A DNA stretch of 64,000 nucleotides from Elainella sp. Prado103 (GCA_025454395.1 JALOOM010000008.1:1-64000); one strand, 5' to 3'; counted from the stretch's first letter, positions 1 to 64,000 are shown. Numbers and translations: made by a program. Notes: generated by a model from the sequence alone, not told the origin.

Positions 1-120
1 ATGCAGAAATCGATGGGGAGGATCAACCACTGCCAGATCGATCGAACTCACTCAAGAAGATCCGCAAAAAGGGTAAAATTTTGTTGATTTTCATGTCGGC
101 TGTTAACCAACTGATGGTGT
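1..120. other. Left-edge sequence, possible end of an upstream gene
   Basis: No gene can be assigned. Frame 2 is open from the edge to a TAA at 74-76 and could be the last 24 codons of a rightward gene. Frame 3 is open from the edge to about 219, but it overlaps the next gene. Neither reading is recognisable. Confidence 0.2.
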
Positions 121-1530
121 TTGTTCGGTTCGTTAAACTGCCCGATCGCTGCCACAACGGAGGACAAAGCCCTGACTACGCGAGTGATTCTGGTTCGCCA
201 CGGAGAAAGTACATTTAATGCAGAGCGCCGCGTGCAGGGTCATTGCGACCTATCGCGCCTGACTGAAGCGGGGCAAGCAGGGGCTCAACAGGTTGGGATC
301 GCCCTTCAAGATCTCACTTTTGCCGCCGCCTACAGTAGCCCATTGCAACGTGCTCAAGAAACGGCTGAGTTGATTTTGTCTAGTTTGAGGGCTGGCAGTG
401 CGCCGCCGCTCCACCTGCGGGATGATTTAAAAGAAATTAACTTAGCTGAGTGGGAAGGCTTAACCTTTGATCAGGTCGAAGCCCAGTTTCCGGAAGGCTT
501 TCGCTGTTGGCGCGATCGTCCCCAAGCGCTGACAATGACTCGGACTACCGCCACCGGCTCAGAAGCGTTCTACCCCGTTGCCGATCTCTACGAACAGGCG
601 CGGCAGTTTTGGCAAGCCGTTTTGCCGCAGCACAACAACGAAACCATTCTGATCGTGGCCCATAGTGGCATCAACCGTTGTTTGATCAACACGGCGATCG
701 GGCTGGGCACCGAACATTATCAATCGTTCCACCAGTCTAACTGTGGCATCTCGGTATTAAATTTTGCCGGCGAACTGGGCGATCCCGTGCAGTTAGAATC
801 GATCAACCTGACGGCTCACCTGGGAGAACCCCTCCCCAAACGCCGCAAAGGGCAAACTGGGCCCAGATTCCTGCTAGTGCGTCATGGCGAAACAGAATGG
901 AATCGGCAAAAACGCTTCCAAGGGCAAATTGATGTGCCCCTCAACGATCAAGGGCGCATACAAGCCAAGCAAGCCGCCGATTTTCTGGAAAAAATTGCCA
1001 TCGATCGCGCCGTCAGTAGTCCTATGCTGCGCCCAAAAGAAACCGCCGAAATTATCTTGCAGCCCCATCCAGAGGTGACTCTAGCGCTGAATGCTCTGCT
1101 CTGTGAAATTAGCCACGGGCTCTGGGAAGGCAAACTAGAAGCCGAAATTGAGGCTGAATATCCTGGTGATCTACAACAGTGGCAACAAGCTCCCGAAACG
1201 GTACAAATGCCCGAAGGCGAGAACCTCCAGCAAGTGTGGCAGCGGGCCGAAACCGCTTGGCAGCAAATTCTCCAAGCAACGCCTGAGCACATTACTGATC
1301 GCCCTGTCACCACCCTGGTGGTAGCCCATGATGCCGTTAATAAAGCCCTGCTCTGTCTCCTGATCGGCCAAGATCCGAGTCAGTTCTGGGTGTTCAAGCA
1401 AGGCAACGGTTCGGTGACCGTGATCGATTATCCCCATGGGATCGATCGTGCCCCGGTGATTCAGGCCATGAATATTACCAGCCATCTCAGCAGTGGGGTA
1501 CTCGACAAAACAGCAGCCGGAGCCCTCTAA
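121..1530 (+). CDS. Two-domain histidine phosphatase (phosphoglycerate-mutase family)
   Basis: Two histidine-phosphatase (GpmB-like) domains are fused head to tail. Each has the phosphohistidine signature, RHGES near residue 27 and RHGET near residue 255, and each has a second catalytic histidine in an IVAH/VVAH motif (IVAHSGINRCL and VVAHDAVNKAL). Both active sites look intact. Cyanobacteria commonly carry this double-domain protein, usually annotated phosphoglycerate mutase; the true substrate is unproven. The start is uncertain. The longest frame opens with TTG at 121. The only good Shine-Dalgarno (GGAGG, 159-163) lies 8 nt before an in-frame CTG at 172, which would give MTTRVILVRHG, a typical start for this family. 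A GTG at 184 is a third choice. An in-frame stop lies at 112-114, so the start cannot be further upstream. Confidence 0.85.
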   Translation: MFGSLNCPIAATTEDKALTTRVILVRHGESTFNAERRVQGHCDLSRLTEAGQAGAQQVGIALQDLTFAAAYSSPLQRAQETAELILSSLRAGSAPPLHLRDDLKEINLAEWEGLTFDQVEAQFPEGFRCWRDRPQALTMTRTTATGSEAFYPVADLYEQARQFWQAVLPQHNNETILIVAHSGINRCLINTAIGLGTEHYQSFHQSNCGISVLNFAGELGDPVQLESINLTAHLGEPLPKRRKGQTGPRFLLVRHGETEWNRQKRFQGQIDVPLNDQGRIQAKQAADFLEKIAIDRAVSSPMLRPKETAEIILQPHPEVTLALNALLCEISHGLWEGKLEAEIEAEYPGDLQQWQQAPETVQMPEGENLQQVWQRAETAWQQILQATPEHITDRPVTTLVVAHDAVNKALLCLLIGQDPSQFWVFKQGNGSVTVIDYPHGIDRAPVIQAMNITSHLSSGVLDKTAAGAL

Positions 1531-1610
1531 CTGCCATTCAGAGCTGTCCTGCTCCTAGACTACTGCCCTTTCTCCAGATTGCTGGATCGATCAGATTGAG
1601 AGTCGCCTTT

Positions 1611-2882
1611 ATGCCCCGTGAATTGCTCCGTCAAGTTCGCTTACTGGATCCTCTCTCCCAGACCGATCGGGTTGCCGATGTGTTAGTTGAAGATGGGGTA
1701 ATTCGGGCGATCGAATCCACTCTGGAAGGGATCGATGCAGCAATCCGGGATTGTGCCGGATCTGTGTTGGCTCCTGGCTTGATCGATCTGTACAGCCGCT
1801 CAGGAGAGCCCGGATTTGAGGATCGAGAAACGCTGGACTCGTTGCAAGCGGCAGCAGCGGCTGGAGGGTTCACCCAAGTGTGTCTGTTACCGACCACCCA
1901 ACCCGCGATCGACCAGCCGGCCATGGTGTCCTGGCTCCATCATCGGCAAAAACTTCACTCGCCCAAACTGCACTGCTGGGGAGCATTGACGATCGGAGCC
2001 CAGGGTGAACAGATGACAGAATTGGCTGAACTCGCCACCAGTCCGATTATCGGCTTCGCAGATGGGCGACCCCTGCAAAATTCCGCCCTGCTGCGCCGCT
2101 TGTTGGAATATGGTCAGGCGATTGGTAAACCCATCGGGCTTTGGTGTCACGATCGCAGCTTGGCCGGAGACGGAGTGATGCGCGAGGGGAGTGAAGCCTT
2201 ACGCTTAGGGTTACCAGGTATGCCGGTGATGGCTGAAACCGCACCCCTGGCTGCGCTGCTAGAATGCGTGGCTGAGCTGCCTGTACCGATCCACCTCATG
2301 CGGGTTTCGACAGCGCGATCGGTTGAACTGATTCAAACAGCCAAAGCCCAGGGATTACCGATCACCGCCAGCACCACCTGGTTGCATCTCCTCCTGGATG
2401 TGACCGCCATCCAATCCACCTATGATCCCAGCCTCCACCTCAACCCACCATTAGGCAATCCCACCGATCGAGCCGCGCTGATTCAGGGACTCCGATCCGG
2501 CGTTTTAGATGCCATTGCCATTGATCACAGCCCCTACACCTATGAAGAAAAAACCGTTTCCTTCGCCGAATCTCCCAGCGGTGCGATCGGGCTAGAGTTG
2601 GCTTTACCGCTGCTATGGCAAACATTTGTGGAAACCGGAGCTTGGACAGGGCTCGATCTCTGGCAATTTCTCAGCATTAAACCCGCCCAATGTTTGCAGC
2701 AGCATCCCTTGAACTTAGCCGTTGGAGCTACTGAATTCATTTTGTTCGACCCCCAAGCGACCTGGCAGGTTTCTTCAGCCACGCTGCAATCTCGATCGAG
2801 CAACACCAGTTGGCTGGAGCAGACGATACGCGGACGAGTGCTCCAAACCTGGATCGCTGAACCATCGCTGAACCATCGCTGA
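1611..2882 (+). CDS. Dihydroorotase-like protein, metal site degenerate
   Basis: Amidohydrolase of the class I dihydroorotase family, about 423 residues, the usual length. Family landmarks are present: GLIDLYSRSGEPGFEDRE, GVMREG, RVSTARSVELI, and AIDHSPY for the usual TDHAPH. The residues that bind zinc in active enzymes are mostly gone: the HxH after GLID is YSR, the histidine before VST is arginine, and the TPHHL-like motif reads TWLHL. It is therefore probably inactive as a dihydroorotase. In some bacteria inactive homologues (PyrC') act as structural partners of aspartate carbamoyltransferase; a similar role here is inference. ATG at 1611 was chosen over an in-frame TTG at 1596. The last codons lie in an 11-bp tandem repeat that runs past the stop. 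Confidence 0.8.
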   Translation: MPRELLRQVRLLDPLSQTDRVADVLVEDGVIRAIESTLEGIDAAIRDCAGSVLAPGLIDLYSRSGEPGFEDRETLDSLQAAAAAGGFTQVCLLPTTQPAIDQPAMVSWLHHRQKLHSPKLHCWGALTIGAQGEQMTELAELATSPIIGFADGRPLQNSALLRRLLEYGQAIGKPIGLWCHDRSLAGDGVMREGSEALRLGLPGMPVMAETAPLAALLECVAELPVPIHLMRVSTARSVELIQTAKAQGLPITASTTWLHLLLDVTAIQSTYDPSLHLNPPLGNPTDRAALIQGLRSGVLDAIAIDHSPYTYEEKTVSFAESPSGAIGLELALPLLWQTFVETGAWTGLDLWQFLSIKPAQCLQQHPLNLAVGATEFILFDPQATWQVSSATLQSRSSNTSWLEQTIRGRVLQTWIAEPSLNHR

Positions 2883-2893
2883 ACCATCGCTGG
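2853..2893. repeat. 11-bp tandem repeat across a stop codon
   Basis: The unit ATCGCTGAACC is repeated about 3.7 times. Because 11 is not a multiple of 3, successive copies read in different frames, and the TGA that ends the dihydroorotase-like gene comes from the repeat itself. Gain or loss of a copy would change that protein's C-terminus. Confidence 0.85.
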
Positions 2894-3014
2894 GTAATCA
2901 TTGCGACCAGTCCAAGCAATAGGGATCTCAAGGCGGCACTTTTAAGATAGAATTGCGGCTCAAACCCCTGACCGTCAACCAAACTGCTTAGCTCCCCACT
3001 CACCGGAGGTTCAG

Positions 3015-5915
3015 ATGGAGTTTTGGGAATTTCTGATCCAAAAGGAAGGCGACCGCTCCTGGTTACCTCTGGAATCTCCCAGCACCGAAATTCTGGAAGG
3101 GCGATACCGCATTGTGGCCCGATCGAGCCGAATTAGCACTTCAACTGAAATTCGCATCACCTACTACGCTACCCACGAAGTTCCCCCCGTGCAGCGAGTA
3201 CGCAAGCGATCGAGCCAAACCAACGCCAATGGATTAGTGGTAATTGTGCCCTTCACCCGGTTGCAGCCTGGAGTTTGGGAAGTCCGTTGCACCAGTGATG
3301 TGATGGCAGAAATGCTGGGCGATGCTTGGCAGCATATCCTGCAATTGGAAGTCTTGCCGCAAGAGTCTGAGGTGGAAAGCTGGTCAGATGATTGGTCAGG
3401 CACTTCCGTTGAGTCGATCGCACCACCACTCTTTGGCTCCAGTGTCGCGCCCAATTTAGTCAGGCTCGATCAAACCCATGGGGATCTCCAGCCTGTGTTT
3501 CAGGCAGAGGCCTCATCGGTTACGCCCAGTCAACTCGAAAACCAGCCCGAAAGCCGAACCGAAAGCCAGCCCGCAGCCGAATTGTCTCCCGTCCCATTCA
3601 ATCCCACGGTCGATCCGGAACAAGCTGCTCTTGCTGGCACCCTGCCCCTATCTGACGATGACGATCCCGCTCGCCCGGTTGAAGCACCTGAGGCACTACC
3701 CGCTCAGTCCGGCTCAGATTCTTCTACCGAGGCTGATCCCGTCACGGCAGCGATGGCAGAGATCTGGCAATCGGTTGAGCAGGTTTCGCAACAGGTAGTT
3801 GATTCAGCATTTAGCGAGTTTAGAGATCTGACCGAACTTGAGCCTAGCCCTAGCTCAGAATCCAGCCTGCCTATGGCATCCCCTGCCGATCGGTCGATCG
3901 CCAACTTAGAACCGGGTCAAACCTTTGAGATGGCAGCCGTTCCAACCATCGGGTTACCCATGCTGCAAGTGGTATTGGAGCGGGAAACCCTGGTGATCGA
4001 ACGGGGCGAGCCGCTTCTATTAGTCGGCAGGCTAGAACTTGCCGCCGGATCATCCCCAGAAGACCCCACAGCCCTCAGCCATCCCCCTCGGATGACAAAA
4101 CTCCAGGTGCGCCTCTACGATCCCCAAACTTCCCAGATCTTGATGGATGAGGTGCATTCGATCGATCAGTGCATCCCACCGTTTCCCTTCTCTGGCGTGG
4201 TCACCCTACCAGCCCATTATCAAACCTATCTGGTGCTGGGCGAGATTTTGTTTCAAGGCATTGATGCCTCGGGTACTGAGCGTGTTCTGGCCAATCGCTC
4301 GTTCAATGTCACCACTGATCTACATGAGTTAATTGAGTCGATCGCCAACGATTTTCCCACCGGGGAAGCCCTCCCCCCCGAAGCCAGCTTGCCTGAAATC
4401 GCCGAACCCGTGCCTGCTGCGGAGTTAGATCGCCTGAGCCTGCAAGCACCTGCGGCCTTTCGTCGATCGACCCAAGCTCCACTGCCACCTCAGTTACGCC
4501 CAGCCAATCCCAGCCGTACCCATGCCTCATTGGAACTTCCCTCCTTCAGCTCGCCCTTCCCAGCAGAACCTGCCCTGAGCAGTGAACTTACGGTCGCTGA
4601 GCCCTCCATGAGGACAGTTGTTGAGCCGTCCCCAGCAGTTGAGCCCAACCCGGAACTCGTTCCTGCCCCAGCCAATGTCGAAACCCCGAATGTCGAAACC
4701 CCGAATATCGAAACCCCGATCGAGGCAAGGCTGGACAATCCGGTGGATCCAGTTGCTGACCCCTTAGCCGCTTCTCCCGAAATGGGAGTCCTCCGGGAAG
4801 ATGGCATCATTTCGACCACAGCGGCCGATCTGCAACTGGAGCAGCCCAGTCAACGAGCTCGCGAATCTATCCAAAAGTCCCTGCCAGAGATCGTGCGGCG
4901 ATCGTTACGGCTGGCAATTAAAGCACCCGCCGATTCTCAGGTGGCTCAACCCAGTTCGACGACTGAATCGCCCCATCCCCTCGATACTGCACCAGGCAAT
5001 CTCGATCCAGGCAATCTCGATCCGGGCGATCCCAATCAACTGATGCTCGATCCAGCCACCATTTATGACAGCACCGCCAGCGACTTGCTCTCCCCCCAGC
5101 TCACACCTGAAACTCAATCTCGTGAGATTGGCAAACGGCACGCAACGACTGAATCTACCGGGCTGATAGACGATCCAGCCGATCTGTTTTCAGCCTGGGA
5201 AACAGAATCTCCCCATGTTCCCTGGCACACCCCACCCCGACCTCGCCCGATCGATCAATCCACTGCCCCTGAAGATATCTCCTTTCGATCGCTCAACTTA
5301 CAAAATCGATTTTGGGCTAGGCTTCAGGCTCTGGCAGCCGATTCCAGCCATACCCTACCTGCCAGAGAATCCCACCATAATCCCACTGCCCTCCAGATTC
5401 GCAGCGCCACGGGGCTAGATTCTGCCCTCACCGCTAATGAGATTGTCGTGGAGGACGATCCTGCTCCCGTCGAACCGAGTGGAATCTCAGCGGATTCCCT
5501 GAGCGAATTACCCCCTCCCACTGAACCCACTGGCCCGTTATTACCTGAAGATGAACCCATTCCTACCCCGCGCCTGCAACTACCCACGGGAGAACTAACC
5601 GCCAGTCAACCCATTTTGGTCACTGTGAAGTTGCCTAGCCTGGAAGCCCGAGTTTACGTCAAGCTCTGGTTGCGCGATCGGCAAACCCGCACCATGATTG
5701 GCACACCTCGCTGGCTGATCGATTTTGTACCCGATGGTTTTGGCAACCAAATGGCTCGCACTGAAGTGGTCGTTCCGCCCGGTTGCTTAAAGGTACAGTT
5801 TGAAGCGATCACCATTGAAATTGCCAGCCAACGGGAAAGCGATAAAATCACCCTCACCCGTCCCGTCATTCCTCCCGATCTTTCTCCCTTGTCCCTGGAT
5901 GGGCTGGAAATTTAA
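3015..5915 (+). CDS. Large low-complexity protein with three conserved islands
   Basis: 966 residues, function unknown. A Shine-Dalgarno (GGAGG) sits just before the ATG at 3015. Three compact regions look structured: residues 1-120 (begins MEFWEFLIQKEGDRSW), about 315-440 (beta-rich, includes TKLQVRLYDPQTSQ) and about 855-966 (beta-rich, includes VYVKLWLRDRQTRT). The first and last may be immunoglobulin-like beta domains, by look only. Between them lie hundreds of residues rich in P, E, S, A and T. The linkers contain two 15-bp minisatellites that encode NVETP and GNLDP repeats. There is no signal peptide or clear membrane helix, so it is probably cytoplasmic. Composition suggests a long flexible scaffold; no catalytic motif was seen. 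Confidence 0.75.
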   Translation: MEFWEFLIQKEGDRSWLPLESPSTEILEGRYRIVARSSRISTSTEIRITYYATHEVPPVQRVRKRSSQTNANGLVVIVPFTRLQPGVWEVRCTSDVMAEMLGDAWQHILQLEVLPQESEVESWSDDWSGTSVESIAPPLFGSSVAPNLVRLDQTHGDLQPVFQAEASSVTPSQLENQPESRTESQPAAELSPVPFNPTVDPEQAALAGTLPLSDDDDPARPVEAPEALPAQSGSDSSTEADPVTAAMAEIWQSVEQVSQQVVDSAFSEFRDLTELEPSPSSESSLPMASPADRSIANLEPGQTFEMAAVPTIGLPMLQVVLERETLVIERGEPLLLVGRLELAAGSSPEDPTALSHPPRMTKLQVRLYDPQTSQILMDEVHSIDQCIPPFPFSGVVTLPAHYQTYLVLGEILFQGIDASGTERVLANRSFNVTTDLHELIESIANDFPTGEALPPEASLPEIAEPVPAAELDRLSLQAPAAFRRSTQAPLPPQLRPANPSRTHASLELPSFSSPFPAEPALSSELTVAEPSMRTVVEPSPAVEPNPELVPAPANVETPNVETPNIETPIEARLDNPVDPVADPLAASPEMGVLREDGIISTTAADLQLEQPSQRARESIQKSLPEIVRRSLRLAIKAPADSQVAQPSSTTESPHPLDTAPGNLDPGNLDPGDPNQLMLDPATIYDSTASDLLSPQLTPETQSREIGKRHATTESTGLIDDPADLFSAWETESPHVPWHTPPRPRPIDQSTAPEDISFRSLNLQNRFWARLQALAADSSHTLPARESHHNPTALQIRSATGLDSALTANEIVVEDDPAPVEPSGISADSLSELPPPTEPTGPLLPEDEPIPTPRLQLPTGELTASQPILVTVKLPSLEARVYVKLWLRDRQTRTMIGTPRWLIDFVPDGFGNQMARTEVVVPPGCLKVQFEAITIEIASQRESDKITLTRPVIPPDLSPLSLDGLEI
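4674..4718 (+). repeat. 15-bp in-frame minisatellite (NVETP)
   Basis: Three copies of AATGTCGAAACCCCG, the third with one change, encode NVETP-NVETP-NIETP inside the 966-residue protein. Confidence 0.85.
4992..5036 (+). repeat. 15-bp in-frame minisatellite (GNLDP)
   Basis: Two identical copies of CCAGGCAATCTCGAT and one diverged copy encode GNLDP repeats in the same protein. It is unrelated in sequence to the array 300 bp upstream. Confidence 0.8.
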
Positions 5916-6058
5916 GGCCTCATGCTTTCTGAGAACGGCAGGCCAACCGTTTAGGTAACCACACAGTTGTTAAAATTTCTTAGCAGTCAGGCATTTGCCC
6001 TCAATTCACAGTAAATTTGGCTCTAGAGTTCGTTACTTTAACGAGGAGAGTCAAATCA

Positions 6059-6175
6059 ATGGCAGCATCGTTCTTGCCCTCGATTCTAGTTCCGATCATC
6101 GGTTGGGTTTTCCCAGCGGTGACCATGGCATTTTTGTTTATTTACATTGAGCGTGAAGACGCGAACGGAATTTAA
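6059..6175 (+). CDS. psaI: Photosystem I reaction centre subunit VIII (PsaI)
   Basis: A 38-residue protein with a single transmembrane helix: [17 protein letters not shown], then [17 protein letters not shown]. Length, helix position and the IYIE ending match PsaI, a small thylakoid subunit that packs against PsaL where photosystem I monomers meet. A good Shine-Dalgarno (GAGGAGAG) lies about 8 nt before the ATG. psaL follows 46 bp downstream on the same strand, the usual cyanobacterial pairing, so the two are probably co-transcribed. The gene is short but fully supported by its sequence and its neighbour. Confidence 0.95.
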
Positions 6176-6221
6176 GCCAAATCATTAAAGAAATCGCTTT
6201 TGGATAAGGAGATCACTTAAC

Positions 6222-6725
6222 ATGACCATGCCATCAAAAGCCAACACTGAGGTAGTTCAACCCGCTGGCGATCCTCAAATTGGCAATCTTGCGACCCCCA
6301 TCAATTCCTCAGGCTTCACCAAGGCGCTGATCAACAACCTGCCTGCTTACCGGACAGGACTTTCTCCCCAACGTCGGGGGTTAGAAATTGGGATGGCGCA
6401 TGGCTATCTGCTCTTTGGCCCCTTTGCGTTTACCAGCCAATTCCGGAACACAGGTGTCTCTGATGTGGTTGGGTTGATCGAAGCGGTCATCCTCGTCGTT
6501 ATTCTCACGGTTTGCCTCTCGCTCTATGCTGGATCGGGCCCCAGAAAACCCATCAGCACGGTGACCACCCCCAACCCACCGGCTAGCCTGGAATCGTCCG
6601 AAGGTTGGAGCGAATTCGCTGGTAGCTTCTTGATCGGTGGAATCGGCGGTGCAGCATTCGCCTACATCATCTATGAAGTCTTCAAGTCTGGTGTGATGCA
6701 ATCCTTCGGTAACTTGGTGGGTTAA
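6222..6725 (+). CDS. psaL: Photosystem I reaction centre subunit XI (PsaL)
   Basis: PsaL, 167 residues, the usual length. It is a thylakoid protein with about three transmembrane segments that holds photosystem I oligomers together. Recognisable stretches are LINNLPAYRTGLSPQRRGLE near residue 37, GYLLFGPF near 65, and the C-terminal helix beginning FLIGGIGGAAFAYIIYEVF. AAGGAG lies about 10 nt before the ATG; a second ATG two codons on is possible. It sits directly after psaI and is followed by a strong intrinsic terminator, so psaI-psaL forms a closed transcription unit. Confidence 0.97.
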   Translation: MTMPSKANTEVVQPAGDPQIGNLATPINSSGFTKALINNLPAYRTGLSPQRRGLEIGMAHGYLLFGPFAFTSQFRNTGVSDVVGLIEAVILVVILTVCLSLYAGSGPRKPISTVTTPNPPASLESSEGWSEFAGSFLIGGIGGAAFAYIIYEVFKSGVMQSFGNLVG

Positions 6726-6768
6726 CCCCCCTGAGCGATCGACTCACTCGATCAAACCCAACTTCTAG

Positions 6769-6800
6769 AGAGGCATGAACGATCGTGCCTCTTTTGTTTT
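6769..6800 (+). terminator. Rho-independent terminator of psaI-psaL
   Basis: A 7-bp perfect stem AGAGGCA/TGCCTCT around a 10-nt loop, followed by TTTGTTTT, lies 45 bp after the psaL stop. Confidence 0.9.
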
Positions 6801-6833
6801 GCTTACACTATTCTGGGGGGTTCATTCTATTCT

Positions 6834-7211
6834 TTAGTTACATTCCAGCAGTCTCGCCGTAGGATACTTCGTCGCCAATTCGGACTGACGAGCCGGGTTA
6901 GGGCGACCATAGGTGGACAGGGTTTGGATGGTCTCACTGGGAGGCACAGGTGATAGAACTTCCTCACCCAGATCACTGAAGACAATAACCTGCTGAATTT
7001 TGAGATGCCCCTGTTGATGCTGACGATAGAGTTGCTCATATTGCTGAACTACTTGAACCCAGTCAGCCGGTGGACAGTAGCTCCGATCCACCAAGACTGC
7101 AATCACAGGGAGCGGCAACAGCAAGTTGATCATTAAACCAACCCCGACAAAACCGATCCAACTCAAACCCAGTGTTCTGAAAAGATTACGGTTTATTTTT
7201 CCCATCTCCAA
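6834..7211 (-). CDS. Small membrane-anchored unknown protein
   Basis: About 125 residues. One hydrophobic segment (roughly residues 14-40, includes WIGFVGVGLMINLLLPLPV) is followed by a soluble domain with the motif VIVFSDLGEEV. That motif resembles the third metal-site strand of VWA domains ('vvvfSDG'), so this may be a shortened VWA-like companion of the next gene upstream. A TTG at 7211 is preceded by a G-rich ribosome-binding stretch; an ATG at 7205 is the alternative. It lies 11 bp downstream of the VWA lipoprotein gene and is the last gene of a leftward set of three. Confidence 0.6.
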   Translation of the reverse strand: MEMGKINRNLFRTLGLSWIGFVGVGLMINLLLPLPVIAVLVDRSYCPPADWVQVVQQYEQLYRQHQQGHLKIQQVIVFSDLGEEVLSPVPPSETIQTLSTYGRPNPARQSELATKYPTARLLECN

Positions 7212-7222
7212 GCCATCCCCCC

Positions 7223-8980
7223 TTACAAATTCGTTTGGAATAATCCTCGCAAAAGTTGCTCTACCGTTTGGGGACTACCTGTTTGTACCGTGGATTCTCG
7301 CAGATTGGCGATCGCTTGCAGTTCTTGCTGATTGACCTCTCCATAGGCGATCGGGTAGATCCGGACATCCCCATGTTGCAAGATCGCCTGAATAGACTCA
7401 AAGTTGTAGCCCCGATTCACTTCTCCATCTGTGAGCAAGAGTAAAAAGTAACGCCCATTCGGATCGGTTTTCTTCTGCGCCATCAAGTCCGCTAAACCAA
7501 CCAACGTGGCATCATACATTGCCGTTGCCCCATCGGCTGTCAGGGAATCCACTGCCGCCAGGAGCCGTTTTTGCTGCATTTCATCAAAGGAGTCTAGCTT
7601 GACTAATCGCCGGGGTCGATCGCCAAAACTAATCAACCCAACATAATTGCCAGCATTGATCTGTTGCGTCGCGATCCGCAGACCTTCTTTCACGGCTGTG
7701 AGGCGATCGCCTTCCATTGATCCACTCGCATCGATCACCACCATCATATACACCGTGCGGCCGCCATCTTTGCGTTGCTTCCAGAAAGACTGTGCCGCTT
7801 CCAACACTTCCCCTGACGGAGCGGGGGGCAGCTTATTGAGTTTGGCATAGTCCGTTTGCCCAAAGCCTTTACCCGTCGCCAACCGCTGCATGGGGTCAGA
7901 TTGGGCGAAGTCAGCAAATTTTTGCAGCGCTTCCTGTTGAGCTGGACTATTCCAGGCAAACCCCACCAGTGGGCTATTGTGCAACACGCCAAAGGGGATA
8001 AAAGCAGTCTGGCTAAATTCTGGCAGGGTTTTCAAACCTACATAGTTTTGATATTCCAGCGGAAAGGCTTGCAGTTGGGTTCGATCGCGTACAAAAATAT
8101 CTCGTAGATCGGGAGCTGTCAGCGTGGTCACCAACACCTGCTGCTGAAAGGTATCAAATACCGAACTGACCTGTGGCGATTGCAGATCAGCGGCTGTCAG
8201 CGGTTTGCCGTCTTGATGATGTCCGGCAGCTCGCCAAAAAATGGTGTAAAGCAAATTGAGCGCGGTGGAGCTGGCATAGGGATTGGGATACCCGATCGTG
8301 ACATCCCCTGCCAGAATGGCATCCAACAACCGCTCAAAGGTGACGGTTCCCGTCGCAGCTAAGGATTGATAGGTTTTTTCGTCTACCACAAAGCCAGCAT
8401 GATTGGGCACTAACGCCGTCGCCACCGATTCCAGTTGCACCCCCTGTTTTTCCAACAGTTGTAGCCACAGATCATTGGCCGGCGTAAAGCCTGCGGGTTT
8501 GGCCGCTTGAGCAGCCAGCAATTGACTCGCCAACCCAGATGGAATGTTGCGAATCCCTACTTGAATCACTTGCCCCGAACTCACCTGCACTTGGCGAGCA
8601 TTGAAGGCATCCGCCACTTCCACCAACCACCGCTCATCTTCTCGTTTGGCATTCCCCTTTTCACTAGAGCTGTAAATTTCGAGATAAACCGTTTGAGGAT
8701 CAGTGCTCGGCTGCGCTCCATACAGCGGGTAATCTTCCACACGCGGCAAGGGTGCCGAGATTTGATCGATCGCATACTGGGACGCGATCCCATCTGACAC
8801 CAAAGCCTCCTCTACCGTAATGTTCGGCAACACTTGAGTTTGCAACACCTGCTCTGCACTGGCAAAAGAGTCTGCCTGGAAGACTTGACTGGTGGAACTG
8901 CCTCCACCGCAAGCGAGCAGCAAACTCAGACAAATCCCGAACAAAAACCACAAGCGAAACCGTTGCAGCAGCGTTTTCAT
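7223..8980 (-). CDS. Lipoprotein with solute-binding-like and VWA domains
   Basis: 585 residues. The N-terminus is a lipoprotein signal: MKTLLQRFRLW, a hydrophobic run and a lipobox ending LLLAC (Cys about 24). Residues about 60-390 resemble the extracellular solute-binding fold that often precedes VWA domains in such proteins. Residues about 405-585 are a von Willebrand factor A domain with a complete metal site: DASGS, GATAMYDAT and LLTDGEVNRG. It should be anchored on the outer face of the inner membrane and bind a partner through a divalent cation. Its stop overlaps nothing downstream; its start shares ATGA with the upstream gene 8977-9630. Function is unknown, but the architecture is a known bacterial one. 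Confidence 0.8.
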   Translation of the reverse strand: MKTLLQRFRLWFLFGICLSLLLACGGGSSTSQVFQADSFASAEQVLQTQVLPNITVEEALVSDGIASQYAIDQISAPLPRVEDYPLYGAQPSTDPQTVYLEIYSSSEKGNAKREDERWLVEVADAFNARQVQVSSGQVIQVGIRNIPSGLASQLLAAQAAKPAGFTPANDLWLQLLEKQGVQLESVATALVPNHAGFVVDEKTYQSLAATGTVTFERLLDAILAGDVTIGYPNPYASSTALNLLYTIFWRAAGHHQDGKPLTAADLQSPQVSSVFDTFQQQVLVTTLTAPDLRDIFVRDRTQLQAFPLEYQNYVGLKTLPEFSQTAFIPFGVLHNSPLVGFAWNSPAQQEALQKFADFAQSDPMQRLATGKGFGQTDYAKLNKLPPAPSGEVLEAAQSFWKQRKDGGRTVYMMVVIDASGSMEGDRLTAVKEGLRIATQQINAGNYVGLISFGDRPRRLVKLDSFDEMQQKRLLAAVDSLTADGATAMYDATLVGLADLMAQKKTDPNGRYFLLLLTDGEVNRGYNFESIQAILQHGDVRIYPIAYGEVNQQELQAIANLRESTVQTGSPQTVEQLLRGLFQTNL

Positions 8981-9630
8981 GGATTAGAAGCATCAGAAGA
9001 ATGAAGACTGGTTTTGTTATTGGCAATCAAGAGGCGCAGTTGAGCCGGTAGCGGTTCCGTTTGCAGCCTTTGTTGTTCTAAGGCGGAGAGGGCTAACTGA
9101 TCCTGAAGTTGCTGCATTTGCGAAGCCGTAGATTGCAGCCGATCGCAACTCAACTGGAGCTGATGCTGCGCCAACTGCTGATAGGCAGGCGTTTGGATGG
9201 TTTGCCTCACCTGCAACGCTTCCGCCACCTGTGCCGATAGATCGAGCACCGTATGCAACGCTTCCAGTAAATCAGGCAGCAAAGCCGGTTCGCGTTGAGC
9301 AATTTGCGCGGCACAATCTTGAGTTTGGCTCGCCCAAGTTTGAGCCTGTTGCCAGGTCGGTTGACTGCCCGCAGGTAGCGATCGCCCTAAGGCATGAAGC
9401 TGCGTCAAAAATAAGGTTCGATCCAACAGGTTATCGGCAGATCGGCTCGATCGAGACAGCCGAGTGGTTTGCCCCACCCAAGCCACCAGCGTCAGCCCGG
9501 TGATCACTCCCCCCGCCAACCAAACGATCGGCCGAGTTCCCTGCCAACGAATCAACATGCCATACCCGATTGCCAATCCCAACAGCAATAGATAAGTCTG
9601 GGGTAAGCGGAACAAATGCAACAATGGCAT
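8977..9630 (-). CDS. Membrane protein with coiled-coil tail, unknown function
   Basis: 217 residues. Two hydrophobic segments near the N-terminus (about residues 10-28 and 35-53) are followed by a long Gln- and Leu-rich helical region that looks like coiled coil (e.g. QLQLSCDRLQSTASQMQQL). The gene overlaps the VWA lipoprotein gene by 4 bp (ATGA), so the two are translationally coupled and probably work together at the membrane. I do not recognise a named family. Confidence 0.7.
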   Translation of the reverse strand: MPLLHLFRLPQTYLLLLGLAIGYGMLIRWQGTRPIVWLAGGVITGLTLVAWVGQTTRLSRSSRSADNLLDRTLFLTQLHALGRSLPAGSQPTWQQAQTWASQTQDCAAQIAQREPALLPDLLEALHTVLDLSAQVAEALQVRQTIQTPAYQQLAQHQLQLSCDRLQSTASQMQQLQDQLALSALEQQRLQTEPLPAQLRLLIANNKTSLHSSDASNP

Positions 9631-9846
9631 ATCTCAAAGCGTGTATCGCCAGCAGAACAAGAGATGGCTCTAATCTACTTCGCCATTCCCACTCATGACG
9701 GAAAACGACATGATTTATAACTGGACTTGATTTTTGACACTCCACACGAACAAAGCGGTGGTAATCGGACAACCGCGCCAGCAAGTCGCCCAATCCACTC
9801 CGAAGCGATTGAACAACGGTGCCACTTCCACAGGCAGCAGGTAGCA

Positions 9847-12800
9847 TCACTGATTCACCACAACAATATCCGATCGAGTCAGCAATGATCGATTACTCAA
9901 GGTTGCGATCAGCACCTGCGAGGTTCCCCCAATCCCATCGGCATCAAAGAACAGCGAGCCACTGCCCCGATCGTAAATAAATCGATCGCTCCGATCCACT
10001 GCTTCTGCCCCTAGCCGGAACTGATTGCTACGAATTTTGCCTCGCTTTAAGGTGCGGCTAAATCCACCCCGTACTACTTCGATCGTGTCATCGACAGCAC
10101 GAAAATCCTGAATCCTATCCCGGCTATTTTTACGAGCATTGCTCAACACAAACCGATCTTTGCCTTTGCCGCCAATTAATCGATCCTGTCCCGCTCCACC
10201 AATCAGGCGATCGTTACCATTGCCCCCTTTGAGGATATCGTTACCATTGCCGCCCCAGAGTTGATCGTTCCCGGCTTCCCCATTCAGGCGATTGGCTCGA
10301 CCATTGCCCCGCAACTCATTATTCAAACTGTTGCCTGTGCCCACAGTAGCAGTACCCGTCAGAATGAGAGCTTCGAGATGATCGCCCAAGCGGTAGTTCA
10401 GGGTCGATTGCACCGTATCCAGCCCAGCATCAGCCGTTTCCAGAATCAGATCAGCCGCACTATCAATGAAGTAGAAATCATTGCCCAGACCGCCTTCGAG
10501 CAGATCATCGCCACTCCCGCCATCCAGGCGATCGTCGCCCATGCCACCTTTCAACACATCATTGCCATTTTTCCCAACCAGCAGGTCATGGTTCCTGCCA
10601 CCCGTCAAAGTATCATCTTGTCCACTTCCCGTCAGAGTGGCATTGCGCGTAAAGCCGGTCAGATCAAATACTTCAAAGCCCGTGACACTGGTACTGTTCA
10701 CCAAAATTCCACTCACCTGAGTGCTGGGGTTTTCTAGATCGATCAGGGCTCGCCCCTCACCCGTCAGTTGGGCCAGACTAGCTTCGCCGCCCTCCATAAT
10801 CATGAAGGTATCTCTCCCGGCTCCGCCCGCGATCACATCATTTTGCTGCAAGTTATCCACGGTAGACAGCACCGTCTGCTCCCCATCCCCGGCATTAATC
10901 AAATCAGTGGAGGGAGTAGTCACGAGGCTCTTGTTGCCTGTTGTGCCATCATCCAAACGAATTTGGCTAATTTGTACCCGCGTCTGAGCCGGTTCGCTGG
11001 TTTGTTGTCCATTGTTAACCGTGAACAAAACCGTGCGGGTGGTGGTGTCGATCGCTGTACTACTGTTGTTGTACTGCACACTCCGTAGCACTTGTAAGTA
11101 AGTCGCCAATGGAGCCACCCCCGATAGCAAGAGGGCTCCCTGCTTTGGATCGTATTGGCTGGCAATCCCCGTTCCGGTAGTATCAATCAGCAGCACCTCC
11201 TCCGATCCATTCAGCAAGTTGGTAATCTGCACTTGGGCGGAAGTGAGCACTGGATAGGTTTGGTTAGTAAATCGAGCATCGCTAGCCACAATCGCCACCG
11301 GCGGCCCACCCATCACAAACGTATTACTGTAATCGACTCCGACTCCTGTGCCATTGAGATCGATCGCAGGCACCTCGTCGGTTAAGGCAAAATTCACCTG
11401 AATCCGTCCCTGGGTTCGATCGCTCCCCGTGATCCCATCGGTCGCCTGGATTTCCAGTGTTCGCGGCAGGGCAGTAGGAATGGAACGATTATTGGCAAAC
11501 CGCACCGATCGCAGCGCCGTCTGATAGGAAACCACTGCCCCCGCACCAGAGAGCCGCAACACACCCGTGAGCGGATCAAAATTGCCGGTAATGCCGTTTT
11601 GATCTTTGAACAATAAATTATCTTCACCGGCGACATAATTACCGATCGAAATCGTCGCTCCGGTCAAACGAGCATGATCCGGATCGGTCAAAGTCAACTG
11701 GGGATCGACTAAGATTGAACCGCGCGTAAATACCGCTTCCTGGATCGAGGTTTTGAGCACCGGCGCATCATTCACCGGCGTAATCTTGATCGAGCGAGTA
11801 GCCAAATTACTGGTAGTCGCCCCATCCCGTACACTAACCTGTACCACGCGATCATTCAAATTGGGATTGTCACTGCGGTTCGTGTAAGCAACCGATCGCA
11901 AGACCGCCTGATAGGTGGCAACGGTGGCATTGCCCGTCAGGGTGAGGGTACCGGTTGCGGCATCAAAATTGCTGGCAATTCCCGCCGCAGCCGTGACAGA
12001 TAAACTGTCTTGCCCGGCAATATAGCCTTGCAATTTCACGGTGGCTCCCACCAGAGTCGCACTATCCGCATCAGTCACTCGAATTTGGGGATCGATCGCT
12101 ACTGCACCCGCATTTTCGCCATAGGTGAGTTCCCCTCCCGAAACTGCCACTCTGGGGGGCGAATTGATTGCCGTGACCTGGATCGATCGAGTTGCCAGAT
12201 TGCTAGCCGCCCCAGCATCTCGCACTTGAAACTGCACCGTTCGGCCAGTCGTGGCCGGGTTATTGCTGGTATTGAGGTAACGCACCGATCGCAAAGCCGC
12301 TTGATAGCTGGCTGGGGAAGCGGCTCCGGCCAGGGTTAAAATCCCAGTCGCGGCATCAAAATTGCTGACAATGCCAGTGGGGGTCGTCAAGACGAGAAAA
12401 TCTTCGCCCCGCACATAGCCAGAAATCCGCACGGTGGCTCCTGTCAGGGTCGCACTGTCAGGATCAACCACAGTGACCCCAGCGTCGATCGCCACTTCAC
12501 CCGCATTTTCCTGGTAAGCTAGCGCCCCACCGGAGGTAGTCACCACCGGAGCCGAATCGACGGGAATGATCTGAATCGTGCGGGTCGCCACTCGGCTGGT
12601 GAGATTGGCATCGCGGGCCGTAAATTCTAGGGTGCGGGTGTTCGTGTTCGGGCCCGTACTACTGTTGCGATAGGTGACCGCCCGCAGCGCAGTTTGATAG
12701 GTCGCGATTGGGGCAGCGCCAGTTAAGGTCAAAACTCCCGTTGCCGCATCAAAGGAAGCCGTAATGCCCGCTGGCGGAGTTAAGGCTAAGCTATCCTGCC

Positions 12801-15800
12801 CAGGTACATAGCCATTGATTCGCACTGCCGCTCCCAGCAGGTTTGGGCTATCAATATCGGTGACTCGTACCGTTGGATCGATCGCGACATTGCCTGCTCC
12901 TTCTTGATAGACGAGTCCTCCTGTCGTGGTCGTCACGATCGGCGGATCGTTCAGGTTATTCACCGTGATCGTCAAGACTTTGGTGAAAGTCAGCCCACCT
13001 GCATCGGTAGTAGCGACCCGAATCGAGTAGGACGGCTTGGTTTCAAAGTCAGGCGAATTGCGAATCCGCAGTTGATCACCCACGATCGTGAAGGCAGCAT
13101 TATCCGTACTGCCCGCCCCTGTCACCAGCGCATAGGTAAAGGTATCGCCCCGATCCGGATCCACCGTACTCAAAGTACCCACGAGAGAATTAGCTGGTAC
13201 ATTCTCATCAATGTTGGCGCGACTAATCACTAGATCAGTTGGCGGTGTATCACCGGGCTGTTCGGGTAAGTCATTCACATTAATCGTGAACACTTTCTCA
13301 AAGGTCAGATTGCCCCGATCGCTGGTGCGTACCCGAATCGAGTAGTTAGACTTGGTTTCAAAATCAGCCGGATTGGTCAGCCGTAGTTGATTGCCGACGA
13401 TCGTGAAGGCGGCATTATCTGTACTGCCCGTCCCCGTGACTAACGTATAGGTAAATTGCTCATCCGAGTCTGGATCGATCGTGCTGAGAGTGCCCACGAC
13501 CGAATTGGCAGGGCGGTTTTCGTCAATCCGATTACTGCTGAGGAGTATATCGCGCGGTGGAGTCGTCCCTGGGGTTTCCGGCAGGTTATTGACGCGAATC
13601 GTGAAGACTTTTTCAATGCTGAGATTACCAACATCCCTGGTACGCACCCGAATCGAGTAGGTCGATTTGGTTTCAAAATCGGGGATGGTATTCAGGCGCA
13701 GCTCATTGTTGACGATGGTAAACGCCGCGTTGTCCGTGCTGCCGGTGCCTGCAACCAACGCATAGGTGAAGCTATCCCCCTGATCGGGATCGATCGTACT
13801 GAAGGTGCCGACGACCGTACCGATCGGCTTGTTCTCATCCACTGCGCCGTTTGACAACAACAGATCGCGGGGTGGAGTCGTCCCGGGCTGTTCCGGCAAG
13901 TTATTGACGGTGATCGTAAAAACTTTTTCAATGCTGAGATTGCCCGCATCGCGAGTCCGAATGCGAACAGAGTAGCTGGGCTTGGTTTCAAAATCGGGAA
14001 TGCCGTTGATCCGCAGCTCATTATTGACGATCGTAAACGCGGCATTATCCGTACCGCCTGCCCCCGCCACCAAGTCATAGGTAAAGGTATCCCCGGCATC
14101 GGGATCGATCGTGCTGAGGGTGCCCACCACCGAATTGGCAGGTTTATTTTCATCAATCGAACTGCTACTGAGCAGTAGATCTCGGGGCGGAGTGGTACCC
14201 GGTTGTTCACTCAGGTTATTCACCGTAATCGTGAACACTTTCTCGAAGGTTTTGCCCCCACTATCGGTTGTCCGCACCCGAATCGAATAGGCGGGCTTGG
14301 TTTCAAAATCCGGAAACTGATTCAGCCGCAGTTCATTATTGACGATTTTGAAGGCGGCATTATCGCTGCTGCCCGACCCCGTCACCAACGTATAGGTAAA
14401 GGTATCGCCCTGATCGGGATCGATCGTACTGAAGGTACCGACAGCAAAATCAGGTGGACGGTTTTCATCGACCCGCGTATTACTCAGCAGCAGATCGGTC
14501 GGGGCCGTGCTCCCTGGAGTTTCGGAGAGATTATTAACATTGATGATAAAGACCTTTTCCAAGGTCAGTCCGCTGGCATCGCGGGTACGAATCCGGATCG
14601 AGTAGCTGGGCTTGGTTTCAAAATCGGGAATGCCGTTGATCCGCAGCTCATTATTGACGATCGTAAACGCAGCATTATCGGTTGCGCCGATCCCAGACAC
14701 GAACTGGTACGTAAACGTGTCATTGGCATCCGAATCGATCGTGCTGAAGGTACCCACCACCGAATTGGCAGGCTTGTTTTCGTCAATACTGGTGGCACTT
14801 AAGCTAATATCCAAAGGTGTTTCATTCAGATCACGCACTGTGATCACAAACACCTTCTCAAAGGTCAGCCCATCTTTATCGGTAGACCGGATCCGAATCG
14901 AATAGGACGGCTTCGTTTCAAAGTTCGGCACATTGCGAATTTGCAACTGGTTATTGACAATTGCAAAAGCCGCATTATCAGTACCGCCCGTACCAGAGAC
15001 GAGGGCATAGGTAAAGGTTTCGTTGGCATCTCCGTCCACCGTGCTGAGGGTACCTACCAGCGAATTGGCGGGCCGGTTTTCATCAATGCTGGTCGCACTT
15101 AAATTAATATCGGTGGGGGCTTCGCCGACGTTGCGTACCGTAATCGTCAACGCTTTCTCAAAGAATAATCCGGCCCGATCGGTCGTCCGTACCCGAATGT
15201 TGTAGCTCGATTTCGCTTCAAAATTGGGAACGCCGAGGATCTGGAGCTGATTATTGACAATCCGAAATGCGGCATTGTCCGTACTGCCCGTGCCAGCAAC
15301 CAGCGTATAGGTGAAGGTATCGCCCGCATCGGGATCGGTGGTACTCAAGGTGCCCACCACCGAATTGACAGGACGGTTCTCATCGATCGAGGTACTGCTA
15401 ATCGCCAGATCGATCGGAGGCTCGTTGACATTCGTCACATTGATCGTCAGAACCTTGCTCAGACTCAGGCCATCCGGATCCGTCGTCTTCACCCGTATCA
15501 AGTAGGACGGCTTCACCTCAAAGTTGGGAATCGTCCGCAACACTAACTGATTGCTAGCATTGATTGTGAAGTTGGCAGCATCGCCAAAACTGGTATCCAG
15601 CTCATAGACAAACGGGCCGCTACTGTTATCTGTCGTAATTAAGGTGCCGATCACCGAATTGGCTGGAGAATTTTCGGCAATATCGCTCTTACTGAGGGTT
15701 AAATCTGTCGGGCTACCGGCCTCTGCTACATCATTGATGCTAACCAGCAGCACCTTCTCGAAAAACAATCCCGTCCCATTCCGATCGGTCGCCCGCACCC

Positions 15801-18528
15801 GCACAGAATAGTCAGATTTGGCTTCAAAATTGGGCGAGAAGTTAAGCCGCAGTTCATTTCCAACGATAGAGAAGGAACCATTGTCTGTTCCACCCGTTCC
15901 AGACACCAACGTATAAACGAACGTATCCCCTGCATCCGGATCGATCGCGGCTAACTGACCCACCGCTGTACCGATCGGCACATTTTCATCCACGCTGCTG
16001 GGGGTGAGTCGAATATCAGTCGGTGCTTCATTCAGATTATTAACATTGATGATCAGCGCTTTCTCAAAGCTTAGTCCACCTGCATCCGTGGTTCGCACCC
16101 GGATCGTATAGCTTGATTTGGCTTCAAAGTTCGGAATCGCTTTAATTCTTAGCTGATCATTAACAATCTCAAACGCGGCATTATCATCACTACCAATTCC
16201 ATTCACCAGACTATAGCGAAACGTATCGCCTGCATTCTCATCAACACTGGCAAACCGTCCCACCACCGAATCGATCGGCACATTTTCGTTCACAGTGCTC
16301 GGAGCAATGCTCAGATCCGTCGGTGCTTTATTCGTCGGTGGGTCATTGAGATCATTCACCGTAATGGTAAAGACTCGGACAACGGGAATGCCTCCTTTGT
16401 CCAGTGATTCTACCCGAATCGAGTAGCTGGGCTTGGTTTCAAAGTCAGGAGAATTGCGGATCAAGAGTTGATTACCGACAATCTCAAACGATCCATTGTC
16501 TGTGCCACCGGTTCCCGCCGCAAACCGATAGGTAAAGCTATCAGTGGCATCCGGATCAACCGTAGAAAAAGTCCCCACCAGGGAATTAGGGGGCACATTC
16601 TCATCAATGCTGCTACTACTCAGGTTGATGTTAGTCGGGGCATCATTCAGATCCCGCACTGCAACCGTCAGCACCTTCTCAACAAACAACCCATTTTGAT
16701 CCGTGGTGCGTACCCGGATCGAGTAACTTGATTTGGCTTCAAAGTTCGGGATGGCATTGATGCGCAACTCGTTATTGACGATCGTGAAGGCGGCATTATC
16801 CGTCGCCCCCGTTCCTGCCACTAATGAGTAGATATGGGTATTGCCAGCATCTGGATCAGTGGTTGAAAAGGTACCCACCAACGAATTAGCTGGAATATTT
16901 TCGTTGATGGTGTTGTTACTGAGCGCCAGATCCGTGGGTTGCTCGTTCGCATTCAGCACCGTCACGATTAAAACTTTGTCAAAACTCAGCCCACCTACAT
17001 CCGTGGTGCGTACCCGGATCGAATAGGACGGCTTGGCTTCAAAGTCGGGCGATCGCAGAATTCGCAGCTCATTATTGACGATCGTAAAAGCGGCATTATC
17101 TGTCGCACCCGTGCCAGAAACCAGCGCATAGGTATACAGGTCATTGCCCTCTGGATCGTTGGGATCGGTGGTGAGCAAGGTACCGATCGGGGTACCATCG
17201 GCAGAGTTTTCAACGATCGTATTGACACTTAAGCGAATATCGGTCGGTGGATCGTTTTCAGAAGGCGTGACTGAAAACCTGCGAACATAGACATCCTCAA
17301 CCTCTCCATCCACCTCGGTTTGGTCAGCCGACCAAGCTACCGCAAAGTTACCGTTTGCATCAGCCCCCACACTCGCGAAGTTCTGGCTTCCGGTTGTAGT
17401 GACATTGATTAAAAATTCTTCACCATCTGCCCCAGCCAGGGGTTGGCCCAGCGCGTTAAACCGCCGTCCATAAATGCCTCGCCCGGAGGCATCATCTCCC
17501 GTCCAAGTGACAATAAACCCGCCCGTTGCCAACATTTTGACACTGGAGAGGGTCTGACTACCCGGCGCAGTCGTATTAACAGCGATCACATCCCCTTGTG
17601 CCACCCCATTGCTGTCGTAACGCTGAGCCCGAATTTCGTTGCCCCGGGTGCCCCCTTCGTTACTTGTCCAGGTAACGACAAAATTGCCGGTCGCATCCAT
17701 CGCCACTTCAGGCAGATTTTGCTCGCCCACCGTGCCGGTATTGACCCGAAACTCAGTGCCCAGTGGGGTGCCATTGGCGCTAAACCGTTGCCCATAGATC
17801 CCCCCCAGCGATCCATCCTGCCCAAAACTCGACCAAACCACCACAAAGTTGCCATTGGCATCCATGGCCACGGCAGACTGGGTTTGATCGTTGGTTGTAT
17901 AGGTATTAACGCGGATCTCAGCCGTAACTGGGGTGCCATCTTTACTGTAGCGACGGGCATAAATCCCATTGCCATTGCCATCCTGGTCTCGACTTGTCCA
18001 GGTGATAACATAGTCTCCATCCGCATCTAGCGCGATCGAGCTATCAAACTGATCGGAGGACGTATTGGTATTTACCTGCACCGCTTCGCCGATCGGTTGA
18101 CCATCGCTACCGTAGCGCTGCGCATATATCCCATACCCCAGTGGATCGGAGGCATAGAGGCCGTTATCCGACCAGGTAATGACAAAATCACCCTCATCGT
18201 CGATCGCCACAGCCGCAGCCAACTGATTGCCTTCCCGCAAGTCCCCTTCGTTGGGGGGCAGCGTGTTGCGGTTCACCAGAAATTCTGGGCCCCATTGCCC
18301 GGTGGCAGCATCGTAGCGCCGGGCATACACTTCGTAGAAATCAATCTTGTTGGGTTCTGGCCCTTGACCGAGGCTTGACCAGACCACCACAATGTTGCCA
18401 TCCGCATCGACCGCGATCGATCGTTTCGCCCGTTCTTCTTCTCCAGCGAACCGAGCGGTTGATGAAGTAATTTGAGTGAAGTCTGTGAATTCGTTGGCTC
18501 GGAATTCGGTTCCACCGGTAAATGGCAT
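9847..18528 (-). CDS. Giant RTX/cadherin-repeat secreted adhesin
   Basis: 2893 residues, the largest gene here. Residues about 30-420 hold seven propeller-type motifs of the form AVAMDANGNFVVVWSS, about 50-60 residues apart: a likely seven-bladed beta-propeller. Residues about 424-1866 hold 14 cadherin-like repeats of about 103 residues; most share an ENxPxxSxVGT start, DPDxGD calcium-site signature and PSYSIRVRTTD strand. Residues about 1866-2510 hold five repeats of a second kind, with AGITASFDAATGVLTLTG-like cores. Residues about 2555-2893 are RTX nonapeptides (GGNGNDILKGG type). There is no N-terminal signal peptide, which fits type I secretion by a C-terminal signal. No secretion genes are nearby. 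It is probably a calcium-stabilised surface or matrix adhesin. The gene is intact, with no frameshift. Confidence 0.9.
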   Translation of the reverse strand: MPFTGGTEFRANEFTDFTQITSSTARFAGEEERAKRSIAVDADGNIVVVWSSLGQGPEPNKIDFYEVYARRYDAATGQWGPEFLVNRNTLPPNEGDLREGNQLAAAVAIDDEGDFVITWSDNGLYASDPLGYGIYAQRYGSDGQPIGEAVQVNTNTSSDQFDSSIALDADGDYVITWTSRDQDGNGNGIYARRYSKDGTPVTAEIRVNTYTTNDQTQSAVAMDANGNFVVVWSSFGQDGSLGGIYGQRFSANGTPLGTEFRVNTGTVGEQNLPEVAMDATGNFVVTWTSNEGGTRGNEIRAQRYDSNGVAQGDVIAVNTTAPGSQTLSSVKMLATGGFIVTWTGDDASGRGIYGRRFNALGQPLAGADGEEFLINVTTTGSQNFASVGADANGNFAVAWSADQTEVDGEVEDVYVRRFSVTPSENDPPTDIRLSVNTIVENSADGTPIGTLLTTDPNDPEGNDLYTYALVSGTGATDNAAFTIVNNELRILRSPDFEAKPSYSIRVRTTDVGGLSFDKVLIVTVLNANEQPTDLALSNNTINENIPANSLVGTFSTTDPDAGNTHIYSLVAGTGATDNAAFTIVNNELRINAIPNFEAKSSYSIRVRTTDQNGLFVEKVLTVAVRDLNDAPTNINLSSSSIDENVPPNSLVGTFSTVDPDATDSFTYRFAAGTGGTDNGSFEIVGNQLLIRNSPDFETKPSYSIRVESLDKGGIPVVRVFTITVNDLNDPPTNKAPTDLSIAPSTVNENVPIDSVVGRFASVDENAGDTFRYSLVNGIGSDDNAAFEIVNDQLRIKAIPNFEAKSSYTIRVRTTDAGGLSFEKALIINVNNLNEAPTDIRLTPSSVDENVPIGTAVGQLAAIDPDAGDTFVYTLVSGTGGTDNGSFSIVGNELRLNFSPNFEAKSDYSVRVRATDRNGTGLFFEKVLLVSINDVAEAGSPTDLTLSKSDIAENSPANSVIGTLITTDNSSGPFVYELDTSFGDAANFTINASNQLVLRTIPNFEVKPSYLIRVKTTDPDGLSLSKVLTINVTNVNEPPIDLAISSTSIDENRPVNSVVGTLSTTDPDAGDTFTYTLVAGTGSTDNAAFRIVNNQLQILGVPNFEAKSSYNIRVRTTDRAGLFFEKALTITVRNVGEAPTDINLSATSIDENRPANSLVGTLSTVDGDANETFTYALVSGTGGTDNAAFAIVNNQLQIRNVPNFETKPSYSIRIRSTDKDGLTFEKVFVITVRDLNETPLDISLSATSIDENKPANSVVGTFSTIDSDANDTFTYQFVSGIGATDNAAFTIVNNELRINGIPDFETKPSYSIRIRTRDASGLTLEKVFIINVNNLSETPGSTAPTDLLLSNTRVDENRPPDFAVGTFSTIDPDQGDTFTYTLVTGSGSSDNAAFKIVNNELRLNQFPDFETKPAYSIRVRTTDSGGKTFEKVFTITVNNLSEQPGTTPPRDLLLSSSSIDENKPANSVVGTLSTIDPDAGDTFTYDLVAGAGGTDNAAFTIVNNELRINGIPDFETKPSYSVRIRTRDAGNLSIEKVFTITVNNLPEQPGTTPPRDLLLSNGAVDENKPIGTVVGTFSTIDPDQGDSFTYALVAGTGSTDNAAFTIVNNELRLNTIPDFETKSTYSIRVRTRDVGNLSIEKVFTIRVNNLPETPGTTPPRDILLSSNRIDENRPANSVVGTLSTIDPDSDEQFTYTLVTGTGSTDNAAFTIVGNQLRLTNPADFETKSNYSIRVRTSDRGNLTFEKVFTINVNDLPEQPGDTPPTDLVISRANIDENVPANSLVGTLSTVDPDRGDTFTYALVTGAGSTDNAAFTIVGDQLRIRNSPDFETKPSYSIRVATTDAGGLTFTKVLTITVNNLNDPPIVTTTTGGLVYQEGAGNVAIDPTVRVTDIDSPNLLGAAVRINGYVPGQDSLALTPPAGITASFDAATGVLTLTGAAPIATYQTALRAVTYRNSSTGPNTNTRTLEFTARDANLTSRVATRTIQIIPVDSAPVVTTSGGALAYQENAGEVAIDAGVTVVDPDSATLTGATVRISGYVRGEDFLVLTTPTGIVSNFDAATGILTLAGAASPASYQAALRSVRYLNTSNNPATTGRTVQFQVRDAGAASNLATRSIQVTAINSPPRVAVSGGELTYGENAGAVAIDPQIRVTDADSATLVGATVKLQGYIAGQDSLSVTAAAGIASNFDAATGTLTLTGNATVATYQAVLRSVAYTNRSDNPNLNDRVVQVSVRDGATTSNLATRSIKITPVNDAPVLKTSIQEAVFTRGSILVDPQLTLTDPDHARLTGATISIGNYVAGEDNLLFKDQNGITGNFDPLTGVLRLSGAGAVVSYQTALRSVRFANNRSIPTALPRTLEIQATDGITGSDRTQGRIQVNFALTDEVPAIDLNGTGVGVDYSNTFVMGGPPVAIVASDARFTNQTYPVLTSAQVQITNLLNGSEEVLLIDTTGTGIASQYDPKQGALLLSGVAPLATYLQVLRSVQYNNSSTAIDTTTRTVLFTVNNGQQTSEPAQTRVQISQIRLDDGTTGNKSLVTTPSTDLINAGDGEQTVLSTVDNLQQNDVIAGGAGRDTFMIMEGGEASLAQLTGEGRALIDLENPSTQVSGILVNSTSVTGFEVFDLTGFTRNATLTGSGQDDTLTGGRNHDLLVGKNGNDVLKGGMGDDRLDGGSGDDLLEGGLGNDFYFIDSAADLILETADAGLDTVQSTLNYRLGDHLEALILTGTATVGTGNSLNNELRGNGRANRLNGEAGNDQLWGGNGNDILKGGNGNDRLIGGAGQDRLIGGKGKDRFVLSNARKNSRDRIQDFRAVDDTIEVVRGGFSRTLKRGKIRSNQFRLGAEAVDRSDRFIYDRGSGSLFFDADGIGGTSQVLIATLSNRSLLTRSDIVVVNQ

Positions 18529-19095
18529 CGGAGTGCTCTCCCTAACAATCCTGACAATCCTGCATGAAGGACTGAGTTCCCATAATGAAACATACCCAGA
18601 TTGATTGCGAGAATTACAGACTGGGTGGCTTCCTTATAGTGGCTAAGTCATTATGGTGTCTGAGTCATTAACTGAATGCGATGACTGATAGCAATAACTG
18701 AATGCGATGACTGAATGCGATCCTGATGCGCCCTAAGAGTCCAGCCTTGCTGCGATCCCGCGACAAGGAGTCATACCCTGATATCTAATAGTAGTGTTTC
18801 TGGAGAGGGAATTCCACTAGAATTCCGCTACATATAGAGGCTAATTGGTATCCGTGAATCCCTTTAAGTCTATCCAATCAGGCTCAAGACTGTCCTATAG
18901 ATTGCCCCTGCATTCAGGTCATTCACCGAACCCAGATAAATTCAGAAAACCCTGTCCGATCGTTCCCCAAGTCAGGCTATGATGGGAAACTACCGATCGA
19001 TCCTGCCTTTGAGGTGCCCTGTGCCATCTTTGGGATCATCTGGTTTTGTCCTGTTCATTTGCAGCTCAATTCTACTTTTGCTTTCCCTCCGATTC
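18529..19095. other. Divergent intergenic region, adhesin to ilvN
   Basis: About 570 bp between two divergent genes, so it must hold both promoters. A diverged 13-bp tandem repeat (ACTGAATGCGATG) lies at about 18670-18731. A perfect inverted repeat GGAATTC-CACTA-GAATTCC lies at 18808-18826 and could be an operator. No riboswitch or small gene was recognised. Confidence 0.5.
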
Positions 19096-19614
19096 ATGAA
19101 GCACACTCTTTCCGTTTTGGTTGAAGATGAAGCGGGCGTGCTCTCCCGCATTGCCGGATTATTCGCACGGCGCGGTTTCAACATCGAGAGTCTGGCCGTC
19201 GGGCCTGCTGAACAGGTCGGAATTTCTCGCATTACGATGGTTGTCCCAGGCGACGATCGGGCTATTGAGCAAGTTACCAAACAGCTTTATAAACTGATCA
19301 ACGTCCTGAAAGTGCAAGACATCACAGAAGTACCCTGTGTTGAGCGAGAGCTGATGCTGATGAAGGTGAATGCCAGTAGCTCCAACCGTTCCGAAATTAT
19401 TGAATTAGCTCAAATCTTCCGGGCCCGCGTTGTAGATGTAGCTGAAGATTCCCTCACAATCGAGGTGGTGGGCGATCCTGGCAAAATGGTGGCGATCGTG
19501 CAAGTGCTGAACCGATTTGGGATTCGAGAAATTGCTCGAACTGGTAAGATCGCCCTGATGCGCGAGTCGGGGGTAAACACCGAATACTTGAAATCTTTAG
19601 AAGCCAAGCTCTGA
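19096..19614 (+). CDS. ilvN: Acetolactate synthase small (regulatory) subunit
   Basis: 172 residues, the normal length. It is the regulatory subunit of acetohydroxyacid synthase, the first shared step of valine, leucine and isoleucine synthesis; it binds valine through its ACT domain and controls the catalytic IlvB. The N-terminal ACT domain is clear: [19 protein letters not shown], then [13 protein letters not shown]. The C-terminal domain has ELMLMKVNA and a typical [13 protein letters not shown] at 19096 is chosen because homologues begin MKHTLSVL; a longer open frame from 18979 has no family support. ilvB is not in the window. The gene converges with the glycosyltransferase gene 23 bp away. 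Confidence 0.95.
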
Positions 19615-19636
19615 AATCATCGGCACCAGCCCGAAC

Positions 19637-20668
19637 TCAATCATTCTGTCGCCAGCGCTCCTCATTCACCTCAGCCACTTCTCTGGTTCGCCGAGTCACC
19701 GAAGGTTTGGCTTGGGCATGAGGACGAATGCGATGCACTTGAAACCCCCCAACTTCAGACAAGGTATAGAGTGGTCTACCCTTAATTTCTTCGTAGATCC
19801 GCCCGATATACTCCCCCAGAATGCCGATGCTGATCAACTGCACCGCTCCCAGAAAAAACACCACCACGGTGATGATGGTATAGCCAGTGAGGGGCGAATT
19901 CACATCAATCAGCCGCCAGTACAGCACCAACAAACTCATACCCAAGGCAATCACCGCCGCCACGAGTCCGAGATAGGTGGAAAGCCGCAGCGGCACTTGA
20001 GAGAAGCCCACCAAGCTATTGATCGCTAATGCCAGAGATTTGGTAAAGGTATATTTGACTGAACCCGCATAGCGAGGAGCCCGATCGAACGGTACGGCCG
20101 TTTGGCGAAATCCTACCCAGGCCCGCAACCCGCGAATGTAGCGGTTTCGTTCTGGCATCTGATTGAGCAAATCCACCACACAGCGATCCATCAAACAAAA
20201 ATCTCCCGTATCGATCGGCATATCCACATCCGCAAGACGACGCAATATCCGATAAAACCCATAGGCCAGTAACCGTTTTAACCAGGGTTCGCGCTGGCGT
20301 TGCGTGCGTTGGGCATAGACCACCTGATAGCCTTGATGCCATTGTTGAATCAGCTCAGGCAGTAGCTCCGGTGGATCTTGCAGGTCGGCATCCATCACCA
20401 TCACGGCTTCACCAGTCGCAAAATTGAGACCCGCCGTCACTGCCACCTGATGCCCAAAGTTGCGGGCAAAACTGAGGTAATTCACCCGCCGATCCTGATC
20501 ATGAAACGAGCGCATTAGATCCAGCGATCGATCGCGGCTACCATCATCCACCAAAATGAGTTCACTCTCGCCATCCAAACGCGCCATCACTGCACTCAAC
20601 CGCCGGTAAAGTTCTGGCAGCGTTGCCTCTTCGTTATAAATGGGGACAACGATCGAGTAGCGGGGCAT
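19637..20668 (-). CDS. Family 2 glycosyltransferase, polyprenyl-phosphate type
   Basis: 343 residues. N-terminal GT-A domain: [20 protein letters not shown], then VDDGSRDRS (nucleotide binding) and [10 protein letters not shown] (metal-binding DxD). Two C-terminal transmembrane helices (about 228-250 and 262-290) are followed by [15 protein letters not shown]. This is the GtrB/ArnC/DPM1-like layout: enzymes that move a sugar from a nucleotide donor onto undecaprenyl phosphate at the inner face of the membrane. The sugar is not predictable. It lies 80 bp downstream of a methyltransferase gene on the same strand; both may serve cell-surface glycan modification. Confidence 0.85.
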
Positions 20669-20748
20669 GGGAATCAGGGTAAAGGGATCGAAAACAGCAG
20701 CACCTGAGGCAAGATCAGGATTGGGAAAACTCCAGGGATGGGCTCGGA

Positions 20749-21549
20749 TTATTTAGTGGCAACCACTGCCAAGTTCCAAGCGTAGCGTTTGAGTCCAGGA
20801 ATTTGTTTCAGCCATCGATCGAGCTTTTCCAGCAACAGGTATTCGGACTCCAGCCGTTCGTGTTCCAAAATAATCTTTTTCCAGTAGCGCTCCTTGTTGG
20901 GATGCACCCGTTCGATCAGGTAAAACTGCAAGAAAATCCACAGGCTCGCGAGCCAGAAAGTATCGACTACCGTATGGGCAAATAAGGCTTTGATATCGCG
21001 GACAATCCTGATATCGAGCGGCGTTTCATCTTCGGTGCGCACCTGTGTGGCCATCCGACGATAAACATTAATGACCGGATTATGCCTCAGCGGATCCCAA
21101 AAGCAAAGCTGACCACCCGGCTTGAGAATACGGTGAGCTTCCCGAATCGTCAAGATCGGATCGGGAATGTGATGCAGCAAGTTCGCCGCATAGACAATAT
21201 CAAAGGTTTCATCCGGATAGTCGATCGCCATCGCATTGATCACCCGCCCCTGCACCTGCACGCCATTGGTTTCTGCCAACTTTAAGGCCACTTCCACCAT
21301 GCCCGGTGAATAGTCAGAGGCAATGCAATTGGCTCCCTGACTAGCAAAATACACGCTATTTTCACCTGCACCGCACCCTAAATCTAAAATTCGCTTGCCC
21401 CGCACATCTCCCAACTGCCGCAAGATAAAGCGGTTTTCTGGCGCAGTGCAGGCTTCAAAATAATCCCGCACCCGAATGCCATCCACATCAATGGCCGCCG
21501 CCCAGCGATCGTGAAAAGCTTGCTCTTTGCGGAGAATTTCGTCTTGCAT
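20749..21549 (-). CDS. Class I SAM-dependent methyltransferase
   Basis: 266 residues with a Rossmann-type methyltransferase core: [16 protein letters not shown] (motif I), the acidic strand [13 protein letters not shown], then [15 protein letters not shown] and [16 protein letters not shown]. This is the Methyltransf_11/UbiE-like group; the substrate is unknown. The C-terminal 100 residues are helical and include a hydrophobic patch ([14 protein letters not shown]) that may touch the membrane. ATG at 21549 begins [17 protein letters not shown], a family-like start; the longer frame to 21624 crosses unrelated sequence. Probably co-transcribed with the glycosyltransferase downstream. Confidence 0.85.
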
Positions 21550-21670
21550 AGGGAATAGACAGAATGCAACAGGCCGGATTGAACCAAGAAACACTGATCG
21601 ATCGGTTGTGCGAATACACCCCACAATTTTTAGCAGAATCAGAACTTTTCAGCAAACAAACTGTTTCGAT

Positions 21671-21730
21671 GTTGCTCCAGGATCTGTTGCTTCAGGATCT
21701 GTTGCTTCAGGATCTGTTGCTTCAGGATCT
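21671..21730. repeat. 15-bp tandem repeat, four copies
   Basis: Four copies of GTTGCTTCAGGATCT in a row (first copy with one change). The array lies in the gap upstream of the methyltransferase gene. It keeps short open frames alive on the plus strand, but these are not genes. Confidence 0.9.
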
Positions 21731-21797
21731 ATGGATCGATCCATTCAAGCAGCATTCAGGGATAGCGGGAGTCTTGACCGGGAAGACATAGCAAAAG

Positions 21798-21826
21798 CTG
21801 GAATCACCTGGAATCACCTGGAATCA
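21798..21826. repeat. 10-bp tandem repeat, three copies
   Basis: CTGGAATCAC repeated almost three times, 68 bp from the 15-bp array. The two arrays are unrelated in sequence. Confidence 0.8.
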
Positions 21827-21842
21827 GCAAGAGGCAGCCCCA

Positions 21843-21871
21843 AATAAAAAGAGGCACGTCAACCATGCCTC
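21843..21871 (-). terminator. Terminator of the DUF4079 gene
   Basis: Read on the minus strand, a perfect GAGGCA/TGCCTC stem with a 9-nt loop is followed by TTTTTATTT, 33 bp after the DUF4079 stop. The stem core is the same as in the psaL terminator. Confidence 0.9.
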
Positions 21872-21903
21872 CCTCCCGAAACCAGTCCATCAACTTCGGC
21901 GAC

Positions 21904-22380
21904 CTAGCCCGCCATCCGGTTGATCACATTTTGCACAATCTGCATTCCAGTCACAGCTTGCCAAGCAAATAGCCCCACCAACACTGTATTGATTGCAATG
22001 TGACTGTAGCGAGCCCAATCGTGACCTTTTTGCATGTAAGGCGACAAGGAAGCAGAAACAGCGATCAAGCCGGTCATACTCAGACCCGCCAGCAGGTGTG
22101 GATTGACAAATAGCTTGCCGCTATTCACATAGGTGACCGCCATTGCCCCGATCGACCCCAGCACCATCAAAGCCAAGATAATCGATCCCAATTGATAATG
22201 ACGGACATTAAAGCGCCCCTTGATCAGCTCTTTCTTTTTGTCACCCTCAGCCGCACGGGTTGCCCGAATCTTAAACCCCAAGTAGCCCGCATAAAGTGTT
22301 AGAGCCAACAGCACCCACATTAAAATCGGGTGGGCAAACTGACTCCAAACTTTGATCGATTCTGGAATCTCAAAGCTCAT
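21904..22380 (-). CDS. DUF4079 four-helix membrane protein
   Basis: 158 residues with four transmembrane helices (about residues 14-33, 66-86, 93-112 and 128-148). It matches the DUF4079 family, found in cyanobacteria and plastids, a cytochrome b561-like fold without a proven function. Histidines sit in or beside the helices (FAHPILMW, RHYQLG, NPHLLAG, YSHIAIN), which would allow haem binding, but that is inference. It is a single-gene unit: its own terminator lies just downstream, and about 330 bp of non-coding DNA lies upstream. Confidence 0.8.
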   Translation of the reverse strand: MSFEIPESIKVWSQFAHPILMWVLLALTLYAGYLGFKIRATRAAEGDKKKELIKGRFNVRHYQLGSIILALMVLGSIGAMAVTYVNSGKLFVNPHLLAGLSMTGLIAVSASLSPYMQKGHDWARYSHIAINTVLVGLFAWQAVTGMQIVQNVINRMAG

Positions 22381-22711
22381 GATGTTCTGCGTCTCTCAAA
22401 ATGAAATCTGGAAGAATGAAATCTGGAAGAGTGAAATCTGAACGTAAAGTTTCTGGGGTAGAACGCGACCAGAGGTAATGATGTGACATGATCCATCTCC
22501 CCATCGATCGGTAGACTACCAGACCAGCAAAACCAACCAACCAAATCTAGTCCGAACCTCAATGAAACCCAACTGGACGCTTACGAGCCCAATACCGACC
22601 CAGCCTGAGTCTGGCAACTTTAACCATCCAGTTCAGTCAAATACTTAAATAAATATTAATCCTTAACGATGAGCTTTACAATGCTTTACAACAAAATCCC
22701 CTGTTCATCGC
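22381..22711. other. Intergenic, upstream of the DUF4079 gene
   Basis: 331 bp. It contains a 15-bp tandem repeat (AATGAAATCTGGAAG, about 2.7 copies, 22400-22440) immediately before the DUF4079 start, then AT-rich sequence that may hold its promoter. No gene was seen. Confidence 0.5.
22400..22440. repeat. 15-bp tandem repeat before the DUF4079 start
   Basis: AATGAAATCTGGAAG in about 2.7 copies, within 60 bp of the start codon, where it could affect the 5' leader. Confidence 0.85.
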
Positions 22712-23608
22712 TCATCCTTCATCCTTACCCTCTTCCCCCTTGCCCCGTCGATCCAAGTAAGCCAACAACGCTTGACGCATCACTTCAACTGGGGCAGGTT
22801 GTTGCAGCCATAAAGACAGAGCAGCAGCTCCTTGTTGAACCAACATTTCCAAACCATCCAGGGTCAATAGTCCCTGCCGATCGGCCTGTTGCAAAAATAA
22901 GGTCGGGCGAGGAGTATAGATCAAGTCGTAGGCAATGGCCCTCGTTGGTAGGTTTTGCCAATCCTCAGCCTTCAGCGGCGAAGTCTGGGTTTGAGGATGC
23001 ATCCCGATCGGTGTCGTATTCACCAGAAGATCAGTTTGCGGCAGTAGTTCAGCCAAATCTGCCCACTCACCAATAGTCAGGCGATCGATCAGCCCTGTTT
23101 TGCCCCAACTTGCCTGAAAAGCTTGCAACTTCTCGCTATTGCGCCCCACTACTTGGATCTGGGCAAAACCCAACTGCGCACAACCTGCCACAACGGCTCG
23201 CGCTGCTCCACCGTGACCCAAAATTACGGCCGTGGTTTGGGACCAATCGCGATCGAGCCCTTTGAGGGGAGCAAGAAACCCTGCCACATCGGTGTTGGTG
23301 CCATACCAGCCTTGGTCAGTCCAACTCACCGTATTGATAGCTCCAATCGCTTGGGCCACTTCTGAAATCTGATTCAACCAGGGTAAAATGGCTTGCTTAT
23401 GGGGAATCGTGACATTGAAGCCGCGCAGCCCGATCGCCCTGAATCCAGACACAGCAGTCGCTAAATCCTGTGGTGCAACCGCAAAGGGGAGATAGACATA
23501 ATCCAAACCCAAATGTGTGATCGCAGCATTGTGCATCACAGGCGAGAGGGAATGGGCGATCGGATCACCCATCACACCAAGCAGTTGAGTCGTGCCTGTA
23601 ATCATCAT
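22712..23608 (-). CDS. aroE: Shikimate dehydrogenase
   Basis: 298 residues. It reduces 3-dehydroshikimate to shikimate with NADPH in aromatic amino acid synthesis. Diagnostic stretches: LLGVMGDPIAHSLSPVMHN (substrate site), GFNVTIPHKQAI with the catalytic lysine, NTDVAGF, and the NADP-binding VILGHGGAARAV. The C-terminus ends in a short charged tail (RRGKGEEGKDEG). ATGATG at 23603-23608 follows a GAGGAGA ribosome site; this start overlaps the thiD stop by 4 bp, so the two genes are translationally coupled although their pathways differ. Confidence 0.95.
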   Translation of the reverse strand: MMITGTTQLLGVMGDPIAHSLSPVMHNAAITHLGLDYVYLPFAVAPQDLATAVSGFRAIGLRGFNVTIPHKQAILPWLNQISEVAQAIGAINTVSWTDQGWYGTNTDVAGFLAPLKGLDRDWSQTTAVILGHGGAARAVVAGCAQLGFAQIQVVGRNSEKLQAFQASWGKTGLIDRLTIGEWADLAELLPQTDLLVNTTPIGMHPQTQTSPLKAEDWQNLPTRAIAYDLIYTPRPTLFLQQADRQGLLTLDGLEMLVQQGAAALSLWLQQPAPVEVMRQALLAYLDRRGKGEEGKDEG

Positions 23609-24477
23609 TCTCCTCTCCCGATCGGATTTGCAGCCTGGATTAACGGAAAGAAATGCCCGACGGGCCCCTGCCCTCGACCGATCCGCAAGGCATAGCACAG
23701 CGCGGTTGTCACATATTGTTTCGCTTGCTGCACTGCCGTCAACCGATCGTGCCCTAATGCCAAGTTCGCCGCAATTGCGGCCGAGAGCGTACAGCCCGTA
23801 CCATGGGTATCCTGAGTTTCGATCGTTGTAGTACGTAACACCTCCAATCGATCGCCATCGCACCAAACATCGACACCCTTGAGCTCACCGATCATACCGC
23901 CACCTTTCACCAATACCGCTGCGGCCCCAAGCCGCAAAATTTTCTCAGCCGCAGCCTGCATATCCGCTAAGGTGTGAATTTCCAGCCCACTCAGCATCTG
24001 GGCCTCATACCGATTCGGAGTCAGCACGGTCGCCAACGGAATCAATCGATCGCGTAAACTCACAACTGCTGCATCATCGATCAATTGGGCTCCGGTTCGA
24101 GACACCATGACCGGATCGACCACCAAATTGGGCAACCGCTCAGCCTGGACAGCCACCGCCGCAATAATCTCTGCATTCAGCAACATCCCTGTTTTCACAG
24201 CTTGCATGCCAATGTCCGCTGCCACCGCCTGGATTTGCGCCACCACCGCCTCAGCCGGCAAAGCATCCACCCGACTCACCCCCACTGTATTTTGAGCCGT
24301 AATGCAGGTGATTGCACTCGTGCCATGGACTTGATGAAACGCAAAGGTGCGCAGATCGGCTTGAATTCCGGCCCCACCGCCGCTATCCGATCCAGCAATG
24401 GTCATGGCAATGGGAATGGGAATGGAGGAAATCACGGTCATGAGAATTGCAGGCAGGTTAGGTTGAACAGCAACCAT
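23605..24477 (-). CDS. thiD: Hydroxymethylpyrimidine/phosphomethylpyrimidine kinase
   Basis: 290 residues, ribokinase-like fold. It phosphorylates hydroxymethylpyrimidine twice in thiamine synthesis. Motifs: AMTIAGSDSGGGAGIQADL near residue 24 (substrate and phosphate loop), VVDPVMVSRTGAQL, LVKGGG, and the C-terminal DTHGTGCTLSAAIAAN anion hole with the catalytic Asp. Two starts are possible (24477, or 12 codons later); the fold begins after both. It lies 4 bp into aroE. No thiamine riboswitch fits the 22-bp gap upstream. Confidence 0.95.
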   Translation of the reverse strand: MVAVQPNLPAILMTVISSIPIPIAMTIAGSDSGGGAGIQADLRTFAFHQVHGTSAITCITAQNTVGVSRVDALPAEAVVAQIQAVAADIGMQAVKTGMLLNAEIIAAVAVQAERLPNLVVDPVMVSRTGAQLIDDAAVVSLRDRLIPLATVLTPNRYEAQMLSGLEIHTLADMQAAAEKILRLGAAAVLVKGGGMIGELKGVDVWCDGDRLEVLRTTTIETQDTHGTGCTLSAAIAANLALGHDRLTAVQQAKQYVTTALCYALRIGRGQGPVGHFFPLIQAANPIGRGE

Positions 24478-24499
24478 TAAACCGCATCTTCAGCAGCCT

Positions 24500-25834
24500 T
24501 TAAGCAGCTAGCCGCATTTTGAGTTGGCGATTGGGGGCGATCGTCACCCCGCGTCGGATCGGCTGCATCGGACGCGATTCCAGCAACTCCAGACGATGCT
24601 GCCGTAAAATTGTCGCCAACACCAACTTCATTTCAAACAGGGCAAAGGCGGCACCAATGCAACGGCGATTACTGCCGCCGAAGGGTAAATATTCGTAGGG
24701 CGAAAATTGGCGTTCTAGAAAGCGTTCGGGGCGAAACTGCTTGGGTTCTGGATAGAGATCAGGGCGATGATGCACGAGGTAAATGCAGGGAATCAGCATG
24801 TCATAGCTTTTGAACGGATAGCCGCCAATCTCCACGGCCGCTTGGGCAATCCGAATTTGGGCGATAAACCCGACCGGGTAAATCCGCAAGGTTTCACAAC
24901 AGACCGCATTCAGGTAAGGCAGTTTGGTGATCGCACTCGGATCAGTCTCCGGATCCCAACTCGCTAGCTCACTCAACAGTTTTTGCCGCACTTCGGGGAG
25001 GCGGTGAATCCAATCCATCGCCCAAGTCAAGGCCGTAGCAGTGGTTTCATGCCCTGCCACTAATAGAGTCATCAACTCATCGCGCAACTCCCCATCACTC
25101 ATCGGCTCACCCGCCTCATCGCGAGCAGCCAGTAGCAAAGTCAGAATATCCGATCGATCGGGGTCAAACGATTGACGGCGATCGTGAATTTCGGCATACA
25201 GCAACTCGTTGATGCCTGCCATGAGTCGATTAAATTGACCGCCCGGACTCCAAGCCCCAAAATCTCGCTGCAAGATCGGGAAAAAATTGGTGGCAAAGCT
25301 AAACCGATTGCTGGTAAATTCCAGCATGTTATAGAGCGATCGCTTCAGGTCTTCGTATCGCTGCCCGGATGTCAACCCAAACACCGCCTGTAGAATCACT
25401 TGCAATGAGATCGCCTGCATTGCCGGTCGGATCCAAATGGGCTGTCCGGGTTGCCAGGTTTGCGTGACAGCCGTGGTGATGGCAGGAATCAAAGCGCCAT
25501 AGGAACGCATTCGCTCACCATGGAAGGGCGGCATTAAAAGCTGGCGCTGGCGTTTATGGGCTTCACCATCCAACAGCAGCAAGGAATTATCGCCCAAAGT
25601 GCGCCGCAGGATCATATTGGCCCGCCCAGACTCAAACTGCGAACTGGCAGTGGAAAAGATTTGCTCGATCGCAGCCGGATCGCTGAAATAGGTGAAGCGA
25701 GCCACATTGCCCAAAGTAGCCGTAAAGCAATCCCCATAGCGATCGGCACAATGCTCCAGAAAACCCAAGGGCTGGACGATCCATTGCAACAAATTCCACG
25801 CGGCCGGGGTTGAAACAACGGGTGGATGAGCCAT
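24500..25834 (-). CDS. Cytochrome P450, CYP110-like
   Basis: 444 residues with all P450 landmarks: the I-helix oxygen-activation motif LVAGHETTATAL, ExxR in CETLRIYP, and the haem-binding PFGGSNRRCIGAAFA with the cysteine ligand at about residue 392. The N-terminus lacks a membrane anchor, as in soluble bacterial P450s. The overall pattern (QPLGFLEHCADRYGD, LDGEAHKRQRQLLMPPFHGE) is that of the cyanobacterial CYP110 group, some members of which oxidise fatty acids or terpenes; the substrate here is unknown. No ferredoxin or terpene synthase gene is next to it. ATG at 25834 is preferred to a GTG nine codons earlier. Probably in one unit with thiD-aroE (22-bp gap). Confidence 0.93.
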   Translation of the reverse strand: MAHPPVVSTPAAWNLLQWIVQPLGFLEHCADRYGDCFTATLGNVARFTYFSDPAAIEQIFSTASSQFESGRANMILRRTLGDNSLLLLDGEAHKRQRQLLMPPFHGERMRSYGALIPAITTAVTQTWQPGQPIWIRPAMQAISLQVILQAVFGLTSGQRYEDLKRSLYNMLEFTSNRFSFATNFFPILQRDFGAWSPGGQFNRLMAGINELLYAEIHDRRQSFDPDRSDILTLLLAARDEAGEPMSDGELRDELMTLLVAGHETTATALTWAMDWIHRLPEVRQKLLSELASWDPETDPSAITKLPYLNAVCCETLRIYPVGFIAQIRIAQAAVEIGGYPFKSYDMLIPCIYLVHHRPDLYPEPKQFRPERFLERQFSPYEYLPFGGSNRRCIGAAFALFEMKLVLATILRQHRLELLESRPMQPIRRGVTIAPNRQLKMRLAA

Positions 25835-25976
25835 GAGGCAACAGGGCAACTTTGCCCCCACGAGACTTGCTTCCCTATCCTAACCCCAATTCCTTCAGGT
25901 CTCGATCGCCTTGATCCTGGGGTAAAGTCTGTTGTTAGGCAGAATTAGATTTAGGGAAAACGAAAAGAGTAAGGTT

Positions 25977-26200
25977 GTGACTGAAGATAGAAAGATAGAA
26001 AGAGTTGCGCTTGTGACTGGTTCGACATCTGGGATCGGGATAAAAATTGGACAGCAGCCCGAAAGCTGTGGGAGGAGCGATCTCCAATGGGGCGGGGAGC
26101 GCAGCCAGAAGAGATCGCACAGGTGGCTGCGATGCTGGTTGCAAGTCACTATCTTACAGGCGAAATTCTGATTTCAGACGGAGGGTTAAATCTTACTTGA
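25977..26200 (+). pseudogene. Internally deleted short-chain dehydrogenase (SDR)
   Basis: The first 21 codons from a GTG at 25977 read as an SDR N-terminus: RVALVTGSTSGIG, the NAD(P)-binding TGxxxGxG motif. From about 26056, in another frame, the sequence reads as an SDR C-terminus: SPMGRGAQPEEIAQVAAML, then YLTGEILISDGGLNLT and a stop at 26198-26200. The 150-180 residues between, including the catalytic Ser-Tyr-Lys, are missing, and the ends are out of frame. The gene is therefore a remnant left by an internal deletion. The well-preserved ends suggest a recent event. Confidence 0.85.
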
Positions 26201-26305
26201 TAGCCTCCAAATCTCTGCCTAACTATCGTTCGGGCCAACCGTCATGCGTCCCAAGCAAAATGTGTCCCAAGCAAAGCGAAGGTTTGATTGCGATCGATCC
26301 GTGAC

Positions 26306-27394
26306 CTAAGACGGGGCAGTTGGGAGAGCAACTTCTAACCGCCGATTCAAGCCGATCGATCGGACAGCCACCGTTAACTCATTCAATTTGTCTGCCGCCC
26401 CACCCGACATAATCAGATGTCGAGCCGTCTGAAATCCAGTTGCCAAATCGGGACACTGTCCGGCTTGCCAGAGATAAAAACCACCATTCCACACCGCTGC
26501 CTCCAGCAGTTCACTGGGTTCGCCCTGTAACACCGATCGCAGTTGGCTAATCAGCTCAGTCGTCGGCAGTAAGGGCACCTCATCGGAAGCAAATCCATAG
26601 TCACGCGGGTGGAGCAACCATCGCGTAAATTCCTGCTCCGGTCGCTGAATCCCTATAATTGCCGTCCGATCGCGGGGTAGATCACAACTTCCTTCCAACC
26701 CCTTCACCGTCATAAATCGCTGGGTTCCCCGCAGCGCAAAGGCCGATCGGGCCATCTCCTCCGTCGGAGGGTGAACAAATCCAGCAACAATCAGCGCTTC
26801 TCCAGCATAGGGCACCCAAAATAGCTCAGCCGTCGCAAAGGGCGGACGTTTACCAATTTGCTCTCGGTAAGGTACCAACTGATCAGCCAGGGGGAAATGG
26901 GTTGGTAAATACACAAAGCCGAATTGGGTCTGAGCAAAGACCTGTTGGGTTTGATCCAGCGTCAGAGGAGCCCAGTCTACCCCCAACCCCTGCCAAATTT
27001 CCACTAAGGGAATTCCGGACTTGGTCGGCATCCGTCTCCCTCCATGCAAAATCACCGCACAACCGGCGGCATTCAGGATCAGAGCGGTTAAAGGCAAAAT
27101 GGGAGCCGTGCGCGATCGACCATCATAGGGACTCCCTAACACGATCGGTAAATCAGATTCGATCGGACTGAGCTTCGGCCCGAGCTGATCATAGGCATCC
27201 AGCATACCCGCCAGTTCTTCACCCGTCGGACGTTTGATCCGGTGGGCAATCATAAATGCCCCAATCTGGGCCGGTGTCGCTGCCTGGGTTAGCATCAAAC
27301 GGGTGGCCTCAGCCGCTTCTTCCCGCGTCAAATGCTTGCTAGTGTGAGATCCGCTTCCCACTTTACGGAGAAGCTCACGAAATACATCGCTCAT
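26306..27394 (-). CDS. TrpD2-like (anthranilate phosphoribosyltransferase family)
   Basis: 362 residues. It has the class III glycosyltransferase fold of TrpD: an N-terminal helical domain with HLTREEAAEATRLML and TPAQIGAFMIAHRIKRPT, then the alpha/beta domain with SPYDGRSRTAPILPL and VILHGGRRMPTKSG. The TrpD phosphate-binding motif (KHGNRS, GTGGD) is replaced by LHGGRR and SPYDG, as in the YbiB/TrpD2 group, which binds nucleic acid and is not a tryptophan enzyme in E. coli. The real role here is unknown. ATG at 27394 begins MSDVFRELLRKVG; the longer frame runs through an 18-bp repeat. Confidence 0.8.
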   Translation of the reverse strand: MSDVFRELLRKVGSGSHTSKHLTREEAAEATRLMLTQAATPAQIGAFMIAHRIKRPTGEELAGMLDAYDQLGPKLSPIESDLPIVLGSPYDGRSRTAPILPLTALILNAAGCAVILHGGRRMPTKSGIPLVEIWQGLGVDWAPLTLDQTQQVFAQTQFGFVYLPTHFPLADQLVPYREQIGKRPPFATAELFWVPYAGEALIVAGFVHPPTEEMARSAFALRGTQRFMTVKGLEGSCDLPRDRTAIIGIQRPEQEFTRWLLHPRDYGFASDEVPLLPTTELISQLRSVLQGEPSELLEAAVWNGGFYLWQAGQCPDLATGFQTARHLIMSGGAADKLNELTVAVRSIGLNRRLEVALPTAPS

Positions 27395-27401
27395 GTCAGT
27401 C

Positions 27402-27436
27402 AGATCACAAGAGAACAATAGATCACAAGAGAACAA
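27402..27436. repeat. 18-bp direct repeat before the TrpD2-like gene
   Basis: Two copies of AGATCACAAGAGAACAAT lie end to end a few bases upstream of the start codon at 27394. Confidence 0.75.
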
Positions 27437-27542
27437 CAAAGGATGGGGCGCTCACGGGGGTCGATTAATTCAGAGCATGATTCCGCCCTTGCTCCAAACC
27501 TAGGGTCGCTAGATACTCCATCAAGATAAATTGTTAAAAGCA

Positions 27543-28472
27543 CTAGCTCACCTCCAAAATCGGGGATGGTAAGCTTCCAGTAGGAGTAATGAGCCGCTGC
27601 ACCAGTGATCGAAAATGGCGAATAGGCGGAATTTCCATCCGATCCTGCGTCGTAACCAGCACTACCTCCCGGCTCAGCAAGGGTTCTTCTGTCGATCGCA
27701 CCGCCAAACTCGGATCATGGGCGACTTCTTGTAAGGCCGATTGGGGCAACAGCGCAATAAATTCTCCTTGGCGCACCATGCCACGAAACCCATCCAGGGT
27801 ATTCAGTTCTACAGAGGGCTTGAAAGTGAGGGCATAACGCTGAAACTGCTCCTGTACAAGTCGCTGCATCCCATAGCCATCTTTAAACACCACTTGCGGG
27901 TAGCGGGTTAGCTCGCTCCAAGGAATAGATCCATAGCGCGTTAAAGGATGAGTAGAAGACATGAGTACCTGAATCGGCTCTTGATAGAGCAAGTCCACCA
28001 CCATTTCCGAACTAGAAGTTAAAAAGCGATTATTCATCACAATCGCCAGATCGACCAGTCCATCTTTGAGCACTTTCAAAGCCCGATCGCTGCCGAGCGA
28101 AGTAACCCGTAACTGAACAGCCGGATAATCTTGGCAAAATTGCTGTAACACAGGTGGTAGATAGTGGGCTGAAACCGAATGGATCGCTGCCACACAAAGT
28201 TCGGTTTGTCGTCCAGCCAGTAATTCGGAAAGTTCTGAGGTAGCCGACTGCCACTCCTGACAGATCCGGCGGGCTCGTGGCAAAAATCGTTCGCCGGCCT
28301 GGGTGAGTTTTGCCTGCGAAGTACGGTGAAACAAGGGTAACCCTAGCTCAGCCTCCAGCCCCTGAATTTGCCGACTAATTGTTGATTGCGTCACCTGACA
28401 TCGCTGGGTTGCCTGCTGAAAACTGCCGGTTTCTGCCACCGCCAAAAAGGCCTGCAACTGTTCCAGACGCAT
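27543..28472 (-). CDS. LysR-family regulator, NtcB-like
   Basis: 309 residues. The N-terminal winged helix-turn-helix is clear: MRLEQLQAFLAVAETGSF, then CQVTQSTISRQIQGLEAELG. The effector domain has CVAAIHSVSAHYLPPVL and LGSDRALKVLKDGLVDLAI. From memory these features resemble NtcB, the nitrite-responsive activator of cyanobacterial nitrate genes; without an alignment I keep this as likely, not certain. No nitrate genes are in the window. ATG at 28472 has GAGGA 8 nt upstream. It lies downstream of a solute-binding protein gene on the same strand, after a gap of about 215 bp. Confidence 0.85.
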   Translation of the reverse strand: MRLEQLQAFLAVAETGSFQQATQRCQVTQSTISRQIQGLEAELGLPLFHRTSQAKLTQAGERFLPRARRICQEWQSATSELSELLAGRQTELCVAAIHSVSAHYLPPVLQQFCQDYPAVQLRVTSLGSDRALKVLKDGLVDLAIVMNNRFLTSSSEMVVDLLYQEPIQVLMSSTHPLTRYGSIPWSELTRYPQVVFKDGYGMQRLVQEQFQRYALTFKPSVELNTLDGFRGMVRQGEFIALLPQSALQEVAHDPSLAVRSTEEPLLSREVVLVTTQDRMEIPPIRHFRSLVQRLITPTGSLPSPILEVS

Positions 28473-28687
28473 AGAATTTCCTCGAAAATAGGGGAGGCGA
28501 GTGCGGCAGGATGACACCTCTCGTAGAGCTAAAGTAAAGGAATTAAAAATCAGACTTTGTATCGCTGATTACTTTTTTCTATCCGGAATCGCTTTTCTGG
28601 ATTGCGCCTAATGGTGCCAAAAGTCAGGTTAGACCCAACTCACACCCAACCTGGCAAAATATCCGCAATTTACACTCATGCACCCAT

Positions 28688-29620
28688 TCACTCCACAAAA
28701 CCAGGCAACCCTGCCCTCGGTAATCCCCAAGTCCGAATGCGCTGACGCAACCAGCCATCTACCCGCCACCGCTCGATCGCCTGATTCACAGGTTGCCGCA
28801 GTGTATCAAACTGAAGCCCCTTTGGCATGGCCACGGCCAGAGCCTCAGCCGAGAGCAGGGTTGGCAGTAGGTGGTAGGCTGGATTTTGCTGCACCCATCC
28901 CGTCAAAACTGTGACATCCGCCGCAAAAGCATCGACCTGCCCGGATTCCAGCAGTGTTTCTGCTTCGGCATAGGTCTCAACACCCCGCAGGGATAGCGCT
29001 GGCAGCAGCGATCGAACGGTCGCGATCGTATCGGAGCCATTCAACACCGCTACCCTGGCTGGCTGGAGATCACTGAGCTGTTGCAAAGCAGGATCACGGG
29101 CAATCAAGGCAGTCCCATCGATATAGTAGGGAGGGCTAAAATCCACGACCCGTAACCGGGCAGGGGTGATGGACATCCGAGCCACAATCAAATCGACTTG
29201 ATCGGTCAACAGAGCCTTCAGCCGATCCTGATTCAACAAGGGTTGCAATTCAAGCGCGGTCGGATCAGCCAGCAACTCAGCGGCCAACTGCCGAGCGATG
29301 TCGATTTCGAAGCCCTGGAGTTCCTGAGTTTGCGGATCGCGAAATCCTAAAGGGCGGAGGTTCTCCTTGACTCCCACAATCAGATAGCCTCGATCGCGAA
29401 TATCGGATAACTCAGCGGCCTGCACCGTATCAGATGCACAGAATCCGATCGGTAGAGTCCCGATCAGTAGCAGCCCGGTCAGCAGCAGCCCGATCAGCAA
29501 GCCCAATCGCCCCTGCAAAAAGCCTACCTGTTCAGGTCGAATTGACCTCCCAAGTAGGCAAATACTTTGAGCCTTTTGGCTGCAATAATTTGGGCTGAAA
29601 TGGTTCAACCAGTTCAACAA
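28688..29620 (-). CDS. Periplasmic solute-binding protein (amino-acid type)
   Basis: About 310 residues. A hydrophobic segment (about residues 36-62) is an uncleaved or late signal; the mature part begins near AAELSDIRDRGYLIVGVKEN. It is a family 3 solute-binding protein: LRPLGFRDPQTQELQGFEID, DLIVARMSITPARLRVVDF and the second-lobe VAVLNGSDTIATVRSLLP. It should bind a polar amino acid or similar ligand; no permease or ATPase genes are nearby, so it may be an orphan receptor. No ATG fits. The frame opens with TTG at 29620, so the start is uncertain. Confidence 0.8.
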   Translation of the reverse strand: MLNWLNHFSPNYCSQKAQSICLLGRSIRPEQVGFLQGRLGLLIGLLLTGLLLIGTLPIGFCASDTVQAAELSDIRDRGYLIVGVKENLRPLGFRDPQTQELQGFEIDIARQLAAELLADPTALELQPLLNQDRLKALLTDQVDLIVARMSITPARLRVVDFSPPYYIDGTALIARDPALQQLSDLQPARVAVLNGSDTIATVRSLLPALSLRGVETYAEAETLLESGQVDAFAADVTVLTGWVQQNPAYHLLPTLLSAEALAVAMPKGLQFDTLRQPVNQAIERWRVDGWLRQRIRTWGLPRAGLPGFVE

Positions 29621-29668
29621 AATGAATCCTGAAATTGAATTGAGGGTATCGATAGTTGAGGACGCGAC

Positions 29669-30022
29669 TTAAAGCGCTTTACCAGCCAGTTCAACCACCT
29701 TGCCAAAGCCAGCGGGGTCAAGCACCGCCATTTGAGCCAGCATTTTGCGGTTGATTTCAATATTGGCCTTTTTCAAACCGCCCATTAACTTGCTGTAGCT
29801 CATGCCATGTTGACGGGCAGCCGCATTGATGCGGGTGATCCACAACCGACGAAAATCCCGTTTCCGCTTGCGACGATCCCGATAGGCATTGCGGAGCGCC
29901 TTCATCACCTGCTGGTTCGCAGTGCGGAAGAGCCGAGAGTGAGAGCCACGAAAACCTTTAGCAAGCTTGAGAATTTTTTTGCGGCGCTTGCGAGCAACAT
30001 TACCGCGCTTAACACGAGTCAT
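29669..30022 (-). CDS. rplT: 50S ribosomal protein L20
   Basis: 117 residues, full length. It binds 23S rRNA early in large-subunit assembly. The sequence is unmistakable: [20 protein letters not shown], then [20 protein letters not shown] and [23 protein letters not shown] at 30022; the open frame upstream to 30142 has no family support. It follows rpmI with a gap of about 140 bp. Confidence 0.98.
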
Positions 30023-30164
30023 GATGAAATTCCTGCAAAAAGTAATGAGAGCAACCAGGTACGGGTGGCGGATGATCAAACCCGATCCCATGGCGAATTG
30101 ATCAAACTGAAAATTCAGCCTGAAGTTAAACCTAAAATCCACAACCCCTAGACGGGACAGGAGC

Positions 30165-30362
30165 TTAGGCGTAGGGCAGCATCAACTGTACGTTCTCAGC
30201 ATCACGCTCATTCACCACCGCTAAGCCAGTAATGCGGCGTTTGCGGGCAGCCGACTTGTGCTGCAACAGGTGATTTTTGAATGCTTTGCGACGCATAAAC
30301 TTGCCACTACCACTTTTCTGAAAGCGCTTGGCAGCCGCCTTGCGAGTTTTGAGCTTGGGCAT
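30165..30362 (-). CDS. rpmI: 50S ribosomal protein L35
   Basis: 65 residues, highly basic: [20 protein letters not shown], then [18 protein letters not shown]. This is the normal L35. It forms the usual rpmI-rplT pair; infC is not next to it. The gene upstream on the same strand is bcsA, about 200 bp away, so rpmI-rplT probably has its own promoter in that gap. Confidence 0.97.
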
Positions 30363-30559
30363 GGATTTGCCTAAATCTTTCAAAATTTACACAGTCTATC
30401 ATTATAGACGGATCGGCAACTTGCGGGCAATTTCGATCGCAGGGGATTTCGGAGATTTGCAGGTTCCAAATTGCTGGGGTTCGATCGCCAACGGCCAGGC
30501 TCATCCCCAGTTTCCCCCGGTTCGTTCACCCATATGCGGCCGATCCAGCAGCATTCAGC

Positions 30560-33121
30560 CTAATCCAGACGCTTGAGCAATTCCCGAATCCGATCGGACT
30601 GCTCTGCATCCAGAGATTGTGGAAAGCTCAGCTCGACGGGGACTGAAGCCATTGCCCTGCGATCAGCAATCCCCGTGGGCATCCACAACTGACGAGTTCC
30701 CACCGATTCCAGTTGCGCCAACAGGTGAGTCGGGTTCGGATCCCGCATCGATTGACTCAGCAACACTCCCACTGGCACCACCGTTCGCCGCAAAGCAGCC
30801 AATTCAGGCGGACAATCCTCCAGTTCAATTCGCAATTCGCGGGAGTTGATCGCTGTGGCCACACCTGGATAATATTGACCATCCCAATAAATCTGAGCGA
30901 AGGCACGAATCTGCTTGCGAATTTGGGGAGTTTCTGTTGGGCGAATGTCCCGAAAGGCGCGACTCAACCCCAAGATTAAAAACTGGAAGGAATGCCAGGG
31001 TTGATCAACTTCTTGTCGCTGTTGGGTATACCATTCACGTACATCAGAATACAATACCAACACCAACTGATCAGCTTGTTGAGCGGTTAATTCAGCAAAA
31101 TCGATCGCCAGGATCGTCTGATCATTTTCAGTAGCCGTGCGCCGCATAATTTTGCCCGGTAGGGTAACCCGTCTGCCAAAGTCACCAGTCAGCCTCAGTT
31201 CAATCACATCTGGCAAGTTTGGATCGCCATCCACCAACACCTGTGCTCCACTTTCGCTGACATCGATCGTTTGTCCGGGCATCAAGAATCGATTTGACCC
31301 CACAATTTCGACTGGCAATTGCCGTGCTAATCGGTGCGATCGGCGCAGTTGAGGTTGCTCCAAGCCCACCAGCAGAGCCGTTCCTAACAGCACTAGATTA
31401 AACAAAGCCCAAAAAGCGTTAATCAGCACTGCTTCCTTAAACTCGGGCCGCAAGACGAGCCAGAACGGCACCGACAGCAACGACAACACGAGCAGCAACA
31501 CCAAAAAGAACGAAATTCGGGTTGACCCCCAGTCAAAATAGCGCTGGGTCACCGACACTCCTTTATCCGTCACGTTAAACTTGCCCAAGCGAGGATTAAT
31601 CACCGCCAGCAAGGTGACCAGACCATCCTGAAAGGCCATCGCATACTCAAAAATCTCATTCCAGAAAGAGAATCGCGCTGCTTTGTTGGTGATGTAGTTG
31701 GCGTTTAACCCCAAAATGATGTGTGGGATCGCATAGGCTAAGGTTTCCACCCCCAAACCACGCACCAAGTTAATGCCCACCAGCAAAAACAGCACCGGCG
31801 AAATGGCATACATCAGCCGTGGAAAGCCAAAGAAAAAGTGCGTCGTGGCAGAAAAATAGCAGAGGCGTTGTGGCACCGTGAGCTGTAACTTGCGGTTAAA
31901 CAAGGGGTTTTCCAACCGCAAAATTTGGGCCATGCCCCGCGCCCAGCGTACTTGCTGCCCCACATAGGAGGAAAACTTCTCAGGAGCCAGCCCCGCCACC
32001 ATAATGTGGTCGTAGTATACCGACTCATACCCGCGCGAATGGAGCCGCAGTGAGGTATGGCAATCCTCCGTCACAGTTTCCACTGCGATCCCACCAACTT
32101 CCAAAACGTAATCCTTGCGAATTACCGCTGCCGATCCACAAAAGAAAGCGGCATTCCAGAAGTCATTGCCTTTTTGAATCACCTTATAAAACAGCTCATT
32201 CAAGGACGGAATGCGACCATGGGTGAGCAAGTTCCGTTCAAACGGATCGGGGTTATAAAACCAGTGAGGAGTTTGTACCAGTGCCACTTTAGGTCGATAG
32301 AAAAAGCCCACCGTTTGTTGCAAAAACTGACGCGAAGGAATGTGATCGCAATCCAGAATGAGAATCAGTTCTCCATCTGTCAGCCGCATGGCATGGTTAA
32401 TATTACCCGCCTTAGCATGATCATTATTCTCACGGGTAATCAAGATACTGCCCAACTCTTCACACATGTCATAGAGCTGTTCTCGGCGTTCCGGAAATTT
32501 ACGTCCATCATCCAGGACATAAACTCGTTTCTTCTCCGCTGGATAATCAAGCGCCAAGGCTGCCAGAACCGTTTTGCGGACGATCGCCACATCTTCGTTA
32601 TAGGTCGGGATATAGACATCGACCGTAAACCACTGAGATTTCGGGATAACCGATAGATCAACCGGTTGCCGATCCCGCAGCCGTAGGGTTTGAAAATAGG
32701 ACAACAGCAACGTGCCGATCGCATAAAGTTCGGCAGCCAGCAGCAGCAAGCTAAAAAAGCCTTCGATCCAGGTGTCTAGATTGAGCGTATACGCTATCCG
32801 ATAAAACAAATAGCGCAGCGTGGTGACAATACTCAGCCAAGACAACAGCAAATGTAAATATTCACTATTGCGTTGATGGATCTGTTGTTTCTCGATCCGC
32901 ACAATTAGCGCGCTCGTCAAAATTAAACCCACCGCAACGGCCAACTGTTGCCACAGCAGCAGCGGAGTTACAACAAATGGGATCGACAGCACTAACAGCA
33001 AGATCACCATCCAAAATAGATAGCGCTTGTCAGCCCAAGGCAACAGTCGATCGAGCCCTCGAGGCAACGCAACCAGCCAGCGAGTTAGCCAATGATCGCG
33101 ATCGGACGAAGTTGTGGTCAT
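30560..33121 (-). CDS. bcsA: Cellulose synthase catalytic subunit (UDP-forming)
   Basis: 853 residues. It polymerises UDP-glucose into beta-1,4-glucan and moves the chain across the inner membrane. Four N-terminal membrane helices are followed by the family 2 glycosyltransferase domain: LDDGR (Asp 204), DCD (257-259), TED (351-353) and QQVRW (389-393). FNVTDKG (515-521) is the gating loop. More membrane helices follow, then a PilZ domain with RRSHR (593-597) and DVSESG (620-625), which together bind cyclic di-GMP. All catalytic and regulatory motifs are intact, so activity under c-di-GMP control is expected. It is the last gene of the five-gene cellulose operon. Confidence 0.96.
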   Translation of the reverse strand: MTTTSSDRDHWLTRWLVALPRGLDRLLPWADKRYLFWMVILLLVLSIPFVVTPLLLWQQLAVAVGLILTSALIVRIEKQQIHQRNSEYLHLLLSWLSIVTTLRYLFYRIAYTLNLDTWIEGFFSLLLLAAELYAIGTLLLSYFQTLRLRDRQPVDLSVIPKSQWFTVDVYIPTYNEDVAIVRKTVLAALALDYPAEKKRVYVLDDGRKFPERREQLYDMCEELGSILITRENNDHAKAGNINHAMRLTDGELILILDCDHIPSRQFLQQTVGFFYRPKVALVQTPHWFYNPDPFERNLLTHGRIPSLNELFYKVIQKGNDFWNAAFFCGSAAVIRKDYVLEVGGIAVETVTEDCHTSLRLHSRGYESVYYDHIMVAGLAPEKFSSYVGQQVRWARGMAQILRLENPLFNRKLQLTVPQRLCYFSATTHFFFGFPRLMYAISPVLFLLVGINLVRGLGVETLAYAIPHIILGLNANYITNKAARFSFWNEIFEYAMAFQDGLVTLLAVINPRLGKFNVTDKGVSVTQRYFDWGSTRISFFLVLLLVLSLLSVPFWLVLRPEFKEAVLINAFWALFNLVLLGTALLVGLEQPQLRRSHRLARQLPVEIVGSNRFLMPGQTIDVSESGAQVLVDGDPNLPDVIELRLTGDFGRRVTLPGKIMRRTATENDQTILAIDFAELTAQQADQLVLVLYSDVREWYTQQRQEVDQPWHSFQFLILGLSRAFRDIRPTETPQIRKQIRAFAQIYWDGQYYPGVATAINSRELRIELEDCPPELAALRRTVVPVGVLLSQSMRDPNPTHLLAQLESVGTRQLWMPTGIADRRAMASVPVELSFPQSLDAEQSDRIRELLKRLD

Positions 33122-33162
33122 AGTAATCTTTTCAGACGGGACAGGTGAACATCCAGGAAAAA

Positions 33163-33228
33163 GGTTTCGGGAAGATTTTTGGAAAGGGTTTCGGGAAGAG
33201 TTTCGGGAAGATTACTGGTAAGAGTTTT
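33163..33228. repeat. Short degenerate repeats between bcsB and bcsA
   Basis: Several imperfect copies of GTTTCGGGAAGA (about 12-15 bp spacing) fill part of the 190-bp gap between bcsB and bcsA. Confidence 0.7.
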
Positions 33229-33313
33229 ACCAACACTTGGCAATGGCACGGCATATCAATCCAAATTTTCCACCCAAGTGTTTTGTAAATATTTCCAGCC
33301 AGAGATTTTGCAA

Positions 33314-35857
33314 TTACGGCGTATCACTATCTGTAACGCGATCCAGAAAAAGTTGTGACAACCCATAAAGCAACAGCGCTAACAGCAAAATGCCTGCCAG
33401 CAAGAAAAACCAATGGTCTTGCAAAAACAGAATCATTTGATTAAACGGACTATTGCGTTGAATCCGGATGGTAGGAGCATCTTGAATGAACTCCAGATTG
33501 TAGCCACTCGCATCATAGGGAGAAGGATTGGGCTGATTCCGACTCACCAACACCGTATCGCCTTGAATCTGTGAAAACAGGGCATCTTGCCGTAGTAGCG
33601 TCTGCACTTCCTGCAACCCAGCCTCGGTTTGGGCCGTTAATGCCAACAGGATCCGTTCACGATTCCAGGGAGACAGGGTGGCCTTCAACACCCCTTGTTG
33701 ATCGGGCAGCGCATAAACACGGCTAGCCCCCCAAACGCGGCTGAACAGATCGGATAAATTAAACCCTTGATCTTGAAAAACCTCGGCGACGGGGAAACGC
33801 TCCCGGGTGCCAATGCCCACAATATTTTGGCTCTGGGCTTCGGCAGGCACGATTCCTAAATACACCGTTGCCTTCACCGATTCTGCTCGGCTGATTCGTC
33901 CCAGTCGTTCACTTAAAGCCAACAGGGTTTGCACTTCTATATCCGTCGGAGCTGCTGGCAGAGCGATCACCGTCGCAGACAGATCCTGCGGTGCAGTAAG
34001 CGGATAACCGGCTCGGAGCAACTGTAAATTCGGTAAATTGACGCTGATGTCACGTACCAGCTTAAAGCTCGTATCACCCTGTAGGGTGCCCCAAAGTTGC
34101 TGATCCGCTTCTAAGCCACACAGACTGGGCTGGCGCGGATGCATCACAAACGAGACGCTTAACAGGGAGTTCGGTTTGACTAAATGCTCAGGAATATTGA
34201 GTCTTAACGTCTGGTTACTGTTATTTCTGCCATTGAGCTGCTTCGAACCGATCGTCACTCCATCAATTTTGACTTCTACCGCTGAAGTGCGAGGATTGAC
34301 CTGATCGCTGTGGCTATAGCGCAAGATCACTTGGCTCCCTCGTAAGAAGCGATCGTCTGGTAACGCCCGAAACGGAATATTGATGATCGGCGCATTCGTG
34401 CCCCGCACCGTGACATCTTGAAAAGGCTGACGATTCTCCAGATCGAGATCTCGCAGCAGAAATTGATCTTCGATCGGCAAATAGCCTGACCATCTACGGG
34501 GATCCGGGCTCGGTACCTCCGTGACCTGATCCACGGTGATGGCTTGACCACTCGCCAACTGCTGATCATGAGATTGGCTGAGCATCTGCACGGCTCGCTG
34601 CACTCCTGCTGGGCTATTGCCCGTCACCACTAACACCGGTGTTCCTTTATCCTTGACGGTGGTGAGCATCAACAATCCGACTTCATCAGGGACTGGATTA
34701 CGCTTGCCATCCAGAAACTGGCTATTTTTGAGCGGAAAGGGTAAATCGAGTTCGCTCAAAACCGGTTGCTCCGCTGGGGTGCCAATCACAATCAGCCGAT
34801 CGTCCCGTTGCAGAGCAGTCGTATCTTTCACCAATTGACTGCGGAGATTGCGATAGTCGGCATAACGAGCCGCTGCCGTATGAAAGCGCGTGGTGGCGGT
34901 TAACCACTCACTGCTATAGGCTTTGGGCTTCAAATAGGTAAGCTGATTGGGTTCCAGGCTCAGTTTGTCTAAAAAGGGGAATGGATAGCTGCTGAAATCT
35001 AGTTGGATCGGCTGAGGACGGTAATCGATCACCACCCGTGAGTCCGGTAAAATTTCTGTCCACAACGTCGGATCAGAGGGGTTAGAGCAGGTTTCAGCCG
35101 TTTGATGCTCTGCTAGCATTGTAATCTCGTTGTAGTCCTGAATCAGCCGTTTGGGCACTGTAAACACCGCTTCACCCATTTGCGCATTAGGACGATCGAG
35201 CTGGATACTGCCCACACTGGTGTCATTCACGCGCACCATCAACCGCGATTTCTCTGCTAATAAGGCAGGAGAATGTTGATAACGCAAGACAATTTTGGCT
35301 CCCTGGGTCTCCCAATTGCGGGGACGAGTAAAGCCTAACCGCGTTTCTGGGTAAACCCCCTGTAGCCGCAACCGATTGCCCACGATCGGGCTGCGATTAA
35401 ATTCCAGTAAATATTGGCTCAGCGGTGTTGCAGGTGCACGAGAAGCCCGATTACTTTCCCTACTCCCTGCGGATCGATCGGGGTCAGATTCTAGACTCAC
35501 CGCATCTGGCACTTGAGCCATCTCATCTTCAAATTGAATCGGTTGATAGTCCTGCGGGGATAGTGCGCTGCCAGGGTAGTAAACGGGCGGCTCAGAAGGC
35601 AGGGGCGGCATAACCACCAAGGGCGGCGCTACGGTAACAGGCTGTTGCGCCTGCACCGAAGGTTTGAGCATGACCAAACTTAACCCAGTCAAACTCGTAA
35701 TACTGACCAGAAGCAGAAGACGCTTGAACCAACGGCATCGTCCCACGATCGATCGAGAGATCGTTTTCTGATTTCGGAGTTTTTTTTGCAGCCTGTGGTA
35801 GAAGCGCAGGAAATTCAGCGGAGAATACAACAGTCGTGCGAATAGGAAACGCGGCAT
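33314..35857 (-). CDS. bcsB: Cellulose synthase periplasmic subunit BcsB
   Basis: 847 residues. Signal or anchor near residues 45-70 (KRLLLLVSITSLTGLSLVML), then a large beta-rich periplasmic region with two similar halves: each has an LRYSHS/LRYQHS strand and VKIDG/VRVND jelly-roll motif, the repeated carbohydrate-binding and flavodoxin-like modules of BcsB. A C-terminal transmembrane helix (HWFFLLAGILLLALLLYGL) is the tail that docks on BcsA. It guides the glucan through the periplasm and is needed for synthase activity. Position directly before bcsA supports the call. Confidence 0.93.
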   Translation of the reverse strand: MPRFLFARLLYSPLNFLRFYHRLQKKLRNQKTISRSIVGRCRWFKRLLLLVSITSLTGLSLVMLKPSVQAQQPVTVAPPLVVMPPLPSEPPVYYPGSALSPQDYQPIQFEDEMAQVPDAVSLESDPDRSAGSRESNRASRAPATPLSQYLLEFNRSPIVGNRLRLQGVYPETRLGFTRPRNWETQGAKIVLRYQHSPALLAEKSRLMVRVNDTSVGSIQLDRPNAQMGEAVFTVPKRLIQDYNEITMLAEHQTAETCSNPSDPTLWTEILPDSRVVIDYRPQPIQLDFSSYPFPFLDKLSLEPNQLTYLKPKAYSSEWLTATTRFHTAAARYADYRNLRSQLVKDTTALQRDDRLIVIGTPAEQPVLSELDLPFPLKNSQFLDGKRNPVPDEVGLLMLTTVKDKGTPVLVVTGNSPAGVQRAVQMLSQSHDQQLASGQAITVDQVTEVPSPDPRRWSGYLPIEDQFLLRDLDLENRQPFQDVTVRGTNAPIINIPFRALPDDRFLRGSQVILRYSHSDQVNPRTSAVEVKIDGVTIGSKQLNGRNNSNQTLRLNIPEHLVKPNSLLSVSFVMHPRQPSLCGLEADQQLWGTLQGDTSFKLVRDISVNLPNLQLLRAGYPLTAPQDLSATVIALPAAPTDIEVQTLLALSERLGRISRAESVKATVYLGIVPAEAQSQNIVGIGTRERFPVAEVFQDQGFNLSDLFSRVWGASRVYALPDQQGVLKATLSPWNRERILLALTAQTEAGLQEVQTLLRQDALFSQIQGDTVLVSRNQPNPSPYDASGYNLEFIQDAPTIRIQRNSPFNQMILFLQDHWFFLLAGILLLALLLYGLSQLFLDRVTDSDTP

Positions 35858-35933
35858 ATAGGTTGTTGGTTATGCGTTAGGACTGGGAATGAATACTGAT
35901 TGAGATCACACTGATTGAAATTCAGCACAATCA

Positions 35934-35977
35934 CGAACCAAACGATCGCGAACCAAACGATCGCAAACCAAACGATC
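35934..35977. repeat. 15-bp tandem repeat between GH8 gene and bcsB
   Basis: Three copies of CGAACCAAACGATCG with small changes. Each contains CGATCG, so the array may have grown from a HIP1-type site. Confidence 0.8.
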
Positions 35978-35991
35978 GGGAACCAAGTCTT

Positions 35992-37278
35992 CTAGCCACG
36001 AAACCAGCGATCTGGTAATTGATACACAGGGAACAGCCCTAGCCAGCTTAAGTTTTGCACATAGTAGGCAGAATCATTATCCCAAAAGCCATCCCGATAA
36101 ACGGCCATGAGTTTTTGGTCATACAACTCTGCCGCAATTGCCGGATCAGTGATCTGAAAGGCGGGATACAGCATGGCATACTGAGCCGTTGACTCGTAGT
36201 TGCCGATCGGGTTGCCTTGCAGGTCAATTTTGGCTGGAATCCGCCGTTGGGTTTGCCATTTTTGGCGCAACGGCTGAAGTTGCTGCTGAAGATAACGGGT
36301 CGCTCGCGGTTCTTGAAACCAGACCGCATCCAGGGCAACCCGCCACCACACTCGATAGGCATCGAAACTATAGCGGCTTTGGAGATTATCTGCATTAGCA
36401 GGTTCAAGGGCTCCTGTCCGTAAATTCAGTTTGAGCCAGTCATTGGGCAATCCGGTGGCTGAAAGCTGGGGAGCGGCTGCTAACACCCGGTAGCTACTCT
36501 CGATCAAACTTAGCCAGTCTCGATCGGGATCTACGCGGGAAAAAATCCGGAAAGCATAGGGAGCAAAGTAAGAGGGATTGAGGTAAACCTGATCAGGTTG
36601 AGGCTGGAATGCGGCTTGCGGGCCAGGCAGCAAATAGCGCTGCGGACTCGCAGCATTTGGAGTCGTTGAGGTTTGGGCAGGGGGGCTGTCAGTAATTGTA
36701 CTGAACTTCCAGAGATCTTTGAGCTTCCGTCGCGCCAGATCGAGATAAGGGGGATGATTCCAACGCTGAGCCGCAAAAATGAGAGCCGTGATCGCATCAA
36801 TATCGCCATCACTGGCAAAGTTACCGTCGATCGTGCCCCAAGAGCCATCTGGCAACCTGCCCCATTTCCAGGCCCAGAGTTGATCAACGGGTTGTCCGCT
36901 CAAATTGCGTCGTCGCAGATTAATTTCTGACCACTGCAAAACCCGATCGAAGGTTTCGCGATCATCAATCCAGACGGATCGCAGCAGCGCATAAGCCTGT
37001 CCTTCCGAAGTAGACCGATCGTTGGCTTCTCGATCGATGATTCGTCCATCGGACTGAATAAATCTTGACCGATAGGCTTGCCAGCTTTGCTGCATCAACT
37101 GATCAATTGGTAAATCAGCGGCGGGGTCAGCAGCGGCGGGAAGGTCGATCGGCGAGCCGACGGGCGAGGGCTCCGGTGAAGGATCGATCGCCACCTTGGG
37201 CAGATCCTGCACACAGCCAGTGATCAGCAAACTGGTCAGCAAACCAACATAGCAAAACCGCCCCATTAACGCTGGCAT
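35992..37278 (-). CDS. Endoglucanase, glycoside hydrolase family 8 (BcsZ-like)
   Basis: 428 residues. An N-terminal lipoprotein signal ends in LITGC (Cys 22), then a Pro-rich linker. The GH8 domain has the general acid in STSEGQAYALLR (Glu 92) and the second acidic site in ASDGDID (Asp 157). GH8 enzymes cut beta-1,4-glucan; BcsZ/CMCax homologues in cellulose operons trim or straighten the new chain. Being a lipoprotein is unusual, since proteobacterial BcsZ is a soluble periplasmic enzyme. It lies 9 bp after the TPR gene in the same operon. Confidence 0.92.
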   Translation of the reverse strand: MPALMGRFCYVGLLTSLLITGCVQDLPKVAIDPSPEPSPVGSPIDLPAAADPAADLPIDQLMQQSWQAYRSRFIQSDGRIIDREANDRSTSEGQAYALLRSVWIDDRETFDRVLQWSEINLRRRNLSGQPVDQLWAWKWGRLPDGSWGTIDGNFASDGDIDAITALIFAAQRWNHPPYLDLARRKLKDLWKFSTITDSPPAQTSTTPNAASPQRYLLPGPQAAFQPQPDQVYLNPSYFAPYAFRIFSRVDPDRDWLSLIESSYRVLAAAPQLSATGLPNDWLKLNLRTGALEPANADNLQSRYSFDAYRVWWRVALDAVWFQEPRATRYLQQQLQPLRQKWQTQRRIPAKIDLQGNPIGNYESTAQYAMLYPAFQITDPAIAAELYDQKLMAVYRDGFWDNDSAYYVQNLSWLGLFPVYQLPDRWFRG

Positions 37279-37287
37279 GGGTTTCTC

Positions 37288-39633
37288 CTAGTAACGCTCC
37301 CAGGGGGGTTGAAAACCGCGCTGCTGCAAGAATCCTTCCTCAATGCGCTGTTGCTGTTGAGCTAAAGCCGCGTCGTTTGGACGAGTCTGCTGCATCTCTT
37401 CCAGCCGCTCAAGGGCATTCAGCCGTCTGCCTTGCGTCACTTCCAGATCCACCAGCGCGGTTTGCGCCCCCAAGTTGGTCGGATCGATCGCTAACACTTT
37501 GTTATAAAGACCGATCGCCTGGTCATACTGTCGTTGGGCAAACCGCACTCCACCCAATGCTGACAACGCATCTACATTATCAGGATTGCGATCCACCGCC
37601 GCCTGAAAGGCTCGACCCGCTTGCCGCAAATCCCCCTGTTGTTGGGCCAGTTGCCCCTGCACCAAATAGACATTCGGGTTGTCTGGATCCTGGGCAATGA
37701 GCTGATCGAGATAGGCCTGGGCGGCCGCCGGATCCCGATCGGCCAAAACCTGAACATACCGCAGTTGAATGGAGGTATCGTTTGGGTTGTTTTGCAGTAA
37801 GGTCACATAAATGGCTTCCCGATCGGGGCTCGGCGGCAAAGCCGCCACTAAACTGTAGAGTTCGGGGGGGGTATCCGAACTAGGACGCGCTGCCAACCAG
37901 CGATCCAACACTTGCTGAGCTTCTGCCTCTGAGATTAAGCCTGCCTGATAAGCCAAACTGGTTCGACCTAAGATTAAAGCTGGATCTTGCGGGTTGCGCG
38001 CTATCAACTCATCGTAGATCGCCACTGCCTCCGCCAAACGGCCTTGGCTCTGCCGAATCCCAGCCAACCCCTGCAAAGCGCTATCGACCAGGGTTACATC
38101 AGCGGGGTTATTGGCAATGATCGCCTCATAGCGACTGGCACTGGCCTCCAAATTCCCTTGCTGGCGATCGACCTCAGCCCGCAACAACTCACTGTAGAAA
38201 GCCGCAAATTCATCTTGACTCCGCGCTTCATAGGCAGCAAGAGCTGATTCAGCCGCAGCAAAGTTACGACGTTGCACCTCCATCTGAGCAATGCGGTAAT
38301 ACAACCGGGGCTCATCGACGTTGGCAGCGACCAAGAATTCGTAGTAGGGCAACAGCGTCGGGTTGGGGTTTTCTAGCCGCACCAGCGATCGGGCAATCAC
38401 ACTTTGCTGATAGGGGTCGGCTGGCAACGGCTGCATGGCCGCCTCAAGGCGATCGGTCAGTTCCACTTCAGAAATCACCCCAAGTTCTCGCTCTAACACC
38501 GCTTCCGCAATTTGAAAACTGCGATCGTTCGGCTGTTGTTGCAACAATTGCCGGTAAATTTCCAGAGCATAGAGCTGCGCTTCAATTTGCGGAAATCCGG
38601 TTAAGACATCGGCAATTTCCCGCCCAATACTGACGGTTAAATAGTCCCGCTCTTGGGATAACACCTCCTCAAACAGCGGAATGGCTTGATCGGTATAGTA
38701 ATCATCGCCACTGTAACGCCCAATTGCAATTAGCGATCGGGCCAAGATCATGCGGGAATCTCGTCGGCCGCGCAAAGGATCAAGCACCAGCAGGGCCGTA
38801 TCAACCTGTCCCACGGCGGCATAGCTGACGGCTAACTCTGCTCGCATCCGAATCGTAGTGCCATCCAGTTGAGGATTGCGCCTCAGTTCCTGCTCTAACA
38901 GTTGAATGCCCTGTTCCGGGTTGCCGCTTTCCCGCAATGCCAGCGCATAGGCTGTGGCTGCCCCCCCGGTCACCGATCGACCTGTGGCTTGATAGCGGGC
39001 AAACAATTCCAGACTACGAGCATAATCACCACTATAGGCAAAGACTTCAGCCGCTCCCACCAGCACTTCCGGAGTCGGATTCGAGCGCAGCACAATTTCA
39101 TAGTCGGCGATGGCAGCCGTGAAGCGCCCTTGATAGCCGTAGAGCAGAGCCCGTTGGCTTAACGCAGCTAAGTCATTGGGATTCTGGGTCAGTAGGGTAT
39201 CCAATGCGGCAATGCCGCGATCTTGCCATTCGATCCGGTAGCCACCTAGCACCCCCAATCGATAGAGGGCAGTGCGATTGAAGGGATCTAGTTCGAGCAC
39301 TTGCTCATAAGCAGCAAAGGCGGCATCAATCTGTCCAGCCTGTTCATAGGCAGTAGCCAAACCCAAGCGTGCTTCTACCGACTGGGGATTATTGCGCACG
39401 GCCTGTTCAAAAATCGGAATAGACTGATCGACTAACCCCTGATTGAGGAGACGGTAAGCATCCTGGACTGACTGCGCCCAAACCGGGCGAATTCCTCCAA
39501 TCGGCAAGGCGATTTGCAGCAACAATAGCCCCAGTAAACTCGCGACATTCCAGCGGGGGTGACGGGTTCGCAAAGGACGATGGGTTCGCAAAGGACGATG
39601 AGTTTGCAAAGGACGATGGGTTCGTTGCATCAT
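37288..39633 (-). CDS. TPR protein, likely periplasmic half of a split BcsC
   Basis: 781 residues. After a repeat-derived basic N-terminus (HRPLR copies, residues 4-22), a signal peptide follows (ASLLGLLLLQIALP ... PVWAQ, about 30-54). The rest is about 18 tetratricopeptide-type helix pairs, for example ARLGLATAYEQAGQIDAAFA and ALSALGGVRFAQRQYDQAIG. In BcsC of proteobacteria such a TPR solenoid is joined to a 16-strand outer-membrane barrel; here it ends without one. The next gene upstream encodes a barrel-like protein and overlaps it by 4 bp (ATGA). I infer that the two act together as the outer-membrane cellulose exporter. Confidence 0.85.
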   Translation of the reverse strand: MMQRTHRPLQTHRPLRTHRPLRTRHPRWNVASLLGLLLLQIALPIGGIRPVWAQSVQDAYRLLNQGLVDQSIPIFEQAVRNNPQSVEARLGLATAYEQAGQIDAAFAAYEQVLELDPFNRTALYRLGVLGGYRIEWQDRGIAALDTLLTQNPNDLAALSQRALLYGYQGRFTAAIADYEIVLRSNPTPEVLVGAAEVFAYSGDYARSLELFARYQATGRSVTGGAATAYALALRESGNPEQGIQLLEQELRRNPQLDGTTIRMRAELAVSYAAVGQVDTALLVLDPLRGRRDSRMILARSLIAIGRYSGDDYYTDQAIPLFEEVLSQERDYLTVSIGREIADVLTGFPQIEAQLYALEIYRQLLQQQPNDRSFQIAEAVLERELGVISEVELTDRLEAAMQPLPADPYQQSVIARSLVRLENPNPTLLPYYEFLVAANVDEPRLYYRIAQMEVQRRNFAAAESALAAYEARSQDEFAAFYSELLRAEVDRQQGNLEASASRYEAIIANNPADVTLVDSALQGLAGIRQSQGRLAEAVAIYDELIARNPQDPALILGRTSLAYQAGLISEAEAQQVLDRWLAARPSSDTPPELYSLVAALPPSPDREAIYVTLLQNNPNDTSIQLRYVQVLADRDPAAAQAYLDQLIAQDPDNPNVYLVQGQLAQQQGDLRQAGRAFQAAVDRNPDNVDALSALGGVRFAQRQYDQAIGLYNKVLAIDPTNLGAQTALVDLEVTQGRRLNALERLEEMQQTRPNDAALAQQQQRIEEGFLQQRGFQPPWERY
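39561..39623. repeat. 18-bp minisatellite at the TPR gene start
   Basis: About 3.5 copies of GACGATGGGTTCGCAAAG (plus strand). On the minus strand it encodes tandem THRPLR peptides at the very N-terminus of the TPR protein, before its signal peptide. Confidence 0.85.
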
Positions 39634-41408
39634 GGCTGCCTCCGAGGAACTAAATCCAGATCGGCACGGATGCGGAACCCGGCGATCGTTTCTGAGAATT
39701 CATCCAAGCCCTGGAACGTAAAGCCCAACCGGAGGCTGTCTAACACCTGGAAGTCGTAGAAGGCCTCTAGCACATCGGGCTGATCACCATCCCGCAAATC
39801 TCCATTAGAAAGCAAGCGTCCGTAGCCAACCCCCAGTCGATCGTTCTCCATAAACAGATCCAATAAATTCATGCCAAAGCTGTAAGTAGTGGCCGTGCGA
39901 TCGACCCCATCGTTTTCATACCAGCCATAGCGGGCAAACAATCCCAGGTTAATTTCGGGAATAAAGTACTCGGCGTTAATGCCATAGCCCCGCTCTTGAT
40001 CCCCATCCCGCAAGCCAAATTCGCCATTACTGCGTTGAATCTGAAAAATTTCTTCAAAGCCCGTATCGGCTCCGGCATCTTCAGCAGTGATATAGGTACC
40101 GCGCACAATCAAGTTACCGAGTCGGGCTCCGATTTCTCCAGCAAAACCATTCACCTGAAACTCACTGATACTGCGATCGGAGGAAAACACCGAGGCTTTC
40201 ACTTCAATTTCGTCAATAATCGTCCAGTTGAGCACTGCCGCTTGCCGCGAGCCTAACCCCGCTGCCGATAGGGCCGGATTGGTAGCAAACACCGGATTGA
40301 AGAAGTGAGTCGCACTGTCTTTCGCAAAACTGTTGCGATCGAAATAGGAGGTAAGGTCAACTTGCCCAACCACTAACCGCAGATTGGGGTAATCGGGCAC
40401 AGAAGCGGCTACATAGAGTTCATTGATCGATAACCCATCATCCCCCGATTCGCTGAACACATCTCCAGCCGTGAAGTCAATGCTGGCACCCACTTGCAAT
40501 TCCGGTAGGATCGGATACACACCCGTTACCCGCATCCGAGCAGAATCTTCGCCGCCTTGATAGAGGTAGACTCCCTGAAATTGGAGTGAAGGCGGTGTAA
40601 TGGCTCGCGAGGCAGAGGCATCGCTCGTTTCAGTCAAATTCTCTCTCGTTCCGTCTGCCCGATCGGGTTGAGCGGTCTGCGCGACATCAGCGGACTCGGG
40701 CACATCCAGCGGTGCAACGGGCTGATACGGGGGTGGCGTTGAGGGCGAGGATTGAGCAAAAGAGGGTTGAGCCGGTGGAGGCGGGGTCGGAGCCGTCCGA
40801 TCGGCCAGCGGTGGTGTACCGGGTACCGGAATCACCGGCGATTGGGCTACATCCGGCCGTTGATAAACCGATCGCGGCGGAATGGCCAGATTCTGCGGAG
40901 GATTAAAATTGAACTGCTCCGTAGGATTGCAATCGGCCAGGCAATTCTCTGAAATGGACACCGAGTCAGTCGGTAACCCTTGAGCCACTGGCTGACCCCC
41001 TTGAGCCACTGGCTGATCAGCCGCAACACCCATCGAGCCTGCAAGCATGGTTCTCTGCTCAGGATGGCGATCGGGATATTCTTGACGGGTAGCCCCGCCA
41101 GGACGAACTGGGGTTATGGTTTCAGCAGCAGTTTCAGTAGCAGTTTCAGTAGCGGCTGTTCGATCAACTTCTGGATTGACTTCTAGATCAACCAGATCAA
41201 CTTCAGATCGATCGGGGGTCGTACGGGCAATGACATCGGCAGGAGGGGGATCCGCTGGAGTTGACCCCGTCGGGGAAGTTGATGGCAAAACGGGTTGGGC
41301 AACAACAGGTGTAGAGATGGCTATTATATTCAGCCCCAGACAAATCATCATCCAAGGACTAATAGTCATCCAACCACTTAAGGCAACAAGGTTAGACTGA
41401 CTCGTCAT
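39630..41408 (-). CDS. Outer-membrane beta-barrel protein, likely barrel half of a split BcsC
   Basis: 592 residues. Signal peptide 1-38 (cut after VVAQ), then about 245 residues of low-complexity linker rich in P, A, T and Q, with a tandem TATE/TAAE run. From about residue 290 the sequence alternates polar and hydrophobic residues in strands typical of a barrel, ending IAGFRIRADLDLVPRRQP: e.g. LQFQGVYLYQGGEDSARMRV, LRLVVGQVDLTSYFDR, LGLFARYGWYEND. It looks like a porin. As the first gene of the cellulose operon, overlapping the TPR gene, the best guess is the export pore. A general carbohydrate porin is the alternative. The usual C-terminal aromatic residue is absent. Confidence 0.7.
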   Translation of the reverse strand: MTSQSNLVALSGWMTISPWMMICLGLNIIAISTPVVAQPVLPSTSPTGSTPADPPPADVIARTTPDRSEVDLVDLEVNPEVDRTAATETATETAAETITPVRPGGATRQEYPDRHPEQRTMLAGSMGVAADQPVAQGGQPVAQGLPTDSVSISENCLADCNPTEQFNFNPPQNLAIPPRSVYQRPDVAQSPVIPVPGTPPLADRTAPTPPPPAQPSFAQSSPSTPPPYQPVAPLDVPESADVAQTAQPDRADGTRENLTETSDASASRAITPPSLQFQGVYLYQGGEDSARMRVTGVYPILPELQVGASIDFTAGDVFSESGDDGLSINELYVAASVPDYPNLRLVVGQVDLTSYFDRNSFAKDSATHFFNPVFATNPALSAAGLGSRQAAVLNWTIIDEIEVKASVFSSDRSISEFQVNGFAGEIGARLGNLIVRGTYITAEDAGADTGFEEIFQIQRSNGEFGLRDGDQERGYGINAEYFIPEINLGLFARYGWYENDGVDRTATTYSFGMNLLDLFMENDRLGVGYGRLLSNGDLRDGDQPDVLEAFYDFQVLDSLRLGFTFQGLDEFSETIAGFRIRADLDLVPRRQP

Positions 41409-41695
41409 GATTCCGCTTCGGTAAATTGAGAATAATCGCGCTCGCTGAAATAATCACAATAATTACTCAGAGGAGTCGAACTACACTGGATCGTTCAGCA
41501 GCATGGGTTGGAATAATAAGGATGGTCATCATGGCGTTTCTGTCCCTGGGATGATCGGGTGAGATCCATCGAGTTGGCGAGGTTCAAACTGCTTCACTTA
41601 GGCCAGTAAAACAAAATTTGCCCCGTTATGCTCGTCATATCTCCATGATTCAAAGCTTTAAAACAATTCATTCTACTTCTCTTTACCTGTCCTTT

Positions 41696-42484
41696 ATGCG
41701 ATTCAATCTACTCGCCCACCTCCAGCAACAACCTCAGATCAGTTGGGCAACTTGCCATCAGCTCATCACAGTTATCAGCCTCTTGGCTTGCTTGCTGAAC
41801 AGTAGTGGATGTGCCTCCCTACGTCAACTCAATCCGGCTACGACTTCATCAGCCATAGACTTATCCATTTCACGAGTGGTTCCAACTAGCAGTGGTCGCT
41901 ATCTGGTCACTGGCCGTACCACCCTACCGGATCAAACCCGCTTGACCGTTATGGCAATCCGCTCATTCCAATCGACCAACCCAGAGGCTGAACAATCCTC
42001 TTATGTCATCTTGGATCGGCAGATAGTAGAAGTGAACGAAACGACCTGGACGGCGAATCTGGGACTCTGGAAACCGGCTGCCCCAACAGGACAACCCCAA
42101 GAAGCTTGGCAGCAAACTCCTGACTATGGCAAGATGAAGCCGGAACAGTCTGTCACCTTTGTGGTTACAGCTATGGCGACGGCAGAGATGGTAACGGCAA
42201 AGATGATGCCAGACCTATCCAGTCAACCCTCGGAATCACACTCACCCATCAGAACCCTGGATTCAACTTCACAAAATCCACTGTTACGATACACCCCTGA
42301 AGGTGACCCCTACCTCCAAGCCAGTACTCAACTGTCGATCGCTCCACCGATCGGAGCACCTCTACCCACCCTCTCGTCGTCACCTCGTTCGATACCATCG
42401 ATCCAGGCGACGACCGCAGCAGAGCAGGTGATCCCTCAGCCGCACACTGACCTACCCCTGAAAACAGAAGCATTTTTACGCTAA
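41696..42484 (+). CDS. Putative lipoprotein, unknown function
   Basis: 262 residues from the ATG at 41696. A hydrophobic stretch is followed by the lipobox-like LNSSGC (Cys about 40). The mature part has a beta-rich domain (GRYLVTGRTTLPDQTRLTVMA) of about 100 residues that resembles no family I can name, then a Ser/Pro-rich tail. Longer in-frame starts exist at 41645 and 41618 (TTG). It is divergent from the cellulose operon. Its stop overlaps the stop of the convergent next gene by 4 bp. Confidence 0.65.
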   Translation: MRFNLLAHLQQQPQISWATCHQLITVISLLACLLNSSGCASLRQLNPATTSSAIDLSISRVVPTSSGRYLVTGRTTLPDQTRLTVMAIRSFQSTNPEAEQSSYVILDRQIVEVNETTWTANLGLWKPAAPTGQPQEAWQQTPDYGKMKPEQSVTFVVTAMATAEMVTAKMMPDLSSQPSESHSPIRTLDSTSQNPLLRYTPEGDPYLQASTQLSIAPPIGAPLPTLSSSPRSIPSIQATTAAEQVIPQPHTDLPLKTEAFLR

Positions 42485-42993
42485 GTGTTTCCCGATCTAA
42501 ATGCCACCTGCGCATGTCCATTTTGGTGGGCTAGTTCAGCTCGCATCCCTGATTGCTTCAACACGGGTGGTTTTTTACGTTTGGGCGGATGCTTCGGTTG
42601 CTGCCGGGATTGGACAAAATCATCTGACAAGAAGTGGTCTAGTCCCGAAGCCTGCAAACGGCTTGGAGAAAAGCTCAATTTCTCGATCAGGGCTTCTTTT
42701 TCAGTTAACTGCTGCTTCAAATTAGACATCTGGCTTTCGATCCGATCTAGTCTGCGTGCTGACTGCTGCCAACGCATCATTGCCAAATGAGTTGCACCTG
42801 CACCGATTCCTAAGGTCAACGCTAAACCCAGATAAGGAATAGATAAGTCCCTAAACTGTCCTACAAAAACTGGTTTGCCTTCGAGTTGAATTTCAACCGG
42901 TTTTGTACCTAGGGTTGCTAAGGGAAGCGTTGCTGCCGCAAAGATCGCGCTCCCTAGGAACACAGCGGACAGTAGATGCTTTGAAAAACTCAT
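42481..42993 (-). CDS. Membrane protein with coiled coil, unknown function
   Basis: 170 residues. Two membrane segments (about 8-28 and 52-72), then a coiled coil (RRLDRIESQMSNLKQQLTEKEALIEKL) and a basic C-terminal tail (PKHPPKRKKPP). The short loop between the helices (PVEIQLEGKPVFVGQFRD) is probably periplasmic. It resembles small cyanobacterial hypothetical proteins; no function is suggested. The gene converges with 41696-42484. Confidence 0.7.
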   Translation of the reverse strand: MSFSKHLLSAVFLGSAIFAAATLPLATLGTKPVEIQLEGKPVFVGQFRDLSIPYLGLALTLGIGAGATHLAMMRWQQSARRLDRIESQMSNLKQQLTEKEALIEKLSFSPSRLQASGLDHFLSDDFVQSRQQPKHPPKRKKPPVLKQSGMRAELAHQNGHAQVAFRSGNT

Positions 42994-44074
42994 AGTTCAA
43001 GCCTTGTTTGGATGATTTGAATCGACCTAATCTCTAGACCCGAAAGAGCTTCAGTAATGTGTAGGCTCTTCAATCTCAACCGGAATACACAGGATTTCAG
43101 TAAGTCGGCATATCCTTCTTAGTGTTCAAGCTACCCCTAGTTTCCGTGTTTCGACGTAAGGATTCTATCAAAAACAAAGTTTTTCTTTAAATTTTTTATG
43201 AATTTCAGATCACCCACCATACAACTAAAAATAGCTAAAAACCAAACCAGGACATGATTACAGCAGAGTTTTTGCCTCCATGACCACTGCCAACCAGGGG
43301 GTGGATCACCCCTTGCCCAGAACAACACTATTCGACTCGGGGGAGCAAATTCTCATCCCACTCCGCAACTTCCGCAATTAATCTTAATATTGAATCACAG
43401 ATCCACAATCAGATGCACCTCTAAATGAACAATAGCATTCATGTTGCAATCAACACTGCGGTTATGACATACGTCTACGTATATTTTCAGGTAAAGGACT
43501 GAGTGATGAGGCCATAAGCAGTGCTGCAGGAAGAACAGCCCAGCGTAAGAGACTATCAGTCATCTAATCGCATCACGCTACGTTGCATCACGCTACACCT
43601 AGAAAATAGAGGAGCCCAGTTCAGAGCCTATGGAACGTGCAACTAGGATGATTTGGTTATCATTATTTGTTAAAAATCACCCTGAAGCAGCACGCCAACC
43701 CAAAATCAGCATAATTGCTGAGGTCAGTTTCTGAAATAATCGACCTTGTCCTAACCCATCCTCAAGTGGCACGCCAACCTAAAATCAGCATAATTGCTGA
43801 GGTCAGTTGCTGAAATAATTCCCATTCCAATCAACCAATATGTTCTGATATCCCAGATCCCAATTCTTTTTTTGAAGGAAATCTGAATCGGAGCCCAAAA
43901 ACTCCAGATCTCTGCTTCACCAGACAGTTATAGTCCAATAGTTATAGTTCAATATAGTCCAACAGTTATAGTCCAGACGTGATCAATGGGTGGGAATGCG
44001 CTTTACAGAAGCCCCCTCATCCATATAAAGTCGTGAACTAGGCTGTTGTTGAATTCCGCTAAATTGCTCTGTCT
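42994..44074. other. 1.1-kb non-coding stretch with duplicated stem-loop
   Basis: No convincing gene. It carries a 60-bp element in two copies (see 43681-43819), short tandem repeats near 43567-43596 (GCATCACGCTAC) and 43927-43977 (ATAGTCCAA/CAGTT variants), and AT-rich sequence near 43160-43210. A 63-codon minus-strand frame at 43137-43328 has no family features and is not called. Confidence 0.6.
43681..43819. repeat. Duplicated 60-bp element with internal stem-loop
   Basis: Two copies, 43681-43740 and 43760-43819, about 93% alike, 79 bp apart. Each contains TCAGCA-TAAT-TGCTGA, a 6-bp perfect hairpin, flanked by ACC and GGT that can extend the stem. It has no coding frame and no T-tract, so it is not a terminator. 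It could be a protein-binding site, an RNA element or part of a small mobile repeat. Confidence 0.8.
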
Positions 44075-44788
44075 ATGTTCTACGACTGGCTTACCATCAG
44101 CCATTTTACGATGTTCGGACTGCTAGTCGGATTTGCAGTCGCCCATAGTGGGTTGGCCGCCCTGCGATCCCGTGGCGAGAAGTGGATGGGTGCCAGGCTC
44201 TATCGCGTTCTGTTTGCGCTCGTGAGCATTCCCTTCGCCACCGTGCTCATCTTATATTTCATTCCACACCGCTATGATGGCTTACGCCTCTGGAATTTGC
44301 AGGGGATCGCAGGCATAGAGCCACTGGTGTGGATCCTATCTGCAATTTCCTTTTTGTTTCTCTACCCCGCCACCTTTAATTTGTTGGAAGTTGCCGCGAT
44401 CCAAAAACCGCAAGTCCACCTATTTGAGCGAGGCATTATCCGCATCACCCGTCACCCCCAAATGGTCGGTCAAGTGATTTGGTGTCTGGCTCATACGCTG
44501 TGGGTCGGCACCACCTTCATGCTCGTGACCTCCGCTGGGTTGATTCTGCATCATTTATTCGCCGTTTGGCATGGCGATCGACGACTACATGCCCGGCATG
44601 GGGAATCCTTTGAAATCTTAAAATCTCGAACTTCAGTCATCCCATTTTTGGCCATCCTACAAGGGCGGCAAACCCTGAATTGGCAAGAGTTTCTGCGGCC
44701 TGCCTACATCGGGGTTACCCTATTTGTGCTGCTATTTTGGTGGGCCCATCCCCTACTAATCCGTGCGTCGGGGAACGTAGGCTGGTAG
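44075..44788 (+). CDS. NnrU / Z-ISO-like membrane protein
   Basis: 237 residues with about six transmembrane helices. It matches the NnrU family, which includes plant 15-cis-zeta-carotene isomerase (Z-ISO): VAHSGLAALRSRGE near the N-terminus, ITRHPQMVGQVIWCLAHTLW and HHLFAVWHGDRRL in the middle. The histidines in RHPQM, AHTLW and HHLF are the sort that bind haem in Z-ISO. In cyanobacteria a carotenoid role is plausible but not proven from sequence. ATG at 44075. A thioredoxin gene follows after 51 bp on the same strand. Confidence 0.85.
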   Translation: MFYDWLTISHFTMFGLLVGFAVAHSGLAALRSRGEKWMGARLYRVLFALVSIPFATVLILYFIPHRYDGLRLWNLQGIAGIEPLVWILSAISFLFLYPATFNLLEVAAIQKPQVHLFERGIIRITRHPQMVGQVIWCLAHTLWVGTTFMLVTSAGLILHHLFAVWHGDRRLHARHGESFEILKSRTSVIPFLAILQGRQTLNWQEFLRPAYIGVTLFVLLFWWAHPLLIRASGNVGW

Positions 44789-44839
44789 CATGATCCCAAA
44801 GCAGAGATTAAGCATTTTATATCTGGTTTAAGAGGCATC

Positions 44840-45199
44840 ATGGCATTAGCAGTTAACGAACTCACTTTTAAGCAAGAAGTTTTAGGATCGACATCGCCCG
44901 TTTTAGTCAATATTTGGGCTCCCTGGTGCGGCGTTTGCCGGATGATCAATCCCATGCTGACCGATCTTCAAGCTGCTTGGCATGGCCAAGTTAAGCTAGT
45001 CAGCATTAATGCGGATGACAATTTACGCCTGACCAGCAGCTATCGCATTAGCACTTTGCCGACCGTGATGCTGTTCGATCAAGGTAAGTTACTCTGCCGT
45101 CTCGACCAATTCAAAAATCGAGATGATTTTCAACGGGCTTGTGCAGATTTAGAAACTGCCTTGCAAGGCGTAATGCTGCATTACAGCTATTCAGCCTAA
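44840..45199 (+). CDS. Thioredoxin-family protein, WCGVC active site
   Basis: 119 residues, one thioredoxin fold: VLVNIWAPWCGVCRMINPML holds the redox pair, and ISTLPTVMLFDQGKLL has the cis-proline. The active site is CGVC where classic thioredoxins have CGPC, so the redox potential may be less reducing. It has no signal peptide and is probably a stromal-side (cytoplasmic) oxidoreductase. ATG at 44840 with GAGG upstream. Possibly co-transcribed with the NnrU-like gene. Confidence 0.9.
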   Translation: MALAVNELTFKQEVLGSTSPVLVNIWAPWCGVCRMINPMLTDLQAAWHGQVKLVSINADDNLRLTSSYRISTLPTVMLFDQGKLLCRLDQFKNRDDFQRACADLETALQGVMLHYSYSA

Positions 45200-45497
45200 T
45201 CTGGGCATTGTTCAACTGAGCCAGTCAACCCTAACCTCATTGCCATCTTGATCCCCAGTTGCAACCGGAGCATTCATCGTCAGTCAACCGGCAATTCGGC
45301 CATCGCCACCAGTATTGAGGTGACAACCAGGGGCTTAAGCCTCTAGTTACTTCCCATCTTGGCAATGTCCTCACGATCCTGACTACCGCCATAGCTCATG
45401 GAGCATTTCATAGGGCAGTCTTCGGCATGGAGCTGCCCCGAAATTGTCGATCCAGAACATTTTTCACCTTGGCTGATTTCAAACCTTAGAAAACTCA

Positions 45498-47471
45498 TTA
45501 GAACACTAAATCTAAGCCGATCGTGCGCAGATCAAAACTCAGGAGTTGTCCAGCCGATCCATCAACAGTCGCCAAGAGTAAGCCGTGATCAACCACAGTC
45601 ATCGCAGTGAGAGGATGGGGGCTAAGCAGTTTGCCGATCATGCGCCCTTCCTGATCGAGAAACACAATTTCACCTGTCGTTGAACCAAGCACATATCCCC
45701 AGTCGGTTGCTGCTAAAAATTGAGGCGAAATCTCGACCCAAAACCGCTTGATCCGATAAGGTTTGAGGTCAATTCGCAATACGCTACCCGGTTGATGATC
45801 GATCGCCAACAGTTGATAAGCAGTCTTAGCCATCACCACCTGCTGAAGTGGCATATTCAGGCAGATCATTCCCAGATAGTTGCCCCGTCGAGTCAAAAAG
45901 TGAATGGTACTGTTGGGTGGCTCGTCAACTCGAACCTGGGATAGCAATAAAGCCAGATGTCGGCTGTCTAAAGCAATCAGTTGCATCAGATGCGCTGGCA
46001 GTTGCAGGTCTAAGGGCAGGTTGAGTTGCCAAGTGGTTTGGGTCGGCTGGGTTTGGGTCGGCTGGGTTTGGGTCGGCTGTAATCGATCGATCGGCTGCAA
46101 GTTCAACGATCCAACGGTCAGTTTACTCATCCTGGGTTCAGGAGTTCCCGTCAGCGCAGCAAACCACTGCCGATGAGGTTCAATCGCAACCAGGTGAGGT
46201 TCAGCCCATTCCATTCGTGCATGCACCAACTGAGATTCGGCTTCTGGGTTCAGTACTGATGTTGAGTCACCCGATCGAGCCACGGATGATAGCCGCAAGA
46301 TCGATCGCTGACCCACCACCCAACACCCTTGCTCATCTGGCAATAACTGTTGAACTTGACCCCATGCCCCCGGTAGCTGCCATCTTTGCTCCCGAGGCTC
46401 CCCAATGCTGTTCTCTGCAAACAACGTTTTTTTTGCCCAAGCTTGGCCGTAGGCGGTTAGCTCAGATGCCGGAACAGCTATTCCATAGACTTGATAGGCA
46501 GCAGTACGCAGATCAAATCCAGCCTGAGGTACTGGTTGGGCAGCGATCATCCCCAACGGGTGGGGCAGGGCAACTTGCCGTAGGGGTTGAAACCGACATT
46601 CTGGCGGCGCAACTAGGGTCAAAAACAGAGGGGATGGATCATTTCCACCAAGCTGCTCCGCTTCAGCTACCGTTCGCATGGCTACCCACATTTCCCGTGC
46701 CGATCGAAAGCGTCGAGCGGGCAACTTTTGTAAGGCTTGCGTGAGGATCGGTTGCCAAGCAGGGGGAATGACAGCAGGCAGCCGCAACGGCAGATTCAAA
46801 TGGGCCGATCGTAACTCAGCCGGTGTACCCGAAAAGGGGCGATAGCCTGCCATCAGCTCAAAGAACAAAATACCAATTGAATAAATATCCGAAGCCGCAG
46901 AGTACTGTCCATAAAACCGTTCAGGAGCCATATAGGCAGGCGATCCCGTATCTCCCTCATGATCTCCCTCCCGTTGCATCTTCTCCTGCAGAAGGCGAGC
47001 AATGCCAAAGTCGGAGATCCGAGCAGTCCAACCAGTCCCATGCACATGGAGTAGGATGTTTTCTGGCTTAATATCGCAATGCACAATGCCCCGCCCATGG
47101 GCATGATCCAACCCTGCCAACACATCCATCACCAGTTGTAAACTCTGGGACAGAGTAAGTCGGCTCTCTTCCGACATCAAGGTGCGCAGCGTTCCCCCTT
47201 CACAATAATCCATCACCAAATAGCGACCCGTCGCCGTATGCTCTAAAGACTGGCAAGTCACAATATTGGGATGCTGCAAACTCAGCAAAAATCGGAGTTC
47301 TCGAAGGAATTGATGCGTCGAAAAGCGGGTCTGCTCCAGATTCTTAAGAGCAACCAATCGCCCTGTCTGCCGGTGTGCAGCACAAAACACTTGCCCAAAT
47401 TGTCCCTGCCCTATCAACCCCAGGATGCGATATCTGGAACGCTTTAACTCAGTGCTTGGTAGATAGGCCAC
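45498..47471 (-). CDS. Ser/Thr protein kinase with propeller-like C-terminus (SpkG-like)
   Basis: 657 residues. Kinase domain at about 14-280: the glycine loop GQGQFGQVF, Lys 43 in VALKNLE, Glu 58, catalytic HCDIKPENIL (Asp 133), DFG at 154-156, and MAPERF. All catalytic residues are present. The C-terminal 370 residues are beta-rich, with repeated strands like LAATDWGYVLGSTTGEIVFL and HGLLLATVDGSAGQLLSF, probably a beta-propeller sensor. A 15-bp repeat at 46036-46080 encodes QTQPT copies. It is last in the leftward cluster; Synechocystis slr0152 (spkG) holds the matching position in the slr0144-slr0152 operon. A GTG at 47471 is the likely start. Confidence 0.88.
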   Translation of the reverse strand: MAYLPSTELKRSRYRILGLIGQGQFGQVFCAAHRQTGRLVALKNLEQTRFSTHQFLRELRFLLSLQHPNIVTCQSLEHTATGRYLVMDYCEGGTLRTLMSEESRLTLSQSLQLVMDVLAGLDHAHGRGIVHCDIKPENILLHVHGTGWTARISDFGIARLLQEKMQREGDHEGDTGSPAYMAPERFYGQYSAASDIYSIGILFFELMAGYRPFSGTPAELRSAHLNLPLRLPAVIPPAWQPILTQALQKLPARRFRSAREMWVAMRTVAEAEQLGGNDPSPLFLTLVAPPECRFQPLRQVALPHPLGMIAAQPVPQAGFDLRTAAYQVYGIAVPASELTAYGQAWAKKTLFAENSIGEPREQRWQLPGAWGQVQQLLPDEQGCWVVGQRSILRLSSVARSGDSTSVLNPEAESQLVHARMEWAEPHLVAIEPHRQWFAALTGTPEPRMSKLTVGSLNLQPIDRLQPTQTQPTQTQPTQTTWQLNLPLDLQLPAHLMQLIALDSRHLALLLSQVRVDEPPNSTIHFLTRRGNYLGMICLNMPLQQVVMAKTAYQLLAIDHQPGSVLRIDLKPYRIKRFWVEISPQFLAATDWGYVLGSTTGEIVFLDQEGRMIGKLLSPHPLTAMTVVDHGLLLATVDGSAGQLLSFDLRTIGLDLVF

Positions 47472-47575
47472 AGGGGGAAAAGAGCCACAAAGGAAAGGAA
47501 CCTGTTAAAAAATATACTGAACCATCCAATTGACTGCGATCAAGCTATGCCAATTTGCCTGATGCATACTTTCAT

Positions 47576-48229
47576 TCATCCACAGAGTTGTTGCATGATG
47601 GCTTCATGATCCAGGTTAACTACCAGGTTTTCCACTGCTTCTAACCTTTGAGGTAGCCCTAGCAGAAAGCGATTACAGTCCGCTCCCATCGACTCACAAC
47701 TGATTTGTACACAATGCAAATCCTTATTCGTCAGTTGGCTAAAGAAGGAGGAGAGGATACCTGCTTCCAAATAACAGACCGGCTGATCCCGGTGAGGGGC
47801 AAGGCGAGCATAGGCAGAATTGGTAATCTTAACAACTAGAAACCCACGATTTTGATAGGTTTGATCCAAACTAATTTTGCCCCAACCATGGGCAACCCAG
47901 CAGGCTTGTAAGGCTTGCAAAAATTCCACCATGGGCAAATCTGCCAGGGGTAAGCTGTTATAGCTGGCTAATTGCTCACAAAAGCGGGTGTAGAAGCTTC
48001 TGCCCCACCATCGACCACAATTGAACAACACCAAACGAGTCGCTTGCCCCGTTTCTCGCTCCAAGCCAGAGTAAATCGCTTGGATGAGGGTTTCGGGCAG
48101 AGCCAGCAGCCGATCGCCTTGGCGATTCTCCAGTAATCCGACTTCAAGTTCACCTCGGACATAAACATCCGGCGAGAAGAAGTTACCAGGAATGCGGCTA
48201 TTAATTACAAGGTCAGCAACAGAAATCAT
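47576..48229 (-). CDS. V4R-domain protein (slr0144/slr0147 type), copy 1
   Basis: 217 residues. The C-terminal half is a V4R (4-vinyl-reductase) domain: LVVKITNSAYARLA, VCYLEAGILSSFFSQL and the signature CVQISCESMGADCNRFLLG. V4R domains bind small hydrophobic or tetrapyrrole ligands; this one has no known catalytic site. The N-terminal half (SPDVYVRGELEVGLLENRQG) resembles the other V4R protein of the cluster, so the two are paralogues. In Synechocystis such proteins belong to a photosystem II assembly operon. ATG at 48229; 104 bp separate it from the kinase. Confidence 0.88.
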   Translation of the reverse strand: MISVADLVINSRIPGNFFSPDVYVRGELEVGLLENRQGDRLLALPETLIQAIYSGLERETGQATRLVLFNCGRWWGRSFYTRFCEQLASYNSLPLADLPMVEFLQALQACWVAHGWGKISLDQTYQNRGFLVVKITNSAYARLAPHRDQPVCYLEAGILSSFFSQLTNKDLHCVQISCESMGADCNRFLLGLPQRLEAVENLVVNLDHEAIMQQLCG

Positions 48230-48263
48230 ACGCAGGTTCAGAGATAAAAATGCTTAGATGACG

Positions 48264-48755
48264 CTAACGTTGGGCTGCGGCATTGACCGAAGCAGACTGA
48301 GACAGCAGGGATTCTTGAGCCAGGGCCAGGCTAGGACTTAAATAACTCATTTGTTTTGCAGACAGGGCTTTAGACAACTGCTGATTGAGCAGTCGATACA
48401 GTTTTGAGTCAATCGCTTTCGTGTCATACAGTTTCGCTAACGGCCCAATCCAAGACAAAAACCGCTGTTCTAGGATCGCCTCATCATTTAGCAACAAACT
48501 GAGCGCACAATAGCGCAGCATTAGTAGCGCATTCTTGAGGCAGCGTTCCAGTACTTCCTCCGAAACCTGCGGCATTTCAGCCTGCAATTGATTCGCCACC
48601 GCCTGCATCACTTCCAGTTCGCGCTCGCGCAAATTGCGATAGGTATCCAGACGTTCCGGCATAGAGGCCACATACTGGCCAACTAACTTCAGCTCTTCAG
48701 GCTTCAAATAGCGGTTTTCCGCTTCATCAAACACAGATAGCAGTTGAGGATACAT
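48264..48755 (-). CDS. Allophycocyanin-like protein, copy 1
   Basis: 163 residues, the size of a phycobiliprotein subunit. It shows the ApcA-like helix pattern: EAENRYLKPEELKLVGQYV matches the phycobiliprotein opening, and ERCLKNALLMLRYCALSLLLND matches the chromophore helix that in ApcA reads [20 protein letters not shown]. Cys 72 aligns with the bilin-binding cysteine, but the Asp three residues on is Asn. It is too divergent to be an antenna subunit; chromophore binding is open. It sits between the small twin-motif gene and a V4R gene in the PAP-like cluster. ATG at 48755. Confidence 0.75.
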   Translation of the reverse strand: MYPQLLSVFDEAENRYLKPEELKLVGQYVASMPERLDTYRNLRERELEVMQAVANQLQAEMPQVSEEVLERCLKNALLMLRYCALSLLLNDEAILEQRFLSWIGPLAKLYDTKAIDSKLYRLLNQQLSKALSAKQMSYLSPSLALAQESLLSQSASVNAAAQR

Positions 48756-48798
48756 AGGCGTATAAGACGAACAATCACTGTAGTGGATGTGGATTCGA

Positions 48799-48840
48799 TC
48801 AAGACCTGTCATTCAAGACCTGTCATTCAAGACCTGTCAT
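48799..48840. repeat. 14-bp tandem repeat, three exact copies
   Basis: TCAAGACCTGTCAT three times without change, just upstream of the allophycocyanin-like gene at 48264-48755. Exact copies suggest recent growth. Confidence 0.9.
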
Positions 48841-48859
48841 TACAGAAGCAGCAAACCGG

Positions 48860-49219
48860 CTAGAACAAGCCCGAGAAATCGTCCAAGGTGAACCCTTTGG
48901 TTTGATCGGGCGTTGACAGAGGATCCGCTGCGGGCTTAATGGGTTGGGCAATGGCACCACCTTCCCAGTTGACTGTACTGAAAAATTGGTTCACGGTCAG
49001 CAACAAATTCAAGGAATGGGACTGCGGTTGATGGGTGGCTTGCCGCAGCACCTGAATCTCAGGCGGTTGATCGTCCCAATTGACTGCACTAAAAAACTGA
49101 TGCACAGTCTGTTTGAGCCAGCCAGACACAGTTGCAGCGGCACCATTAGCCGTCGCGCCATTCATAACAGCACCATTCGTAGCAGCACCATTCTCGTGGG
49201 GCAATGAGGCATGGATCAT
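48860..49219 (-). CDS. Small protein with twin FFSxVNW motif
   Basis: 119 residues, no known family. Its first 30 residues are low-complexity (NGA repeats). The motif VHQFFSAVNWDDQ near residue 39 is repeated as VNQFFSTVNWEGG near residue 76, and the protein ends FTLDDFSGLF. The twin motif looks like two short docking helices on a flexible chain, perhaps for partners in the same cluster; that is inference. Its start overlaps the V4R gene stop by 4 bp (ATGA), so production is coupled. Synechocystis slr0145 or slr0146 may be the counterpart. Confidence 0.7.
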   Translation of the reverse strand: MIHASLPHENGAATNGAVMNGATANGAAATVSGWLKQTVHQFFSAVNWDDQPPEIQVLRQATHQPQSHSLNLLLTVNQFFSTVNWEGGAIAQPIKPAADPLSTPDQTKGFTLDDFSGLF

Positions 49220-49899
49220 CGCAAAATATCTCCCGCCCTCAGGCGTTTTTCAATGTCTCGCGCTGTCGCCCCCTCATTCATCCAGAAAGCAGCAGCATCG
49301 ATTCGATCCTGTCCACCCAATAAGAACTTGCAGTAGGTTTCCCCCATGGAGTAGCACTGAATTTCAATGCAGCTCAGTTGCTTCTTGACTAGCTCTGTAA
49401 AAAAGCCAGCAAATAGACCCGCATAGAGGTAGCAAACGGGCTTACCCACATCTCCCAGGGTTCGGGCTACGGCAGAATCAAAAATATTGATGAACATAAA
49501 GCCCTGTTTCCGATCGCCCATGTCTACTTCCCAACGTCCCCAACCTTGAGCAGTGAACGGCCACCACCAAGTCTCTAGCAGGAACATGAGATTGGTTTGG
49601 CGAACATTGCGATCGAACTCCTTTTCAAACCATTTCTCAAAGAAAAAAGCATCTTTAGTGCCCCACTCGCAGCCGATCGTATACATCGTTGCGGCAGAGG
49701 CATCCCCCACTTCCTCTTGCAAGCCTTCTACCAAACCGACGATAAAATCTTCAGTCGTGAGGATATTTTGGCTCCCATTCCAGTCCACAATCGTACCTTT
49801 ATCCGGATCAAATTGAAAAAAGTCCCGGAATCCATAGTGATTATGCCGTTTGGGATATTTCTTCTTGATGGAATGTTCAGTTTCTAAGGTGATGCTCAT
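49216..49899 (-). CDS. V4R-domain protein (slr0144/slr0147 type), copy 2
   Basis: 227 residues. N-terminal part with RHNHYGFRDFFQFDPDKGTI; C-terminal V4R domain with FMFINIFDSAVARTLG, VCYLYAGLFAGFFTELV and CIEIQCYSMGETYCKFLLGG. It is related to the other V4R protein 1 kb away, and both keep the two cysteines of the CxxxxCxSMGxxxC stretch. A ligand-binding role for a chlorophyll or bilin precursor is likely for the family but not shown. The following gene starts within its stop codon. ATG at 49899, with a GA-rich ribosome site. Confidence 0.88.
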   Translation of the reverse strand: MSITLETEHSIKKKYPKRHNHYGFRDFFQFDPDKGTIVDWNGSQNILTTEDFIVGLVEGLQEEVGDASAATMYTIGCEWGTKDAFFFEKWFEKEFDRNVRQTNLMFLLETWWWPFTAQGWGRWEVDMGDRKQGFMFINIFDSAVARTLGDVGKPVCYLYAGLFAGFFTELVKKQLSCIEIQCYSMGETYCKFLLGGQDRIDAAAFWMNEGATARDIEKRLRAGDILR

Positions 49900-49989
49900 A
49901 GGAAAGAGAGATGGCTAGACAGTGAGGGATCAAACAGGCAATTTAGTTTCAATCTGGTTAAATCTAGTTAAATTAGGTGACTGATTAAA

Positions 49990-50469
49990 TTAGGTGACTG
50001 AGCCTAAAATCCGACGATTTAACTCCAAAATAGGACAGACTAGATTCGCCTGGGGGGGAGTTAAATGTTGTTTCACCACTTCCTGCAAACTACTGTACAA
50101 AACATCACAGGTATGGGTCTTGCCCAGGGATCGCATGATGGTTTGCAACCAGAACAACAGACGCTCCTGCAAGGTATCTAGATCGTTTAACAGAACTGCC
50201 GTAGCAGTAGCACGGAGCCCACAAGTCATGTCATAAAGACATTTACGAGTTAAATCTTCCCGATTCACACCGACAAAAATTTGCGGGTCAATCGATCGCA
50301 TTCTGTTATAGGTTTGTTGGATGATGGTGGACTCCAATTCCTGGAGTTTTTGGTAGGTCTGAACCCGCAAGTTAAACGAGCGGACATAGTCGATCATGAA
50401 GGTGAGCTCGGCATCACTGGCGTAGCGACCATCGACTTCCCGGCTGAGGCGTTCAAGCTGACTCAACAT
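49990..50469 (-). CDS. Allophycocyanin-like protein, copy 2
   Basis: 159 residues. It is closer to ApcA than copy 1: REVDGRYASDAELTFMIDYV, then STIIQQTYNRMRSIDPQIF and KCLYDMTCGLRATATAVLLND, then LQTIMRSLG, which follow ApcA segment by segment. Cys 77 aligns with the bilin cysteine and the Asp at +3 (CLYD) is kept, although the arginine between is Tyr. The fold is therefore almost certainly that of a phycobiliprotein; whether it carries a bilin is unknown. ATG at 50469; the longer frame to 50580 is not supported. Confidence 0.8.
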   Translation of the reverse strand: MLSQLERLSREVDGRYASDAELTFMIDYVRSFNLRVQTYQKLQELESTIIQQTYNRMRSIDPQIFVGVNREDLTRKCLYDMTCGLRATATAVLLNDLDTLQERLLFWLQTIMRSLGKTHTCDVLYSSLQEVVKQHLTPPQANLVCPILELNRRILGSVT

Positions 50470-50709
50470 AGTAAATTCTCTTAAAAGTGCAATGCGCTGA
50501 ACAAAGGTGTGGATGTGGATAGCGTAGAACCTAGGAGGACGGATCTCGTCGATCGTGTTGAGAGACTCGTTCCAGATCATAGGAGGATTGACTGCTTACA
50601 GTGTTCCCTGCTTTATTATTCTCAACGCGAACTCACTGTTAAGTTTTAAGTCGCTCCACTGAGTTTTACATCGAGCTCAAGCAGGGTTGGGCAGTTCACT
50701 GGCGGCTCA

Positions 50710-51195
50710 TTAAACGTCGCTACTGTTCGAGAGAAAGTCCGTAAACTTGAAACTGGTCGTATTCTCGATTTGCTTCAGCATGGAGCGGGTAATCAGCTTT
50801 CCTTCCTCGACCAGCACTTGTCCCGTCACAGGGTGCAACAGATTTTGCTCTGCGCGTCGCCCAATCAGCGCTTCAATATCTTGAATCGAATTGATATACA
50901 TCCCTGGCGGTAACTCAACGACCACGCCATCGGCCAATACTCTGGCTTGACAGGCGAGACGCGAATTGGGTTTACAAGAGGTAATGACTTCCAGGGTTCG
51001 CTGTTCACGGCGGTTAATCGGGGTCAACGAATCCATGCCTTGATTGACATAGACATGGCAAGTGGCACACATACCCCGCCCGCCACATTCTCGCAGCACG
51101 TCTAAATCTTTGGCGATCAAAACCGAGAGGAGGTTGCCGTTGGTTTCGACTGAAGTTTCTTGGGCGATCGGTTCAAGTCTGACGGTTTTCACCAT
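50710..51195 (-). CDS. 2Fe-2S ferredoxin with C-terminal extension
   Basis: 161 residues. The plant/adrenodoxin-type 2Fe-2S domain takes the first 100: Cys 37, 43 and 46 (ECGGRGMCATC) and Cys 82 (RLACQ) are the cluster ligands. About 60 extra residues follow (GRRAEQNLLHPVTGQVLVEE and on), an extension absent from PetF. This is the type encoded by Synechocystis slr0148 in the PAP operon. It may pass electrons to or from a partner in this cluster. Upstream is a gap of 259 bp with tandem repeats. Confidence 0.92.
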   Translation of the reverse strand: MVKTVRLEPIAQETSVETNGNLLSVLIAKDLDVLRECGGRGMCATCHVYVNQGMDSLTPINRREQRTLEVITSCKPNSRLACQARVLADGVVVELPPGMYINSIQDIEALIGRRAEQNLLHPVTGQVLVEEGKLITRSMLKQIENTTSFKFTDFLSNSSDV

Positions 51196-51327
51196 GAATT
51201 TGGCTCCGGAGCACGGTTAAAAGGAAAACAGGTAAAAGGAAAAACAGGTAAGAGTTAGGTTAAGCGTAGAGAGGGGTCAAAGGAAATCAGAGCAGAGCCT
51301 TGACTGTCCGAGTCTGCAACCCAGACC

Positions 51328-51425
51328 CATGACCAGATCAGTCACATGACCAGATCAGTCATATGACCAGATCAATTATTAGCAATTCAGTCACATGACC
51401 AGATCAATTATTAGCAATATTGATC
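51328..51425. repeat. Degenerate 17-bp tandem repeat upstream of ferredoxin
   Basis: Four copies of a CATGACCAGATCA core, two of them extended by ATTATTAGCAAT, between the unknown gene 51455-52666 and the ferredoxin gene. Confidence 0.85.
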
Positions 51426-51454
51426 AGATCTGAGAGAACGCAGCCCCACTGAAA

Positions 51455-52666
51455 TCAGCCAGAAACCTCAGTAGGTGGGGGCAGCAGCAATGCTTTTTGG
51501 CGATCGGTGAGAGCATGTTGCACAATTTTGACAAAACCTCGCATCACCTGAGTACAGCGTTGTATGAAGGCGACCACCCAAACCTGAAGACTACGATGTT
51601 GCTCAGGCGTTAGAAGCGGCAGACGCTGGGAAGGCGCTTGAACCACGAACGTAAGTTGAGCCGATCGTTCAATTTGAAAATGGAGTAACCACTCATTTGG
51701 CGGTCGGGTTGCTTTCCAATAGTTGGTCACTACTAGCGTTCCCAAATATTGGGTTGCAAGTTGACTCAGTCGATTCATTGCGGCTAAAACCTCCTGAACA
51801 GCCACCGTTGGCTCACTCACCCTGGGCTGACTGGGCAAGGGGGGGGCGGGTGAAGGTTGCTCTGAGGCAGGTTGCTCTAAGGCAGGTTGCTCTGAGGCAG
51901 GTTGCTCTGAGGCAAATGGCTCTGAGGCAGATGACTGAAGGAAAAGTTGATCAGAGGGCAGCATCACTTGATCCGGACTTGACTGATCCGGACTTGACTG
52001 ATCCGGCCCAGACTGATCCAGCCTTGACTGATCCGGCCTTGATTGATCCCGTAGAGGCTGAGCACCTGACTCCATCCCAGATTGATCGAGGCTAGGCAGT
52101 TCGGATTCTCGTTCCACCCAACCAGCATTGCGATTCGTTGTCGGGTTCAGTTCGATCGGTGCAGAACTGCCATTGCGATGGACAAACAGGGGGGGATCTG
52201 ACAAACTCCCCCTTGATTCTATGGGTTTGAGGGCAGGCGGTGCCGGTGAGGATAGGGGTAGGGGTGAGGGCAGGGGTGTCTGAAACAGCAGCGGCAGTTT
52301 AGCAATGATTGCCTGAAATTCTGCAATGGGATTAGACTGATCGAGCTGCAACTCCAGCAACAGACGACGAACCTCCTGGGTATACCCCCTCCGAGACAGG
52401 TGGTTTTGCGTTAAAACCAACAAGGTCATGCCTTGATTCAGTTTGTGCAGATAAAGGCGGTACTGATCAAATTGAAACTCAAAAGCGTTAAACCCTTCAG
52501 GGGTGGTTTCCAGCACCTGCTGAATACTCTGGGCGATCGAGTCTTGCTGGGTCAGGTCAAATCTGGTTGTAAATCCATAGAAACAAGGGCGAGACAAGCC
52601 ATTGATCAGTGCTATGCCCGCAATTCCTGGTACATTCAAAAAACCCTGGATGACCTCCTGTTTCAT
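51455..52666 (-). CDS. Unknown protein with two minisatellite-coded linkers
   Basis: 403 residues. Residues 1-130 form a compact domain (begins MKQEVIQGFLNVPGIAGIAL; includes LYLHKLNQGMTLLVLTQNHL), with a roadblock/profilin-like look. Residues about 300-403 form a second domain (LAAMNRLSQLATQYLGTLVV and WLLHFQIERSAQLTF). Between them is a linker made partly of two 15-bp arrays coding DQSxP and SEQPA repeats. No function is known. It is the first gene of the leftward PAP-like cluster and may correspond to a member such as slr0149; that pairing is a guess. ATG at 52666. Confidence 0.7.
   Translation of the reverse strand: MKQEVIQGFLNVPGIAGIALINGLSRPCFYGFTTRFDLTQQDSIAQSIQQVLETTPEGFNAFEFQFDQYRLYLHKLNQGMTLLVLTQNHLSRRGYTQEVRRLLLELQLDQSNPIAEFQAIIAKLPLLFQTPLPSPLPLSSPAPPALKPIESRGSLSDPPLFVHRNGSSAPIELNPTTNRNAGWVERESELPSLDQSGMESGAQPLRDQSRPDQSRLDQSGPDQSSPDQSSPDQVMLPSDQLFLQSSASEPFASEQPASEQPALEQPASEQPSPAPPLPSQPRVSEPTVAVQEVLAAMNRLSQLATQYLGTLVVTNYWKATRPPNEWLLHFQIERSAQLTFVVQAPSQRLPLLTPEQHRSLQVWVVAFIQRCTQVMRGFVKIVQHALTDRQKALLLPPPTEVSG
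51855..51931. repeat. 15-bp in-frame minisatellite (SEQPA)
   Basis: Five copies of GGTTGCTCTGAGGCA (plus strand) with single changes, coding tandem ASEQP on the minus strand. Confidence 0.9.
51967..52049. repeat. 15-bp in-frame minisatellite (DQSxP)
   Basis: About five copies of a TTGACTGATCCGGAC-type unit, coding tandem DQSSP on the minus strand, only 36 bp from the SEQPA array. Confidence 0.9.
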
Positions 52667-52933
52667 TGGCCTGTTAATTGCTTTTCCCCATCGACCTAGG
52701 ATCCCCTATTCATTATTATTCTTTATAGCTAGATCTTATGTCGCTTTCAGACTGAATTCTAGATTACCCGCAACTGGATCGGGTTGCCTTGCCGCACGGG
52801 ATGATTTGCGGAGCTGGTGCCGAATTCATGTGGGATTACTACTCAAGGTTCAATCCTTTTGTTTGCTTTAGCTCCTTCAGTAGTACCGTTGACTGAGTGT
52901 GACAGCTCCCCTTCCTTACTGGACTTAACCACC

Positions 52934-53944
52934 ATGTCTGATCTTCCTTTCACTTTGGATCAGTTACGTATTCTTAAAGCGATCGCCGCCGAAGGAAGCT
53001 TTAAGCGTGCTGCTGATAGCCTTTATGTTTCTCAACCTGCTGTCAGCCTGCAAGTTCAAAATTTAGAGCGTCAGCTAGATGTGCCACTGTTCGATCGCGG
53101 TGGACGACGGGCCCAACTGACTGAAGCCGGGCATTTACTCCTCAGCTATGGCGATCGAATTCTCAGTCTTTGTGAAGAAACTTGTCGCGCTATTGAAGAT
53201 CTGCAAAATCTGCAAGGCGGCACTCTGATTGTGGGAGCCAGCCAAACGACCGGCACCTACCTATTGCCTCGAATGCTGGGTTTGTTTCGGCAAAAGTACC
53301 CGGATGTGGCCGTACAGCTCCATGTTCATTCCACCCGACGCACTGCTTGGAGTGTGGCAAATGGTCAGATTGACTTAGCTATTATTGGTGGCGAAGTGCC
53401 CCCGGAATTGCAAGATTCGTTAGAGGTAATTCCCTATGCAGAAGATGAAATGGCGCTAATTCTACCGATGTTTCATCCGTTTACTCGTCTGCCGCAGATC
53501 GAGAAAGACGATCTATACAAACTACAGTTTATTGCGCTTGACTCCCAGTCTACGATCCGTAAAGTGATCGATCAGGTGTTAACCCGTTGTGGCATTGAAA
53601 CCCGTCGCCTCAAGATTGAAATGGAGCTGAATACGATCGAGGCGATCAAGAATGCGGTGCAGGCCGGCCTAGGAGCAGCCTTTGTTTCCATCTCAGCGAT
53701 CGAAAAAGAATTGCAAATGGGGGTGCTCCATCGAGCCAGAATTGAAGGCGTGGTAGTCAATCGCACCTTATCGGTGATTTTCAACCCCAATCGTTACCGT
53801 TCAAAAGCTGCGGAGGCGTTTACGCAAGAAATCTTACCCCAATTTGCCACCTATGAACCTTCAGCCGTCGAAGAATTACGAGAGCATAAGCTGACCGAAC
53901 CGCCTATTCTAGAAGCAACACCGCTGCATCCCGGTAGCGGTTAA
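52934..53944 (+). CDS. rbcR: LysR-type regulator RbcR
   Basis: 336 residues, close to RbcR/Ycf30, the LysR regulator of RuBisCO and carbon-fixation genes in cyanobacteria and red-lineage plastids. Start [20 protein letters not shown], helix-turn-helix [19 protein letters not shown], then [20 protein letters not shown] of the effector domain and a conserved [23 protein letters not shown] at 52934 is chosen from family starts; the frame runs on upstream to 52817 without support. It is divergent from 51455-52666; the 267-bp gap between holds both promoters. Confidence 0.93.
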
Positions 53945-54001
53945 GGCTGCCTCTGATTGCATACCTACCCGCCCTATCCGTCTGCACGATTTGCACGATT
54001 C

Positions 54002-55633
54002 ATGGAGATCTACTGTACTCGTCCGGGTTGTCTTCGACCACGTAACAATTTTCCTGACCTGGATGACCGCACGAAGCTCAAAGAAGTGCCACAGAAGTTC
54101 TGCACTGCCTGCGGGATGCCATTGATTTTAGACAACCGATATTTTACAACTCGACTTCTTGGCCAGGGGGGATTTGGTGCTGCATTCCTGGCCCGCGATC
54201 GGCGTACACCCAATATGCGCCCCTGTGTCGTGAAGCAATTTCAACCTTCAGGGAATCTTTCAGCCGCTCAACTGCTCGTGGCACAGCGACTATTTGAACG
54301 GGAAGCTGAAGTCTTAGAAGACTTAGGCAACCGTCATGCCCAAATTCCTGACCTGTTCGCCTTTTTCCCGTTGGAGGTTCCGGGCTCTACCCCAGGACAA
54401 ACCGGACAATTTTTTTACATTGTGCAGGAATTTGTCGATGGCAAAGACATGGAAACGGAGATGGCAGAACGGGGACAGTTTTCCGAAGCAGAAGTGTTAG
54501 AAATTCTGCGCGAAATGCTGAAAATTCTCCAATTTGTCCATGACAACGGTTCGATCCATCGCGATATTAAACCGTCTAACATTATGCGGCGGCAAGATGG
54601 ACTGCTATTCCTCCTCGATTTTGGAGCCGTTAAACAAGTGACAGCCGGAGCTTCAGCCACTCAGCCCGGTAAGGCTTCTACGGGCATTTATTCGATCGGA
54701 TTTGCCCCACCAGAGCAAATGCGGGGAGATGATGTCTACCCAGCCACCGATCTCTATGCCCTTGCAGTGACCTGTATCATGCTCTTGACCGGCAAACAGC
54801 CCAAAGAACTACACGATCCCTACAGTGATACCTGGAACTGGCAGGAGCACATCCAGGTGAGCGATCGGTTAGCTACCGTGTTGAATCGGTTGCTATTGCC
54901 GGTACCCAGCCAGCGCTTTCAATCCGCCAATCAAGTTCTTCAAGCCCTCCAAGCTCCCAGTCGTTCATCTCCTACGACCTCGCTCCAAGCTCCCTCTGCG
55001 CCTTCAGCCCTACCGGCCCAGTCACCGGCTCAGCCACCAGCTCAGTCACCAGCTCAGTCACCGGCTCAGTCACCGGCTCAGCCACCTCCGACATCAAGTT
55101 CTAGCCCTATCCGCTCTGGGCGGGCTGGGGCTCAACCCAGTCCTCCAATTTCTCCACCCGTTCCGGCTCCCCAACCGCTACCGACTCCCCCATCTAGATC
55201 TGCACCTTGGCTGACATTGCCTCACTTTACGCTGACTGAAATGCTTTCTAGTGCTGCCTTTACGGGGTTTGAAGCAGGTCTACTGGGGATTGCCCTTGCC
55301 AGTTTACTTGGCACTGTCGGTTTATCGCCCTTCTTTTGGGTACTGCTATTACTCGTCCTGATCGGGTTACTATGGGCTCAAACAAAGCGCTGGTTAGAAA
55401 AGGTTGATTTCTTAATCATTGCTGGCATCACCTTGCTAGCAGTCTGGCTAGTGCCTTTCAGTTTGTTGCATCGGATAGTGCTGATGCCGCCCTTAAACGT
55501 GATTGCTCAGGCATTAGGGTTTAGTGCGCCTCTTGGGATGATTCTGTTGATCGCAGGCTTTACTGCACTGATGGCAATCATCGCAACCGTCGTATTTCGC
55601 TTAATTTACAACTTATTGTCTCGCTTCTTCTAG
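54002..55633 (+). CDS. Ser/Thr protein kinase with zinc ribbon and membrane tail
   Basis: 543 residues. A four-cysteine zinc ribbon at the N-terminus (Cys 5, 10, 34, 37) leads into the kinase domain: GQGGFGAAF, Lys 78 in CVVKQF, HRDIKPSN (Asp 188), DFG at 206-208 and APPEQM. All catalytic residues are present. A Pro-rich linker with SPAQ tandem repeats follows, then about four transmembrane helices (residues about 415-540). This layout matches SpkB-like cyanobacterial kinases. The gene for a periplasmic binding protein follows after 141 bp. ATG at 54002. Confidence 0.9.
   Translation: MEIYCTRPGCLRPRNNFPDLDDRTKLKEVPQKFCTACGMPLILDNRYFTTRLLGQGGFGAAFLARDRRTPNMRPCVVKQFQPSGNLSAAQLLVAQRLFEREAEVLEDLGNRHAQIPDLFAFFPLEVPGSTPGQTGQFFYIVQEFVDGKDMETEMAERGQFSEAEVLEILREMLKILQFVHDNGSIHRDIKPSNIMRRQDGLLFLLDFGAVKQVTAGASATQPGKASTGIYSIGFAPPEQMRGDDVYPATDLYALAVTCIMLLTGKQPKELHDPYSDTWNWQEHIQVSDRLATVLNRLLLPVPSQRFQSANQVLQALQAPSRSSPTTSLQAPSAPSALPAQSPAQPPAQSPAQSPAQSPAQPPPTSSSSPIRSGRAGAQPSPPISPPVPAPQPLPTPPSRSAPWLTLPHFTLTEMLSSAAFTGFEAGLLGIALASLLGTVGLSPFFWVLLLLVLIGLLWAQTKRWLEKVDFLIIAGITLLAVWLVPFSLLHRIVLMPPLNVIAQALGFSAPLGMILLIAGFTALMAIIATVVFRLIYNLLSRFF
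55014..55087 (+). repeat. 12-bp in-frame minisatellite (SPAQ)
   Basis: About six copies of TCACCGGCTCAG and a close variant (CCACCAGCTCAG), coding SPAQ/PPAQ in the kinase linker. Confidence 0.9.
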
Positions 55634-55774
55634 CAGGTAAGCTAGGCTTAAATATTGTGAACTCCCTCACAATGCTGTCGATAACGCAACACTGGTTGCA
55701 ACGCAATCACTGCGCGTCATGCAACGCTATTTATCACTTCGATGACGGCTCAGATGATGACTCCGTAACATTCT

Positions 55775-57220
55775 ATGGCTCAAAAAAATGAAACGCCAGT
55801 ATTACTGGTCGCCCTGTTGGCAACTATTTTGCTGTTAGGAGGCGGTTTATGGTGGTTTAGCCAGCGCCTTAGTAGCCTTCGGCTCAATTCGGACAGTTCA
55901 GGTGGGCCAGCTTCCGCGTCAAACTCTAATCCGCTCAATCAGACCGAGCTGCAATCTCGCTTTAGCCAGGGCGATCGACTCTTAGTGCCGACCGATCCAG
56001 CAGCAAGCTCAGCCCATCAAGACCGTAAACAAGCCGGTGCAGCGGCGATCGCCGCCCAAAATTATCCTGAAGCAGTCGCCGCATTTGAGTCTGCCCTGCA
56101 AGCCAAACCCAATGATCCCGAAAGCCTGATCTACTTAAATAACGCCCGAATTGCGGATCAATCTGCCTACGAGATTGCTATCACAGTTCCCCTCGACACG
56201 GATCTAGATGCATCCCTTGAGATGCTGCGGGGAGTCGCAGAAGCTCAGAATGAGATTAATGTCAGTGGAGGCATCCGCAATACAGGCTTAAAAGTCAGAA
56301 TTGTCAATGACGGAGGCACACCCGATCGCGCCCGCCAAGTCGCTACCGCGCTCTTACAAGAGCCTTCGATTCTAGGGGTAGTCGGCCATTACAGCAGTGA
56401 TATGTCGCTGGCAGCAGGCGAAGTCTATGATCAGGGCAAATTGGTGATGATTTCGCCGGTGAGTACTTCAGTCAAGTTATCCAACTTCAGCCCGTTTGTG
56501 TTTCGCACTGTTCCCAGTGATTTTGTGGCGGCTCGTGCCCTTGCCGATCACATGGTGAGCCAGCTTCAGCAACAAAAAGCCGCCGTCTTTTTTAACTCCC
56601 AAAGCAACTATAGTCAATCGCTTAAGTCAGAATTTACCTCCGCGGTCGCACTAGGCGGTGGGCAAGTGGTCAGTGAATTTGATCTGTCGAGCCCCAGCTT
56701 TAGTGCTGCGGCTAGCTTTAAACAAGCGACCCAGCAAGGCGCAACCACATTAGTGCTCTTGCCCAATTCTAGCCAGCTCGATCGGGCTTTACAGGTGGTA
56801 CAGGTGAATCAGCAACAGCTCACCTTGCTGGGTGGTGATGATGTTTATGCCCCTAAAACGCTCTCCGTCGCCGGGGCAGCCGCTCAAAACATGGTGGTGG
56901 CAGTTCCCTGGCATATTCTCTCCAATCCCAATTCGCCCTTTGTCCGCAGTTCTCGATCGCTCTGGAAGGCTGATGTCAACTGGCGCACCGCCATGTCTTA
57001 TGATGCAGCCAACGCCTTAATTACTGCGATCACCGCTGATCCTAACCCCACCCGTGAAACCATCCAGGCAGCTCTGGCAGGCTCAAACTTTGCAGCCCCC
57101 GGAGCCTCTGGAGAAGTCCGCTTCCTACCTTCGGGCGATCGGAATCAGACGGTTCAGTTAGTCACCGTTGAGCCAGGGAGACGATCGGGCTACGGGTTTG
57201 ATTTCGTACCCCTCCCCTAG
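55775..57220 (+). CDS. ABC-type solute-binding protein (branched-chain type) with TPR
   Basis: 481 residues. N-terminal membrane anchor (PVLLVALLATILLLGGGLWW), a short linker, then a TPR-like unit (AAAIAAQNYPEAVAAFESAL). From about residue 130 it is a type I periplasmic-binding fold of the LivJ family: LRGVAEAQNEINVSGGIRN, GVVGHYSSDMSLAAGEVYDQ, VMISPVSTSVKLS, FRTVPSDFVAARAL. Anchored in the membrane with a TPR, it may be a receptor and not a transporter part, since no permease genes are near. It follows the membrane kinase gene on the same strand; together they suggest sensing linked to phosphorylation, which is inference. Confidence 0.85.
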   Translation: MAQKNETPVLLVALLATILLLGGGLWWFSQRLSSLRLNSDSSGGPASASNSNPLNQTELQSRFSQGDRLLVPTDPAASSAHQDRKQAGAAAIAAQNYPEAVAAFESALQAKPNDPESLIYLNNARIADQSAYEIAITVPLDTDLDASLEMLRGVAEAQNEINVSGGIRNTGLKVRIVNDGGTPDRARQVATALLQEPSILGVVGHYSSDMSLAAGEVYDQGKLVMISPVSTSVKLSNFSPFVFRTVPSDFVAARALADHMVSQLQQQKAAVFFNSQSNYSQSLKSEFTSAVALGGGQVVSEFDLSSPSFSAAASFKQATQQGATTLVLLPNSSQLDRALQVVQVNQQQLTLLGGDDVYAPKTLSVAGAAAQNMVVAVPWHILSNPNSPFVRSSRSLWKADVNWRTAMSYDAANALITAITADPNPTRETIQAALAGSNFAAPGASGEVRFLPSGDRNQTVQLVTVEPGRRSGYGFDFVPLP

Positions 57221-57229
57221 CATAAGCCT

Positions 57230-57268
57230 GGTTCAGTCAGATGGTTCAGTCAAATAGTTCAGTCAAGA
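57230..57268. repeat. 12-13-bp tandem repeat after the binding-protein gene
   Basis: Three imperfect copies of ATGGTTCAGTCA. Confidence 0.7.
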
Positions 57269-57371
57269 CAGGGGAAACTCATCCCGGTTAAACTCGACTC
57301 GCTTAGACTCGACCGAGCCATCAGACTGAGTCGGTTGAGCCAGCCCTAAGGCAGCGATTTAATTCTCCTTC

Positions 57372-58067
57372 CTAATTACTGCGAGAAATCGATTCCGCAG
57401 GCAAACAGAGCAAATTATCGCCATAGGTGCGGATCAAACCACGCTGCCGCAGCTTACCCATCAACCGGGTTACGGTGACTCGGGTGGAGCCGATCGCACT
57501 ACCAATCTGGGCGTGGGTTAGTGCCCAAGGCAAACAGTATCCTTCTTCGCAGGGCTCACCAAATTCTTCAATCAAGAGGGTTAAGAATCCTAACAGGCGA
57601 TCGATCGTCCGACGCTGCCCCAATGTGCTCAGCCATAGCAGTTTCCGCTGGTGTTGATAGCGAAATGCATCCAGAACTTCCCGCCGAAAATGGGGCCAGT
57701 TATCTAGATCGTGCCAATAGAGCCAGATCACTGAAGTTTGATCGACATGGGCAAAACTCTGGATCGTAAAGGGGGACTGGGCCACGATTTCAAACGGCTG
57801 ACCCGCACCCACAAAGCCTAAAAAAGCTTCCTCCGAATTAATGCGGGGTACTCTGGAAGAGCTAGAGGTAGCACTCACCTGAGCTTCTCCCACCAGACGA
57901 ACGGCCCCCCGCTGCACTAAATACAGTAATCCAGCACGAGTCGGAATCTTTTCATCTTTGCTAAACGTACGGCAACGATAATGTTCTTGTGCCCAATCTA
58001 GAATGCGCTGCCAGGTCAGAAAGGGACGAGATGATTCAGATGGCGATGGTGATGACACTGAAAACAT
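57372..58067 (-). CDS. Crp/Fnr-family transcriptional regulator
   Basis: 231 residues. N-terminal cyclic-nucleotide-binding-like beta barrel (GLLYLVQRGAVRLVGEAQ, EEAFLGFVGAGQPFEIV), long dimer helix (RKLLWLSTLGQRRTIDRLLG) and a C-terminal winged helix-turn-helix (LTHAQIGSAIGSTRVTVTRL). The cAMP phosphate-binding RxA motif is absent, so cAMP binding is unlikely. It has no Fnr-type cysteine cluster. It is in the NtcA/SyCRP2 range by size, but I cannot place it more closely. ATG at 58067. Confidence 0.88.
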   Translation of the reverse strand: MFSVSSPSPSESSRPFLTWQRILDWAQEHYRCRTFSKDEKIPTRAGLLYLVQRGAVRLVGEAQVSATSSSSRVPRINSEEAFLGFVGAGQPFEIVAQSPFTIQSFAHVDQTSVIWLYWHDLDNWPHFRREVLDAFRYQHQRKLLWLSTLGQRRTIDRLLGFLTLLIEEFGEPCEEGYCLPWALTHAQIGSAIGSTRVTVTRLMGKLRQRGLIRTYGDNLLCLPAESISRSN

Positions 58068-58599
58068 AGGAGAGAGTGTTTACAACCAGTCGAGTATCGG
58101 GAAACCGTCAGTGAGGCTTACTCAGGAGCAGCTTACCTCATTCCTACCACTACCAGAAATTCAAACTAGAACCAGCTTAACCTGACATCTCACTTCGGGG
58201 AAATGGAACACCACAGGACTTAATACCATCCTGAGCTATCCTGCCAAGCCAATGGCCAGATGAGGTAGGAGGCTGTCTCCTACACCCGACCTCGCCTTTG
58301 ATTCAGATTTTGCGATCTTAGCCTTGTGGATCTCAGCCTTGTGGTAGAAGTCTTGTTACATGGCTCAGCTTTGTCATTGCTTCGGTTAAGCACGACGAGC
58401 TGAAAAACCATACCTGATGAGCTTACAGCAATCGCGAGCAAGCTCACTCACTCTTTCTTCAAGATTCAAGATGATCCCAACTTTTTAAGCTCGATCCAAA
58501 AGTTCAATGTCCAAGTCTCAGTTAGGAGTCGGTTTAGTTAGATAGGTTGAATCAGATAGGTTTAGTCAGAATAGATGACATCAATTGGGGAAAACAGGC
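58068..58599. other. Divergent intergenic region with perfect hairpin
   Basis: 532 bp with promoters for both neighbours. A perfect 7-bp stem GTAGGAG-GCTGT-CTCCTAC is at 58265-58283 with no T-tract. A 15-bp direct repeat (TTAGCCTTGTGGATC type) lies near 58319-58345. No gene was recognised. Confidence 0.55.
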
Positions 58600-59670
58600 A
58601 TGGATCTGAGATCAGATCAACGAGTAGCTACCATCGGACAGTTGGCGCTGCGATCACAATTAATCGATCGGCTACACATTTGCTGTAGCTTCCAGGGAAA
58701 CACATTGTCCCAACCAACCCTCTTGCCAGCTTCGGGGCAAACCAAACGAGCACCCGACGCAATTCACTCCATTGAACTTGAATCACTTTATCTTAACGGT
58801 ATTCCATTAAATCGGAACAAATCCGGAAATCAAATCAAGTATATCTCAGCACTTGCCTTCAAGTTGGCTCCTAAACTCCCCCAACCCGACCCAGACTCCA
58901 TCGCATCCCTTGCTACTCAACTTATCCACACTTGGATTCAATTTTCCACCTCTCAGGCATCGATTAGAGTCAATCCATTCGGACAACAATTTTGGGATCA
59001 TCTGATTCTTTCACAACATCCCCCAGGTTGGCTTCAGTTCCACCTTCTGGATCCCGGCATTGCGGCCTGGCTACAAATACTCCTCGAACACATCGTTTCG
59101 GAACCCCAAGCTCCTCGATCGAACCCATGCTCCCAGGCTTCCACTCCATCCCATAATTGGCAGACCTCTGAGGGCTTCACCATTTTGCAAACCCATGCCC
59201 GCTGTAGCACCTTACTCAATTTGGGCAGCCAAACCCATCCGCTTCCCTGGAACCAAATCCGCCAGCCGAACCATCAGTCATCCCTCCCATGCCCCGATCC
59301 AGCCCACTATCCCTGGCTGACAGATCAGCAACAGTTGCGCCTTGAAACAGATGCGGAATGGAGCCTCTTACTTCAGATCAGCGACACCATGGACAGGCTC
59401 GCTCAGCTCAGTCCAGCCTTCCACCTCCAATCCATCCAACCTCAACCTGTTCAATCCCAACCTGTTCAATCCCGGCAATTATTCAAAATAGCACTCACCC
59501 TCAGCCAAGCTTTTCAAAAAATGGATGCCGCTTGTCCGATCGGAAGCGCCCTTTCTCCAGCCGATTCCCAACTCACGATCGCCCGATTAGGACTGGTGCA
59601 ACTGACCCAGTGGCTGCTGCAACTGCTGATCGAAACTGGGTCACCCTATCTAGCCCCTTTCGCCTTATAA
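58600..59670 (+). CDS. Solo DALR anticodon-binding-domain protein
   Basis: 356 residues. The C-terminal 60 (LFKIALTLSQAFQKMDAACP and LTIARLGLVQLTQWLLQLL) match the DALR domain that ends arginyl-tRNA synthetase and binds its tRNA. The synthetase core (HIGH, KMSKS) is absent. The N-terminal part is unlike ArgRS apart from a possible tRNA-contact region. It is a separate cyanobacterial protein type, probably tRNA-binding; the role is unknown. ATG at 58600; a TTG five codons earlier is possible. A Yfr2-like sRNA lies just downstream. Confidence 0.75.
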   Translation: MDLRSDQRVATIGQLALRSQLIDRLHICCSFQGNTLSQPTLLPASGQTKRAPDAIHSIELESLYLNGIPLNRNKSGNQIKYISALAFKLAPKLPQPDPDSIASLATQLIHTWIQFSTSQASIRVNPFGQQFWDHLILSQHPPGWLQFHLLDPGIAAWLQILLEHIVSEPQAPRSNPCSQASTPSHNWQTSEGFTILQTHARCSTLLNLGSQTHPLPWNQIRQPNHQSSLPCPDPAHYPWLTDQQQLRLETDAEWSLLLQISDTMDRLAQLSPAFHLQSIQPQPVQSQPVQSRQLFKIALTLSQAFQKMDAACPIGSALSPADSQLTIARLGLVQLTQWLLQLLIETGSPYLAPFAL

Positions 59671-59737
59671 AATAAAGCCAGTTTATACTTCCAAAGAGAA
59701 ATATTTGTCACATTTATGCAATATCAACGCCAAACAG

Positions 59738-59767
59738 ATGACAAACCCAAAAAGGTTCTGTTATATT
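59738..59767 (+). promoter_or_regulatory. Sigma70-type promoter of the Yfr2-like RNA
   Basis: ATGACA at 59738-59743 as -35 and TATATT at 59762-59767 as -10, with an 18-bp spacer. Transcription would begin near 59774. Confidence 0.65.
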
Positions 59768-59771
59768 AGCT

Positions 59772-59845
59772 GTCGTGTGAGGAGCGAACCAGCAAGGGCA
59801 CCGAGACGAAACACGGTCAGTCGTCGGTGCTCTTTCTGATTTTAA
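59772..59845 (+). ncRNA. yfr2: Yfr2-family small RNA (candidate)
   Basis: About 70 nt between a good promoter and a strong terminator. The 5' part has GTGTGAGGAG (59775-59784), complementary to the conserved core ACUCCUCACAC of the cyanobacterial sRNA Yfr1; near-complementarity to Yfr1 is a published hallmark of Yfr2. The 3' part is a 10-bp hairpin, AGGGCACCGA (59795-59804) with TCGGTGCTCT (59824-59833), one G-U pair, then a T-rich tail. No open frame fits. Size, motif and layout all agree with Yfr2; the call rests on memory of the motif, not on a covariance search. Confidence 0.75.
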
Positions 59846-59985
59846 ATGTCTGTCATCCTCCGATTCTGATGCTTCTATGCCTGGTGCTTCATCTCAAGCT
59901 TCCGAACTGGTTTTCGAACCTCCTTCTGAGCCTACTTCTGGATTGCCAGATCAATTGGCCAGACCGATCGGTCAGATGATTCAGT

Positions 59986-60771
59986 TCAAGGCAGACCGCT
60001 TTGAGGCGGACAGCTTTGAGGCAGATAGCTCGATATAACCCGCCCCGCGCCCCGCAGTTGTTGATAGTAGGTTTGGCTAACCCGATCCCCTTCCGCCGAG
60101 AGCCGATCGATGCCAATCCCGTTGCGTCCCTGATCCTTCCCAGAACTGTGGATATATTGACCATCCCCCAGATAGAGTCCCACATGGGTTGCTCGCTCCG
60201 GTGTGCCGAAAAAGATTAAATCTCCAGGCTGGAGCTGGTCTAACTCGATCGGTTGCGCAAAGGCTTCCTGCTGATAGGCATCGCGAGGCAACCAGATTCC
60301 AACTGCGGCAAACGCCGTCTGCATTAAGCCAGAACAATCGTAGTTTGGCCCCACCGTGCCTCCCCATAGATAGTGATTGGGCTGAGCCATCGCCAACTGA
60401 GCATAGGTCATCACCTGCGGCAAGCTTGCCTGGATCTGATCCGCCGATCGCACCACAGCCTGATAGGGAGCGGTTGCTACTTCTAATAAATCTAAATCTT
60501 CGGTTGGAAGCCAGCCCAGATAATCATCCTCACAGAGTTGCACCAGGATCGCCTGGGTTTTGGGATCGATCGCTGCCGGGTGTTCAGCCAGAACCCGCAG
60601 TTGCCGTCCAGCTACTGCCTGAGTTGCCAGCCGTTCTAACGTCGCAGCATCATATAGATTGAGATTGCTGAGGCAGAGATATTCAACTCTGGGATTTTCA
60701 ACCCTAGACTCGGCCGCTGAAGCGGCCAAATTTGCTACGATCGCCTCTCGAATTTGCGCCAGGGAAACCAT
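59986..60771 (-). CDS. NlpC/P60 peptidoglycan peptidase
   Basis: 261 residues. An N-terminal SH3-like part (about 25-110) precedes the NlpC/P60 cysteine peptidase domain: catalytic Cys 146 in YLWGGTVGPNYDCSG, His 196 in THVGLYLG and His 208 in QYIHSSG. This is the layout of the cyanobacterial AvPCP enzyme, which cuts gamma-D-Glu-diamino-acid bonds in wall peptides. No signal peptide is present, which fits a role in recycling cell-wall peptides inside the cell. The last 15 residues are a Pro/Ser-rich tail. The gene is convergent with the sRNA. ATG or TTG-type start near 60771. Confidence 0.92.
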   Translation of the reverse strand: MVSLAQIREAIVANLAASAAESRVENPRVEYLCLSNLNLYDAATLERLATQAVAGRQLRVLAEHPAAIDPKTQAILVQLCEDDYLGWLPTEDLDLLEVATAPYQAVVRSADQIQASLPQVMTYAQLAMAQPNHYLWGGTVGPNYDCSGLMQTAFAAVGIWLPRDAYQQEAFAQPIELDQLQPGDLIFFGTPERATHVGLYLGDGQYIHSSGKDQGRNGIGIDRLSAEGDRVSQTYYQQLRGAGRVISSYLPQSCPPQSGLP

Positions 60772-60898
60772 TCGTCAATTTGGATGAGAAATTTCAGTCA
60801 GGAATTTCGGTAAGGAAAAAGGCAAGGAAAGAGGGAAAATCAGCGTAGTAACACTCAATTACTGGCATCATTCTCAAGTCCTGACCGATCATTGTGCC

Positions 60899-61843
60899 AT
60901 GCTTTTCTTTCACCGTGATGAAGCCTTAAACCAGTGGGGCGATCGAATCTTAGAAGCCACCTGGCAAGCCTTTCCTGGCTTAGCTCAAAATCAGATTGCC
61001 CTAACCTGGCTAGTCTACAATGAGCCGGTGCCGGTCAATACAGGGGGAGCCCTGACCGCAGAAGAATTCTGGCGCTATCCCGTGCGTGGGTTTGCCTATC
61101 GTGGCGTTGAACTGATCTATCCCGCTAGCATCGTTAAGCTGTTTTACCTAGTCGCTGTACAGGAGTGGCTAGATAAAAATATGATCCTCCCCAGTTCCGA
61201 GTTGGATCGAGCCATTCGAGACATGATTGTAGACTCTAGCAACGATGCCACCAGTCTGGTTGTCGATATGCTCAGTGGCACCACCAGTGGGCCTGAGTTG
61301 CCACCTGGCCCCTTTGAAACCTGGCAATATCAACGCAATATCGTTAATCGCTATTTTCAGTCTCTCCATTGGATCGAACTAGAAAGCATCAACGTGAATC
61401 AAAAAACCTGGTGTGATGGAGCCTACGGACGAGAGTATATTTTTCTCGGCGATCCGCCGCACAATCGCAACCGACTCACCACCAATGCCACAGCTCGCTT
61501 GCTGCATAGCATTATCGGTGGAATTGCCGTCTCCTCAACCCGATCGCAAGCCATGATGGCTCTGATGCACCGCAGTTTGAATCCGGCTGATCTCGCCGTC
61601 GATCCAGAGAATCAGGTCACGGGGTTCTTAGGCGCAGGTTTGCCCCCCCAGGCGCAACTTTGGTCAAAAGCAGGCTGGATGAGCCAAGTTCGCCACGATG
61701 CCGCCTATATCGAAATTCCCGGTTTAGCACCCTATCTACTGGTGGTGTTTACGGAGGGGAAAGCTCAAAGTCAGAATGAAGCTCTGTTGCCGTTCGTTTC
61801 CCAACAGATCGTCCAGGCCATGACCCAACTGCAAGCAGGTTAG
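60899..61843 (+). CDS. Serine hydrolase, class A beta-lactamase-like
   Basis: 314 residues. It has the penicillin-binding fold with SxxK at Ser 77-Lys 80 (PASIVKLF), SxN at Ser 113-Asn 115 (VDSSNDATS), and KAG at 257-259 where beta-lactamases have KTG. No signal peptide is seen, so it may act in the cytoplasm on a peptide or ester, and resistance to beta-lactams should not be assumed. Beta-lactamase-related serine hydrolases of this length are common in cyanobacteria. It is divergent from the NlpC/P60 gene. Confidence 0.85.
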   Translation: MLFFHRDEALNQWGDRILEATWQAFPGLAQNQIALTWLVYNEPVPVNTGGALTAEEFWRYPVRGFAYRGVELIYPASIVKLFYLVAVQEWLDKNMILPSSELDRAIRDMIVDSSNDATSLVVDMLSGTTSGPELPPGPFETWQYQRNIVNRYFQSLHWIELESINVNQKTWCDGAYGREYIFLGDPPHNRNRLTTNATARLLHSIIGGIAVSSTRSQAMMALMHRSLNPADLAVDPENQVTGFLGAGLPPQAQLWSKAGWMSQVRHDAAYIEIPGLAPYLLVVFTEGKAQSQNEALLPFVSQQIVQAMTQLQAG

Positions 61844-61910
61844 TCCAGGTGGCTCAAAGGCCCAGTCGGGCTGAAGATTCACCCTCGATCGAGGATATGG
61901 CAACATCCGA

Positions 61911-62585
61911 CTAACCCACGCCCTGACAAACGAGGGAGTTAAACACCTGCTCAGCCCGATCGGCGGCCGCCTCCCCCACGGCTGAAATCACGACCAGGTT
62001 ACTTTCTGCTTCACTGGGTCGCTTAACCTCATAGCGGATCGCTGGGACAGGGGCAACCTCAGGCTGTAAGGTGAGCCGGCCCTGCTGAATGGTGACTGGC
62101 ACCAGACTCTCACACAATAACTTCTGGTCTATCCGTTCAGTTTCCACCTGAAAGGCAGCGGGATCAGGATAGGAGAAGGAAAAACCAGCAAATAGCCCAT
62201 TATCGGCCACTGGAGAGGCTTCCGTTCCGGTTGCAGTTTCCAGTTCAGTCACCGCCGGAAGCGGCATTCGGGCTAGAAATAGCTCCACGATCGGAATTGG
62301 GGCAACTTCCGCCGGAATCGGCAAAAGATCGGTGCTGGCCACAACCGCCATTTTGCCACCGCCGATGTTGGTGCCGAAAAATCCTTGCGATCCACCCGGA
62401 ATTTCGTAGTTCATCAAACTCTGGGCGATCGCCTCTGCTCGATCGGCATCAAAGGCATTGCCCAAAGCCTTCACCCCTAGTCCAATCAGCCCAGCCGCGA
62501 CAATTAATACCGCACCTCCCGTGATCGCGATCCCTTCCCATACACTAACCTCATGCTCAAACTCTAATTCCGAGAACTCTTCCAT
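61911..62585 (-). CDS. Membrane-anchored unknown protein
   Basis: 224 residues from the ATG at 62585. An acidic start (MEEFSELEFEHE) is followed by one transmembrane helix (GIAITGGAVLIVAAGLIGLG) and a soluble domain with GGGKMAVVAS and FSFSYPDPAAF. No family is recognised. A frame open upstream to 62666 (TTG) passes through an 18-bp tandem repeat coding KYSGHS copies and is probably not translated. Confidence 0.65.
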   Translation of the reverse strand: MEEFSELEFEHEVSVWEGIAITGGAVLIVAAGLIGLGVKALGNAFDADRAEAIAQSLMNYEIPGGSQGFFGTNIGGGKMAVVASTDLLPIPAEVAPIPIVELFLARMPLPAVTELETATGTEASPVADNGLFAGFSFSYPDPAAFQVETERIDQKLLCESLVPVTIQQGRLTLQPEVAPVPAIRYEVKRPSEAESNLVVISAVGEAAADRAEQVFNSLVCQGVG

Positions 62586-62602
62586 ACTCTGAATATCTTG
62601 CT

Positions 62603-62649
62603 CTGAATACTTGCTATGCCCTGAATACTTGCTATGCCCTGAATACTTA
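62603..62649. repeat. 18-bp tandem repeat upstream of the unknown gene
   Basis: CTGAATACTTGCTATGCC in about 2.6 copies, within 70 bp of the ATG at 62585. Confidence 0.85.
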
Positions 62650-62726
62650 GCCTTGCCAGGTGCCAATCCCTGCGCCGTTCAATCTCTCAGCGTTACCAAT
62701 TTGTTAGGTTCTAAAATTTTTCGCCT

Positions 62727-63551
62727 TTAAGCAGATTCCGCAGGCTCTAAGGCCACTGTATTCACCCAAACTTGCATATTCACGAGCTGCATTGGGCCAA
62801 ACTGAGTTGCCAACGCGACATCAGCCGCATCTCGGCCATAGGCGATCGAGATCCGATTACCGCGAGGTTGCGCTTGCGTCGCATCAAAGGTATACCAACG
62901 TCCAGTCATGCCAGTGGCATCCATTCCCACATAGGCTTCAAACCAGGCATGAAGATCCATCGGCTCCAGTTCATAAAGGTAGCCCACCACCATCCGCGCC
63001 GGAATATTGAGACTGCGGCAAAGCGCGATCCCTAAATGGGCGAAATCCCGGCAAACTCCAGTCCGATGTTCCACCGTATCCAAGGCCCAAGTTGAGGCAT
63101 CGCTCGTGCCGTAGGCATATTCGATATGCGTCTGAATCCAATGACGAATGGCTTCCACCTGCGCATAACCCGGTGGGCAATCGGCCACAATTTCCTGAGC
63201 CAGATCACCCATTCGATCGGCCGGACAGTAGCGACTGGGCAATAAAAACTGCAATACCTGTTCCGGTAAATGTTCAACCGGCACATAGGCTGCCTCAGGA
63301 AGCACATCGATCGCATCGGCGGTTTCCACAATTGCGCTCGATCGAACCTGAAAAGAGCCGGTGGGCACGATCAACCGCTGACAGAGATTACCATAACCAT
63401 CGGTATATTCAATCACGGGAACAGGGGGAGTCAGTAAATATTCCTCCCGGATCACCCATTGACCCTCACCACTGCGCGGCCGCAACATCAAAATAACGGG
63501 CGTGGAGTCAGTGGCTTCAAACGTAATTTGGCAGCCCGCTTCTAAACGCAT
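62727..63551 (-). CDS. Transglutaminase-like cysteine peptidase
   Basis: 274 residues. The transglutaminase core has the full triad: Cys 167 in GVCRDF, His 201 in DLHAWFEA and Asp 223 in TFDAT. An N-terminal beta-rich domain (about 1-95) is typical of the Transglut_N-containing bacterial group. Without a signal peptide it is probably a cytoplasmic peptidase or amidase; bacterial members seldom cross-link proteins. A 17-bp tandem repeat lies just before its start. Confidence 0.9.
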   Translation of the reverse strand: MRLEAGCQITFEATDSTPVILMLRPRSGEGQWVIREEYLLTPPVPVIEYTDGYGNLCQRLIVPTGSFQVRSSAIVETADAIDVLPEAAYVPVEHLPEQVLQFLLPSRYCPADRMGDLAQEIVADCPPGYAQVEAIRHWIQTHIEYAYGTSDASTWALDTVEHRTGVCRDFAHLGIALCRSLNIPARMVVGYLYELEPMDLHAWFEAYVGMDATGMTGRWYTFDATQAQPRGNRISIAYGRDAADVALATQFGPMQLVNMQVWVNTVALEPAESA

Positions 63552-63580
63552 GACTTCATTTCCTCAGATGACCTTACAGA

Positions 63581-63630
63581 TGACCAGATTGCCTCAATGA
63601 CTAGATTGCCTCAATGACTAGATTGCCTCA
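63581..63630. repeat. 17-bp tandem repeat upstream of the transglutaminase gene
   Basis: Three copies of TGACTAGATTGCCTCAA; the first differs at one base. Confidence 0.9.
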
Positions 63631-63682
63631 GATTCAGGCAACGCAACTGAATAGCTCCACCCATCTCCCCCAGGCTAGATTT

Positions 63683-64000
63683 TCAGCGCAAGTTCACCCC
63701 CAAGAACCGATCCAAAAATCGTGTCCGCCAGATAAACCGGAGAATAAAGCACCACTCGATCGCCACCAAACCAATGAAAAAGTAATGTAAGGGATCGAGC
63801 GGATAGAGTTCGAAAAACCGACGCAGGGGAGGCAAACTGACAATTAGCAAATAGAGCAACAGTAGCAACAAGGAGACGATCGAATAACGCCAGTCTCCAC
63901 TCAATGGCTCACCACCTACCCATGCGCGAGTGGGAGGCTTGAGGAAGGGAATCAGCAGCAGTTCTCCCATCACCAAAATGGCTACCAAAGCGCTGCGCGG
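63683..64000 (-). CDS. P-type cation ATPase, C-terminal fragment
   Basis: 105 codons, open to the right edge, so the gene continues beyond the window. The segment has the last three membrane helices of a P-type ATPase: RSALVAILVMGELLLIP, YSIVSLLLLLLYLLIVSLPP and YFFIGLVAIEWCFILRF, and the PPLRRFFELYPLDPL loop matches the Cation_ATPase_C region of Ca/Na/H pumps. The phosphorylation domain (DKTGT) lies outside, so the ion cannot be told. Confidence 0.75.
   Translation of the reverse strand, partial: PRSALVAILVMGELLLIPFLKPPTRAWVGGEPLSGDWRYSIVSLLLLLLYLLIVSLPPLRRFFELYPLDPLHYFFIGLVAIEWCFILRFIWRTRFLDRFLGVNLR

Follow-up and report, generated by a model that had tools for sequence, protein, structure and literature searches.

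Which proteins carry cellulose across the outer membrane of a cyanobacterium? A phylum-wide survey published in 2015 detected TPR domains but not a single BCSC_C domain among cyanobacteria, and the cellulose exporter was not identified (PMC4594306). A 2025 review, according to which bcsB is typically missing from cyanobacterial operons, resorts to a TolC model that is unconfirmed (PMC12430437). Here, we have analyzed a window of 64,000 nucleotides from Elainella sp. Prado103 (GCA_025454395.1 JALOOM010000008.1:1-64000), along which all positions are counted. A previous reading of this DNA from its sequence alone had proposed that the cellulose exporter is split into a TPR gene and a barrel gene. 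The operon, the unfused gene pair, the predicted folds and the co-occurrence with BcsB support that proposal, and we consider it likely that the products of both genes make up one cellulose exporter of the outer membrane, split into a periplasmic TPR solenoid and a 16-strand barrel of OprB fold. The exporter that previous surveys of cyanobacteria failed to find may be this pair. It provides a concrete candidate, present in the genomes of many filamentous cyanobacteria, and the split makes it naturally possible to examine separately what the TPR part and the pore each do in a cellulose exporter.

Operon layout

ORF calling together with Pfam and NCBIfam searches revealed an intact minus-strand operon (41408-30560) in the order barrel, TPR, GH8, BcsB and BcsA (Table 1). 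The five-gene operon of the sequence-only reading was thus confirmed in both gene positions and family identities. The GH8, BcsB and BcsA proteins all passed their Pfam cut-offs. BcsA also scored 715.9 bits with TIGR03030 (cut-off 699.1) and 47.7 bits with PilZ, and the GH8 protein fell below the equivalog cut-off of the NCBIfam model for BcsZ. No HlyD gene was found among the operon ORFs by the same searches. The TPR gene starts inside the end of the barrel gene, with which it shares the four bases ATGA (39633 vs 39630). This arrangement is not due to chance, because the same gene order recurs in dozens of genomes.

Table 1. Predicted features of the bcs region in the window
Feature	Position	Strand	Length	Basis or remark
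Outer-membrane barrel protein	39630..41408	-	592 aa	ORF, OprB PF04966, AlphaFold2, fold match, family and neighborhood
Barrel domain	39633..40598	-		Stretch aligned (A1), scanned for family members and modeled
Periplasmic TPR solenoid protein	37288..39633	-	781 aa	ORF, Pfam/NCBIfam, AlphaFold2, alignments
GH8 endoglucanase, BcsZ-like	35992..37278	-		Glyco_hydro_8, 131.4 bits
BcsB, periplasmic cellulose synthase subunit	33314..35857	-		BcsB Pfam, 303.4 bits
BcsA, cellulose synthase with PilZ c-di-GMP domain	30560..33121	-		TIGR03030 and PilZ
Predicted lipoprotein, no known family	41618..42484	+		Divergent from operon
Membrane and coiled-coil protein, no known family	42481..42993	-

The barrel and TPR proteins

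The barrel protein consists of a signal peptide, a disordered linker of ~235 residues and a barrel at residues ~271-592. Signal peptide and barrel-like domain had been recognized before, with a flexible linker put at 245 residues. In Pfam searches, the protein matched OprB (PF04966) with 31.3 bits (cut-off 22.9), the best stretch lying in its C-terminal part, and neither BCSC_C (PF05420) nor an SLH domain was found; Alginate_exp, the AlgE family, was not matched at E values up to 1. AlphaFold2 predicted 16 strands for the barrel domain (the C-terminal 322 residues) with a pLDDT of 77 from an alignment of 16 sequences, which makes for moderate model confidence only. Among the matches listed, the best solved fold for this model was OprB of P. 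putida (4gey; Z 24.9, rmsd 2.7 over 280 residues), followed by general porins, and the structures of BcsC and AlgE did not appear. At the sequence level, hhalign detected no relation to the barrel of E. coli BcsC, a weak negative as the template was a single sequence, and no PDB sequence was matched by the barrel profile. Invariant residues of the barrel family form their longest run, DLTSYFDRNSFAKD...FFNPVFQTNPAL, between strands 5 and 6. In porins, this is where the constriction loop L3 is located.

The linker is rich in Pro, Ser, Thr, Ala and Gln, and is long and variable. A motif of the type E-x-[DNS]-x-x-I-x-Q occurred in 44 of 89 linkers, compared with 1 expected in shuffled sequences, the pattern having been written after inspection of the sequences. 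A second, equally post hoc pattern (C-x3-C-N-P) was present in seven linkers including that of the window, never alongside the first. These linker motifs look lineage-specific.

For the TPR protein, Pfam and NCBIfam matched TPR repeats and no barrel family, and the AlphaFold2 model (pLDDT 88.9) contained 41 helices over residues 50-771 plus a short tail helix, with no strands; it was thus correctly read before as a secreted protein of 781 residues that lacks a barrel. The model, built on the family alignment, corresponds to a solenoid of ~20 helix pairs or repeats, and a fold search with it returned generic TPR proteins only. The signal peptide ends in ...PVWAQS, with no lipobox Cys. For BcsC of E. 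coli, 19 TPRs are predicted, and its barrel has 16 strands (PMC11379886). With a solenoid of ~20 TPRs and a barrel of 16 strands, the two genes therefore jointly hold the parts of one BcsC. It should be noted that the cut lies between solenoid and pore, that the pore gene comes first and that the pore belongs to another sequence family.

The C-terminal tail of the TPR protein is nearly invariant (QQRGFQPPWERY) and contains Trp778, which was conserved in all 36 aligned TPR protein sequences. The pattern RG[FYL]QxxW (in the form RRGFQPxWE) was found at 71/71 TPR C-termini in the named loci and at 16/17 in the genome set, where the lone exception (RGIQPEWERF) retained the Trp. In BcsC of E. coli K-12, Trp766 is found just after the last repeat, where the linker starts, as confirmed in its sequence, and a putative cello-oligosaccharide ligand stacks there in the cryo-EM map (PMC11379886). 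Judged from sequence, the tail of the split TPR protein appears to stop at the point that corresponds to the start of the BcsC linker, and the two Trp residues match in place, an equivalence of position that does not imply homology.

Distribution and gene order in cyanobacteria

To characterize the occurrence of the pair, 386 cyanobacterial genomes were examined. Full-length BcsB was present in 17 of them, 16 belonging to the class of the window (Cyanobacteriia) and one (G343) to another class. The barrel profile scored 438-605 bits at 19 places, all of them in the 16 Cyanobacteriia genomes that encode full BcsB (16/16), whereas elsewhere in the 386 genomes it reached at most 40.8 bits, in ordinary OprB-like proteins. 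The co-occurrence of barrel and BcsB was highly significant (Fisher's exact p ~1e-28, phylogeny ignored). Relatives from the same families without BcsB also lacked the barrel, and G343 had BcsB with neither the barrel nor the TPR protein. A general OprB porin with homologs away from bcs loci, named by the sequence-only reading as a case that would speak against its proposal, is contradicted: the fold is OprB-like and the sequence weakly so, yet the barrel proteins form a discrete family that, among the 386 genomes, occurs only where BcsB is encoded too. The OprB porins of the Elainella genome itself are separate proteins, and both complete ones carry SLH-type N-terminal parts.

When GTDB species genomes were scanned using the barrel alignment, 194 relatives were obtained. 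The best 80 of these were mapped, and every one of the 80 came from a cyanobacterium. The barrel gene was followed by the TPR gene in 78 of 78 testable loci, that is, those with enough downstream sequence, the same order as that first read in the window. Within the best 80 of 194, the overlap was exactly 4 bases in 45 barrel-TPR pairs and the spacing lay within 10 bases in 58, and no fusion of barrel and TPR was found in any locus holding both. In 15 of 63 loci, the cluster had no GH8 gene but retained the barrel and TPR genes. Thus, the split pair is the standard arrangement of BcsB-type cyanobacterial loci and no peculiarity of a single strain. Distance matrices for 52 loci gave correlations of 0.88-0.89 between the barrel and TPR, BcsB and BcsA; the highest partial correlation of the barrel was with TPR (0.26), which is weak and not independent and was therefore not counted as evidence of contact.

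Other bcs loci and BcsC-type barrels

We also searched for a hidden full BcsC elsewhere, which had likewise been named as a case against a split exporter. PF05420 gave no match in the Elainella genome, with a positive E. coli control, and a full BcsC elsewhere in this genome was rejected on that result. Across the 386 genomes, any match was obtained in eight, and only two passed the cut-off, marginally (35.4 and 24.6 bits). This result agrees with the 2015 survey (PMC4594306).

A second bcsB-bcsA locus of the Elainella genome lacks both barrel and TPR genes, and the TPR protein of the window is the only one of its kind genome-wide. Either the exporter described here is shared with that locus, or BcsAB works there with something else. 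Another genome (G011) has a TPR gene in each of its two bcs operons but one barrel only, which suggests that the parts are separable and possibly shared. If both operons of G011 and the second locus of Elainella are active, a pore would presumably be shared between loci. A third BcsA-like gene of Elainella (C111) scored below the cellulose synthase cut-off, and no bcs or HlyD gene was found on the stretch of its neighborhood that was read.

Possible routes of cellulose across the outer membrane

The chief rival to an exporter is uptake: the barrel would be a true OprB-type porin through which cello-oligosaccharides released by the GH8 enzyme are taken back, with cellulose exiting elsewhere. 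The barrel passes the Pfam cut-off for OprB, its closest fold among the matches listed is the carbohydrate porin OprB, and sugar uptake by Nostoc punctiforme reportedly requires an OprB (cited in PMC9705863). However, the barrel gene is tied to the TPR gene, mostly by overlap and in every testable locus among the best 80 of 194, and not to GH8, in whose absence from the cluster both genes persist. Moreover, as the genome has no other BcsC-type barrel, uptake would leave a barrel-less TPR scaffold without a pore. We regard this explanation as improbable. Still less probable is an exit by TolC and an adaptor in the style of XcsA/XcsB, with the TPR and barrel proteins only assisting, for example in anchoring or assembly. 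An XcsAB-TolC model has been proposed for other cyanobacteria (PMC12430437), but it covers loci that lack BcsB and have an HlyD adaptor, whereas the operon here has BcsB, its own barrel and no HlyD, and the describing review itself calls the model unconfirmed (PMC12430437). Finally, that an unrelated general porin lies beside the bcs genes by chance is hardly credible and was rejected: OprB-type porins are indeed common in cyanobacteria, but in dozens of named species and under seven family labels this barrel strictly co-occurs with BcsB and adjoins the bcs genes, which, together with the gap between 438 and 41 bits in the barrel profile scan of the 386 genomes, contradicts a chance neighbor.

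For the split exporter, which we prefer, the following mechanism can be proposed. The N-terminal repeats of the TPR protein would dock on BcsB, as in BcsC, and the solenoid would guide the glucan towards the outer membrane. Its C-terminal tail, with the invariant Trp, may be placed at the periplasmic mouth of the barrel, and the cellulose chain would exit via this separately encoded 16-strand barrel of OprB fold. The long flexible N-terminal tail of the barrel protein, or the tail of the TPR protein, may join both and replace the short covalent linker of BcsC. The physical complex, the passage of cellulose through it, the role of Trp778 and the docking on BcsB are inferred. In a broader and more tentative version, which we favor only slightly, an OprB-type porin has been recruited as a dedicated cyanobacterial cellulose pore, a separate subunit held by flexible tails beside a BcsC-like TPR solenoid and joined by a new lipoprotein subunit; this would be an outer-membrane design for synthase-dependent secretion that differs from BcsC, PgaA, PelB and AlgE.

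Several observations count against the exporter model: among the matches listed, the nearest fold to the barrel is that of an uptake porin; sequence similarity between it and the BcsC barrel was not detected; and the second bcsBA locus has neither gene.

Comparison with known systems

The pair resembles BcsC (NF008520 / PF05420) in its ~20-TPR periplasmic solenoid and 16-strand outer-membrane barrel, in being encoded beside bcsA, bcsB and bcsZ, and in the Trp right after the last TPR. On the other hand, BcsC is one polypeptide, whereas two genes are found here and in all related loci holding both; the barrel is OprB-like with no detectable similarity to BCSC_C; and the barrel gene comes first, its product carrying a separate signal peptide and a long disordered tail. 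As two defining features are absent, the single polypeptide and the BCSC_C domain, the pair should not be filed as BcsC. Scaffold and barrel are also separate proteins in AlgK/AlgE (PMC9734138), as they are separate genes here, where they would act jointly. Unlike AlgK, an outer-membrane lipoprotein, the TPR protein lacks a lipobox Cys, the barrel is outside the AlgE Pfam family, and the polymer of AlgK/AlgE is alginate. The best reading by analogy is a pair that would function like BcsC, is organized like AlgK/AlgE and has a pore of OprB type.

Other systems share single features with the pair. BcsK, of alphaproteobacterial type III bcs operons, is described as a barrel-less TPR protein in the position of BcsC (PMC6559018, citing Roemling and Galperin 2015); it is set beside the present protein by this description, in which no dedicated barrel partner is named. 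Fission of a fused TPR-plus-pore exporter gene has been reported for pelB in aquatic thermophiles (PMC7112194), although this concerns the Pel system, and no cyanobacterial or OprB-fold case is analyzed there. The 16-strand OprB-type barrel is shared with cyanobacterial SLH-OprB porins and Pseudomonas OprB; in contrast to the SLH-OprB porins, the barrel has no SLH domain and a different N-terminal part, always stands beside a bcs TPR gene and forms a distinct, highly conserved family. XcsA/XcsB-TolC likewise combines a cellulose synthase carrying PilZ with an endoglucanase, but has an HlyD-like adaptor and a proposed TolC in place of BcsB, TPR protein and barrel. No description of the split TPR/OprB-barrel arrangement was found in the open-access literature searched.

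Accessory genes

Our results also point to an unrecognized lipoprotein tied to the same system. Its gene and that of the membrane/coiled-coil protein lie upstream of the operon in the window, and neither product matched a Pfam family. The former is predicted to be a lipoprotein from an invariant Cys after a hydrophobic stretch. Both proteins are candidate accessory parts of the system. The membrane/coiled-coil protein was found at 50 of 71 related loci, the copy in the window being shorter than those of most relatives. The lipoprotein gene was located upstream of 60 of the 71, divergent every time, and was present in 16/16 Cyanobacteriia genomes with full BcsB, compared with a single match of 22 bits elsewhere. 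A copy also lies beside the second bcsBA locus of the Elainella genome.

Genes flanking the bcs operon and related loci

The predicted lipoprotein gene beside the bcs operon and full-length BcsB co-occurred exactly, in 16 genomes of the class Cyanobacteriia. A paralogue of this lipoprotein was found upstream of the second bcsB-bcsA locus of the same genome and was also divergent there. That locus was without TPR, barrel and GH8 genes, and a response-regulator gene (363 aa) was located downstream of its bcsA; a similar regulator likewise followed bcsA in another locus, L041. The membrane/coiled-coil protein was conserved, with a counterpart near 50 of the 71 related bcs loci, and the window copy was shorter than most of its relatives. 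In the degenerate locus L136, the TPR and BcsB genes seem to have been joined through a deletion, and BcsA was broken into two pieces.

Positions of the neighbouring genes, linker and related loci
Feature	Location	Strand	Remark
Predicted lipoprotein	window 41618-42484	+	divergent from bcs operon; no known family
Membrane and coiled-coil protein	window 42481-42993	-	without Pfam family
Linker of barrel protein	residues ~38-270, window gene 41408-39630
Second bcsB-bcsA locus	L049 8083-13145 (G000:C91)		same genome as window
Degenerate bcs locus	L136 10469-15100
Divergent BcsB-like protein, then glycosyltransferase	L053 9013-13291
Two BcsB-like genes side by side	L035 9195-13936 (G343)

Linker motifs and BcsB-like genes outside the typical operon

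Barrel linkers of the window's group carried the short motif CLADCNP, and E-x-[DNS]-x-x-I-x-Q was present in about half of those outside it. The two motifs, which are possible docking motifs, never occurred together in one linker.

In small-genome cyanobacteria, a divergent BcsB-like protein (654 aa in L053) was encoded immediately 5' of a glycosyltransferase gene whose product has an N-terminal region reminiscent of NfrB/GspE_N; L054-L056 gave similar matches. This pair is possibly another synthase-dependent glycan system. In a genome from another class of the phylum (G343, locus L035), two adjacent BcsB-like genes had no BcsA, TPR or barrel gene nearby.
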